From contig NC_045142.1 in the NCBI RefSeq assembly GCF_008831285.2, positions 17,301,354-17,365,353 of the forward strand: 64,000 nucleotides of DNA, given 5' to 3'. Within the stretch, counting starts at the first letter, position 1. Every line of letters begins with the position of its first letter. Below, piece after piece: positions 1-64,000 of this stretch. Origin of the DNA: Nymphaea colorata (lineage: Eukaryota > Streptophyta > Magnoliopsida > Nymphaeales > Nymphaeaceae). Both the position numbers and the translations under genes were made by a program. The notes under the pieces were generated by a model. It was not told the DNA's origin. It was given only the letters and a program-made list of their open reading frames with translations, and did not search any database.

Positions 1-900
1 CTCTCTCTCTCGCACACACACACCTGTAATGCTAGAATTCGAGATCCTAAATCCTTTTTTGAAGTTCCCACCCACTCATGCCCCGTTAATTTAATCAATG
101 GGCATTCCACACCAAAGATATCGAAGGGAGATAATTCCGCAAAGAAAGAAGCAGAAGCCCTCACATCAAACGCCAAAACGTAACTAGTAACACTATAACA
201 GAACCAGGGACAGAAATCACACATGTGCCACGGAAGCGAAAAAAAAAAAAAAACACCGGAACCTGAGATTTCGAGCACCAAGCAATATGACGAGCCCAGA
301 ATGAAAATCACATCCAGTTTCTCAACGGATCTGCAACCCAAACTCGAGGAGGCCCCCGTGAAAATCTACCAGACATTACTGTCTTCTCGAGAGATCCTCG
401 CAAAGTGAAACGAGAAAAAGGGAAGATGCAAGCATCCCCAACCCCCGAAGTTCCGTGAAAGGATTCGCAACCAAAACAAGGAGATCCACAAAAGGAAAGA
501 TCATCAAGGACAATAGAAACAAGAAGATTCCCATGGCCCAACCCCTAATCTCAATGCCTGGGGATAGGGAAGGAAGAAGAACAGCGTGAGAGAAAGGGAG
601 AGCGTACTCTGGGTTGCCATCCTCTGCCTCTGTGAGAAGAGATCTTCTCTCCTTGGCCACGCCCTCCCCTCTCCCTTTTGTAGCCTTCACCGTGGAAGCC
701 ATGTGGAGAGAGTCCATTGGCTTCATGCTTTTTTGTCTGGAGACATCTGTACAGTTTTCGTCTTGAATGAGCCTGGCTTGTCAGCTCTACCATCGCCAGG
801 TGGTCAAATTGGTTTCAAGAAATCACCAAAGAAGTTTTTAGCTTGTCGCCTTTTAGGGCTTAAGCATGTTTTCTACACATTATAACAAATTCAGAAAAAT
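1..900 (-). other. Leader-like sequence, possible 5' end of a gene leaving the left edge
   Basis: Read on the minus strand, about 840 to 300 is richer in GC than its surroundings and has the CT-rich stretches typical of a plant 5' leader. It then runs into T-rich, intron-like sequence toward base 1. An open frame of 116 codons lies at 376-726, but I recognise no domain and its composition suits an untranslated leader as well as protein. The window begins with a short CT/CA microsatellite (1-24). If this is a gene, its body lies to the left of the window. No splice join can be tested here. Confidence 0.22.
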
Positions 901-1213
901 CCATAAAATTTTTTAAATTTCAAAAAGATACAGTGAGGGATGCCAAATTGGGAAGCCGGACGCCACTCAACAAGAGGGCCGTGCACCCGTCATGAGTAGT
1001 GCTTACAATATCCGACCATCTTGGCTATGTTCCTCAAAACTTAAATAAAAAAAAGTGTAAAGTGGGGTATTTTCATTAACAGTTTATGTCCAAAAAAAGA
1101 TGGATATCTGTATTAATTGGAAAAAAAAAGGAAAATCAGATAACAGTTGTAGAATCGGCTCCCTGTGCTCCGTGCACGAGAAGGTAGCCGTTCTCTGCTC
1201 GGGCAGTAAAAGG

Positions 1214-1273
1214 CAAAATGAAAAGAAAAGAAAATGGGGAAAGCAAGATGAAAAGAAAAGAAAATGGGGAAAG
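1214..1273. repeat. 30-bp tandem duplication, A/G-rich
   Basis: Two adjacent copies of an A/G-rich unit containing ATGAAAAGAAAAGAAAATGG, offset by 30 bp. The rest of 901-1282 shows nothing I can name. Confidence 0.8.
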
Positions 1274-1282
1274 AGGAGGCTG

Positions 1283-1560
1283 CTCGTGATGAAACTGATT
1301 TGGGGTGAAGATATCCTTCTTTTTTTTGACATACTTTTCAATAGAAAATGTTGTTTCTATAATGTTATTATTTCTAGGAAAATGTGAGATTTTAGAAAAT
1401 TTTTCTACTTATAAAAGATGTCAGATTGATAGATGATGATATTTAAGGACATTATGGACATGACAATTTAATTTGAATATTAATCTACAACTGGATACAA
1501 CATGAGAGGATACTTTTAAGATATTGTAGATGTGACAGTTTTTAAGCAGTTTTTAAGATA
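1283..1560 (-). repeat. Dispersed repeat R, copy 1 (inverted)
   Basis: This is the reverse complement of segments at 17030-17345, 24465-24770 and 31130-31445. The shared landmarks are a block reading AAAGAAGGATATCTTCACCC in the other orientation, a CTAGAAATAATAAC stretch, an AAAATCTCACATTTTCC stretch and a distal block mentioning ACAATATCCTAAAATATCATC. No coding capacity is visible. It may be a non-autonomous element or a solo fragment of a longer one; termini were not established. Confidence 0.7.
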
Positions 1561-2566
1561 GTTTTAGAAAGTAAGTTTTCTCGCAAAGTTTTAAATCAAG
1601 GCCTATAAACATCAAAATTTCCATTGGGGGCCGTTTGATGGCCTGGAAAAAAAATTTCTGGAAATATATTGCTGGAAATATAGGAAATGAAAAAATGGAA
1701 TGGAAAATTTTTTTTCGATTCCAATTTTGGTCTGTGTGTGATGACTCAGAAATATATTTCCAATTCTATATTTCTAAGTTTGATAGTACAGAAATATATT
1801 TCCAGAAATTTAATTCTTAGTTTCATAATAAGGAAACATTTATCCAGATTTACGAAAATATGGCAACAACATGGTTATGCATGTATGAACGTATAAACCG
1901 GATATACTCGCCCACACAATCGATTAGAAAAATTCAATGTCTTATTATATACAATTCAATTCAATCGCCCACAACAACATGGTTAACTAGAATAGAACAC
2001 CCAACTCGCTGCAATATATACATCAGATCTGAATCTAACAGAACCATAACAAAAACGGCTCTGATCTCCACTGCAAGCAGCCAAAGACCTTAGCTGCAGT
2101 CCCAAGAAAGTTGTAGTTGACATCAGACCAACCACCAGCAGCATGATAAAAAAAATTGAATCAATCTGGCGTCAACTCCATCACAATTTCAACACTTTGC
2201 CCATATCATCACACGAAATCAAAAATCATGTATTCCTATTCTTGGCAATTGAAATTCAGATCAATGAAGCATCAACTGCACACAGGAAAAGCAGCTCAAA
2301 TTACAATGGGAGGTCATGCGTCAGTCACCCATACATGGCACATGTTGCCAAAGCTCAACACAAAATACCAACACCCAACAATTGCTGCTCACCTCATTTG
2401 CAACTTTTTCAAGCCTGAGGGGCACATTTAAGCCATCTTCTGGAATGTCATCAAAAGAAACTGTAATTGACATCAACAACAAAGCGCAACGATAGCACGA
2501 CAAAGCAAATAAAGACCACACAAACCACATACATAAAGAAGGATCATATCATTGTTCCCATCAATG

Positions 2567-2646
2567 ATAAAATACTAAACAAACCACATACATAGTTCCA
2601 TCAGTGATAAAATACTAAACAAACCACATACATAGTCCCATCAGTG
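2567..2646. repeat. 40-bp tandem repeat, two copies
   Basis: Two near-identical 40-bp units containing ACTAAACAAACCACATACAT, inside the PIF/Harbinger-like element. A degenerate partial copy lies just upstream near 2515-2540. Confidence 0.85.
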
Positions 2647-3990
2647 TAAAAGTATTTACATATTCCCATCAGTGTTCAGTGTTCAGAAGAGCTCCAACGT
2701 TCAATAGAAAGCCAAGTACATGAAGCTGCCATCTCCTGGTACATTTACAACCATAGCAATCTGAAAAATGTCTTGATGAGCAACCCCATCGATTTGAAGC
2801 TGCCATTCAAGGCAACCCCATCAATCTGAAGCTGCTCAAAGGGCAACAGCTAAGTTGAAGGCTTAATTCTGCAAAATGCATGAAAGAGAACATGAAGGCA
2901 TGACCAAAATCATGCCAAACAAAATCTAGTAGAACAGAACTGATATGAGCAAAGCCATTTTAAGTCCAACTGAAACCCAAAATGAAGCCCAACACAAATC
3001 TATTTTGAAATCTAATCCCCAGGCTCAGTTCCAAATTTTAAATTTCAAAATTTAAAGTTCAGTTGACAAATTAATCTCAAAAGAACATTGACAGTAATGT
3101 AACTCAGTACATAAACTCAGAGTTTCTTCTTTCCTGTAAGTCGTGAGTGATTTTCACAACTCCCCTCTTCCTAATTGTGCTCAGTGTAGATTTATCAATG
3201 AAAATTTTGCGGAAAGATGCTGAACTTGTAGTGCAATAACAAAAACAGTTTCAAAACATGAACCAAAAACATGATACTACTTTTGATCACTGCATATTTC
3301 TTTTTATTCCTCTTCTCTCTTCCTTTTCTTCTTTGTGTTGAATCTTGCCAAGAACTAAGTCACTCAAAGAAGTCTTACAGGCCCTCGACAGGTTATGGGA
3401 GCTTGTTGTTGGAAAAAGATGCATGTTATGGGAGCTTGTTGTTGGATACTAATGTATCAATTTAGATATAAATAGGACATTGAAATGCTAAATGTTAGAT
3501 GAAATAGAACATTAAAAACTTGCACGATCTGAAGATTCCTCATTGACTTAGAAAACAAACATGAAGAGACCAAAGAAATTGGAAGAGACTAAAGATGTTC
3601 CAAAGTTGAAATTTTGCAGTTAGAAGAGCTCGCACAAGCAATCGTGCAATGCTATTCTAAATCATTGTTGATCAAAGTAGAAATCAGAAAAGCATAGCTC
3701 TAAAAAGATAATTGGGTGGCGGTTTTGCTGAACTTTACTGTGCAAAGCTTGACTTCTGTGATCAGAGGTGTCACACCTGTGGCTCGCCAGAAATACGCTT
3801 AACCCCAATCCCAAAACCAAACCCCCAAAATCGAAACCCAAGAAATGGAACCATGAAACATTAGAAACCCAAAACAGCAAGGAAGGAAGAAATGTAGAAC
3901 GGAAAACGGCCAGCGAACTCGAAACCATTTTCAATAGCAAAACAAAATCAAAGGGCATACGAAGAGCAAGACGGCCGAGCGATTTCTTAC

Positions 3991-4320
3991 CTGAGACGCA
4001 ACCGCTGATATGCTAGAGAGTTTGAGAAGCAGGTCGGATGAGTTGCCGGAGTAGTATGTCGCGGGAGGCCAAAACTAGCTGCAGATTTGTTGGTCGCGCA
4101 GTGGCATCGCGGGGAGAGAGATCTGCGAAAGCAGGGATCGAGGGCAGAGGAGAGCCTCTCCAGTAGGTCGATTTGGTTGATGATCGCAGTCTGATGCGGA
4201 GAGGGAGAGGAGGCACGCGAGGGAGTCTGCGGGTGCGTCGACGAGAAAAAAGAGGGAGCGGCTGCGGCACAGGAAGGAAAAGAAGAAACGCGAAGACGCG
4301 CTCGCGTGCCCTAACGGGCA
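3991..4320 (-). pseudogene. Captured first exon with consensus splice donor, inside transposon
   Basis: This GC-rich, CT-rich block on the minus strand differs from the AT-rich DNA around it. It ends at a consensus donor, CTCAG followed by GTAAGAAATC (boundary 3991/3990). Downstream (3990 to about 3660) the sequence becomes T-rich like a plant first intron. The start of the block lies about 180 bp inside the right terminal repeat, so the exon is contained in the element. Several short open frames overlap it, but no protein family is recognisable; it could be entirely 5' leader. Gene-fragment capture by DNA transposons is well known in plants (Pack-MULEs and some PIF-like elements). Confidence 0.4.
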
Positions 4321-4611
4321 AAAATATAATTCCGGAAAAAAATCTCCGTCTCTCCAGACGGAAATTTTTTTCGGAAAAAAATTCCCGAATTCGACTTCAA
4401 CGGTCGAAAAAAACCTTCCATGTTTGATACGATGGCAAAAATTCAAACATTTGAATTTTTTTTCCAGGTGAATAGTGTTTTTCCGGCGTATCAAACGGCC
4501 CCTTGGTTACATCTAGAGCATTTTCTTAAAATAATTAATTTCGTCCTTTTCAGGTACAAGATCATACTTGTCTTTGTTTCTTCATCAAAATCTGAATAAG
4601 AAAATATAGAT

Positions 4612-5165
4612 ATGACAAGCAAGGATTTTTCTTCACCATTAGTAAAGATTGTTAAACTAAATTGGACCAAATTTCAAGCTTTGAAAAATAGGATTCCGTC
4701 AGCGCTAAGAAGGCCTTGAATATGTTCTAGAGAAACCAATACCTAACCTAAATGAAAATGAATCCTATGCCCTAACCCTGGAAGTGCCTTGAATATGTTC
4801 TAGAGAAACCAGTACCTGCCCTAAATGAAAATGGTAATGAGGATGACATGAAAACCCAAGAAAAACATGAACACTTGAGGGATGATTTAAAATCCAGAGC
4901 TATCTTGCGACTCCATATGGATGATAATTTGTTTCAGGCATTGGAGAACCACAAGACAGCTAAAGAGATGTTTGAGGCCATAACTGTGCAATATGACACT
5001 ATATCTCAAACATTCATTCAACTACTCCTAGAACAATACTATTCATATAAAATAAGTGAGTTAGATGATGTCTTAGAGCATGTTAATAAGATGTTAGCAA
5101 CGGCTAAAGACCTTGCCTGATACCTGATAGGATCCAATTCCTTAGAATCCTGAACATCTAGCGGA
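4612..5165 (+). pseudogene. Ty1/copia gag remnant
   Basis: Translated pieces match the amino-terminal part of copia-type Gag polyproteins: a KLNWTKFQALKNRI-type segment (4612 onward), an EYVLEKPIPNLNENE segment, then LKSRAILRLHMDDNLFQALE and VLEHVNKMLATAKDLA (to 5120). A tail in another frame (DRIQF..ILN) runs to about 5165. The frame is broken by a stop after the first segment and by an 83-bp-offset tandem duplication (4714 and 4797). No LTR, integrase or RT is attached. A possible further fragment, the variable linker of a copia polyprotein, is at 5915-6065. Confidence 0.65.
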
Positions 5166-5817
<652 letters not shown>

Positions 5818-6166
5818 CGGCTCTTTCCATATCTCAACAAACTGCAATAAAAAGTGAATTCTAGGAAGAACTTTTTATTATTTTAGAGTATTCTATATGA
5901 GTAAAGGATGAGGACAATCAAGAAATACAATGTTCACCAACGGCGTCTGAGCATGTAGTCCCTCCAAAAGACGAGGTACTTATACTAAGACGTACAGAAT
6001 GAGTTTTATTCGTAGCATATTCTAAATGAAGAATCAGATGATGACGAAGCTCTTAAGTGGCTTCTGAACAAATGAAAAATAAATAAGACAACCCCAAAAC
6101 ATGATTAAGAATACTAATATTGTGCATGGCGCAATAATTATAGAGATTGATCACATATCAAACCCT

Positions 6167-6899
6167 TCAGACCTTCTCCCACACCGCATAGTCCTTGCCG
6201 GACGTGACCATGCGGAAGCCCGGCGGAATGAGGCCGCCGGCATCAACCCTGGACCCAATCTTCGCGATGACCTTTCCATCGATCTTAGCCACATAGAGAT
6301 CTTTATCTGCAACCAATATCTCAACAGCGCTTCCAGGCTTAATCCCATTCTTGGCCCTAATCCCACTCAACATCTTAATCTCCCTGGCCAGCCCCCAATC
6401 AAAATAGTGATCATAAAACTGCACAAATTAAATATTTAGTGCATAAGTGATCATTATAGTCTCACAATGCAATATGTAAAAATAATCATTCAAAAGTAGT
6501 CCTTCTCTTTTAGGATATTCCCAAAACAAGATTTTTTTTTGAACATTTTTGTTGTTCAGTGTCTCCTCTCTAGATCCATCCAATTCCAGCTTAGATTGGT
6601 AAGAACAATAACTAATATTTCTGCTGGTACAGGAGCCAGAATTTTTGGTTGAAGGCATGTACGAGCATGTAACAATCAAACTTTTAATTTTTAAGTCTTT
6701 CTCAAAATCTTAAACCCTCTAGGTACATAGTAAAGTGATCGAAGAGCATCAATATCAATATGTAAATAACCAAAAAGCTAACAGATATTAATATGTAAAT
6801 AAGAAAATTGTAATGGGTCAGCATGAACAACTGTTTACACACACCCAGATTGGTCAAGGATTGTACTCACAAGGATGTTGAAACCAATAACTTTTCTCC

Positions 6900-6986
<87 letters not shown>

Positions 6987-8693
6987 CCATGGGGGAGGGG
7001 CCAAGGGGAGCTGGCAAGGGCCCTGTTATCCCTCAAAAAAATTTTTTTTTTAGAAAATTACATTTAAATTAAAAAAAATTATACAAAAGTTTTGAAAAAT
7101 GATATTTGGTACTTTAGAAACTTTAATGTAGCCTCTCATAAAAATTTTCTAGCTCCATTCCATCATCACTAATATAAAACAAAGAATACACCAGTTATGG
7201 CAAAAACTTACAATTGAGGGGATGCCGGGATGTGTGAGGATGTAAGCATAGCCTTGCATGACTTTGTCTGAAGGAAAAGGCCAATACTTTTGAGTTGACC
7301 CCGTGTCATGGTTGTCTATAAAAGTCACAGCTTTCTCCGGCGAGATCCCTATGAGTCCTGAAGGCCTTCCCTGTGGATCCTTCAACCTCCATAGCTCATT
7401 GTTGACTGCAGACTGCAGCACTCCCTTGGTGGTGAAATCAAACGCCGCCGCAGCTCTGCCGGTGCCACTCACCCAGTTGTCCAGCTCCCTCCTATGGTTA
7501 ATCGGACCTTGAACTGGGTCTGAGCCCATTGTGGTCCACACCTCGCCTACGACAAACTCGGGCTGGGCTCGCTGGATGTAGCCCTTGGTTATGTCGGTCG
7601 AGTAGCCCTTGGCGAAGTCGAGGCGCCAGCCATCAAACCCGATGTCGGACTTAAGCCAGTTGAGCCAGTCAGTGAGCTCCTTCTGGACCCTCTGGTTCAG
7701 GTGGTCGATGTCCGGCGCGGCGGCATAGCCTTCGCCAGTGTCGTAGTTGCCGGTGCCATCGGAGTACTGGGTGTCATCCTTGCAAATGGACCAGGGTCCC
7801 CAGTCCAGGCTCCCATCCCCCTTTCCACCTTCGAATTGGCACCATATGCCCCGGCCATCCTTCTTGGCCGCCGTCCGGTGGTTGATCACGACGTCAGCGA
7901 GGCACTTGATGTTCGCCGTGTGAAATGCCTTTATCAGGTCCCTGAGGTCAGCCCCCGTCCCGTACCTCGATGAATCCAAGTCGTAGTATTTGCCGGGAAG
8001 GTAACCTGAATTCACGCCCAAAGTAGATGGTGCAATTAGAGGTCTCCGGCAATGGAACCGGCCGTTCATTAAAAAAAAAAAACTTTTTTTCTTGCAGAAT
8101 CATGGTTTATCCATCTGAAGCTGCATGAAAAAGATTAAACAATATAAGAACTCTCAACCGAGTCTGACCTTCCGGAGAAGCCGACTGTGAGGCTGGAGGA
8201 AGCCAAACATGGGTGACTCCCGCCTCTGCTATCTGAGGCACCAAATTCTTGAGAACATGATACCACCCTTGACTGTTCTTAGATGATTCCCAGTTGAAAG
8301 CCTGAAATCAATTCGCATACACCGATATTATAATTAAACATGAATAAAACATTAATTTCAATTGATACTATATATAAAAAATTGAATGGTAGCTATGAAT
8401 CACTTGATCATCTAACTAGGGCCATTGAATTTATTCGGGTGAACAATTAAAAGAAAAAAAAATGATAGTCATTTTTAACATCTAATCTAATATTATTTCA
8501 TACATTTTTCTCATTGATTATGAACAACGAGAATCATCATAATACATATAAAAACTTGGTGAATGCATTCTAATGCATGTAATGTATATAAGCTAATTTA
8601 ACGTACCTGAAAAAGAAGCTGGGCATGAGAAAACTGGAACGTGGAAAGGTAGAGGACGAGTGAGAGGAAACAGGTCAGGTGTTGAAAAGCCAT
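6167..8693 (-). CDS. AMY: Secreted alpha-amylase (GH13), complete, four exons
   Basis: Endo-acting alpha-1,4-glucan hydrolase of starch, in the plant secreted family. Minus-strand exons are 8693-8607, 8301-8169, 8005-7212 and 6418-6167; all introns are GT-AG, the joins are in phase and the product is 421 aa, the usual family length. Residues 1-24 form a signal peptide ending FQFSHA. The TIM-barrel motifs are DVVINH (111-116), GFDGWRLDF with nucleophile D203, GEVW with acid/base E228, and FIDNHD with D307. The C-terminal beta domain ends KDYAVWEKV. The paired Trp that family members carry in a G-W-W-P segment before the D307 motif is replaced by I-S (GISPEKAV, 293-300). Intron 3 (7211-6419) carries an 80-bp TA tract and a dispersed repeat. 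A truncated paralogue and an inverted 5'-end copy lie downstream in the window. Confidence 0.96.
6903..6982. repeat. (TA)n microsatellite in amylase intron 3
   Basis: About 80 bp of uninterrupted alternating TA within the last intron of the amylase gene. Confidence 0.97.
6988..7165. repeat. Dispersed repeat D in amylase intron 3
   Basis: A GGGGAGGGGCCAAGGGGAGC head, an AT-rich body with AAAATTTT-type runs, and a tail near TTTTCTAGCTC. Related copies in either orientation are at about 24895-24990, 25529-25590, 26655-26850, 27765-27920, 30650-30830, 33840-33970 and 58690-58880. The typical end reads GGGGCGGAGC. It is a common type of degenerate plant repeat; its class is not clear from these fragments. 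Confidence 0.55.
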
Positions 8694-8744
8694 TGAAGGA
8701 GGAGACGGAGAGATGTGTATGGAGTTGGCTCCCCACATCGAGCC

Positions 8745-8751
8745 TTTTATA
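8745..8751 (-). promoter_or_regulatory. TATA box of the alpha-amylase
   Basis: Reads TATAAAA on the minus strand, about 52 bp upstream of the ATG at 8693, implying a short leader. The box is conserved at the matching place in the pseudogene copy near 23563-23572. Confidence 0.8.
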
Positions 8752-8781
8752 AGTAGCAGAAAGTGAGACTAATAAATGCTT

Positions 8782-8788
8782 ATGGATA
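8782..8788 (-). promoter_or_regulatory. TATCCAT element, proximal
   Basis: Reads TATCCAT on the minus strand, about 35 bp upstream of the TATA box. TATCCA/TATCCAC elements are known from cereal alpha-amylase promoters, where MYB factors use them in sugar-starvation and gibberellin responses. The identical motif is retained in the pseudogene copy. Function here is inferred from motif, position and conservation. Confidence 0.6.
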
Positions 8789-8841
8789 TGGACGACGATA
8801 GCGAGCCCGTCCTGACGTGAGACTCAAGCCAACTTTTGGTC

Positions 8842-8848
8842 ATGGATA
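8842..8848 (-). promoter_or_regulatory. TATCCAT element, distal
   Basis: A second TATCCAT on the minus strand, 60 bp upstream of the first and in the same orientation. Tandem TATCCAT-type elements increase sugar responsiveness in characterised cereal amylase promoters. I saw no convincing TAACAAA-type gibberellin element beside it. Confidence 0.5.
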
Positions 8849-8849
8849 G

Positions 8850-11800
8850 GCCTTATTAATAAGCTCAGAACCGACGTTACGTTAGGTCGGCCTATCGGAC
8901 CCTTATCCAGTATTCGTAGATATCGGTCTCGGGTCGGCTGCAAACCAGAAGCCATGCCCACCTATACAAGATTATTAAGTTTTTTTCGTTTTATTAAATA
9001 TTTGAAATATTTTGTTTATATTTTTACATGACAATAAAAAACCGACTCATGGGTGACCCACATGGTACCAGTCGATTGGCTTAAGTCAATTGAATACGTT
9101 GTGTTATCAGGCAAAAATGTAAAAAAAAAAAAAAAAAAAATTATTCAAGTATAAAAATGTAATTATCTCAATTAAAAAGTTGACAGGCGCACTCCGTTTG
9201 ATTTCAAAGGGCCCGTTCCAATATTTGCTAAGTAAGGCTGCACAAGGGGTCCAGTTAAGTCGGGCTTAACTTGAATTCGCTAACAAAAACTCATTTAAGT
9301 TATAATGGGTCAAGCTTGAGTTCAAATTTATGCTCCAAATATTAAACAACTAAAGTTCGAGTTGTTAGAACTCAGATTCGTTTAAAGTCGAGTGGGCTCG
9401 ATAAAATAAATTTTTCTTAAATGATAAAACTTTGTGTTGCTAAGTATCTCTTTAACAGATATTTGAGTACATAATATGTAGCATTTTTTGTTTGGATTTT
9501 TTGTTAGACGGTTAATCATAGTTGAATTAGTTAATGGAATGAAATGACTTAAATGAATTGACAAGTTAAACTTGTTAAAAAAGTAAAAAAAATGAACTTA
9601 AATTAAGAAAAAACAAATTAAGCCCAACGTTATATGATCGAGTCACCTCCGCACCTGAGGTGGGTAAGGCTCCAACATACAACCCTAGAATAAGCATAGT
9701 TTGCTGAGTCGCCAAGTTGGCCCGGGAATACTAAGAGTCAACTCTCATTACTAAAAAAACTGGCCAGGAGTCAAAAGTTGGTCTGACTCGTCCTGACTCA
9801 GCTATACTGACTCGCCCACTCTACCGAAACAATGAATCAACTCGCTAGCTAAATGACTCCATCATCCACCGATCAAAGTCGAAATCACGAGTTTACCAGC
9901 TAAGAATGAGAATAAGCCTGTCCTGACACCGGAAACTGAGACCGACAACACTGGCCTTATCTCTTATTATTATTATTATTATTTTTTTGTTGTTTTGATC
10001 TTCCGTCGCGTGCCGCCAAATATTTCTGTGTTCGGCCAATTACACTGTGTGGGACCCACGGTTAAAAGTTATCGGTAGGCCTTGGGCGGGCCAACAACTA
10101 ACCGGTAACGTACCCTTTTTGGCGTCACCTAAAACGGCTAAGAGCCTCTTCATACTCAACTTTATCTAACGAAAGTCGGTGTTATCATCGAACAAATTAG
10201 TTTCTAAATATTTTTATAAATTTTTTGTTTTTTTATTATCTGCATTTTTAGTTCTTCTTCAATTTTTTTTGGCTCGATGGCTATGAATTTGATTTTAAAA
10301 TTAAAATTTAAAAAATAAAAATTCTACTTTAATTTTTTAAAAACAAAATTTTAACTTAAAATTGGAATTAGAATGGAAATTTTAGTTTGAGTTTTTCTTT
10401 GTCTTGGATAGTTTGAAAATTTTGATTTTAAAATTGAAAGTGATGTGTTTGATAAAAAATTTAAATTGTAGCATTGATGAATTGAAACTCATTATGACAT
10501 TTAAGTAAAAGAGAGATGAAAAAAATTATGGCAGAATCACAAATTTTGATTGAAGATTGAGCCTATAATTTCAGAATCTTTTTTTTTTTTTTTTATAACT
10601 GATGCTCTAATACCCAAAAAACAAATATACATATACTTAAAAAAATTTATTTTATATAAAAATTTAAAAAAAAATATTTCAGCTCCTAACACTTTATCTC
10701 TACTGCGGTGGCCTCCAAAAGAATTCAATGGCTTGCCTATAAAGACGGCCACCAGCGTGCATCACGTCGTTATTCGTTAGTTGTAATTTATAGCGGCGGA
10801 TCTCTTTTTTCTGTTTTTCAAACTTTAGAATTATAAATAGTGAGGCAATCAGCGAAGTCTTTTTTGCCCTATGCAACTTGTACGCAAAAAGCGTAACTAC
10901 TCGTCACAAACTTAACGGTATGGTTGCATATTCTTCCTGGAGAATTTACGAGCAGACACCCACAAGTTCAGCATATGACAAAATAACATTCACTTTTGAA
11001 AATTTTTGTGTGACTGTCCGAGCCTAAGTATAAAGTACTGAAAACCTGCTCTTTGTGATAACACTTGAAACAAATTGCTGCTTTAACCTGGCCATTTACT
11101 GTTTACCAATGACCGAAATCACCAGTATACGGTGATTTATTTCGTGTAAAGGTATTATATGACAAGTTGTTTCTTGGGTATAATACGGTAAATTTATATA
11201 TCTCGAGAAAATCTTGGAAAACTTTTTATTAAATTAAAAAATATATAAAAATTAGGTAAAAGTAAAATAAATAAAAAAACTAATAATAAGACTCTGAAAA
11301 ATGCTAGATAAAATTATAAACATAATATGACGTGGGTGTAAAGTAGTACATTAAAAGCAAATAATAGCCATATGTAAAATTTAAAAAATAATAAATTTGG
11401 TTGGTCTCCATGCTAGACTTAATTTACTCAGCCCGGCAGGATATGAAGGCCGAGTTAATGAAGGAGTTATTGCTATGGAGGGGTTTCATAGGAGCAGTTG
11501 TGTTCTGTCTGGCTCTCTTCTTTATTGCATCTAATTTTCTGTAATTCATCGGTCTCTTCTCTTCATTACATATATAATATTCATTACTACATGCACCTTT
11601 AAGCACTCTCTCTTCTTTATTATGCTTAATTCTGGTTAATGTTTGGTTGAACACAAAAAAAAAATCTAACATCCAGTAAAAATGCAAAAAAAAAAACACA
11701 AAAAAACGTGTATTTTTTGCATTTTTTATTTTCTGATGTCTTTTTGAAAAAGACGCGTCTTATTGATGTTTTATATGACTGACTTATAGTTCACTTCCAT

Positions 11801-13470
11801 ATAAAACGCGATATTTGTAACAAGCCCCTGTAACAAAGATTGGGTATTGGGCCAGCTTGGCCGGATAAGGAGTTTGGTTTGACCCGGTTCGATACCCAAA
11901 ACACAAGACCAGGCCCAGCCCGACACCTAAAACCAAACCAGAGCTCAATCCGATTAAATTAAAAAACATATTATACAATAATATATAAATATAATTAATC
12001 GTAATAAAATATTATAATTATATATAAAAATTAATAAAATATGTATTAAAAAAATTTTATCATGCCGAATCGGGCTCAGTCAAGCCCACTCGGCTGCCCC
12101 AATAAATTATTGGGCCGACTTTATTATTCTTTTTTGGGCTCGAGCTCGGGCCGAGTCAGGCTGGGTACCAGGTACCCGATCCAACATGCAGCCTTAGCTA
12201 TAACTACGGTGGGTAATTGCCCATACCAGCATACAGAATTTACATTATTTAAGTATAGAAATTTCATTAATTTTTTATTCTATTTTTTACATGTAAGTGC
12301 TTTAAATTTTGAAATTTAAACTTAAAGTGCCCATTTGCCAAATATTTGTGACTCCGCCACTTTTTCCTTCCATATACAATCCCCATAAAACTTCTTCTAT
12401 GCATTTACTTTTCAATATAAACCTGTTTGCTTATATAACATGATTACTTTTCAATATAAACCTGTTTGCTTATATAACATGACATTTCTTTTTAATTTTT
12501 ACTTTGTACATATATTTTTATTTATTTTTTTGGATGTATACAACCGTAAGAAACTACACTCGAACTGGGAGCATATTTTATTTACTTTGTACATATATTT
12601 ACTTTGTTGCTCGTGGTGGCCTAGAACTTCACAACATGGAGCGTACCTTTCTTAGGGGCATATTTTTTCATTTTCTTTTTAGAATATACACATATTTTAC
12701 ATATTTTCCTATTCAACTCATGAATTGTGAAGTGGGATGGTTAAGTGACTTAGCAGCCTGGTCAATTAAATTCAATTTTCAGTTTTTAAAACTTTTCTGA
12801 TCCTTCATTTGATCCATGTTTCCCTTCTCCGCTTCTTCTTAAAGAGATTGTTCAATTATTTGGCCGTCCAGTCCGGTTATGAATTCTTGTGTGAGTTCTC
12901 ACCCTTTTCTCGTATTTGCAGGTTATCTTCCGAAACCCCTCATCAATTTAAAGGACAGTTATTTTAACATTGATGAGAAATAGTGGCTAGATGTAAAACT
13001 AATAAAATTGAGCCTGTTCACATTATATTGCTATTATTGAGACCATCCGTAGAAATTTTGCTGCCTTCTCTTTTCAGCGATTTAATATTATTTTTAGTTT
13101 TTAAAAATACTCAAATCTCGTGAGACACACATATATAAGGATAAATATTTAAGATTTCTATTTACAAATAAAAATCTTTTAAAATACTGTCACCATGTGA
13201 CTACGCCATGTCGGGCATTCAGCATCTAGGCACCAGCCCACCAACATCCCGTCATCCATCTCTGCCGAACTGCCATTAGTATCAGGTATGTAACATTTCC
13301 CCTCTCTTTCATGCACTCTTTCTTTGTCTCTCTTTCTCTCTTAAACTACCTCATCTCACCAATTGGACACTTACTTCACCTCTCTCTACTCTCTCTCACG
13401 CAGTGCCTTCTCTCGAAAAGGTGTGGCCCGGTGGTGCATTGTCCAGATCTTCTACCTGGTTCCTGTGAGG
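8850..13470. other. Intergenic, degenerate repeats, no gene seen
   Basis: Beyond the amylase promoter I find no coding region. Contents seen: a poly-A run at about 9121-9140; a CGAGTT-rich, retroelement-like stretch at 9230-9400; a GGCCC/GGGCCGA-rich fragment at 11850-12200 resembling the ends of degenerate plant elements; a T-rich stretch near 11690-11780 related to the element at 39981-40314; a 39-bp tandem repeat at 12405-12482; and a C/T-rich stretch at about 13300-13400. Confidence 0.45.
12405..12482. repeat. 39-bp tandem repeat, two copies
   Basis: Two identical adjacent copies containing CAATATAAACCTGTTTGC, offset by exactly 39 bp. The identity suggests a recent duplication. Confidence 0.92.
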
Positions 13471-13472
13471 GC

Positions 13473-13477
13473 TTTGT
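13473..13477. repeat. Target-site duplication of copia element, left
   Basis: TTTGT, identical to 16108-16112 on the other side of the element. Five bases is the size made by Ty1/copia integrases. Confidence 0.88.
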
Positions 13478-13869
13478 TGTTGGATAGTGGCCACCGAGCC
13501 ATATTCTGATATCTCGTAACTGCCCTGCAGTTACAAGATTAATGTGGAAGCATTATCTCTAACAAATTTTTTCTCCTAAGATCGCTCTCCTATAACCGCC
13601 CGCTGGGCTACAAGAAAACCCAAAGAGCTGGTTATTTATGCCCAGTCTCTCTATGTTTTAGGGTTACAGAACTGATTAACCTAAAGAGCTCCTTAGAAGC
13701 AAACAAGTAAAACAAAACTCTGCTTCTTCTTCTTCTTCCTCTTCCACTTGCTCTGCTGTTTTCCACAGGGGACTGTCGCTGTTAGTCACTTGAAACCTAA
13801 GTCTGGAGCATCCTCTGGTGAACATATTGAGGAGCTTGAGACAGCGTTCCGCTGCCTTTCACTCCAACA
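13478..13869 (+). repeat. 5' LTR of copia element
   Basis: 392 bp, bounded by TG and CA. The first 70 bases match 15616 onward almost completely. A run of CTTCTT repeats lies near 13722-13747. Confidence 0.9.
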
Positions 13870-13870
13870 G

Positions 13871-13884
13871 TGGTATCAGAGAGC
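13871..13884 (+). promoter_or_regulatory. Primer-binding site (initiator Met tRNA type)
   Basis: TGGTATCAGAGAGC, one base after the 5' LTR. TGGTATCAGAGC is the standard complement to the 3' end of plant initiator tRNA-Met, so this site carries an extra GA. Confidence 0.85.
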
Positions 13885-14439
13885 ATAGGAGATCAACATC
13901 CGACACAGGTAAGTTATATTGAGACGATATCCATACACAGATAGTGTATGAACTTAAATGATTAGAGCATGCTAGATCATAGATTAAGAACTTTGCTATG
14001 TCTATGAAGCATGTGAGGCTAAAAAGCTCTCTGTTTGCACGAACAACATGCTTAATTAAAAAAAAAATCAGTCTGAATATATATTTTTTGTGCATGTTAT
14101 ACAAGAAGCATGAGGATTGCATATTGCTAAATATACTTTCTGTGCATGCAAATTCAAAATGATAGAGGCATTTAGTACACTATGCCGGTAGATATTGCAT
14201 GTGTAAAGTTTTGCAGGCCTGTAATCCTAGAAGACGGAGGTTATTTGTTCTAACTCTGCTCCTTTTGAGAACTTTTGGTCCATGGCGCCGTAGACTAGAA
14301 GCTCTCCGGTGACAGACAACGCTGCCAATGACAGCTACCATTGTAGACAGTGGTATTTTGCTTTTCAAAGAGCAATGACATAACTTGGGTTCGTTGCAAA
14401 CCAAGTAGACCACTATGTATATGTCTGAAAAAGTGGGAG

Positions 14440-15451
14440 CCTTTTTTATATCCTATCATTATATGTTGATGATAACAATATGATATTCAAAACGAAGATA
14501 ACGACATGATATTCAAAACGAAGACTTGGTTGAACAAGAATTTCAAAATGAAGGACTTGGGTGAAGCTTCCTATATATTAGGAATAAAGATCACTCGAAA
14601 TAGAAACTCAAGAATTCTGAGTTTAAGCCAAGAACGATATATTGATTATATCTTAAAGAAATTTTGTATGTTAGACTGCAAACCAATTGAGACTCTTATA
14701 GCTAAAGGAGCAAACTTAAGTAGGAGTGATTGACTTGGAGAAGGACAACAAAAATTAGATGTTCCATATGCATAAGCGGTTGGCAGTCTGATGTATTTAA
14801 TACTTTGTACCAGACTAGACATAAGTTTTTCCATCGATTTGGTGAGTCGTTATCAAAGTAATCCTGGATGGCCTCACTCACAAGCAATCCTGGATGGCCT
14901 CACTCACAAGCAGTCAAAAGAATTTTTCGATACATTAAAGGAACGAAAGGACTGAAATTGTCCTACCAAGCTGATGAGCTAACTTTAGTTGGCTATTCCG
15001 ATGCAGATTTTGCAGGATGTAAAGATGACAGTAAGTCTGCTTCGGGGTATGTTATTTGCTTTGGAGGTGGAGCAATAGTCTGGTCCCGTAAAAAATAGGA
15101 ATGTGTTGCTCACCGCACTCAAGAAGCAGAGTATGTAGCATGTAATGTTGCAACTACCTTTGCTGGATAAATTGGTTCTTGAAAGACTTGAAATTAGATC
15201 TTCATCATGAACCAGTTCAACTGTAGTGTGATAATCAGGCAGCAATATCTCTTATGAAAAATGGAGCTGTTAGCTCAAAGAGTAAACATATAATGGTGAA
15301 ATACCATTATGTTCATGAAAGGATTGAGAAAAATAAAATCTCGGTCGATTATTTGCCTATCAAGGATATGGTAGCTGATCCCTTAATTAAGAGAATATCT
15401 GAAGACTTGTTTTCAAAACATGTAGTCCATATGGGGCTAAGATATATTTGA
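14440..15451 (+). pseudogene. Copia reverse transcriptase end and RNase H, decayed
   Basis: The catalytic LYVDD of reverse transcriptase is at 14459-14473. It is followed, after a frame-breaking 26-bp duplication (14471-14496 and 14497-14522), by NFKMKDLGEASYILGIKI-type RT connection sequence to about 14733. RNase H follows with YSDADFAG and SASGYVICFGG segments (about 14890-15098), an in-frame stop, an AEYVA segment, and the carboxyl tail with DYLPIKDMVADPL ending at 15451. A second 26-bp tandem duplication is at 14860-14911. Several stops and frame changes make it non-functional. Confidence 0.9.
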
Positions 15452-15605
15452 AATGTTGCGAAGGAAAAACCACAGAATGGAAAACCTCATTGTAAGCCAT
15501 GAATAAGTTTGTGTTACGATGGTTAAACCAATTATGGAAAACCTCGTAACTAGTTAAATGAAGAAAACCTACATATAATGGAAGCAAATTGGCGGTCTCA
15601 TGGCC

Positions 15606-15615
15606 AAATGGGAGA
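15606..15615 (+). promoter_or_regulatory. Polypurine tract
   Basis: AAATGGGAGA directly before the 3' LTR, the usual plus-strand priming site of copia elements. Confidence 0.85.
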
Positions 15616-16107
15616 TGTTGGATAGTGGCCATTGAGCCATATCCTGATATCTCGTAACTGCCCTGTAGTTACGAGATTAATGTAGAAACATTATCTCTAA
15701 CAGTCTTTTTCTCCTAAAATCTCTCCCCTAGAACCGCCCCTGGGCTACGGGATAACGTAAGGAGTTGGTTATTTAAGCCCAGCATCTCTATGTTTTAGGG
15801 TTACAGAACTGATTACCCTAAAGAACTCCTTAGAAGCAAACCCGTAAAACAAAACTCTGCTTCTTTTTCTTCTTCTTCTTCATCTTCCTCTTGCTCGGCT
15901 GTTTTCCACAGGGGACTGTCATTGTTCTTAGAAGCAAACACGTAAAACAAAACTCTGCTTCTTGTTCTTCTTCTTCCTCTTCCTCTTGCTTGGCTATTTT
16001 CCACAGGGAACTGTCGCTGTTAGTCACTTGAAGCCTAAGTCTGGAGCATCCTCTGGTGAACATATTCAAGAGCTTGAGACGGCATTCCGCTACCTTTCAC
16101 TCTAACA
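15616..16107 (+). repeat. 3' LTR of copia element with 98-bp internal duplication
   Basis: 492 bp, against 392 bp for the 5' LTR. The difference is a tandem duplication: a unit starting CTTAGAAGCAAAC at 15829 recurs at 15927, offset 98 bp, each copy running through the CTTCTT tract to CCACAGGG. Confidence 0.9.
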
Positions 16108-17029
16108 TTTGTTTTCATTTTTGTGCATAGAAAACAGAAATGAATGCTCTATTTTCATTTTCCCCTTTCTTACTATGTGTGGTTCTTACTTTTGTGTTGT
16201 ACGTTGTACCTAGAGTAGGACATCCTGAACAACTTGTTTGCACCTCCATTTTTCCCACCTGTGGTGTGTTCTTTTTGTTGGGTTGGATATTTTTAGGAAT
16301 GAAAAAGAAGCAAACCTAACATGAAGGTTGTTTTCTTCCTCATTAGCAGACATGGAAGGTGACACCTTTCAAACATTAATAGATTGTGGATATAGGTTGA
16401 GAATCAAGCGAACCACATTAAAATTGCCCCATGTGTGTGCTGATCATTAATAATTTTTTTCAGTATAACTTTGATTTAGTGTTTGCATGTGGTAGCCGAC
16501 TACCATAACCTTTTGTGAGAACAGTCAAGTTTTCTCTTCCTGTTAACTGTTATTCTTCTGAATAGAGCATTTGATTCTTCTATATGTACCTCTCACATTA
16601 TCATCCCCTCTTTTAATACATCTTTTGAAACTGAAACAGGCATTTCTTGCTTATAGTAGTGGGCATTAACGTATTGTTGTCGGCTAGCTTCTCTTAAATC
16701 TGGAAATGTCTTTTTACCTAATGTATCAGATGCATGTCTTTAACGCTAAGCTAAACGAGTTAACGCTAAAAGAGTAAACTTAAACGAATAGAGTTCGAGA
16801 TTGACTTTGTGTAGTCAAGTCAAGTTCGAGCTTGTTGTAAAGTGCTCCACTCGAGTTCGAGTCGAGCTCGTTCTCGAGCTCGAGTTTTTTGAGCCTAGTT
16901 GAGCTCGAGCCGGCCAAACTCGAGCTCAATTCAGCTCATGCGCAGCCCTACTTGTAAATGATATGTGAGCAAAAGAATTAACCGAGAGAGAAGTTTTTCT
17001 AATAAACCAGTCTTCGCTCATGCTGTGTT
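16108..17029. other. Intergenic with CGAGCTCGAG-rich stretch
   Basis: 16108-16112 is the right TTTGT target duplication. At 16735-16960 there is a run of GAGTTCGAG and GAGCTCGAG words, a common degenerate plant repeat related to the ends of the element at 28349-29581. I see no gene. Confidence 0.5.
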
Positions 17030-17345
17030 TCTATGTAGATAAGTATTGAAACTGAACAGTCACATCCAAAATATCCTAAAATATAATCACATGACATCTT
17101 TTATAGATGTAATAATCTTATAAAATCTCACATTTTCCTAGAAATAATAACACAACACAAACAATGTTTTCTCTTTGTCATTATGTAAAATTTATTAAAA
17201 AATATTTCCTAAAAAAGAAAGACATCTTCACCCAAAAGTATAGGAAGAAGATATTCGAAGGATATATAGAGGATCCACCAGTAGGTTTGACCATCCAATG
17301 ATTAGCGAGAGAAACAAAGAGAGAGAGAGTAAAAGAGAGAGAGAG
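17030..17345 (+). repeat. Dispersed repeat R, copy 2 (block A)
   Basis: Shares the order of words found at 24465-24770 and 31130-31445, including ACATCCAAAATATCCTAAAATAT, CTCACATTTTCC, GAAAGACATCTTCACCC and a tail near GGATATATAGAGG followed by TTTGACCA. It opens duplicated block A. Confidence 0.75.
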
Positions 17346-18994
17346 AGTGGTAAACTTTTGCCTCATATCATGCCTATTCTGGATAAAAACCAGCAGCCAC
17401 AGCAACCGACCTCAAATTTCCTTTATTTTTATATTGGTGCTTTCAATTATTAACTTGTATATATGGATTGAGACACTCCTAATAGAGCCAAAAAAATTTG
17501 ACTGAGAGACACTAACTGATTTCTCACTTAGGAGAATGAGTAATTGCAGGGCACGAACTCAGGCCTGGCGTGGGTACTACATGCGGTTGGACCTTGATCC
17601 AGCTTAATCATAATGCAAGATTTTAGGAGCTGGCATGGGCAGTGGCCCACGCCAGTCACACATAACTCCACTACTGCGTAAAAGTATCAGAGTTTTTGAA
17701 TTAGACATTCAACCCTAATTTCTTTTAGCTCTGCTACTAGTTGTCACCATCAACTTCCCGATAATTTCAACCATGTCAACTTCCTTTTTTTCTCTTTCAT
17801 TGATACTCAAAATGTTCTACTTTCATTCGTATGACTGGAGGTCTGATCGTAGCCTCCTGGCTAGTCTTTTGGCTGTTAGCTGACTCTCATGAGCAGGTCT
17901 TAGCTAGCTTGTTTTTCTTTATGAATTGGAAATTTGATTAATAGTATTCTCTGTTTGGCTTTTTATTTTGGCAAGTATGTAATTTGGATGTTGTTTAAAT
18001 ACACACACACACACATTTTTTTTTTCCATATTCGCTTAGAACTAGCATTCGACATTCCAGATCTTCATTTCTTGGTATTCTTGCTGTTGAGCAGAGCCTG
18101 AAGTTCACTATTTCTTGAGTTCCTTTCTTGCTTTTCATATTGAAAACTATTCACTAGGCAAGCAGGGGAAACCCTTTGTCCCCATAGGATTTTCAAGCCT
18201 ATTTACCAATCGCATTTGTGACCATTTGACCAATCACTGGTTCCAGCATTTTCTTGTATTTTATGTTCTTTACTCCTATATCATTTCAAGAATACTGCAT
18301 TTGCCACACTCTGTGGCAATTTTAACCAAAAAGTAGAGGGCATCTTCACCAAAAAGGTAAATGGAAGCTTTCCTTAATTTTGCAACTTACTTAAATGGAA
18401 CCAATACAATAAGAAAAGATAGATATCAGAAGTAAAGAGATGCATGAAGTGCAAATAAGCTCTTCCTTGCTGACAAAACTTTTCGGAAAAGATTGGATGG
18501 GTGCAATGTGGTTCTTATGATCATAAGGATCTCCAGTGAACTTGATGTTACAGATGTCTCTCTACACGTTCATTTGAACAGTCTTTGTTTTTCTATTGTT
18601 CATTGTTGTTATTGTGGGTGGCTTGAAAATTTGTTTTATTTTCTTGTCCCTGGAAACTGAAGTAAAGAAATAATATCTAGCCTTGCTGAGTCTATAGTTT
18701 CCAATTCTGGTACAGAAATAATAAACAACCTTACCAAGCAACGGTAAGAAGTTTGATTTTGTTGCATATGCAGCTAAAACTTTTGGAACTATTTGGGTCC
18801 TCTCTTGAAGTTGTAACTGAGAACATGCAGTGTGGTCATGTCTTATTCTTGGACTTGATATTGTGTATGAAAGTGCAAACTTATTTTTCAATTTTGAATT
18901 AGCTTATATTTATATATATATATATATATATTGTGTTCTTGGGTTATGATGATGACGTGCCAAATTTGTTGAGAAAATAACTGGTTGCCATGAT
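17346..18994. other. Block A spacer containing segment W, no gene seen
   Basis: Segment W (about 17878-17960, GCTGACTCTCATGAGCAG ... GTATTCTCTG) is shared with 33979-34057. At 17540-17670 there is a degenerate fragment with GGGCAGTGGCCCACGCC words. Small CA and TA microsatellites are at 18000-18016 and 18909-18930. No coding region is evident. Confidence 0.5.
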
Positions 18995-19345
18995 GGATGG
19001 GAAAAGGTTCAAATCCACCATGAAAGTGGAGAAAAAGTAGGTCATTTTGATTGGTTGGTCAGCTGACTCGCTTGAATATTACTTCGTATATGGAAACATA
19101 CAGCAATCAATTGATTTTGTGGCACAGACAGAAGCATTCCATTGTCGGACTAAGTCCACAACTTATCACAGAATTTGGCATTTTCTTTAGCCATTAAGGA
19201 GCACCAACTCTCTTAATGATGTTTGACTTAATATTGGAACAGGTTCTAATACATTGCTAATATATGGTTCAATGAATGTTGGGAGTATTAGATTAGATGT
19301 GCTTAAACGAAGGCTCTAGTTATTGCTACCTTTATATGACCAAAG
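18995..19345. repeat. Duplicated segment X, copy in block A
   Basis: Matches 25005-25385 along its length (AGGTCATTTTGAT, GGTCAG.TGACT, GCAGAAGCATTCCAT, TTTAGCCATTAA.GAGCACCAAC, ATGACC near the end). Part of it also matches 26034-26306 in reverse. No open frame of note. Confidence 0.75.
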
Positions 19346-19494
19346 ATATCTTCTCTCAAATACAATATATAATTGACCATGAATCCCACAGAAGGCCCCC
19401 ATTCTTGGTGAGAGATGCTACATTAATTCACAAGGTCATCTGATTGTCATTAGGGGTTCTTAACATCGATTTCTGAAAGAGATTTGACGTTAGG

Positions 19495-19858
19495 GATCCT
19501 CACCCCTGATAACAATGATAGTTACTGAGACACTAAGCAATCCTAATTTTTTCTAAAGATCAACTAGCCTCTCTCTTTGTTTCCTTTTCATGTGGTTTAT
19601 TTACCATACCAAGGGAAGGGTTGAAAGAAATTAAAACGTGGGTTAGGTTAGGCAAGAAAGGGAAGGTTGTCCCCATAAAATGCCCACCATTCCTTGTCCA
19701 ACATAGCCCACCTTCTGATTTGTTCTCTCCTTTTCCTTGATGGGCTAAATAAAATACATGAAAAAGAAACACAAAGAAAAACTAGTTCATCTTTAAGAAA
19801 AGCATGATTACGTAGTGTTTCAGTAACTATCACTGTCACCAGGGGTGCAGATCCATGG
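19495..19858. repeat. Imperfect inverted repeat, about 364 bp, hairpin-capable
   Basis: The left arm reads CACCCCTGATAACAATGATAG, GTTACTGAGACACTA and TCTTTGTTTCCTTTTCATG. The right arm read on the other strand gives CACCCCTGGTGACAGTGATAG, GTTACTGAAACACTA and TCTTTGTGTTTCTTTTTCATG. The arms are about 165 bp with a short unmatched centre near 19670-19690. The size is within the range of plant MIRNA or young hairpin loci. No known miRNA sequence was recognised in it. Confidence 0.8.
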
Positions 19859-21499
19859 TGCAAAATCTATTCCAGCATTCGATGTTGGAGACGCCTGATG
19901 ACGATAACCTTCAACAGTCTGATGGGCTTGCAAATTAGTGTAACATCTCTCGTCAAGATTGGGGGGCTTGCTGCCTGCCTCTTTTTTGTGAGATTCATGA
20001 TCAATGATATGTTCCTTTCTAGAGAAGATATCTTTGGTCTTACGGAGGTTTTTCAGTAACTATGAAGATCCCAAGAATGCCATATGTTGTTATGAATGAA
20101 GTAATATACGAACAAGTCAGCTGACAATCCTATCAAAATGATCGCTTTCAGTCCACTTTCATGGTAGATTTAAACCTTTCTCATCCACTATGGCAACCTT
20201 TATTTGTCAACAATTTCGATATCATCATCTCAACCCAAACGCAATTAAAATTTCTCTCTTTGGTGCCAGCACCATCCCACTACAATCAAGGCCTAGTGAA
20301 TGCAAAACAACTATCCAGTAATGCACAGTCCAAGCAAGTCTTGGTAAAGATAAATTCTTCTATTGCTGTAGTAAATGAACAAAATTTTGAAAGTCTAGAG
20401 CTAACTAGGTGTGGATCAATCAATGCTAGAGATGCTGCTGGTCTCAGTGATCTAATCATGGTGATAGAGTGCAATATTTTGGTCTTAATTGTGTTGAATA
20501 TGGATGGAAGACAAGGAAAATGATGAAACCAGAACAACTAACTACTTAGCAACCCCATGAGTGTTATAATCTACCCCTTTAAGGCACATACGTCAGTGCA
20601 TGTGGGACCGCAAGTCTGAGTATTGAAGCAGCTGTGATACAACTGAATAACCTGACCAAAAATAAGCTCAAATCCATAGTCATATGGATCTCAATCTACC
20701 CACTAACAGTTTCACTTTTGACTCGATAAGGTAGAAACTATGACAACCAACTACTTAATAACTCCCTTTATAATTTACCTGAAATTCCTCAAAATCTTTG
20801 ATATGAGACTAAATTTTTCGGGTGGTACAAATTCATGGTCAATATTATATTCTTCCTATCATATATTCTTGAAATTTCTTCAAGTGCTAGCCTAATGGAC
20901 ATGCCTCACATTCTTGAAGTTTGCCTATGATAATGAGTTGCTGGAATTGTCTAGTCCATAAACATGTTTATCTGGTCAATTAACATAGCCAGGGAAGAGT
21001 TATCTTTGGGGTGATTCCTAAGTTAGGCAGGTTGGCATTGGTGTAGAAGCTGATGCCCTTTAAGTGAATTGATGTAAGTTTGTAGAATGTGTCAGAGAAG
21101 AAATGTTGAGTCAAAGTTCATAGATTCCTCTTAGCATGGTCGTCCATGGTCATCATCTCAGAGAAGTACGTAATCCGAGAAATAGCTCTGTTGCAGGGCA
21201 TGAGTTTGCGTTCCAAATACTACATATTTCAATATCATTATGTTTCTTGATGCATTTTCTTATAGCTTTGCTTGCGAAGACGGAATGCTACCTGGAAATC
21301 AATACCAATCAACAAACATAACAATGTTTTTCTTCCTGATGATGAGCTATTGTCACTTCGAATTTTAGTTGTCATGGAAGGGTGTTTTGGTCTCATAAGA
21401 CTGGTTCATGTTTATTAGAGACCAATTAAATCAAAGATTTAGTCATTAATTTGTCTTCCCTTTAAGTAAAAGATAACACTTCAGAGGCCGTCTCATGTG
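19859..21499. other. Block A spacer with one 120-codon open frame
   Basis: An open frame at 20161-20523 (plus) encodes 120 residues. I recognise no domain, signal or motif and its codon context looks random. Nothing else is apparent beyond AT-rich sequence. Confidence 0.35.
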
Positions 21500-22200
21500 C
21501 CTTTTTCTCATAAATTGGAGCCGCACTGGAACTAGTTCATGACAAACCCGACCGCCCAAAACTGCTACCTCCGCTAAACAAGTTAAGCACAAGGGATAAA
21601 TTCAATCAAGCTCATATAAGAAAAACAACCAACCACGATCGAGCTCTCAATGAAGGCATACAGTACAAGATATTTTAGAATATTTTGCATGGCACTTGCT
21701 TTTTTAAAAAAAAAATTTTTTTTGAGCAATCAGTTGTTTTGTTAATTTTCTTTCAAAGGAGTGAATTTGTGTTTAAAGTTTCCATTTCCCTTTTTTTTTT
21801 TCTATATGACGGGGAACTTCAATTGAAGGTATTACAATATGGATGTGGCTCCACCAAAGACCTCTACCGGTGAAATCAAACGCCACTGTTCCCTTATGCT
21901 GGGGAAGAATTTGAAGAATGAATAAATTTAATTAATTAAAGGTGTGCATCCCTGAAGGATCAAATTTCCCTTTGCTAGTGATATTATTATTAGTAGTGGT
22001 AATTTATATATTAAATCAAGTGGTACGTCAAATGAACCATAAATTCGACCTATACCATACCCAACCACCATCCACCGTTCCATTATTCTCCAAGTGTTCT
22101 CTCAAGTCTCATCGAAGACTACAATATTGGATTCAATTATAAATGTAGGTCATCTAATAAAATCAATTAAAATACATATAGGAGGATTTCCTAAATGCAT
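21500..22200. repeat. Duplicated segment Y, copy in block A
   Basis: Matches 27331-28215: AGTTCATGACAAACCCG, AGAATATTTTGCATGGCACTTGC, CAAAGGAGTGAA, CTCTACCGGTGAAATCAAACG, ACCACCATCCACCG, AATGTAGGTCATC and ATAGGAGGATTT occur in the same order in both. The copy at 27-28 kb has gained a repeat D fragment at about 27765-27920. Confidence 0.8.
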
Positions 22201-22724
22201 GCACCGTGGACCATTGATGCATCATAAACCGTTGCCCTCTTTTGATAACTGGGTTTTAACGACAAATTTTTTAATTTTTACACATTACATCATATTACAT
22301 ATCCTACAGTGGACGTGTTGCTTATTCCCCAGTTTTCTTTCAGTTTCCGAGCATTAAATGATGTGCTCCTTTTTAAAACCACCAGCTTTTTTGTCTGGAG
22401 ACTTTTATGATAGGAACCCCATTCCATGGATTTCTTTTTTTTCTTTGGATGTGGAAACAAGGCTCAATGAGTCGTCAAGTTTTGATGCATTGCATGTTAG
22501 ATTTTTGGAACTGCTTTAAAATCTTACGTGTAAGAATTATCAGCCCGGCCCCTGTCAGAGGTTTTTTTTTTTTTTCTTTTCTTTTCTTTTGGTGGCTTTA
22601 TTAAAGGATGTCTTCGCATTGAATCTATTTAACGAAAATAAATATTGAACGCTTGTTGTTTCCGGTGGATAGGACGGGTCAGGAAAGAACGCCCTTGTTC
22701 ATGAAACGGGGGTAATTGCCATAA

Positions 22725-23610
22725 ACAACTTGCAAATTGGAGGTCTCCGGTAATGGAACCAGCCGTTCAAAACTATACCGGTGCAATTTTGTGACATTTT
22801 GACGGCAGAAAAATCACTTTTCGTGACTCAAGTTTTTATGCAATTTTTCAAATTTTTGCTGGTTTATTTGTGATCTATAAGGTCGAGGACTCAACCATCG
22901 GTTCTCGTTTTTCGTAAAACCCTTTTTTATGTTTAGGCAGGATTAATTTTACAAGAAACAAAGATTCAATTGTCCAAATGTCTGGAATTTTAATAACTTT
23001 GTGTTTAGTTCATTTAAACGGAAAACTTTTTTTTTTTTTTTTTTTGCAGAATCATGGTTTATCTATCAGAAACTGCATGCAAAAAGATTAAACAATATAA
23101 GAACTCTCAACCGAGTCTGACCTTCAGGAGAAGCAGACTGTGAGGGTGGAGGAAGCCAAACATGGGTGACTCCCGCCTCTGTTATCTGAGGCACCAAATT
23201 CTTCAGAACATGATACCATCATTGACTGTTCTTAGATGATTCCCAGTTGAAAGCCTGGAATCAATTCACATACACCGGTATCATAATTAAACTTGAATAG
23301 AACATTAATTTCAATTAATACTATGTATAAAAAAAAATTGAAACTATCTAACTAAGGCCATTGAATTTATCGAAGTGAACAATTAAAAGAAAAACAAAAA
23401 GAAAAATATGATGAACATTTTTATCATCTAATCTAATATTACTTTTCACATTTTTTTCCTTGATCCTGAACAACAAGAATCATCATTAATAGTATATATA
23501 CCAAGAAGCCAATAAAGGAGGAGACAGAGAGATGTGTATGGAGTTGGCTTCCCACGTCGAGCCTTTTATAAGTAGCAGAAAGTGAAATTAATTGATGCTT
23601 ATGGATATGA
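22725..23610 (-). pseudogene. Alpha-amylase pseudogene (intron 2, exon 2, intron 1 and promoter only)
   Basis: This segment follows the amylase gene from intron 2 to the promoter. The exon 2 equivalent (23254-23122) is still 133 bp with both splice sites, but the glycine codon corresponding to residue 41 has become TGA within SQGWYHV. Exon 1 is mostly deleted, and the remaining start region reads ATTG instead of ATG. Exons 3 and 4 are absent. About 230 bp of foreign sequence (near 22775-23010) interrupts intron 2. The TATA box and TATCCAT element survive at about 23563-23605. The residue preceding SQS is Pro, as is usual for the family, whereas the intact gene has Ala there. Confidence 0.93.
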
Positions 23611-23618
23611 ACTTCGAA

Positions 23619-24155
23619 GTTCGGTTTAGCGTTATTCTCTTGATTCAAAAGCATACATTTATCCAAAACGGAAAAACATCCACCTTTGAAAAATTAATAC
23701 AAAACTTTGTAGTAAATGGAACGGTTGCGGAATTATTCTACAGTGGACGTGTTGCTTTTAAACTTCGTAGTTCTTTTTCTCACTACTCTCTTGTTAAAAA
23801 GGCTATCTGCAAATTAATTGAGTTGAAGTGTAACGAACAAGTTAACTAGTACAGAGGTGGGGCTTTTTAAAAGATCACGACGACCCATGTCCAAACTCCA
23901 TCCACCAATATTTACTAGTTAACTTGTTCGATACACTTCAACTCAATTAATTTGCAAATAGCCTCTTCAACGAAAGAGTGAGAAAAAGAACTTCGAAGTT
24001 TAAAAGCAGCACGTCCACTGTAGATAAATTCCGAACCCTTCTATTTATACAAAGTTTTGTATCAACTTTTTTAAAGTTGGATGTTTTTCAGTTTTGAATA
24101 AATGTGTATGCTTTTGAATCAAAAGGCTTTTAAAGAGAATAAAGCTAAACCGAAC
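23619..24155. mobile_element. Foldback element with long inverted repeats
   Basis: The arms at 23619-23851 and 23913-24155 are close reverse complements, starting GTTCGGTTTAGC and ending GCTAAACCGAAC, with about 61 bp between them. It sits against the promoter end of the amylase pseudogene. An 18-base word of the arm (ACAGTGGACGTGTTGCTT) also occurs alone at about 22309-22326. A clear target duplication was not found. It is too short to encode a transposase. Confidence 0.8.
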
Positions 24156-24464
24156 TATCTAATATGCATATTAAAAAAAGTTTGCTTTTAAACTTATATT
24201 GATTTGAGACTTAGATAATAAAAATGATTTTAAAAATTAAATTATAAAAGTCAAATGTAGGTGGTCAAACTGAAAACATTTCAAAATACTTAAGCACTAT
24301 GGGGATACTGATAAAAATACAATTCAGGAAAGAAAAAAAACATGCCACTGTTTTTGAGTGACAAGCCAAAACGGTTTGGATGAGGAATCCAGATTCATGA
24401 CAAACCAATTTCTAGAAACTGAAGTTTATGATGGTTCTTGCAAAACATAACGCACCCTTACATA
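24156..24464. other. Intergenic, nothing recognised
   Basis: AT-rich sequence between the foldback element and repeat R. I see no gene, repeat boundary or motif. Confidence 0.4.
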
Positions 24465-24770
24465 TACAGTATCTTAAAAATATCCTCTCAAGTTGTATCC
24501 GGTTATAGATTGGTGTTCAATTTAAACGGTCACATCCACAATATCCTTAAATATCATCATCTGGCGTCTTTTATAAATAGAATAATCTTCTAAAATCTCA
24601 CATTCTCCTAGAAATAATAACATTATAGAAACAATATTTTCTGTTTGCCATTATATAATTTTATTGAAAAATATTTTCAAAGAAAGAAGGATATCTTCAC
24701 CCCAAAGCATATGGAGTCTCGATTAATACTTCGACCAATGCATATACACACACACAGAGATAGAGAGTCT
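24465..24770 (+). repeat. Dispersed repeat R, copy 3 (block B)
   Basis: Same word order as 17030-17345, including GTCACATCCACAATATCC, AAAATCTCACATTCTCC and GAAGGATATCTTCACCCC, with a tail TCTCGATTAATACTTCGACCA. It opens duplicated block B. Confidence 0.75.
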
Positions 24771-25004
24771 AAGAGCAACGCTTCAAACCTCTGCACTATG
24801 TCACAGATCACAACATATGGGCTGGTGTTGGTAGTTGCCTATCCGGCCACTCAAATTTTCTTTATGTGGTTAAAGAAATTTCTATATAGGTTAAATTAAA
24901 ATTTTTAAAATTTACAAGTAAAATGATTTTCTAACAATATGAGAAGGGTTGGGGGAGGCCATGGCCCCTGCCAGCTCCCTGCCTCCCCACCTGGATGGGA
25001 CAGG

Positions 25005-25385
25005 TTTAAAAATCCGCCATGAAAGTGAAGGAAAAGCAGGTCATTTTGATGGGGGTGGTCAGTTGACTTGCTTGCATGCAAGTCACTATGTATATGTCAA
25101 TGTAGCGTGGCTATCTAATTTTCATCGCAAAAGGCTGATGACAATGCACTTCGAGTCTAGCCAAGCAAGGCACCGGCAGAAGCATTCCATGGTCCAACTA
25201 TGTCCCAAACACATCACAGTATTTGGCATTCATTTTAGCCATTAAAGAGCACCAACCCATGATGCTTACTTAAATATAGTAACAAGTTTCTGTACATTGC
25301 TGATTTGTGTATGCCAAGAGTATTAAAGCGGATGCACTCAAACAAAGGCACTAATTACTGCAACTAGCTTTATATGACCCCTAAG
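25005..25385. repeat. Duplicated segment X, copy in block B
   Basis: Direct copy of 18995-19345. From about 25145 onward it also serves as the left arm of the palindrome ending at 26306. Confidence 0.75.
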
Positions 25386-26306
25386 TGGAGAAAAGCAATG
25401 CTTTTTAAAATGCCACATTCTTTTAAGGTTGCCGCAATGTTTTCATTTTCATATTCATTCTCACATATTTATCACATAAGAGAGTTTGGCTGCTACCTTT
25501 GCGCGGGTGTTGTGTATGTGTATGTGCAGGGGCGGAGCTAGAATTTTTCTATGAGAGGAGCTGAATTATAGTTTCAAAATTTTAATAGTGGCCGATATGA
25601 AGGCCAAGTCTTAAAGGGAGAGGAGTTTTCATCGGTTGGTGGTTTATGGTTGTCAAGTGGAGTTTGTTAAACCGCACACAACAAGTTCTGGATGTGGATC
25701 ATGAACCAGGTCCATAGCGTGGCTGGGCAAGACTCTGGCCTTACTTGCACACTTCCTTTTTGTGACCCTTTACATGGACTCCACCAATCAACCATGAACC
25801 ACCAACCAACGTTTTAGGCCCCATTTGGATTCTCCTCTCCCTTTAAGACCTGGCCTCCACGTCGTCTGCAACTAGTGGGATCTCCTTCTTCCTCAATTTG
25901 AAACTTTGTTCTTGAGAGTTATACACACACAGACACGCACACTCACTGGAGTAGCAGCCAAGCCCTTAGGTAATACATATACACATATCGTGAAAAGTTT
26001 TTCATTTACACATTGGTGTACTCTAAAATAATGTGGCATTTTCAAAAGCATTGCTTTTCTCCACTTAGGGGTCATATAAGGCTAGTTGCAGTAACTAGTG
26101 CCTTTCTTTGAGTGAATCCGCTTTAATACTCTTAACATGCATAAATCAGCAATGTAGAGAAACTTATTACTATATTTAAGCGAGCATTATGGGTTGGTGC
26201 TCTTTAATGGCTAAAATGAATGACAAATACTGTGATGTGTTTGGGACATAGTTGGACCATGGAATGCTTCTGCCGGTGCTTTGCTTGGCTATACTTGAAG
26301 TGCACT
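25145..26306. repeat. Long imperfect palindrome, about 1.16 kb
   Basis: The outer arms (25145-25435 and 26034-26306) are strong reverse complements, with TGCACTTC at both extremes and GCAGAAGCATTCCATGGTCCAACTATGTCCC shared in parts. The symmetry continues inward: GAGTTTGGCTGCTAC near 25482 pairs with the region near 25950, and GGCCAAGTCTTAAAGGGAGAGGAG near 25595 pairs with that near 25845. The centre lies about 25670-25775. A repeat D fragment (25529-25590) interrupts the left arm. No long frame is shared by the arms. Confidence 0.85.
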
Positions 26307-26309
26307 ATC

Positions 26310-27330
26310 ATGCTTGAGTCTTCTTTTGGTAAAATATAGGGTGGTGGAAGAGATTAAAACAGAATAGTATTGACCAGCCAGGTGGTAGAGTCATGGAGTA
26401 ACACTTGTTTATCCCTGATTATTTATCCTAAAATAATTGCCAGCTACCTTTCGGTTTATAATTAAATTGATCTTGAAGTACCAACTTTTAAGTAGGCATT
26501 AAGTAGTTTATTCTAGCACACACTCCAGCCTGTTCGGCGAAATGAAAGGAAGGAGAGGGATGAAAAGGAAACGGAAGGAAAGAGAGGCGAATGAAATGAG
26601 AAGAGAAATGAAAGAAAACGAAAGAAATGATTATAAAGTTTTGTTTGAATACATGGGTGGAGCCAAGGCAGGGCCCGCAACGGCCCTAGCCCCACTTCAA
26701 TGTCTTTTTTTTAATTTACATGTAAATTTTAAAAAATTTTATTTGTTTTATATAAAAATTTTGAAAAATAATATTTCAGTTCATGTCAAAATTTGAAAAC
26801 TTTAATTTGGCCCCCTTTATAAAAAATTACTGGCTTCGCCCTTATTTGGATAGAAAAGAAAAAAAGAAAAAGAAAAAGAAAAAAATGAAAGAAGCAACCA
26901 TTTTTTTTCCGTTACAATCCCTCTTGGACTAGATTTACATTAAGTTACCATTTCCTTTCTTTAGTAACCAAACATGTTTTTCTATTTCTTTTTTCTCCTT
27001 TCCCTTCTTATTAACCAACCAAACACAGAATTAACTACATTTCCCTCCCTTTCCTTCTTTCTAGCCCCACGAGTTTGAAACTGCACACTTCCTTGTGTAA
27101 CCTGGACAAGTACCATAGTTTTTCTCAAACAATAAACATACATAAAAACATACATAAAAAGTTCAGTTAATTTTGAGATATCTTTTTTTTTAATAATTAT
27201 TTACCATGTTAAGATACTTGTTCTTTTCGACAAACTTTATGTATCACTTGGTGTCACAAATTCAATCTCTAAATCTTGAAATGACGCTTTAAAATTCCCG
27301 ATCTATTACCACATATATTAGTTTAATTAA
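26310..27330. other. Block B spacer with repeat D and GA-rich tract
   Basis: A purine-rich stretch lies at 26540-26630. A good copy of repeat D is at 26655-26850, from GGGTGGAGCCAAGGCAGGGC to CTGGCTTCGCCC. The rest is AT-rich and unassigned. Confidence 0.5.
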
Positions 27331-27420
27331 AATATTGGAGCCACGTCGTGAACGAGTTCATAACGAACCCGGCCAAATATTGGAGCCACGTCGTGAACGA
27401 GTTCATAACGAACCCGGCCA
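27331..27420. repeat. 45-bp tandem duplication
   Basis: Two identical units containing GGAGCCACGTCGTGAACGAG, offset by 45 bp, at the start of segment Y in block B. The block A copy has a single unit. Confidence 0.9.
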
Positions 27421-28215
27421 CTTAAGCTTAAGGGTTCATTCAAGCTCGTATTAATAAACCAGGCAACCTTGATCAAGCTTTTAAAGAAGGCATACGGTAT
27501 AAGATACTTTAAAATATTTTGCATGGCACTTGCTTTTCTTGGGCAATCGATTGTTTTTGTTATATTTTTTTCTCAAAGGAGTGAACGTGTGTTTGAAGTT
27601 TCCATTTACATGTTTGTTGTGTCTATATCATGGGGACTTTAACTGAAATAGAATTGACTATCTGTGAACATACTGTAAACCTATACCGGTGAACTTAAAC
27701 GTCGTTGTTCTTAACTATACTGGGAAAGATAAAGATAATTAATGGCAGGTGTACATCCATGAACAAGGCAGGGGCAAATGTGGGTAGAACTACAAAATTC
27801 ATATTTCCTGTTGATATTTCAGAGATTTTTCTTTCATTTACATATTGATTGTTTCTTAAAAACTTGAAATTTTATAACTACTGCCTCTTGGTCAAAATTT
27901 TCTAGCTCCACTCCTGTCCATCAAGGGTCGTATTTCATGTTTTCTTCTACTGTTATATTATATATATTATTATTACCAGCGGTAATTTGTATAGCAAGTG
28001 AAGTGGTAGGTTAAATTGACCATGCTGGGATCAAGTCCGATGCTAAGCTTTTCCCTTTTACTAATCAAACGTGATAAAGGAATTTGATCTATAGCGCACC
28101 CACCATCCACCGGACAATTCCTTTCTTTTTCAAGTATGCTCTCCAGTCCCAATCATAAGTGTAGGTCATCAAATAAAATGAATTACATTATATATAGGAG
28201 GATTTTCTAAAAGCA
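27331..28215. repeat. Duplicated segment Y, copy in block B
   Basis: Follows 21500-22200 in the same order and orientation, with an inserted repeat D fragment at about 27765-27920 and the 45-bp duplication at its start. Confidence 0.8.
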
Positions 28216-28348
28216 GCAAGTACTATATATATATATACTGCATTATCCCGCAGCAATTGATTTGCCTGTGCACAAACGTCCATGTATTATGTTACTCGAG
28301 TAATTTGCACAATCAATTCAATTGGTGGATGACATAAAACAATAAATA

Positions 28349-29581
28349 GGGGTGAACACGAGCCGAGTTGAGCCAGCTTAGCGAGCCGAGTTGAGCCAGC
28401 TTAGCTCGAACTCGGCTCGACTTCTATTTTGCATGGCTCGAACTCGGCTCGACTTCTATTTTGCATGGCTCCAGCTCGGCTCGGCTCGGCTCAAACTTGA
28501 ATCGAGTTGTATAATGTTGACTCCAGCTCGGCTCGATGAAGCATGTCAGAGCTCGTTCAACTTGTTTAGGCATGCTGTAGTGCGGTAACAGAAGCAGTGT
28601 GCTTAGTGCTTATTGTTGAAGTGCTGCTATCAAGGAAGATCGCAGTGGTGGGGGAAGGGCAATTGATCTACAAAGGAAGATGAATCCCTTCATTTGAATT
28701 TCAAATGAAACCCCAAATGAAAAAACTGAAATTTTATCTGAGAAATTTGAATTTCATTTGAAACCCTCTCTCAACTAACGAAGGTTTTGAAACCCGTGAG
28801 AGAAAGGGTTTCATGTAAAAAAGTATTTTCAATGAATCATTCAAATTTTGAAACCTTCGCACCCGAGTAAGGGTTTTCCTAAACCTTTCAATGATTCATT
28901 TATTCTCATCTATTAAAACCTTTTCTCAACCAAGGAAGGTTTTGAAACCCTCGCACCTTTGAATGATTCAAAATCTTCTCTCTTTCATTCATATGCTGAA
29001 ACCCTCACTCTCCAATAAGCGAGGGTTTCAGAACCTGAAACCTCGCTATCACTAACTGTAGAAAGAGGGCTTTGAACCCTCGCTCCAGCAATAACGAAGG
29101 TCCTCGCTCCCTCGAGCAAGGGAATGAGCGAGGGTTCCTCTGCTTCAGTGAGCTATGGATGAAACCCTCTCTCGGGTTTCAGGACTCTTGCTAAGCGACT
29201 GAGCGAGTTCTTTTCATAGAGAGAGAGAGAGAGAGAGGGGTACCTTAGCTCTGCAACAACGGGAGAAAGTAGCAAAGGTCGATGCCTCCCATTTGGACGA
29301 TGATGAAGACGAAGTGAAGAGAGAGAACATTCGGGATGAAATGAGAAGTAAAGCGGAAGAAACAAAATAAATACATTGAAGTTACTATTCATTTTTTATT
29401 GAACCGAGTCGAGCCGAGCTTAAAAATTCAAGTTCGGTGGACTCGAACACTGCTTGACTAATTGAATGAGCTGAAAAATCAGCTCGAGCTCGGCTCGATT
29501 ATGAAAGTAGCCAGCTCGAAGTCGATCACGAGCTGAGCTTTAACGAGCCAAGCTCAAGTTGCTCGGCTCGTTGTTCACCCC
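28349..29581. mobile_element. DNA element with GGGGTGAACA termini and TA flanks, 1.23 kb
   Basis: The left end reads GGGGTGAACACGAGCCGAG and the right end, read inward, GGGGTGAACAACGAGCCGAG. Both are flanked by TA (28347-28348 and 29582-29583), consistent with TA-target elements such as Tc1/Mariner-Stowaway, although TA flanks alone are weak evidence. Sub-terminal parts are dense in GGCTCGA words. The interior (28700-29190) is a string of short inverted repeats built on GAAACCCTC and GAGGGTTTC. No transposase is visible. Confidence 0.65.
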
Positions 29582-29583
29582 TA

Positions 29584-31129
29584 CAAAGTTGTTTTTAATT
29601 CAATCAGAGATAATTATGTATGCCATGACCGAAAATGGTAAATGGTTTTCATGACTTCTTGTTGAAAGTAATGCTTTAGGCCGACTTTTTTTTAGTTTTT
29701 TTTTTGCACTTACTATCAATTAATTAAATAGAAACACTTTATGAGCTACTTGAGAAGATCAGCCAGAATTTTAATTAATGTAAGTGAAATAAAAATATTC
29801 TATGAGCAATTCAAGAAGAGCAAAAAAAAAAAAGTGGAATCTAATTTGGGTGAAAGTCAATTTTTACCGACGTCCAAACTGAGGTACTAGTGCAGTAGTA
29901 TATAGATGGATAAGGTGGAGATGTCTTCAGAACATGTTCAGTAATGTTTCTTTATTAAATCTAGACAACCTCTACCATAGAATGTGGAGACTACAGAATT
30001 TAAGTATAGTTTGTTGCTGGCCAACAAGCTGTGATGTACATTGTGATCCTCTATGGCAGAAGATTTTGTATTGAAACGAGAAAATATCCTTACTATCGGA
30101 ACTTGTATAAATATGTGGGGACTATTATGACAGCTGTAGCAAAATAATGTTAGAAAAAGTTTAGTGACATGTCATTGACATTGAATTAACAATGTAAAGT
30201 TCCAAGGGTGGAGTGAAAATTTTGACTAAGAGGCACTAGTTATAAACTTTTTATTTTCTATGGGGCAGTACCAATATGTAAATGTATAAAATTTCTATGA
30301 AATATCAATATGAAGATAGGAACTTTTGTGGGACTGTGCGGGCAATTGCCCACACTGTGCCCACACATGCCTACGCCCCTGTAAGGTTCAGTAACATGCT
30401 TGGTAATGTTAATAGTTGAGTGTAATCATATAGTTTTAGATAAATATCCAAAAATATTTAATGTTCATACATTTAGAGACTTGGTTCTTCATATGTTTGA
30501 AATGCATTTTGGATTCATTTTAGAAGTTGGATTGGGACTCAGATGTGAAATCCAAAATCTGAGTCAGATTGTGAATTCAGATTCACATTTATTCGGTCAT
30601 ATTTGAATTTGAATACGTAAGCATCTAAAAAAGGTAGATATATATAGTCGAAGCAAAAGTGGGGAACATGGCCTCCCCTGCTATTTTTAAAATTTCAAAA
30701 TTTTGTATTTAAAATCTAAAAGTTTTAGTTTAACTAATACAAAGAATTTGCAAAATTACATTTCGATTCTTTCTTAAAATTTCAAAACTATAGTTGGGCC
30801 CATGCAACAAAAAATTCCTATTTCTGCGTCTATCTAAAGTTGATTCATTTGATTTGAGTATGATCCATCTACATTCCTATCCACATTATTTAATAGAGAA
30901 GGTTAAGCCATCTAGATACCTGGCCTCACGTTGGGGGGCATATCAGCCACCATGCTGTGTTGGCAACACGTTGATAATATGTAATTATACATAGTAAGGA
31001 GTATTATAAAAAAGGAAACAAATTAACCTCAAATTATGACATGAGATACATTGTCTCTAATTATTTATAATTTTATGTGCATGGAAATGCTTGATGCATG
31101 AATTCCTCACTCATTGTAAATTATTACAT
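29584..31129. other. Intergenic, repeat D fragments, no gene seen
   Basis: A fragment at about 30210-30385 ends GGGCAATTGCCCACACTGTG ... TACGCCCC, and another at 30650-30830 resembles repeat D. No open frame with recognisable content. Confidence 0.45.
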
Positions 31130-31445
31130 ATCTTAAAAGTATCTTGTGATCGTGTTTTTCTATGTACAATATTATTCAAAAAATGAACTGTCACATCCAC
31201 AATATCCTAAAATATCATCAAATGGCATTTTTAATGGATACAATTATCATCCAAAATCTCATATTTTCCAAAAAATAACACAGCAATAGAGGCAATATTT
31301 TCTCTTTGGCGTAATATAATTTGATTGAAAATACATCCTAAAAAAGAAAGACATCTTCCCCCCAAGGTGCAATGAAAGAGATAGCAAGGATATATAGAGG
31401 CTCGAGTAATAGCTTTGACCATTCCAGGGAAGAGGGAGAGAGAGA
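31130..31445 (+). repeat. Dispersed repeat R, copy 4 (block C)
   Basis: Same order as copies 2 and 3: CACATCCACAATATCC, AAAATCTCATATTTTCC, GAAAGACATCTTCCCCC, GATATATAGAGG and TTTGACCATTCC. It opens block C. Confidence 0.75.
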
Positions 31446-31596
31446 GATACATCATACTGTTTTATGTATTTTCTCTTTTTCTTCTTTTATACGGATGCAT
31501 CTTTTCTTATTCTTTCATGCCTCTGATCTTCAAAAATCAACTCTCCATCTTTCACCTTCTTTTTTTTTTCTTTAGGTTGTCTTTGATCTGATGTTG

Positions 31597-31810
31597 TATT
31601 AAAAGATGTGTTTTAAGAGATATTCAGTTTAAACAAACTAAGGATCTCGATATCATGAATTTCAAATCCATGCTACATGTTAAAAACCATGAATCTAAGA
31701 TCAGATTTTGAGTTGGGGGGGGTGTCCGATCTTAAATCCATGGATTTGAGATATTAGAGTTTTCAAATCACCATGGATCTCAGATCTACGGTGAACCAAA
31801 CACAACATTA
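31597..31810. repeat. Repeat Z, copy 1
   Basis: Shares TTAAAAGATGTGTTTT, ATGCTACATGTTAAAAACCATGAAT and GGTGAA.CAAACACAAC with 50398-50548 in the same order and orientation. Probably a small non-autonomous element. Confidence 0.65.
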
Positions 31811-32264
31811 CACTTTCAATTCTGCACTTATTGTCTCAAGAATGCACTCTCCCATGCTTTGGTCTTGTTTTTTTTTCTTCATTGGTTTCTGTTTTGCACT
31901 TGTTGTCTTAAGAATGCAGTTGTATTGCTATGCAGTTGTATTGCTAGTGCACTTTCTCTTCTTTGCAAGTTCCATTCCTTGAGCCTATGTCTTCCCCTCT
32001 ATGTGGGCAGGCTTAGATTTAGAGCATGGTGATGCCTTGGCAAAACAATATAGTAAAATTAAAGCAGCCCAAGAGGTCCAATCTTGTGTACTATCATATT
32101 GTTTTTTTTTTTTTTTTTCTTTTGTTATCCATTGATGAAGATGGAGATAGATGTGTAGTCTTTACATACAATTGTCCTCAAAGCAGGGGCTGAAGTAGGT
32201 GTGGGCTATGTGTGGTCATTTGCCCACATGGATACATATGCCATTTCCAAAAGCATCTCCAGTG

Positions 32265-33802
32265 CCCTTCAACTCATTCACACTCCAAAAGTTGACCGAT
32301 GCGCCCTAAAAATAAAATTTCAAAGGGCTTCCAACCCAAGTTGAATGAAACTTTTAACTCCGCACGTGTTCCACATGAATCCGCTCCTCACCAAAAGAAG
32401 TGACGCTTTTTCCCACTTTAATGTAACTTTAATTTTAAAGGACTTTGCTGATCATAATAAAAAAAATACTGTCATAATGTAATTAAAGAAATGAACAGTA
32501 AATTTTTGTAGATAGACAGTTTTTCCTGGGGTTCAAAATCAACAACAAACTTTTCTTGGCTTATAAAATTCTATCTTTGTTTACAAAAAAAGGCAAATCC
32601 CAACTCCATCAATATTGATTAAATAAGTGCGATGGCTACATATGTTGACTTTGATGAGGTTGATCACGTTGTGTCCAATTTCCCTTATTTCTATAAGCAA
32701 AAAATTGTGTCGCCCAAAAGATGGCCTTCCATGAGTAAAGAGGATTACCTTTATGGGGTACTCATGTCTTGTCCTGTAGGCAACACAGTTCCCATGTAAT
32801 CTCTAAGCACCCTTTGAGCAAGTTATTAAACATGGGCAGAACTAAGAAAACCAAACTTACCACTTATAATCATTTTGAAAATAATAAAACTTTTCGAATT
32901 ACTCTTCTGATGGAACAGCTTAACCAATTGTCTCCTGTTCCATGACGTACTTTTTGTGCCTTTGAGTTTAGAGAGAGAGAAGTCAGACATTTGATCTTGT
33001 AATTTCCATATTTAACCTAAGTTTTAAGATCTTAGCTTTTGAAATTCATGGATTTCATGTAGAGCCTTGTTTGCCTTAAACTAAAACTTCTTAAATTTTT
33101 ATACTAAGTTTTCCCTAATTGTGCATGGTTTTTAGAAACCAACTATAATTCTAGCAAAAGAAATATTCAAATCACAATGTTTCAGTACTTGAAATTCATG
33201 AATTTCAAAAGCTAAGATCTTAAAACTTTGATTAAACATGGAAAACTACAAGATCAAAGGTCTGATTGATATCTCTCTAAAGATAAAGGCACGAAAAGCT
33301 GGTCATGGAACTCAAGGAGACAATTGGTTAAGCTGTTCCATCAAAATAGTAATTCCAAAAGTTTTATGGGGACCATAAAAAAGTTTTATTTCCAAAATTA
33401 TTATAAGTGGTAAGTTTGGCTTTCCTGGTTCTAACCATGTTTAATAATTTACTAAAAGGGTGCTTGGAGATTACATGGGGACTGTGTTGCCTACCAGGAC
33501 AAGACATGGGTACCCCATAAGGGTATTCCTCTTCACTCATGGAAGGCCATCTTTTATAATCAGCAAAGTGCTTTAAAATTAAAGTGACATTAAAATGGGA
33601 AAGAAACGCAACTTTTTTTGCTGAGTAGTGGATTCACCTGTTGTGCACAGGAAACACCTAAAAATAATGGGTGTGGGGGACATGGAGTTGCCCCCACAAC
33701 AAGGGTTAGGTGCAGAGTTAAAGTTTCATTCAACTTGGGTCAGAGGCCCTTTGAAATTTTATGGGGCATCGGAAGACTTTGGAGTGTGAACGAGTTGAGG
33801 GG
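32265..33802. repeat. Long imperfect palindrome, about 1.5 kb
   Basis: The left arm (32265-33062) and right arm (about 33185-33802) are reverse complements over long stretches: CTTCAACTCATTCACACTCCA, CAAGTTGAATGAAAC, GGTACTCATGTCTTGTCCTG, CACCCTTT and AATTGTCTCC of the left arm all recur inverted in the right. The centre is about 33065-33185. About 200 bp near 32455-32690 in the left arm lacks a partner. No shared open frame is obvious. Confidence 0.85.
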
Positions 33803-33839
33803 CGAAGGGGATGTTTTGCAAAATTTATTAGTCATAACA

Positions 33840-34060
33840 TATAATTTTCTTAATTTTATATTGATATTTCTGATTTTTTTTTTCATTCACATGTTGGTGC
33901 CCCTTAAACTTTAAAATTTTGTACATAATGCCTGTTAGCCAAAATTTTAGATTTTTTTCTCCTGCCTCAAAGATACTAAGCTGACTCTTATGAGCAGATT
34001 CAAACTTCGCTTGTTTTTCTTTCTAAAAGGAACATTTGATTAGTAGTATTCTCTGCAAAG
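33840..34060. repeat. Repeat D fragment and segment W (block C)
   Basis: 33840-33970 resembles repeat D. 33979-34057 is segment W, matching 17878-17960 (CTGACTCTTATGAGCAG to TAGTATTCTCTG). Confidence 0.6.
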
Positions 34061-34099
34061 TTTTTGTCTTTATAAAGTGCCTAAACATGTATGAGCAGG

Positions 34100-34910
34100 T
34101 TTTTGTCTTTTTGAAGGAACACATGTAGGGTAGGTTTTTTTTTGTCTGTCTCCTCTCATTGTTCCCTTTCGTCTTCCTTTGCTTTGAGCCTTTGGAATCG
34201 GTTGGCAAAGGAAGAAGATATTTCTGGAATTTAAAAGGAGGATGGATGAGGGAGAAGAATATGGCCAAGAAATCTGCAGGAAGGAGATCCGAAGTCTCTT
34301 GGAGGAGGCGAAGAAGGCAGCCAATCTAGCCATGGCAGGCGGCTATGAGGCCACTATCAGGGCACCCTTTCACTGCTTTGTGACTTCCCCGTTGCTATGA
34401 CCATCCTCATCTCTCTCTTTCTTTCTTTTCGCCAAGTGATCGACAGCGCAACCAATTGGTTTGCAATCTGCTGTAAGGATGGCATTGAGGAGCGTTGAGC
34501 ATGGGTTGAACGTTCATATGGCTAGCAACTAGATCGGCGGCCTCCTTCGGTGGCCGAGAGAGAGAGAGAAACAGGTGAGATGATGATGGACAAGGTGACA
34601 GGGAGGTCACATAGCAGTCGAAGAGCATCCAGTTGGTGACCTGGTTGTCCTCAAATGGAGAAGCCGCCCGTCGGGGCTAGATTGGCTGCCTTCTTCGCCT
34701 CCTTTAAGAGACTCAGGAGCTCCTTCTTGGCAAATTTATCAGCCATTGCCCTCTCCCTTCCTCCAACCTCCCTTCCAAATTACATGCATGTCTTCTTCCT
34801 CTGTGCCAGCCAATTCCAAAGGCTCAGAGCAACAAGAAGAAGGAAGAGAACAATGAGAGGAGATAGACAGAAACCTACCCTACATGTGTCTTCCTTTTCA
34901 AGCTTTTTCC
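34100..34910. repeat. Imperfect palindrome, about 0.8 kb, GC-richer than its surroundings
   Basis: The outer arms (34100-34350 and 34655-34910) share ACATGTAGGGTAGGTTT, CTCCTCTCATTGTTC, CTTTGGAATTGG-type and GAGGAGGCGAAGAAGGCAGC words in opposite orientation. The inner parts (34360-34435 and 34545-34630) are also complementary, so the whole locus folds about a centre near 34490. Read outward from GAGGAGGCGAAG, both arms give EEAKKAANLA, suggesting that an exon was duplicated in inverted orientation. I cannot name the gene. Confidence 0.82.
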
Positions 34911-35549
34911 AATTTGAAGACGGTCATTTGTGAGCAAATATTGACAAACGCATCTTTGTTATGTTCATACCATGGTGCACAAACTTAATGGACAAAATGC
35001 CCCAGGTTGATTGAAAAAGAGAAGTTTTTACAAGAAAAAAAATAGCAAAAAGTTAAAAGACTAATAAAAACATTTATTTTTATATAATTTTCCAAAACAT
35101 CCCAACTCCTACCCTTTTTTTGTGTACATTTCTTGCACACTCTCTTTCTACCATCTCCTAGGTGAGGGAAAAGAGAAAGCTTTAATGACCAAAATAGCCT
35201 TATAAGCTCCCTAGGTTTTATAATTACCAACATAGGTGGAAATGCCCCTCATGGTCATGGGGCATGATGCTCAAATGTGGAAAGATCCCTTTCCATAGCT
35301 ACTGACTTCCAATGCAAATTTTGCCCATCCGTGCTGTTTGCTTATTTGAATATTTGAACATTTGCGGTTCAACAAACTTAAATTTTAGCACCAGAAACAA
35401 TGGAGAAACAGTCACGCAAATATAAATTCAGTGCAATGAACCATCACACTAACACTAAGTTGGTGCTCGAAAGGAAAACTAGCCACCTACCAACCCCCCA
35501 CCCCATCCATTGTGCCAACTCCCTTGAAGACAAACATTACACGTTCAAT

Positions 35550-35845
35550 GTCCATCTCTATAAGCATTAATTAGCTCCACTTTCTACTACTTACAAAAAG
35601 GCTCAATGTGGGAAGACTCCACACATCTCAGTCTTCGTCCTCTTCCCATGGTTCCCCAACTTGCCTTAACAGTTCCCTCCTCATTGTCCTCTTCCAAAAA
35701 CAGAACGTGGGAAGAAAGAGGATAAGGAAGAAGAAAATGGTCAGGTGAGTTGGGAAGCTATAGAAGGATGAAGAAACCTGACATGTGTGTGGAGTTGCCT
35801 CCCCATGATATTGAAACTTTTTATAAGAACCATAAAGTCGTGGTT
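35550..35845. repeat. Inverted duplication of alpha-amylase promoter and exon 1 start
   Basis: The left arm (35550-35665), read on plus, follows the amylase gene from TATCCAT region through a degenerate TATA (TTACAAAAAGGC), the leader (CTCAATGTGGGAAGACTCCACACATCTC) in pieces, to an ATG at 35648. The right arm (35690-35845), read on minus, follows the same gene from TTATAAAAAG through CTCCACACACATGTC to an ATA at the start codon position and a CACCTGACCATTTTC match to exon 1. Each arm is a separate decayed copy of the same amylase region, facing each other. Neither can encode a signal peptide any more. Confidence 0.82.
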
Positions 35846-35860
35846 ATGCCTATTAAAGGT

Positions 35861-38200
35861 TATTTAGATCGCTAAGCGTTTTTTGTTTCATTAAATAATT
35901 AAAACATTTTTTATTGCTTTCAAAATGAAAATAAAAACAATTCGTTCAGACCAGGTTGAAGCCAAGTACAATTGATCTTTAAAAAAAAAGGAAAATAAAA
36001 CATCTGTTTATTATTTAGATTCCATGTTTTGTTCACTCAAGTACCTTTTTCGATGTTGGGGGTTTCTTGACTTCCACATTTGATTTTATTTAATTGAAAA
36101 TCCAAATATAAATCTTATCTTTTTATGTGTGCACTTATATAGATAGGTATTCTGCATTGTTATCGTCAAGGTGCTGGTGAAGCAGCCTCAAGGGGTGTAG
36201 GGTAGCTGGTCAGGCACATCCCGGCACATCCCCTATTCAATTTCCATGTTTGTTACATCCTTGGCCCGTAAAAGGTGGGAGCATGGCACTCTAGGCACCA
36301 CCACCATTTCATGTTCCTCGTTTTCCGTTTTTAGTTTTTACAATATGGGTGGACATAAGCCCCCACTAAAACAATTTACCTTTTCTAATGTGTGCTTTAG
36401 ATATCAGAAACTAGTTGGACATAAGCCCCAGATTAGGTTTTTATTTATTTTAAGTCCATTGCCAGTTGATATCAATCCAATTTAGATTTGACCATATAAA
36501 ATTTTTAAAGTTGGAGTGAAATTGGTCATATAAAGTTGGAGTGAAATTTAATAAAGATTTGATCTGATCACTTTTAATTTTGGAATCGTACCATATTTGG
36601 ATAGATTTGAATTTGGTTTAGAAAGGAAAAATCTAAACTCAAGTTTGAATCCTACTTCCTGGATACTGAACTCAACCTGAAATCAAACCGTATTTCTAGA
36701 CTCAACAATGGACTTTCAATACCAAAAACACCCACGCTTATGAGCTTGATTTATGTCTCGGTCAGCTTACCCTTGCACCACTAACAATGACATTTTCGTC
36801 TCTAAGCACGAAATTAAACCTAATCGGAGTTATGTCCAGATAATTTCTGATATCTAAATAACATGTCAGAAAAGGTGAATTGTTTTAATGGCGGATTATG
36901 TCCACAGAGATTCCAAAGATGAAAAGGAGGAATAAGAAATAGTGGAAGCCAGGTATCCTTCTTCTGCAGTCGCTCTCCGCCATATATAGGAAAAGAAGAT
37001 GATGGAAGGACCGGCTAGAGAGGGATAGAAGGGAGCTAACAGCAAAGTTTTCCCACTTCTCTTGCACCTCAACGATGATGATGGCGGCATCTTATGCAAC
37101 TTGCGTCAAATAACGCTTATTTGTAAGGAACGAAAAAATGTTCCTGCTATACTTCAACTTGCATATGAGTGCCTCTTTTTTGAAGTACACTTCAGAAACT
37201 TCAAAATATAACTAGCTGCCTACTAGCCATTGCACTATCATGTACCAACCCCTTGATGGACAATTGACATGTTTCATTGGATTAAAGTTAAACTGAACAT
37301 ACCACTATTTTATACTAAGATTATGCACATTTACTGAGTAGACATTATTGGCTGTGCCAAGTTTGACTTTTTTTTTTGTCTTCTCTTCTTCTTCTCCTTA
37401 TGACAAGACAGCCCTGGAGTTAGTCCATTATATTTCTCTTCAGAAAAGAATGACAATGTTTGGCGTTAATATGCTTTCATAACGGTAATATTTAATGCAT
37501 ATTTAGGAAATTCTGATCAAAACATGGGCTTCTGATGAAAATTCATGATACTTATCCCTATAAACATATAATATTATGCACACAATAAAAAAAGTTAAAG
37601 ATTTATACACAGCCTGCCTCTAATTAACAATGCATTTCTTTTTTCACTATTATTTTTGTGGGATCGGGCTGCAAAATCTGTGGAAATTTCCTAGACAGAG
37701 ACGCCATCCTTCCTCATATTAAGACGACTTGTGTTTTATGGAGCAAAGGTGGTTACGTACATCATACTGGTGTATGATTTTTTTTGGTGTATGATTTTTT
37801 TTGTGCGCTAGTGTGGCTAACGATGAAAATACCCTGATTATTAGAGAAAGTAAATTTTTTTGTGAGGATACCAAAAAAAAATTAAAAAAATGAAAAGATT
37901 AAAAATGACATATTTTTTTTCAATAATTACCAAAATGTCTTCTTTTTGCCTTGAGGCATATATAGGTTGTGTGCATGCAACTTACTCTCGTTATGGAGAG
38001 ACATTAAGGACACCCTTCAAATTGTGTCTCATTAAGTGAAGGCTCTTTTCATGTCTCCCTCCAACATGTGTTCATCGTATGAGCAGGAGGAATATTTTAT
38101 CCTACCAATTTAGAAAAAATGCCTTCTACCAACACCAAACTTTGACATTCTTTTTTTGGAACACATCAAACTATTCTTGTCATTGTCAAGCATTTAGATG
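35861..38200. other. Intergenic, no gene seen
   Basis: AT-rich sequence without recognisable coding regions. Degenerate repeats are likely. Two overlapping frames near 36885-37099 (minus) are short and show no motif. Confidence 0.4.
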
Positions 38201-38214
38201 CTCTAATGGAGCAC

Positions 38215-39400
38215 ATCAAACTATTCTGGTTCCTTTGCTTGTCGATAGAAAATTTAGGTCTACCAAACCACATACTATTTGTCCTCCAACCTGCTGTGCT
38301 CCACCAAAATATCATGATTCTAGAATATCATCTCCTTGATGGTTCTTTGTCACAGACCTAATCTTCCAACGTTGTAGCAGATCCGACCTTCATTAGTGGT
38401 CCAGCTAAGTCACCGCAGTACGGCATATAGACCCGCCGGTACGGTGTGGTACGTTTGGATTTATAAGTTATAAAGAAGCTTCTTTAGTCCTGTCTGAAAC
38501 AGGAAACTAATATATAACAATGTTTCCACTTTTCATGTATTGTAAGTCATTGTGAAGGTTCGTTTTTATGATATGGTGTTTTTTTTTTTCAAAATTTATA
38601 ATTTTTTTAATTAAAAAATTAACTTTATTGCATAAAATTTACACCGTACTCGTACCATAAATTTCAAAAACACCGTACCAGTACTCGTTTTCCCGTACCC
38701 GTACCAGCACCCGGACCCGTACCCAGGTGACATAGTGGTCCAGGAGGAAGATGATGCCAACTTAAATTCCGCCACCATTTATGAAAAATGAAGTGACCAA
38801 TAACCCCCTTGTAATATAATTGCCATGCTCATATAGAGAAATAGCTTGAGAACTATCGTATCAAATTAAGAAATCTATACAAAATCACCTTAACATTAGT
38901 TTTAGTCTATCAATATATTGCGCCTTGCTTTCTTGATCTTTTGTGTTGAACTGAATAAATCATATATGTAATATAATAAGTTTAAGTATGAAAGTTGATC
39001 ATTTATTTACTGTTTAGTGGGTCCCCTTGCATGCTTACTTATTAAATTGTTCTCAAGCTATTAGTACACACGGACATGCCATCTATATTATACAAGGGGG
39101 TTCTAGTCACTACATGTTCCATAAATGGTGGTGGTGGAATTTGCATCGTCATCTTCCTCCTCTTCAACCATTATTGAAGGTTAGATTTGTGACAAGGTTG
39201 TAAGATTAGGTCTCTGATAAAGAACCATCAAGAAGATGATAATCTAAAATCAGGATATATGGGGGGAGGAATTAAGGCACGATGAACGACAATTGATATG
39301 ATGTGGTTCGATAGATACAAATTCTCAATCAAGAAGCAAAAGGAACAAAAATAAATTCTTAATCAAGATGACTTACAAACTATTCTTTTTTTTTTTTTTT
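38215..39400. repeat. Long imperfect palindrome interrupted by a small element
   Basis: The right arm (39040-39400) read on minus gives TTCCTTTTGCTT, CGAACCACAT, TCTTGATGGTTCTTT, GACCTAATCTT and AACCCCCTTGTA. The left arm has TTCCTTTGCTTG, CAAACCACATAC, CCTTGATGGTTCTTTG, GACCTAATCTTCC and AACCCCCTTGTA. The left arm is split by the element at 38405-38734. The centre is about 38880-39040. Confidence 0.85.
38405..38734. mobile_element. Mutator-like MITE with 9-bp target duplication
   Basis: About 330 bp with inverted ends TAAGTCACC..AGTACGG and TATGTCACC..GGTACGG, flanked by the 9-bp repeat GTGGTCCAG (38396-38404 and 38735-38743). Nine bases is the Mutator-superfamily size. The mirror arm of the surrounding palindrome (about 39160-39180) has a single copy of the related target and no insert, which serves as an empty site. 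Confidence 0.8.
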
Positions 39401-39599
39401 GAAGGGGTCGTTTGGCACCTGTAATAAGTTACTGTCCAATGGTTATCTTCTAAAATTTGACGTAAATTCATGAAAACCTACGTTATAAGGTTGCATGAAT
39501 CTATTCCAAGAAGTAGTTTTATTGAACAATAACAGAGTAGATTCATTGAACAATAACAATAACCAAGTTTTAGAGTAGTAACACTTTGTTACTAATGCC

Positions 39600-39980
39600 A
39601 ACACTAAAACAAAGTAACTCGTCGGCGGCTAGGCCAGGAAACTATCGACGGCGAATACCGTTGGGGGAGAACGCCCACAGCCATGACCAAGATCAAGAGT
39701 CGACGGAGGCAAAGCGTTGGCAGAGAAGGATTAAGTATAACTTGTTCTTTTTCTTGTCCCACGACCTTCCATTTGGCCTTTTTGTGCCCAACTGTAGTCT
39801 CCCTCACACTCTCTGTCTCCCTCTCTCCATCCACGGCATCCTGCAATGCATTAAATGCAGTTAGCCATGTGTTATCGCCATCAAATGCGTATATCGTGAC
39901 ACAACATTCTCCTTCGCAGATGAAGCACTCGAGGCTCTTGGTGGTACACATGAAGCGTCAATCGCCCTTTTCATTTTTAA
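39600..39980. other. GC-richer block with overlapping frames, unassigned
   Basis: Frames of 92 to 115 codons overlap on both strands (for example 39604-39951 minus). None shows a recognisable motif. It may be a decayed exon or part of an element. Confidence 0.25.
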
Positions 39981-40314
39981 TTGTCACAAAAAATGCCGTT
40001 TTTTTTAAAAAAGCGTGTATTTAAAGGTCAAAAACAGTTCTGTCGTATAATACCCATACTATTCCCGTTTTTTTTTAAAAAAATGTCAAAAAATAAAAAA
40101 CGCGTATAATACCCGTTTTTTACCGTTATTTTTCCGTTTTTTGCCGTTTTTTATTAATTATTATTTTTTATAATTTTTAAGATATATTAAATGTTTAATT
40201 TTTTAAAAAAATTTGCCAAACTTTTTCCGTTTTATTCCCGATATATAAAACTTTATCGTATTATACTCGTTTTTTTCCTCGCCATTTAATACCCATCCCC
40301 GTTTTTTGTGACAA
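39981..40314. mobile_element. T-rich MITE-like element
   Basis: Ends are TTGTCACAAAAAA and, on the other strand, TTGTCACAAAAA. The interior consists of CCCGTTTTT and CCGTTTTT words. Similar T-rich stretches occur at about 11690-11780 and 59930-60230. A target duplication was not clear. Confidence 0.5.
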
Positions 40315-40319
40315 TGGCT

Positions 40320-43300
40320 ACCTCAACCTGGGGGGACAAACACCACATGGTCACCATTGACGATGATGCAATCCCTAGTAATCAGCTATCTTCGGCCAGA
40401 TTTTTACCTTCCTATGCAAATTGAATGAAGGATGCTGCGGAGGTGCTCGCAAGTTTATTTCTGCCCTGCTGAAGAAGAAAAGAAGGATTACCGCCTTTTG
40501 TTGACCGCGTCATCTGCCATAAAATGTTGGACTATATTTCATATCTGGTTTCTCCAAACATTTGTGCAATGAGGTATGCTATTCGCCCAATATCACCTTG
40601 TGATTTTGCCTTCTATGCCCAGATTTTTGTATTGCTGCCCGAATCAATTTTTTTGCAACTTCATTCTCCGCGCAAATTAAGCGACTTTATGCAAAAAGAT
40701 GATGCCATACTACTACAAATTTAACATATCTCTTAATATTTGTACCTGGAAGTACGAATGCATTCTAGAAATTAAGGAATATCTTGCAACAAGTAAATAT
40801 ATTGTAAATAGGATTATCATGTCCTGCAACAAAAAAAGAAAAGTTGTTTACCTTCTATAGTATCTCCAGATAATGTATCATAGAAGACAAAATTAAAATT
40901 TTTCAGTACATAAATAACCTAAAGAAAAATATCCAATATTTTCTCATAAACTAACTAAAGAAAAGTATACGTAAATTTAACCACGAGCATGGTATTCCTT
41001 GAATGAGCCTGCTAACAGAATTATTTTCTGTGAGCACGAAGATCACAGTTAAATTGTTAGTTTTATCGAATAACAGGTACATTGTCTCAGGCTCACCCAC
41101 CTTACCTCTAAAGGTAATGGCCTTCTGAGTCTATCTCAAGAAGTTCCAGAACAGAAGATAGCCATAGAGAGAAGAGATCATTGATCAGCTCTCTCTCTCG
41201 GCAGCATGCAAGTTATCTTCGAAGTTATCTGTCTTGGTTCAGTTATTTCATATTAAGTGTCTAGTGGTCCAATAATTTCAGTCACTATGCATACTCACGT
41301 GCTCGTAATTGTTGTAGGTTGATGCTGAGTTTATGGAAATTATTGGATTCAGGTATGGAGCATATTGGATGACAAATAATATATCTTACTTGAACTATTA
41401 TTTATGTAGCATCTCAATCTATTTAAGGTCAAAGATTTAAAATATGTGCCTTCTGAGGTACTTCATCATGTTAGAATATCATATGTGATGAAGAGTTCCT
41501 TGTTTAGCTTGGCCCTCAGGATCATGCATATTATGGCAGTTTGTGCGGCTCTTTTTAAGCTTCTGCTTGCAACATTCTTTCACTCGCTGCAAATAGAGTT
41601 ATGCTATGGGTTCTTTGAGTGGTATTCTATCTAGCTAAGATTTAGGTGACTATGGGAAGAGGCATTATATCAAGCTTTTTACTGAACAAGTGAATTTAAC
41701 TGAAACCATAACAAGTCTAACTGTTTGTCTAGAAATAAGGAAATATGAATATGAATGCAGGATAATGATATAATTAGAGGCAGGGATATAAATGCTTCAA
41801 TGGCATTATGAATTGAGAGTTTTTTTTTTTGGGTGAATAAGGAACATGTTCAGTAAATTGGTCTTTAGATTTCAGCAGTCATCAATTTACTCTACCGACT
41901 CATATCATAGTTAGTTCATGCTTCTTGCTACTCATGTCATTTCTCAACCAATTTTTTCTATCTTTTACAGAAAGAAAGCTTGTATAATATTGCTACATGG
42001 ATTACGTTTCTGCAGCATGCCTTTTCACAGGTTTGTGCAGGATATACTTCTACAATCTTATAAATGATTACTGAAATTGTATTAATAGGTTGACAAGAGA
42101 AAATGTTTTGCATACTGCTTGTCTAATGGAACTCTTTCCATTGGGGTTGTTGTTGTGGCATGAGTACTGCTGCGGAGAATGAACAGTCCCCATAGCCAGC
42201 ATCATCACGAGGCACCACGCTTTGGCTGCTTGGCACTTTGCTTTTCTTGTGTTGTAGAAAAATGGTGCTTCCATTTTTTGCAGGGGAGAACTTGGAGAGC
42301 ACACTTGGTGTCTCTTTGATCTGTAACAGAGATTGCGTTGTATAAAGAGATAATTGGTAAGGCAAGTTGTGTGGTTGCAGTTTCAGATACCAAGTGTTGC
42401 AGATTGTTTGATGGTCTGAGATACAAAGAGTTGGACCATGCCCATCGCTCTTTTGGACCCAACTGCAAGGGCAAAGAAAAGCCATGGAGCTAAGCTAGTG
42501 CTCATGTTTGCTAAGGCATCAGAACTTAGCCACTGAGGGCCCTAGTCCTCTTTCAAGTTTCGGGTAGTTCTTCCACTACTTTCTCTCTCATCAGATGTCT
42601 CTGTAATGGGCACAGTGGAGGTTATGCTTCAAGAAGAGAAAATTGGTGGCCTTGTTTGCTTCAAATTTTGGTAGCACAGACCACAAAAAGAAGAATATGC
42701 TTTATCAACTGTCATTTATGAACCTCCTGGGTAGGTTTTGAATATACATCTAAAAATGAAAATGTTGGTATAATTTGTCTGTTCTTCCTTCCACAGATAA
42801 CGTTTTTGAACTAGGTGCCAAGCCTGGTTTAGTTATGTTTTTAGATTCAATCCTTTCTTCAGGGTTAGCTTCATTTCATTTGGTGTTCCAACTTTCATGC
42901 TCTTCCTTTATTACTTTATTTCCATGATACCATCGGATCTAGCTTTTTTCCGTCATTTGCTTGTGGGTGCTGCTTTGGAACTTTTTCTTCATGCTACTTG
43001 GTTGTGCATCTTTTTAAGTTGTGATCCTGTGATGTTGGTGAAACATAAGAATCTGTTCATTGCAAAGGTTTCCACCTTTTTGTTTGCTGTTGGTTTATCA
43101 CTGACTTATTTAAATGTCCAAGTTCAGTCCTTTTTATGCTTGATTGGCTTTCAACTAGCTATGGGCAACAAGATAGTCACAGAAGAAGTTTTTTTTAGTG
43201 CAATAATTCTAACTACATAAGTAACTGCGTCACGGAAGGGAGCATAATGATACACACGGGTGCATACATAATGCATGTCACTGTTGTAACGTTTTAATTG

Positions 43301-44240
43301 TCTAGCTTTTTAGACTATCTTAAAATAATTTCTGCCATAATTAGGTTCAGGTTTCCATTTGCTGTATTTCTTCTCTTTGTTTTAAGCTTTACTGTGGTTC
43401 AGCAGGTGCATGCATCAGGTGGCTGCCCTTGATATAAAATTGCATTTAATATTGTTCATTACTACTTTGCATTATCTTGCAAGATAATTCCCAAAAATTA
43501 TAGTGCTGCAGTTTTAAAATCAGTTGTTGGTCTCCCATACTTCTTTTTCCATATTTAAGAGCATGCTCATTTGTGTCTCTTTGTGGATTACATGATGGAA
43601 CCATTAAATTATTGCTATGCAAATTTCAATTGTCCATTTTTTGTTATTGACTTTACTGTCATTATGGGTCTTTTTGGTTCAGTGATGCTGGAATTTCTGC
43701 CCGTGCATTTCACTCTTGTTGTTCAATGGCAGTAAGCGCTTCTTAATCAAAGAGGACTTTGAATCCACAAGCTTCAATGGCTTGAGCAAGAAGTTAAGAT
43801 TTTGAAGACAAAGGCTTCAATCGCAGTCTCTCTCAAGCAAAGAAGAACAACAAGCTTCAAAATATTCAAGATGGGAAGCAGGTCAATAGATAAGATAGAA
43901 AGGCCATTGAAAAAATAGTCTCTTTGCTCATAGTGGCTGTCCCAGAAATTTGTGGCTGAGGGACACTTATATAATACTTTAGTAACGCTTTTGTGCTTGT
44001 CAGTGAAAAGAAATTTATTGTATGTGAAACCTTTACTGATCCATTGGCAAACGTGGATGTAATTGTCAGTGAAAATCTTTATTGATGTTATGACAAGCGT
44101 TAGTGAACTACCTAATTGACATTTGCTGTAAGTACTGCATCTCACATTGTATTACTGACATATGTAAAAGAAAAGACAGTACTTTAAAAGTGTCTCCCCT
44201 TATGCCAGTTCTTTTGTCGTAAGGAGTAAGCTGCTTTTGG
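40320..44240. other. T-rich, intron-like region with two exon-like segments on plus
   Basis: The plus strand is T-rich like plant introns. Two segments have consensus borders: 41318-41352 (TTGTAG before, GTATGG after), translating VDAEFMEIIGFR, and 41971-42030 (TTTTACAG before, GTTTGT after), open in two frames. A 107-codon open frame lies at 42897-43220 with several hydrophobic stretches. I could not assemble a gene or recognise a protein. It may be a decayed gene or chance. Confidence 0.25.
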
Positions 44241-44440
44241 CGCGTTAGATCAGATGTCCACTACTTACTTTTAAAGGGCTTGGTTGCTCGATGTACTGTG
44301 GTTTGCAAGGGGAGAGGCCGTCGCATCCCCCCACAGTGCCAGAGCAGTGAAGGGCAGGCGATGGCCTCCCCTTCCCACCCCCACCCCCCAGCACCAAAAA
44401 ACAAAAAAAACTGCCAGGCATATATATATATATATATATA

Positions 44441-44659
44441 ACAAAGAAGATAGAGGCACAGCCGCACAAGAAAGCTGTTTAGAAGCAAGTAGAAAATCAA
44501 AACAGGAGTCCAAATATATATATATATACACTTGCTTCTAAACAGCTTTCTTGTGCGGCTGTGCCTCTATCTTCTTTGTTTTATATAAAACAAAGAAGAT
44601 AGAGGCACAGCCGCACAAGAAAGCTGTTTAGAAGCAAGTAGAAAATCAAAACAGGAGTC

Positions 44660-44721
<62 letters not shown>

Positions 44722-44765
44722 AAAGCTGTTTAGAAGCAAGTAGAAAATCAAAACAGGAGTCCAAA
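44441..44765. repeat. Four copies of a 73-bp unit, one inverted, around (TA)n tracts
   Basis: The unit starts ACAAAGAAGATAGAGGCAC and ends GGAGTCCAAA. Copies are 44441-44513 (plus), 44530-44579 (inverted, shorter), 44590-44663 (plus) and 44719-44765 (plus, left part missing). TA tracts lie before or between them (44421-44440, 44513-44528, 44664-44718). Copies 1 and 2 form a near-perfect hairpin with a TA loop, as do copies 2 and 3. Confidence 0.93.
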
Positions 44766-44863
44766 GGCGATAAGGGTCAACAAGGGAAGGTCGATGCCCT
44801 CAATACTTTATTTTTCCCCTCTTAAACTCTGTTGGCGTGAATTCTCTGCAGTGCTAAGAGTGA

Positions 44864-44864
<1 letters not shown>

Positions 44865-44903
<39 letters not shown>

Positions 44904-44905
44904 TA
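44865..44905. repeat. (TG)n then (TA)n microsatellite
   Basis: Compound dinucleotide tract followed by an ATTT run. Confidence 0.95.
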
Positions 44906-46720
44906 TTTATTTATTTATTTCATCACAACTATGTGTTAGCAGACAACAAATCTGGTAGTTCAGACGGGCATTGTTACAGTTTGTAGATCATGCATGATGT
45001 ATAATGTTGAAAACAGGGCATGGGTATTGTTGCATATCATATTATGGACATCATGCATACATCTCTCTGTCCCATTCTTATGTAAATATGAATGCTAATA
45101 AAAAAAAAAAAAGAAGCACATGTCAATCCTCATAGTGCACATATCATCAGTATGCTTGTAAAAATATACGTATGTCTTCGTCATGCAGCATGCATTGTTT
45201 CTTGTTTCACATGAATCTACATAATAAGAAAGAGGACCGAAAGAGGGAGAAATTGTTTACTTCCCTCATGCTTCCTCATACAAAAAGTACATATTCATAC
45301 ATAAAACCAAATTAACAAAATGGAATATGTATGCCACTCTTCATTCATACAATTAGATACTAATATGGATAAAATGTAATATAATATTATATTACTTGCT
45401 GAAAGATGAAGAGAAAGTAAACAAAGGAGAACTTTAGGCAGCCGCCACCCATCTCTTCCCGATTTTAGGTGGTGGCTAACGTGAGGAGAAAGAAAATAAC
45501 CGCTCATAGCAAAAAGGAGAAGAAAATAAAAAGAAAATTAAACTAATTATTCACTTAAAAATGTTTGTTTTATTTATATATGTTAATATACCTCTATAAA
45601 AAAACGCAGAGGTTACACCCTATCGAGAGAAAAAATCGTCCTCTGAAATTTAGAGTCCTACCGAATAGATATAGAGGAATACTTAACCTAATAATATAGT
45701 CTTTTTCCTCAACGTTCGCTCTTTGTACGTCAAATCATCCCGTAAGACAATGTTTTCATGCTGACTTACAAGTTGGTCAGACCAACGTCCCTCGTCAATT
45801 ATCTGCCTCATATATCTAAGGTTGGATTCCAATTTATAGTCAAAATTAATAATATTCATTTCAAGGTTTGGTTGTGTCATTATAGTTACAATGCGATTAT
45901 GCGAGCGCTTAAAGGCATTGACTTGAGATGAAACATAGGGAGGAGGGAAACGGCGGCGGGGAAAAACATAGACAGAAGAGCAAGAGTCGCGATAAAGCCC
46001 AGGGAATTGTAATGATCTTTGATTATTTTCATTTTTTGAATGGTTAGCTTTGAGAATGAGGATGGTTCAGATGATAATGACAATGAGGAAGTCTGTAAAT
46101 GTTTTTGGACACTAACCGCCACTAGAGCTTCATCGAATCTGACACCATCCCTCATCTAGCCCATAGCAACCTCCAATTATTTCTGAACATAAGCAACGAA
46201 CATGATCGTGCATAAAGGAACAACCCAAAACCCTGCAAGGATTGGATAGGGAGAAATCAACAGTCGCCTTCTTTCCTCCTTTCTTCATCCAGGGAATATA
46301 TGGTTCTGTTTGTTCGCCTTTTGCTTTTTGTTTTTGCACTTTCAAACCTTACCAGACAAAACCCAAAAAGCCCAACATGGACCTTACAAGACAAAACCCA
46401 CAAAGGCCAACATGGACAGCAAGCAAGACAGCAACGTAAAAATATGCGGGGAGATAGAGAGACAAAGCCAGAGAGAATGGAGTATTGAAAAGGAGATGCA
46501 TGCAACTCTGGGCTCAAGGAAGAGCCCCAAAATTTATTTAACACTTGCAAGTTATACATTGACAAATCATGAGAGAGAGAGAGAGCTCCCGATTTGATGA
46601 TCACATGTCATTTATTACCATGCCTTCTCATTCTCTAACTGGATATATGTTAGTAAGTTAAAAACACAATGTAGAAGGAGAAAATTAAAGACCGCAAGCT
46701 ATGTTAAACTTCATTACTTG
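44906..46720. other. Intergenic, no gene seen
   Basis: AT-rich. A short direct duplication near 46370-46420 (CCCAACATGGAC and GCCAACATGGAC contexts) is the only structure noted. Overlapping frames at 46100-46600 show no motif. Confidence 0.4.
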
Positions 46721-46724
46721 TACT

Positions 46725-47594
46725 CTTATGGGCAATGTTGTGTCCAATCCAAGTTGCATGTGAAAGTACTGCCCGAGAGGAGGATTGCAAGCAGGGTCAG
46801 TGGATTGCTTCTTGTGTTTGCGTGTGCAGCATAGAGAAAGGAGACAAGTGAGGAAATTGTGCAATTGTAGGCATGTCTTCCCTCCTCCCTCTAATGGCTG
46901 CTGATTCTGATACAAATCATTATTAACAGCTGGTTGACAGGAAATGTTTCGTATTCGCTGTCAATTTTGTAAGAGAGATATAGTTGTCCATCTAACTTGA
47001 AGATTTAGATTTCCCATGCTCTAATCAATCTGTTGAGACTAAACGTTGAAGTATGGTAGTATTCTTCACATATTGGGACTCTTCCTCGTGCCCATTTTTC
47101 TTTCTAGTTCGCAATCTTATCTTGAGTAACCAAATTTTGAACTTCTAGCTTGCAAATCAAGCACTTCATGCTAAAAATGTACATTTGAATGTGTTGTTTC
47201 CAATCTATTTAACTTAGACGTACGAAAGCTGAATTCTGAGAAGCACGTAAATCCAACATGTTTAGCTTCATATTGTCATTTATATCATGAATTGGAACTC
47301 AGCAGGGAGTGATTGATAAGCAGGTGCAATTTATCCAAAGAAAGCTTTCGTTGGACAATTATCTTTATTTTGAGGGTGAAGGGCATGGCAAGATTTTTCC
47401 TCCCATTTTAGGATGAATTGGGATGAAAGAAGCATGGTTTCAGCGTGAAAATTTTGCCTCCTTTAATTTACATATAGGGAAAAGTATGTATGCTTACATA
47501 TGATCATTAATATGAAAGTACCATCTTGATATATGAAAGTACTCGTGATACATTGGGGCAATGTTATATCCAGTCAGACTTGCATATGGAAGCG

Positions 47595-47627
<33 letters not shown>

Positions 47628-49040
47628 ATGTCCATGGTCTGTGACATTAGTATCCATCTTTAGACGGGGTTGGGTGTTCAAGTCTTACATATACGGCTTG
47701 TTTGCATTTTAAATAAAATTTCATCATAATTATTAGAATACAATGGGACTCGTTCTGTTAACTTTGATTAGTGGAATAGGGTTCTGCATGATGAACACCT
47801 ACTATTAAGTTGGATTATTTCATCAGTGATTGAGCCTCTTCATGATCAACTTGTTGGGATTACTCCACTAATCAGGATCAATAGAATGAGTCCAATTGTC
47901 TTCTAATCAGTATGATGAAATTTTATTTTAAATCCAAATAACTTGTATTACTGGTGGTGAAGACTTGAACACCCAATTACCACATACTATTGTCACAGAC
48001 CATGGACATGAGAGAGAGGGAGAGAGAGAGAAGGAGCACTTTCATATGCAAGCTTGATTGGACATAACATTGCCCATGTGAATATTAACATGGAGTCCTT
48101 TCATAAATCAAGAGTACTGTCACACTGATGATAGGTGAGTATACATACTTATCCCAAGCTATATGAAAATATGGTGAAATTTTCACATTGAAACCCTGCT
48201 TTTTTCGTCTCAATTCACCTTACAATAAGAGCAAAAATTGTGCTCTTAAAATGAGGGACTATTTTCACCCTCAAGATAAAGATAATTGTCCAGGCAAAAC
48301 TTTTCTTGGATAAATTGCACCTGCGTATCAACCACTCCCTCTGAGTTCCAATTCATGATAAAAATGAGCATCCGAAGCTAAAGATGCATGTTGGATATAA
48401 GTGCTTTTCACGGTTCATCTCTTGTTTAAATTGATTAGCAACAATATATTTGTGTGTAATTTTTGGCATGAAAAGATTGTAAATTGGAAAGAAAAGTGGA
48501 AAATAACTTATGCACTGTTTATGAGCATCTACAACACTCATAAATCTTCTAATTATCCTCACTTCAAAGTTTAAACTCAAGAGAGAACTCTGGGAAATTA
48601 TTAGATCTCTGTTACAAACGAGAGATGGTTAAGTACATATGGGTGCATGGTGCACAACTCCCGGTGCATATCATGAGGAACTCAGGCCCACTTTCAGTGT
48701 GGCCCTGTCTCACTCTCACGGACAGGTGTCTTGCACACAAGCCTGTGCACCTTTGTATTGACCACCTTCGGTTACAAAAGTGTCTCAGAATAAGTAAGGT
48801 ACATGGTCACCAACCATGAATCATGATTTGTATGAGAATCAGCAGCTATTGGAGAGAGGAAGGAAGACCTACACAAGGGAAGGCATGCCCAAAGTTTAGC
48901 AATTTCCTTACCTTGTACCTTCTCTCTATGCTGCACAAGCAAACTCAACAATCTGCTGCTTTTGCTTGCCCTCCTCCTTTGGCATCATTCACCTTGAATG
49001 TTGCAATCTCACCTTTTACAGTTCAGGAGAGGCACACACC
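46725..49040. repeat. Giant imperfect palindrome, about 2.3 kb
   Basis: The arms run from about 46725 to 47800 and from 47830 to 49040. Paired landmarks include GCTGCTGATTCT / GAATCAGCAGC at the outer parts, ATGCTGCACA, TTATCATGAATTGGAACTC, GCAGGTGCAATTTATCC, GACAATTATCTTTAT and CATGTCCATGGTCTGTGACA. About 190 bp at 48622-48815 has no clear partner. A 38-bp unit (GGGCAATGTT ... TTGCATATG) is also repeated within the left arm at about 46733 and 47561. A CT/GA tract occurs at matching places (47596-47629 and 48011-48033). A short frame on each outer arm (46685-46915 minus, 48823-49062 plus) is partly similar, but no family is recognised. Confidence 0.88.
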
Positions 49041-49049
49041 CTCTATTCG

Positions 49050-51409
49050 CCTACTTACATGAACCAGCTGGACATGTAACCATTTAAATCAAAACTCGGC
49101 ATTCAACAAAAACAAAAACAAAAAATGTACAATTTATTGGCACACACACACACACACGCAGATTTCTTCATTAGAGAAGTCAATATGATTTCAAAATTTT
49201 AATAGGAACTAAATTATAAAAGTAATGTCAAGATCGTGTGTGACTCTCTACTGTATGTACATCTCCCACAAGGGCTTGTGTATAAAATACAGCATGCATA
49301 CAATATTAGGCTGCCTTTTCTTACTTTTGTCGCTAACACCATTCATTTTTAACTTTTTTTTTTTTAAAAATGTTTATTTAGGTGAAACCACCTTGGGCAT
49401 AAAACCCCAAGGCTCTTTTTTATTTTATTATATACAATTATAATAAGGCACATAAATTTTGATGTTATGTTTTAGTTATTCTTGTGACCAAATACGGGAC
49501 CATCTTTTACGGCCTTGTCTTTGTCTTCTGTGAAAATGTTAGAAATCTAACCGATGTTTTCTTCTCCACTCTGAAGAAAACACTTATTCCTGACATCAAT
49601 ATTAATCCTGTTCGTCAAAAAGTCTGCAGAATTTAGAGATTTTGTTAGGTCCAAAATGCAGCGGGCTCCTTGAGACGCAGAACAAAAAACCCCGACATTA
49701 GTGGAAAGCCCCCTGAGCATAGAGGACTCGTCTCTTCATCCCCCTCCTCCTTATCACGGTCACCGAAAAACAAAATTTTAAAAAAGCACATTAGAAAGGA
49801 AAAAAAAGAGGTGATCAAGGGTTATTCATCTCATTTGATGTCTCCATATGCCACTTGAACCTTAAAGAATATATATATATATATATATCGATTTAAATAT
49901 CCAGACCACTTAGCTCAGGAACCAAAAAAACATCGTAAGATGTCCTTTAGTAAAGATCCCCTAAGAGCTACAAAAGACATCGTAAAAGAAAACACACCAA
50001 GAAAAAGAAATGATATAGAAAGGTTCGGTGAAAAAATCACATGCTTCTTCTTACTCTGTCGAAGTCATCTATCACATTATTTATACACAGTGGGAGGTGG
50101 CCTTATATAAAAATATGTGTTAGTTTTATTCAAGGGGGGCTCATTACAAACATTTGAATATGGTAGCACCTGCACACCACTAGATTTGGTATTGATATTG
50201 TTATTACTGCTTACTAAATTTTGGTTTTCATTGATTTGCTATTGATTGCTCTCCTTACCACTTGCCCTGTTTTGCCACCTACAGCTGTTACTTTCCTTCT
50301 CTATAGGCAGCCTGGACTGCCACCTATCTTGATTTTTTTTTTCTTTCATCAAATATTATTTGTGCATCCCCTCCCCCGAATCTTAAATTCGAGACTGCAT
50401 TAAAAGATGTGTTTTGAAAGATTTTCTATGAATTTCAAATTCATGCTACATGTTAAAAACCATGAATGTAAAATCAGATGGAACGGGAAGTCCAATCTTA
50501 AATTCATGAACCACAAATCTCAAATCTATGGTGAAACAAACACAACCTTAATGTTCTTGGGAGGACGTTGAGTTGGGTCTCAACACTTCAAAGCGAAAGA
50601 TTAAAAGTGGTTTGGTATGTACATCAGAAGTTGTTAAGGTGAGGATACCTGCCAAACTTGAAGTTGCTTTGTAGTCATCCTATCTCTCTAAACACAATGA
50701 ACATCAAGTTCCATGTGCTTACTTGATGAAATATTGGAATAAGGGAAAAACATCTCACCTCAACATGAGAAGTGAGTTTATTTGAACATCGAGTTCGTTT
50801 AACAAATATTGAATCTAAACTAGTTCAGCAGAAGAATTGGCAATGGATATGTGCTCTGCTTCTAAACTGGACCGCTTAGTGTATTGTTTCTTGGAGCTCC
50901 AAGTCAATATATTGGGTCCAATAGACTTTTTTTTTATCATCAGGGAACCCTCCCGAATTGACATGAAAGAAACCATTGACTGTGAAGTGGGATCATGTGT
51001 CTATTTGAAGTCCAAAATTTAGAGTGACTTGACGTGCTTAAGTACGCATTTGACGACTGACTAATCGTGCATAATTCGGTCGAGGGGGTGCATATAACCA
51101 GCTTTGGGCATGGCTCTAGCTGGCCCTCTGGCTATTGAATTTGTATGACTAAAGCGACACATAATTTAGTTAGTTAAAAGTAAGAAGAAATATCTTAACA
51201 ATGCTTATACAGGGAATGAAAAATCTTTATCATGGTGCAGGAATCCAATCTTTCATTTCATTTGGAAAATGTCATCTCTTTCTCAACAATGCTTTTATCG
51301 TTTGATTCAACACCATTCCATTATTCCATAGATAGAAATTAACAGTGATCTCAATAAATAGCCAATAAAAGGTGGACTTTGTCAAGAGATAGAATTTGAA
51401 AAAAAAAAA

Positions 51410-51453
<44 letters not shown>

Positions 51454-52140
51454 TCCAAACAGCCTCTAAATGAAACAAAGTCAAGGTACTTGCATGTAGG
51501 CACTGGATTTCTGTTTGGACTATGAGTTCAAATCAAGTTTGAGTAGCGTAAAAATCTGATAGTCGCTTTCTAGTCAGTCTGAGTTCCGGCTGGGAATACA
51601 CAATCAGATCGATCATCGAATGTAGTCATATACTTTCACTTGTATTTGGATCCAAATTTGCGTGCGTGGTAAATGAGTCCACTGGCATCCTTAATTATAA
51701 TCAGTGTCATTCACTAATGATCAAAGTCGTGTTGTATGAAATGGAAGATTACACAAATATATATATATATATAGTGAATTTGAAGTCAGGCAGCCAATAT
51801 CTATTGCCATATGAGAAAATGCATTCCGTGGCTAAAAACTAGGGCCAATGATATACCATTTTAAAATACATAATTTGAGATAGTTTCTAGCATGCAAAGC
51901 CCATCTGGCAATGGACATTGGAATTCCAAATAAAGATCTAATTATATGCAAACGGGTTTGTGTTGTATCCGCGAATGCCAAGCCTTATGACCCATTTAAA
52001 TCTGTAAAAATTGACGCTTGAGCACTTTGAAAGAGACAAAGTCAAACAAAGGGAAACATTTTATTTCCATGCAAACTTGGAAGTTCAAATGCTATACATG
52101 GCGATGCATAAGAGAGCAGTTCCCATGAACCGTCATGGGG
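49050..52140. other. Intergenic with repeat Z and TA tracts
   Basis: Repeat Z copy 2 lies at 50398-50548. TA tracts are at 49870-49888, 51414-51450 and 51759-51772, and a CA tract at 49141-49157. I see no gene. Confidence 0.5.
50398..50548. repeat. Repeat Z, copy 2
   Basis: Same order of words as 31597-31810, with a deletion in the first third. Confidence 0.65.
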
Positions 52141-52150
52141 TTTGGATCAA

Positions 52151-53485
52151 TCACCAAGGGCGTGGAGGTCCAGGCGGTCCAGGAGGTCCGGGAGGTCCAA
52201 ACAGGAATCCGCAGCACTCTTGCAGCAAGCAGCAGCAGCACAGGAAATAGAGGCTGAAATTAACAGTTCAAGGAGTGATATTAGAACATGTATATAGATA
52301 TATAGAATTGGGTTGTGGATCTGATTATCTAAACCTCTGAAACTGCCCAATTGCTCATAACCAAGCAAGGATGCCAATTGATCCAATTTGCAATCGACCA
52401 GACCCAGTTTTGGATTTAGAATGGACTGGTAAAGAAAATGAGATCACACGATCACCAACTGGATCAAGGTTTCCTATGCAATTTGTACCCAAGCCGGATC
52501 ATGACCCAAAGATCTGAAATGTTTCCCATATTTTACATGAAAATCCAGGATATTAGTGTACATGGACATGATTTGGTTTCAGAAAATGCAACAAGAGTCT
52601 GAACAACGACCACCCGGTCCAGATTATCATGGCCTCAGGAATCCTGTTTCTAAACCTGAATCTGGTTCATATAGTGAAAATTTGGTTCCCCAAATGGACC
52701 AAATCTCATTTGGTCAAGAGATTTGTGTCCAACGAGATCTCAGTGGGTATGGTTAGATCTGGATGTAATACGGATATTTTGACAATGACAGACATTTATC
52801 AAATGAGTAGCAGTAGAGCTTGCAGATCTATCTAAAAATGAGAGTTGGCAGGCTAAGATCTAGATCCAGTGACGCCAAACTCCATGGCTGGATTTTGAAG
52901 CAGCTTGGTTCTGGAAAAAAAAAAAGTATAAGATCTGAGCCAAAGCCCTCCAGATCCAAGGAAGAGTTGAAGATCAACCATGCCAAAATTCAAAAAATCT
53001 GCTGCAAAGTTTTCATAGATCCCATGTTCAAGATCTTTTCTTTGGAAGAACAAGCTCTGGGATAGGCACATCGATTGAGTCCAAGGTCACTGTAGGTCGA
53101 AACCAAATGGAAATGTAGGTCCGAGAGGCCCCCGGCCGGTTGGCAGGAGACTTGGGAGAAAAAGAACAAGCTCGCTCGCATCAGAGCGAGCAAGCAGAAG
53201 TATTATTTCATTCCACCGCCCAGGTGAGAGCCGAAACTCCCTTGCTCCCAAGGTCCAAGGCTGCGTCGCGACCTATCAAGGTATTTGTTGATCCGAAAAT
53301 CTACCAGACGTCGCGATCTCAGTTTCTCCTATTCAACGAATTCGAAAAGATGTTTGAAAGGAAGAGGGGAAAAGAAACGCAGAAATTGCTTACCAAGAAG
53401 ACAGAAAGCCACAGGGTCCGCCCGGTCCTGGACCCCAACCGGGTCCAGGTGGGGGAGGAGGTCCGCCAGGTCCAGGCCAGCCCAT
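52151..53485 (-). CDS. Small Cys/Pro/Gly-rich CYSTM-like protein, two exons, 64 aa
   Basis: Exon 1 is 53485-53394 and exon 2 is 52253-52151, joined in phase across a GT-AG intron of 1140 bp (donor TTG|GTAAGC, acceptor ATTTCAG). Residues 1-24 are Gly/Pro/Trp-rich (MGWPGPGGPPPPPGPGWG...), residues 31-49 form a hydrophobic Cys-rich core (CLYFLCCCCLLQECCGFLF), and residues 50-64 are GPP repeats ending RPW. The core resembles CYSTM modules, which form short Cys-rich membrane segments in stress-related tail-anchored proteins. CYSTM cores are usually at the very end, so the GPP tail is unusual. Both exons are too short to show as long frames; coherence of the join and the mirrored GPP ends argue for a real gene. 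Role unknown. Confidence 0.75.
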
Positions 53486-53557
53486 ATCTTTCTCGCCCTC
53501 TCTTTCTTGGCTTCTTCTGAAAGTTTTGTGGAGGAGTAGGAGGGTCTGATCATGAAG

Positions 53558-53564
53558 TTATATA
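53558..53564 (-). promoter_or_regulatory. TATA box of the CYSTM-like gene
   Basis: Reads TATATAA on the minus strand, 73 bp upstream of the ATG at 53485. Confidence 0.6.
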
Positions 53565-53980
53565 GTGATGGTGCCTTACACTTGAAGTTTAGCTCGTAGA
53601 ACCTTTTGGGAATTGCGTCTCAGGGGCAGTTGAGGGCGACCAGTCCACCGTTCGTTTCAACTGCTATTCTTCCCATGCTTTTCCTTCCTACCAATCTTCC
53701 GACTACAAGTCAAATCTCCAAAACCAATTGTAGTGCATATTAATTTTTCGTCAGACCACACCGATTTTGATCCAATGATCCGGTATTTATTTAAAAACCA
53801 TCTGAATTTGAACCCAAATCCAAATTCGATAGGATATTTATTTGAAAATGAACATGAATACGACCTCCTTTGCAATTAAAAGTATCTAAGTTCTAACTAT
53901 TTAGATTCCCACTCACAAATCAATCACTCTGAGAGAGAGAGAGCCGCCAGTTCCACATCCCCATCAGATGATCTTGTCAT

Positions 53981-54060
53981 AGATGATTGAACAAGTAATC
54001 AAATCAGAAAAACACTATGAAGATGATTGAACAAGTAATCAAATCAGAATAGCACCACGA
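53981..54060. repeat. 40-bp tandem repeat, two copies
   Basis: Two adjacent units beginning AGATGATTGAACAAGTAATC, offset by 40 bp. Confidence 0.93.
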
Positions 54061-56240
54061 AAGAAGGCGACTTGCAAAATGGAATTTTAATTACTCCACT
54101 TGATTAAAAACTTGTTCGCCTAGCAAAAGGGTTTCTTGGTAGCTAAGTTAGGAATCCGAAGACTCCATACTAAGAAGAGATAGAGCATAGAATCTACCAA
54201 CTTGTGGTACACTTTGACTGTTCGGTAGAATCTTTTATAGATAAAGGCACAATTAAAATATAATTCTTCACATATTTTAAGTCTTAAAATACAAAATCGT
54301 GTAATTTGTTTTCGCATTCCTTTTTTGTAGCATGAGAAAATTGACGGATTTTAGCCAAGTATAAAAAAATTCAGATAGTAATCATCTTCATGGAATATTT
54401 ACTACAATAGTTTATATGTGATCTTGTTGTATTTTTCGTTATATATTCTTGTTTCTTAATTTTTCTTATCCATTTCCACAGGATGTGTACCTTTTATAGG
54501 ATCAGTTTAGTGGAAATACACTCTTAAATCACCTAAAACTAACATATATCAAGATAGTTCATTTTGTCATAAAAAATCAATAGTAATTACATTTATCAAG
54601 ATACTTCATCTTCGATCATGTTCAATTTAAAGTATCCTAAAGAGATGTTTGGCAATAGTCAGTTTGGAATTGTTTTGTGAATTTACACCAAAGATTAGAG
54701 TAGAATCATTAAAACTCTTAATTACACTCTTTCGTGAATTCACAAAAGAAGAACAACTCTTGTTCTATATATCTGCCTGTGGGTGTAGATTCATGGAACA
54801 GCTTGTTACCGTTCCCATTATCAAATGGTCCCATGGTGCTCGACTTAATAAAAAGATCATAAATGAAGGTGATGTTTGAGAAGTAGATATTCTAAGGGGC
54901 GTAGCATAACTGGTCGAATTGATAGAATGTAAACCGCACCAATTCAATTCGGTTTCCATAATAAATGTTACTCTTCCAAACTGCACTGTGACATTCCTGA
55001 AGCAGTCCTTAAAACCCTAGGTAAGGAGGGAGGCTTGGACTCCTTCAATATCACTCCCCTCCATTTTCCTTTATCCTCAAGGTTCAGTGTTGAAGTTGAC
55101 TGCTGCCAGAATCAAATGAGTGTCTGCCTTCCTGTTGATGATCCGATCAGCCGTGCTAAACCCCTTGAGCTAATCTCCTGTTTGCTAGAGAAAACAAATT
55201 CTTTTCTTAACCCCTCTACTTTTAACAGGGTTATGCAAGGTAAAGTGAAGTGGGTTAGAGAGCCATTGGGATTGACCTTTCTCTTGTTTTGAATGTCAGT
55301 CCTGGATTTTCATACACTTAACCAAAATATTTGATGTATTTATCAAGAACAGAAACCCACATCCTTAAGTGCTGGATGAGAGGTAACCAAAATACCTGAC
55401 ATATTTATGAAAATCAGAAACTCTTATCACTTACCTAGATGAGAACTTCAAGTCTCCGCATGGTGAACTGAGATTTTTCTTTTCCGAAGCGTAGCTGAAC
55501 TGAGATCTGACCACAGGCGCTTTCTGCATTGTTTTTTAAAGTTATTTTTCATTATTTCTTTTTTTTTTCAATATTTTAAAATACTTCTAGAACCGGATCT
55601 TCTCCCACATTGCGACCTTTTGCACTTTAGACCTCGCCGTGCTTGGTTGGGTGAAAATTCCTAGGATTCAAGAGACCTTCACCTGAGTATTCAGAGTTTC
55701 TTCTCTGCTACTGAAAATATGAAGAAAGGTCCCCGCTCCATAAACAAATACAGATCCTCCATAAAAAACCACTACTCAGTGTAGGGTACATTGAGCAATG
55801 GACCACCAAGAAATACAACCAAAGAATTGCTCATTGGCAGGAAAAGACTGAAACTGAAAGCATAAAATGAAATGATACATCATAATAATAACAACACGAG
55901 CAGCATGCTGGTTTGTAACATACCAGCTACATCCTGCATTCGTCCACTCTTTTAGTTATGACAACAACACAGATTCAAAAGTTAACCAGGAGAAGAGACA
56001 ACTCGTCGGCACTCGGCAGCTTCTCCTTGGTGAAAAGAAGAGATTCGTTGAGACATGGCTTCGACACGAACACGAGCAAGTTTCCAGTAATGTAGCAGAG
56101 AGCGCACTCAAGAGGAACTGGATTAAGGCAGGACTGGTCAACTATCAACGAAGATTCCAAATGCTTTCTAGATGAATCGAGCTGCTCAAGATGAATAAAG
56201 AATTTGAACGTAGGATGAATTCTACCACATCTCAAACCTT
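54061..56240. other. Intergenic with two unassigned open frames
   Basis: Open frames at 54649-54879 (76 codons) and about 54934-55292 (about 119 codons, plus strand, no ATG at its start) read like protein but match nothing I recognise. They may be remnants of an element or gene. The part from about 55900 to 56240 is probably the 3' leader of the methyltransferase gene. Confidence 0.3.
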
Positions 56241-57966
56241 TTATGTCCGTCTGAACTCAAACCATATCTCATAGTGATTGAAGAGCAGGCTATCATGTGT
56301 ATGTTTTCCAACATACTCTAGGCCCAAATTCGAAAGGCGCTTTGTGCATTCGTCCCCATGAAGACGAGTGCAGAATTTTATGTTATGAGAGACAAAAATT
56401 CGACCCCGAGAAGGCTTCAATCTAGAAGCGAGCCTTTCCAGGCCGGTCCATACAAGAGCATCTGGCATGTGAAGGAAAACAGCACTAGCATAGATCAGAT
56501 CATAGGTGATCCCAGTGCCAAATTTACTGAAGTCCATGTTGTCGCCTTTCACAATCAAAGGGCGCTTGTGCAGGAGACCCTGTGAAGGAAGTTCATATCT
56601 AAAAGCAGCCATGAGTGACAAGTCATCTCTTTCAAGGCAATGAAAGTGAGACGCTACCAAGTAGCGAATGAAATGTAGACCCACTCTGAGGGTGCCGCAT
56701 CCAATCTCGAGAACGCGGAAGTCTGGAGCCAAATTGACAGCTTTTGCAAGAAACTCAAATACGTCACGCCCTCCAGCCCATGGCTCTCCATAGTTGCTGT
56801 GGTGCTCTTCTACCAGTAATTCTCCAGGACATGGCATTGCTGTGTGATTGTTGGCTCCGTCTTCATAGTGCGAGATTCCTTTGAACCTGTCAAAACAAAC
56901 CTGAACCTTCAAAAAGAAAGTTGTAATCGCAGTGCATCCAATTCAATAAATGGGGATTATTTTAAAATGTACATTAGAGTAAGCGTGCAGGCAACTTAAG
57001 AGATCATTAAGAGCACAGTGAAAGAAAGAAAAACCACGGAACAAAATGAAGAATTCTTTCGACCCATATTTCGGTGCAATTTTTTTTTTTTCACAATTTC
57101 AAACAGATAGACGCTCCACCTCCTAGAACCAGGAACCCAATTATTGTACAGAATGTCATGATAGAGAAATCGGATTTTCAAAGCTCAAAGAAAGTTCAGA
57201 TGGTTATATAAACTTTGATCAACACATTAAGAAGTTTCCCCCCTTATATGCTGATTTGAACACGTATCTGTAAGCTCAATTTGACGGAGGGGCGTGATCT
57301 GAAACATCCTCGACGTTATGGAGTGCATATTTCCAGATGGTATGACCTAAGAATCTCAGGAATCAACGAGAATTTCAGTTGCCAGTCTAATACACCGTAA
57401 AGCAACAAGAAAGTATATATTCTTTCACTCTGACTTAGTTTCATGTACCAATTTAAATCAGAGAAAAGAACGGGAAAAAAAAATCGTAGAAGGAACGGCG
57501 CGGACTTCCGGATACCACTAGTTAACAGTGGACAAGACAAAGGAAAAAGGGAAAAAGAAACAGTATAAAATTATAAGAGCGTATCTCTCGCTTACTTCCG
57601 CAAATCTTCCAGCTGCTGAGCCCTAGAGCGCGGGTTGATCCCTTTACGGAGCAGGTGCCAGCCTTCGGCCGTTGTGGGCGGATCCCGGAGCGCGTTCGTA
57701 CTCAACTGATCCCTCAACCAGGCGACGTCTTCAGCCGATGCCGAGATCGGATCCGAAGACGATGACCCGCGGGAAGCCTCCGCCAGTCCCGACCTCCCTC
57801 CGCCATCGCCGCTTCCGCCGACGCCGCTGCGCGGGTGCTCCGAGTAGCACAGGGGGGAGGATCTGAGGAAGAAAGGGAGGAGGAGGAAGACGGAGAGTAG
57901 AACGGCGGCTCCGCCGAGCAGCAGCACGGGGAGAGTAGAGAGCGACCCCCTTGAGTTCGGAACCAT
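56241..57966 (-). CDS. Membrane-anchored SAM-dependent methyltransferase, two exons, 338 aa
   Basis: Exon 1 is 57966-57596 and exon 2 is 56886-56241, GT-AG intron of 709 bp, joined in phase (AA|G, Lys124). Residues 11-34 form one hydrophobic segment (signal anchor), followed by a Gly/Ser-rich linker (45-71). The catalytic domain starts near 125 and shows SAM motif I VLEIGCGT (182-189), an acidic residue after motif II (HCLERDD) and YDLIYASAVFLHMPD. The protein ends EIWFEFRRT. It belongs to a plant class I methyltransferase family whose substrate I do not know; the anchor suggests an endomembrane location. ATG 57966 was chosen because translation from it places the anchor at the N-terminus; an in-frame ATG at 58152 would add 62 residues without domain content. 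Exon 1 is GC-rich compared with exon 2. Confidence 0.9.
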
Positions 57967-60845
57967 CACGAAGGGGAAAAAAATTCGACAGACGGAAGCG
58001 GCTTTCGCTTCTACGGTCAGGGGTACAACGGGGATTTCCCCACAGAACGTTTCCAGTTGATCCGATTCGCTTATGGAACCGGAAACTGTGAACCGTGAAG
58101 GGTACTCCTTCCATGTCAATGGACCGAGGCTAAAACAATATATAACCGTCACATATAGATCATATATATGTCACAATTCATCAAATGTCAAACTTTAATT
58201 TTCAACAATGCAAGACAAAAAAAAAAAAAACTTTAATTCAGTCATGCAAACTCATCGTCATTGTCTGAGATTTGGATCAAGAAAATTATAAGATAAGGAC
58301 GCGAAGATATTCCATGCCGATCCGCGAAATCAAAAGTTCATGCTTGAATTGGACTCAGAACAATCTAATTGTTTGATGCAGTTTGGATCTATAAAATTCA
58401 ACTGCAAACACAGCTTTCAGATGTAAACGGCAAGTTTTGAACCAATTTCTATTGGACATCTAGCAATTGAACCCACATTTCAACAGATCCAACTCAGCCT
58501 GGTGGATCTTATCCAAAGAGTGTAAAGGAAGCATAAATTGAGAGCGGATGATCAAAAAAGGAATCAGATGAAGAGTTATGTCTTTCTGGTAGGCTGTAAA
58601 ATGGTGGCTAAAACCAATGCCCAGCCACCTAGTTGCCAAGACCCTTCCTAAGCCGCGATAACCAAGAGCGAAGCGAGAATTTTTTTTTTTTTTTCATGAG
58701 AAGGGGAAGGGGGAGATGCATTATGGTTTCAAAATTTAAATAGGGGCCGAAATATCATTTTTCAAATTTTTTATATAAGACACATGAATTTTTTGAAATT
58801 TATATGTAAATTTTTTAAAATTTTATTTTGAGAAGGGGTCAGGGCCTTTGCCAGCCCCACCTTGGTTCCGCCTCCACCCCTGCCGATAACCTCTTAAAAT
58901 GGTATTGTGATTTGAGATCAACAAGTTGAAGTTAAGAACCAGAAGAAAAGGAACCCTTAAAACCCTAAAGGCATGAAAAAATGATACCCTTTAGGTAGGG
59001 GCAGAGGCAGATGTGGAGTAAGTGTGGACAATTGCCCACACAGATCCCAAAAAAAAAAAAAACCATTGCAGATTCCACTGTAAATACAGTTGTAAGGCCA
59101 ACAATCTGGCAAACTGTTAGTTTAGAATCTAATGGAACTGGAACATATGCAATGAGTTAATGTGTTAAGAAATGTATTGGAAGCTAAAGGATGCCAGTAG
59201 GATAAGTAGCAAAATAGCATGATTGATTTTCACGTATACACATGCTGAAATTAAAGGATGCAAGTAGGATAAGTAGCAAAATAACAAGATTGATTTTCAT
59301 ATATACACACATGCTCTTGCTAAGGCCAAGCAATATGCCTTAGTGCATATGTATCTTTTGTTACTCTTTAATGCCAAGTAGCTGGTCGGGCTAAGAGCCT
59401 CTAGTTTGATTCTTACGGGCACTATGTCTTTAAATTTTGAATAAGTATCCAAGTTGAATGGTACATAGCCGCCATCACTAACACAGCCCAGAACCCTAGA
59501 GATAGGGGGAACGGGGAGGCTTTCGGTCCTTTCCAAACACTTGGTTATAAACCTTCCTACTCACCCAGTAAAGAAAGTTAGGAGAGAGGGCTCTACTAGA
59601 TTATGCCATGAGATGTACCTCATATATTGAATTCTTAACTTCTTTGGGTTCAGGGAATCGCCAACCTCATCCCGGTAGATGCAGCTCATGTTGGCAGCTC
59701 TGCCGAAATCACCGCTAAAATGGGTGGTTTGGAATGAAACCAGACTGCAGGTAGATGTTGATGTCAAGGATTGGATATCCTTGTTTGATGATCATTTTTA
59801 TCAGCAACCTGGGGTTAAGCAAGTCAATCTAATTTGTCACCATCAGCTATGAAATTTTCAGCTGAAGCCATATGAGTATCAAAATCTCAGTTATGCAAGA
59901 AGCCACAATGAACTTTGAAGTAAAAACGCATTATTTAAAAAAAAAAACGCAAAAAAATGTGAGAAAATTAAATGTAGTTTAAAACTTAAAAGACACATTT
60001 TTTGAAAAAAATGTTAAAAATCACGTTTTTACGTTTTTTCATTTTTTTAATGTCAAAAAGTTTTTTTTTTTTCATTTTCTAAATTTTATTTGTTGCAAAT
60101 CTACTTGTCTTTTAATGTTTGTGTTATTATTTTCTCACTTATTTTATTTTCTTCCATTTTTATTTTTTTAATTTAAAAAAAATACTGCTTTTCCCATATT
60201 TTTCAAGTCTACCATACTCTAGAAAAACCTTGCGTTTAAAACTCTGAGATATTATTTGCAATTATGGTTTGAACCCATATAAGTACCAGCCACCCTAAGT
60301 ATACGCCCTAACCCCTTAAAATGTTAGTGTGATTTTGAGATCAACAAGTTGAATTTAAGAACCCTAAGAAAAGGACTTATTAAAACCCTAGAGGTGTGAA
60401 AAAAGATACCATTGTAAGTTTTTGTCATCATCCCTGGTCTCCTTGTCCATCATTGCTAGCTAGTTCCTGCCGCTCATCCTTGCTTAGATATCCGGCTTTT
60501 TAAAGGACTTCAAGCCAAAGGTAAGCAACACAAACACACATATACACGCTACTGGTAGCAAATGTGTTATTTACCATCTTAAAGGTCATCAACTCCACAC
60601 ATGCACAAATACAAACATACATACATGCACACGCACGTACATGCTACTGGTGTGCAAATTGAGGTGTCATTTGCCAACTTAAAAGGTCTTGAAGATGATG
60701 ATGGATGTCCAAGGCATTGTTGTGCACATGTTATTTCTCTCTCACACACACATATACATATACATTCATGCACATATACATACATATTCATCTGCCTAAA
60801 CATGCATAATGTGTGTAATTGTGGAGATGCATGCAAGAGAAGCTA
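57967..60845. other. Intergenic with repeat D and local duplications
   Basis: Contains repeat D (about 58690-58880, inverted) and a GGACAATTGCCCACAC-type fragment (59000-59060). There is a 67-bp tandem repeat at 59185-59315 and a T-rich stretch at 59930-60230. A pair of direct duplicates lies at 58888-58990 and 60305-60410 (both with GAGATCAACAAGTTGAA and AAAACCCTA). A second pair is near 60545-60600 and 60640-60700 (GCTACTGGT ... CTTAAA.GGTC). No gene was recognised. Confidence 0.55.
59185..59315. repeat. 67-bp tandem repeat, two copies
   Basis: Units begin TAAAGGATGC and contain AGTAGGATAAGTAGCAAAAT, offset 67 bp. Confidence 0.9.
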
Positions 60846-60849
60846 GTGA

Positions 60850-61086
60850 GAGGAACTGAAGAGAATGATGAGGCCTGGCATGAGAGGCAATGTACTATGG
60901 CTAGCCAAGGTGACTTGCTTGCTTACTTCTCTCCAAGTGACTCCCTGCGTATAAAAAGATAAGAAAGAAGGGCTCTCTTCTCTCTCTCTCTCTCTCTCTC
61001 TCTTAGAGAAAAGTTAGTAGGCAAGTCATCCTTGGCTACCTCAGTACATTAGTCCCTCCCCATGTGAGGCCCCTCCTCCCTCGCTC
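60850..61086 (-). ncRNA. MIR169: MIR169 precursor (minus strand)
   Basis: On the minus strand the 5' arm carries the mature miR169 at 61038-61018, beginning TAGCCAAGGATGACTTGCC. The 3' arm (about 60920-60895) reads GCAAGTCACCTTGGCTAG, a star sequence lacking one base. The arms extend the pairing outward through TAATGTACTGAGG / CAATGTACTATGG and GGCCTCACATG / GGCCTGGCATG. A CT/GA tract occupies the loop. miR169 directs cleavage of mRNAs for NF-YA (HAP2) transcription factors in drought, nitrogen and flowering responses. Mature sequence on the 5' arm is normal for the family, and the TATA box at 61149-61156 supports this strand. Confidence 0.93.
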
Positions 61087-61148
61087 TCTCTCTCTCATAT
61101 ATATACTTGTGAAGGGATGCAATGACACCATGAAGAGGTTCATTCATC

Positions 61149-61156
61149 TATTTATA
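61149..61156 (-). promoter_or_regulatory. TATA box of MIR169 (minus)
   Basis: Reads CTATAAATAG on the minus strand, about 65 bp upstream of the hairpin base, the expected distance for a Pol II MIRNA promoter. Confidence 0.75.
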
Positions 61157-61159
61157 GGG

Positions 61160-63070
61160 CACAGAAAGGCAACGATTCGACTTTGTCTGAGAGATCTCTA
61201 AAGAAATCTAAATCATCAAACAGTTCTTATTTTAGCCTCTCCCCTCATAGATCGATCCAGAAATCTGCCTTTTCTCTGCGACGAGATAAAGAATATATTC
61301 CACCTAACAGATATATCTATCTTGAATCTTCACACAACCAATAATCCATAAAACGTCAGCACTAATAATAATATTATTCACAGTAGCAGTAGTAGTAGTG
61401 TTCACGAGTACGTTGGGTTAACAAAATATGGTCATGGCACATTTTTGTACCGTTTTCTGGATCTTTTTGCATATCTCACGTCATAGATATGCTTGTTAGT
61501 GCATTTGTTAAGAATCGATACTTGAGTGGATGTGTTTTTTGTCTTTTAGGCTTGAATATTTATTTACAATCTTGAATTCCATATGATTCTCGACCTAATG
61601 TAGCCAGTTTTGCATTAACAATGGGATAATATATATATATATGTATTGAAAAGACAAATAGTTTGATCCTTTTCGGCTTTATTCTCTGTCAATGATATTC
61701 TGAGGAGTCCACTGTATCTCTGCCACAATGAAAGTCAATGCAGTTTGGGATTTATTCATGCTTTCCGCCATCATGCACCTTATCATTCTTTTCCCTTTTC
61801 CTTTGCTTGCTTTCCAAGAGGAGAAATTGTATTTGACTTTTTCATTGTTCAATCTCATGGCCATACTGGAAAAAGGCGCCACCAAAAAATGAACGGTACA
61901 TATAAAGAGAGTACTCAGATTCGATCCCTGGCTGATCTGTCCTAAGTACTTTGTTGAACATCATCCCAAATCATGCATGCATATATTTCTTTTCAAAATT
62001 CACGCCCCAACCCGACTTCCGATTATGATTCCTGAGTTTTTACTATAAAGGCACAAGATTAAGGCATCTAAACTTTAGTCTGGTTCTTTTCTTGTACGTC
62101 CGGTCCAAATTGGCAAAGATGCATCGCATTTGGAGCTATGGTTATCAGAACCGTGATAGGTATCCGTACATAACTATATCACTCTATCACTATAGTGGTT
62201 TAGTTGTGGTTCTCAAAGGGCCCATTTGGCAAATAGATCAACAGTTTATATTTGATCCATGAATCTGCCCTAAAAGTTTAGTCAAATTCATAGAATATTT
62301 TTTTAAGGTGTTCCATTAATCTACCTCAATCTTCAGGCCATATTTATAAAACATTTACATAATGTTTGGTTTGGCCAAACAAACTCTAAGGAATGTAGCG
62401 CACCTGGGTGTGAGGGAATGGCCTGGACATCATTTGGGCTAGTGACTAACTCTTTCAGCCTGGAGATGGTTTCCCTAAGTAAAATGTTAAAAAAAATGTG
62501 ATTTATGATTTAAAAGTGAGAGGGACTGCATGTTGAATAATAAAAAGACCCAACTCACCCGAACGGGTTGTAGTGCATTGGTCGGCAAAGCGGTCCACTT
62601 CAAAGGGATCTGAGTTACAAGTCTTGTGGTTGTTGTCACTATCCACTGAAGCATATAAGGTCTCGAAGCATGCTCTATAAATCACATGATAAAGGGTATA
62701 GAGAGGGTGGTGGCATCTCTTGATGGCAAAAGAAAAACAAAAAGAACCCAATTCAACAATCCATTTAAGACGCCCAATATGATTCATTGCATAGTTTTTG
62801 TTCCCTCAATCTGATCTATCTTTTCATGTACTGCAAATTATGTTCACATCAATCCGGACCATTTTGCGGCGCCAACGATATTATGCCAAGCTTCTTCAAA
62901 AAGAAAGCCACTAGAAAAGCAATCCTGAGAATCTGTGCAGTTGTTTTCACATATCAACCAAGAAAACATGAGCAGGCAACACTTTTTGAAGAGCAAGTGG
63001 TGTTGGAATCTGAATTGAACAAGTGGGGAGGAGATATGTAGAAGTGGACTAAAATGGCAGCCCAAGTGAA
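61160..63070. other. Shared upstream region between two divergent MIR169 genes
   Basis: About 1.9 kb without a protein gene. It contains the promoters of both MIR169 genes, a TAG microsatellite (61387-61400) and a short TA tract (61630-61641). No miRNA motif or hairpin was found inside it. Confidence 0.5.
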
Positions 63071-63079
63071 CCTGGTAGC

Positions 63080-63089
63080 TCTACAAATA
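63080..63089 (+). promoter_or_regulatory. TATA-like element of MIR169 (plus)
   Basis: CTACAAATAG, one base different from the CTATAAATAG of the other MIR169 gene, about 30 bp before the start of the hairpin. Confidence 0.5.
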
Positions 63090-63109
63090 GGGGAGGGAGG
63101 GCAAGCAAG

Positions 63110-63345
63110 GGGACATGCTCGTGGGGAGAAAGTGGGAGCCTTGCATGAAGGAGAAGAGTTGAGTTTGTGCAGCCAAGGATGACTTGCCATGAATCACGAT
63201 ACTTCAGATGTTCAGAGGCCCCAAAATCTGTCAGTGATTAGGGTGCGCTTTGATGTTGTTGGATTCTGGGCAGGTTATCCTTGGCTACATGAGTTGACCC
63301 TTGCTCTCATGTCAGGCTCTTACCTTTGTTTGCATGATGCTCCAT
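63110..63345 (+). ncRNA. MIR169: MIR169 precursor (plus strand)
   Basis: The mature sequence CAGCCAAGGATGACTTGCC begins at 63170 on the 5' arm. The 3' arm (63269-63289) reads GGCAGGTTATCCTTGGCTAC, a star with G-U or mismatched positions. Pairing continues below the duplex (GTTGAGTTTGTG with CATGAGTTGAC, and GAGCCTTGCATGA with TGCATGATGCTC). It is the miR169a/b/c-like form (C at the first position), while the minus-strand gene has the T-starting form, so the two genes yield different mature variants against NF-YA targets. Confidence 0.93.
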
Positions 63346-63404
63346 CATGGGTGCAGCAGTTTCTTGACCTCAATGCTAGTTCAGATAAGTATTTTGCTTG
63401 AACA

Positions 63405-63416
63405 TTACAGGAACGT

Positions 63417-63510
<94 letters not shown>

Positions 63511-63666
63511 CACATGCGCACATATGAACAGTGAAGGTAGTAATACAGAAAAAATTGTATCTATATATGGAAAACAATGACAACAATATTTTTATCCTAA
63601 TAATTTCCTTTAAAAAACTTTTACACTGGAAACTTTTACATATCACGTGTCGGCCCTTTCTTCTTC

Positions 63667-63714
<48 letters not shown>

Positions 63715-63863
63715 ATTAATTAGCAGTTTTTCCACTTATAAATGAAAACATCAATGACAGACCTGATTAACAAAGAAAATTGTGTAAATGTACCATATTA
63801 CACAGACATGCACATGTTACAGGAACCTTCTCTCTCTCTCATAAACATATATATATATATATC

Positions 63864-63895
<32 letters not shown>

Positions 63896-64000
63896 CACGC
63901 ATACACAATTATGACATACAAACATGGGAACATATGAACATGAAGGCAGTAATGTGGGAAAATTGTTTTTATATAATAAGAAATAATGACAACAATACTT
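63405..64000. repeat. Direct duplication with compound CT-TA microsatellites
   Basis: 63405-63590 and 63820-64000 share TTACAGGAAC, a CT tract, a TA tract, then ACATATGAACA, GAAGG.AGTAAT, AAAATTG and AATGACAACAATA. The second copy continues past the window end. Another CT tract lies between them at 63671-63709. This duplication lies downstream of the plus-strand MIR169. Confidence 0.88.

Follow-up and report, generated by a model that had tools for sequence, protein, structure and literature searches.

Two decayed 5' ends of a secreted alpha-amylase gene stand in inverted orientation in the window, by which we mean the whole stretch of 64,000 nucleotides analysed here (G000:C5:17301354-17365353), and they raise the question of whether such a locus provides a hairpin RNA acting on the amylase gene or is what is left of a failed gene copy. 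The first-pass annotation of this DNA had proposed a proto-hairpin-RNA locus, with one arm antisense to the leader and signal-peptide region of the amylase. Judged from its sequence, the locus is probably a relic, i.e., a decaying pseudogene hairpin with most likely nothing specific in function, and the earlier interpretation is partly supported: the inverted-duplication origin is right, and the youth and function ascribed to the locus are not supported.

Anatomy and origin of the inverted amylase 5' ends

The founder-type gene at 6167-8693 (minus strand) is, according to its splice model, an intact secreted alpha-amylase of four exons and 421 aa, whose best solved match is barley alpha-amylase 2 (E 1.4e-170) and whose TATA box starts at 8751. 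At 35544-35838, two copies of its 5' end, comprising core promoter, leader and the start of exon 1, face each other. The left arm (35544-35695, sense on the plus strand) matches amylase 8793-8710 (minus strand) along 35550-35629 with 81% identity over 85 columns (E 1e-14), and the right arm (35696-35838, sense on the minus strand) matches amylase 8637-8764 along 35703-35838 with 72% over 136 columns (E 8e-12). Aligned with each other, the arms form a single palindrome (65% over 273 columns, E 3e-8) and are about 69% alike at aligned sites. This arm-amylase homology is far above chance, since local alignment of the arms to the gene scores 101 and 81, and of 1978 and 1985 pieces drawn at random from the surrounding 264 kb none exceeds 32 and 31, respectively, and the two decayed, inverted promoter, leader and start copies described by the first-pass annotation are thereby confirmed, their homology and orientation also supporting the inverted duplication of a gene 5' end that it had named as their origin.

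Genome searches that skip very common words, covering 407.8 Mb in 783 contigs, placed the hairpin at two sites only, namely in the window and at C13:2967169-2967559, where the copy is 82% identical to the window locus across the palindrome. Alignments and translations of both copies agree with the earlier claim that coding ability is lost in both arms: the right arms have ATA where the amylase has ATG, and the left arms have kept ATG, followed by a 2-nt insertion. The TATA box is mutated in the window left arm (TACAAAAA, 35592-35599), from which TATAAAA is missing; it is retained in the window right arm (TATAAAA, 35825-35818) and TATAAAA is present in both C13 arms as aligned.

The C13 copy is the more complete one and informs on how the arms were joined. 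Here, they meet as TTCTCTTTT-CC-AAAAACAGAA, almost without spacer (TTTT-CC-AAAA), and both stop near amylase 8630, at about one and the same position. Relative to this copy, the window locus is without 19 bp at the inner end of its left arm, so that the gap of about 25 bp between the window arms, which had been taken for the distance at which the two copies face each other, reflects this loss and not an original spacer.

Promoter homology extends further outwards on the right arm. An outer extension at 35866-35937 (minus strand) matches amylase 8969-9040 with a score of 34, and of 42 in the C13 copy, against a shuffle maximum of 20 (reached by 0 of 200 shuffles), and in the left flank a match to the amylase promoter was not significant (23/200 and 54/200 shuffles reach the score). 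Independently, the C13 right arm matches an amylase fragment on the same contig in a manner agreeing with this outward homology; the fragment (C13:2997736-2997946), lying about 30 kb from the C13 hairpin, consists of promoter and exon 1, is 93% identical to the gene and also has upstream promoter homology. A search with the main catalytic exon had no C13 match among the 26 matches listed. Since the right arm carries promoter from further out, it would represent the truncated donor, which shares the orientation of the amylase gene; about 170 bp of this donor would be present as an inverted copy in the left arm.

The following course of events could account for this arrangement. First, a tandem duplicate of the secreted alpha-amylase gene present here would have been cut short in exon 1, and a segment of about 170 bp, spanning core promoter, leader and exon 1 sequence, would have been copied back inverted, directly next to it. 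The simplest route may be fold-back synthesis where a DNA end was broken or stalled, as this would leave the arms with hardly any spacer and with one end point in common; it is proposed on the basis of the symmetry of the locus, of that shared end and of the promoter reaching further out on the right arm. Both arms would then have lost their coding ability, the surrounding block would have been duplicated to another chromosome and the hairpin would have kept decaying. A different but equally functionless origin, in which two amylase copies stood tail to tail and either their interior was later deleted or the palindrome tip was trimmed, could draw on the tandem amylase copies and fragments present in the window region and on C8, C9 and C10, and trimming of the tip would likewise end both arms at one coordinate. 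We consider this origin unlikely, since significant promoter beyond the core is found on the right arm only and two independent breakpoints within a few nucleotides would hardly be expected.

Other amylase genes were also considered as donor and rejected: with the 5' ends of nine paralogs from C8, C9 and C10, 0/9 match the arms (E up to 1e-3). Compared with the 5' region of the window gene, the match of seven of the nine sets in shortly ahead of the start codon and continues into exon 1, with nothing further upstream, and two do not match at all. One tandem amylase array (G000:C9:11845282-11874311) contains three catalytic-exon copies with equal scores and one decayed copy, each of the three having one TGA in the stretch as read. 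Within the window, a further remnant of a tandem copy is found at 22735-23618 (minus strand), with core promoter, leader, exon 2 (string at 23254-23122) and intron pieces of 86-91% identity. Exactly where its amylase homology stops, a spacer-free palindrome begins (23618-24156; 81% over 563 columns, CpG o/e 1.05), perhaps a fold-back element inserted into the promoter of the remnant.

The duplicated block and the age of the hairpin

The hairpin is part of a duplicated block, 28138-39974 in the window and inverted at C13 2972302-2963306, which is made up of collinear gapped hits of 77-90% identity. A maximum-likelihood tree was calculated from 162 columns of a short gapped alignment, so that its branch lengths are rough. 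In this tree, the left arms of both loci pair with each other (support 97), as do the right arms (99), and left and right arms together form one clade (94), to which the three amylase sequences included do not belong. The stem of this clade measures 0.166 substitutions per site; the two arm branches are 0.17 and 0.21 long, compared with 0.03-0.09 for the tips that postdate the C5/C13 duplication. At nine sites both arms agree against the gene and the C13 fragment, with 11 further changes private to the left and 8 to the right arm. The inverted duplication thus clearly occurred well before the duplication of the block between C5 and C13, and the locus is not young; the word “proto”, by which a young locus had been meant, does not suit arms that split well before they were copied to C13.

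Several further rearrangements were observed in this region. Parts of the 26-41 kb region are present a second time, rearranged and including inverted pieces, at about 6-22 kb ahead of the window start (-22435 to -6145 in window coordinates), and in this local copy a match to the hairpin was not found. Adjoining the window left arm, about 296 bp (35204-35500) are missing from the C13 copy, owing to either an insertion in the window or a deletion on C13. Another inverted pair at 34114-34896, with arms of about 330 bp, 74% identity and a 136-nt spacer, is situated about 650 bp from the amylase hairpin. Moreover, the island 34740-34939 differs at 2/199 sites between C5 and C13, while the rest of the block differs by about 11%; recent gene conversion is one possibility for this near-identity. 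A genome search with 34700-35000 listed seven places with 74-100% identity.

Folding and tests for constraint

As the first-pass annotation had anticipated, a transcript of the locus would fold: compared with 100 shuffles each, the window strands reach z values of -5.2 and -6.9 and the C13 copy about -13. Folding better than shuffled sequence is, however, a property of any palindrome. Using published duplex criteria (20-24 nt, at most 5 mismatches, no asymmetric bulge above 3; PMC12594335, Table 1), a simplified count gave 9 and 37 positions of miRNA-like 21-nt duplexes on the window strands and 83 and 87 on the C13 strands, i.e., all four hairpin strands have the duplex structure asked of a MIRNA. 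In Rfam, only hits far below gathering scores were obtained, spread over many unrelated families and miRNA precursors.

Palindromes are common in this part of the genome. In the 264 kb around the window, 60 inverted-repeat rows were recorded, partly nested, and spacer-free examples are frequent. Among nine other local palindromes picked from this list, seven have an energy per nucleotide below that of either window hairpin strand and five below that of the C13 plus strand. The amylase hairpin shares the lack of a spacer with these fold-backs; its own arms are gene-derived, and it occurs at only two genomic places (very common words skipped). A MITE-like fold-back transposon that captured an amylase 5' end would fit the abundance of spacer-free palindromes nearby, but would be expected to leave dispersed copies, whereas the two places found belong to one duplicated block and the arms are amylase sequence throughout; we therefore regard such an element as extremely improbable.

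Against the relic that we favour counts the C13 hairpin, which still folds very well, as do the close 21-nt matches of both copies to the amylase core promoter and a borderline cluster of amylase-like columns in the left arms, both described below. Sequence divergence is in line with decay. The C5 and C13 hairpins differ from each other at 34/332 sites, compared with 810/7321 in the rest of the block (Fisher p 0.72; p 0.59 without the conserved island 34740-34939), and 39% of 367 equal-sized windows diverge as little as the hairpin or less, which puts it at the level of neighbouring non-coding DNA, as a relic should be. This whole-block comparison is fairer than an earlier flank comparison, which took in the left flank with the island.

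Selection on pairing is not supported: pairs are not kept beyond chance on the plus strand and barely more on the minus strand. Only 2 of 35 changed arm sites are altered on both arms, and pairing survives 6 changes on the plus strand (10.3 expected) and 11 on the minus strand (9.9 expected). The amylase sequences set the direction of change for 23/37 differences, and after polarisation 4/16 changes are still paired on the plus strand (5.5 expected) and 12/17, slightly more than the 9.4 expected, on the minus strand. The number of finally paired sites exceeded that in a simulation (P 0.000-0.004), which would naively favour constraint; the simulation was invalid in its start, taking a living copy, which necessarily loses pairs, as ancestor, and the statistic was set aside. 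Five cluster tests for a protected 21-column block in the arms revealed no clear one (P 0.057-0.84), the lowest and borderline value belonging to the amylase-like columns of the left arms at 8754-8734. Altogether, the hairpin would seem to be decaying with no clear sign of constraint, and weak selection is possible given that two copies only could be compared.

Matches to the amylase gene and relation to known hairpin loci

Plant transcription starts 25-35 nt downstream of the TATA box. With the TATA box of the amylase gene at 8751, this spacing predicts a start at about 8726-8716. The closest complement of the locus to the gene (35783-35805, plus strand; 2 differences in 23 nt against 8735-8713) straddles this predicted start, which is derived solely from the TATA box, and lies mostly on its upstream side (9 to 19 of the 23 nt). 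For the other strands and the C13 copy, too, the top matches listed fall within 8711-8773, in the vicinity of TATA box and start site, and each hairpin copy has 21-nt stretches whose penalty against the amylase core promoter is 2-3. Among matches lying entirely within the predicted leader and exon 1, the window locus has a single 21-mer (penalty 4.0) and the C13 locus two at a penalty of at most 4, the better of which scores 3.0 and lies in exon 1 (8656-8636). Targeting of leader or signal-peptide mRNA is disfavoured by these weak matches inside the predicted transcript. About 5% of 188 random 320-bp pieces also obtain a penalty of at most 3 in the gene, and at least one obtains 0, so that the penalty score alone is weak evidence. 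If the hairpin is active at all, its address would likelier be the core promoter than the mRNA.

Further features of the promoter were compared. AMYBOX2 (TATCCAT), described for sugar-regulated amylase genes (PMC12586236), is present in the promoter of the amylase gene, and its core TATCCA is missing from both window arms and from the C13 arms as aligned. CpG dinucleotides number 2 in the window hairpin (o/e 0.16) and 6 in the C13 copy (0.45), at a local median of 0.49; values as low or lower occur in 8.8% of local windows for the former and in 44% for the latter. The CpGs of the amylase are mostly CA or TG in the left arms, and the amylase promoter with exon 1 is not CpG-poor (o/e 0.90). CpG depletion as a footprint of methylation was rejected, being low in the window hairpin but ordinary in the C13 copy.

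Silencing of a gene by an inverted repeat elsewhere in the genome has a precedent in the PAI1-PAI4 repeat of Arabidopsis Ws, which silences unlinked PAI genes by DNA methylation (PMC3203196). Like the amylase hairpin, the PAI locus consists of a duplicated gene arranged tail to tail, and both resemble unlinked or separate members of their families, 5' regions included. The PAI repeat is young and long and is transcribed from a foreign promoter, with small RNAs and methylation shown (PMC3203196), whereas the amylase hairpin has short arms, about 69% alike. A comparable trans-acting silencer, whose siRNAs would be made from a transcript across the hairpin, be homologous to the core promoter of the amylase (about 8712-8773) and bring about its DNA methylation, could explain why the best complements of all four strands fall around TATA box and start site, why the TATA box is kept in the window right arm and both C13 arms as aligned, and why the window hairpin has few CpGs, with amylase CpGs turned mostly into CA or TG in the left arms. 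However, the matching stretch is not more constrained than the rest (1/23 sites changed between the copies, too few to judge), the CpG content of the C13 hairpin is ordinary, the amylase promoter and exon 1 retain their CpGs and some 5% of the random pieces also reach a penalty of at most 3. We hold such a silencer to be improbable, and the more specific proposal that siRNAs from both inverted loci, the one on C5 and that on C13, act on the core promoter of the C5 amylase gene and not on its mRNA, silencing or tuning the gene, to be quite improbable.

The reading closest to the first-pass annotation is that the locus is a MIRNA or a source of hairpin siRNAs and that these small RNAs cleave the amylase mRNA within its leader or signal-peptide region. 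Its model is MIR1444 of Salicaceae (poplar and relatives), held to derive from inverted duplication of a polyphenol oxidase gene, with loci about 70% similar to their target genes and multiplied by genome duplication (PMC5223194). The amylase hairpin resembles these loci in being a tail-to-tail inverted duplication of part of a gene, in the similarity of about 70% between arms and gene, and in its later multiplication together with the surrounding chromosome (PMC5223194). In this light, and with a 23-nt stretch having only 2 differences, the earlier concern that divergence might be too high for targeting is not borne out. MIR1444 is distinguished by higher similarity in the miRNA region, cloned miRNAs and cleavage sites in the coding region (PMC5223194); in the amylase hairpin, a protected block was not found and the gene is matched most closely at its core promoter. 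The shared origin, the foldability with miRNA-like duplexes on all four strands, the homology of both arms to one gene in inverted orientation and the two C13 21-mers speak for a MIRNA-like locus. Against it stand the single window 21-mer inside predicted leader and exon 1, a putative miRNA region not better conserved than the rest of the arms in any of the five cluster tests, the age of the arms, their lack of constraint and the Rfam hits far below gathering scores, and we consider mRNA cleavage of this kind very unlikely.

For rice and Arabidopsis, inverted duplications related to pseudogenes have also been considered as a source of miRNAs (PMC3237417). These cases share inverted pseudogene fragments and hairpin potential with the amylase hairpin; they are, however, annotated miRNA genes (PMC3237417), which the amylase hairpin is not. 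Among the open-access papers listed, we found no amylase-derived hairpin and no hairpin work in the suspected source genus.

For the decaying hairpin that we favour, transcription, if it took place, would at most feed general repeat-type siRNA production. Where fold-backs are as common as in this region, foldability and arm homology are insufficient to single out a functional locus. Should the promoter reading nevertheless be true, the locus would be a natural counterpart of promoter-hairpin transgenes. As a relic, with the founder-type gene, the truncated donor, the inverted copy and the duplicated sister locus all identifiable, it may serve as a datable example of the raw material for gene-derived plant hairpin RNAs, seemingly decayed rather than recruited.
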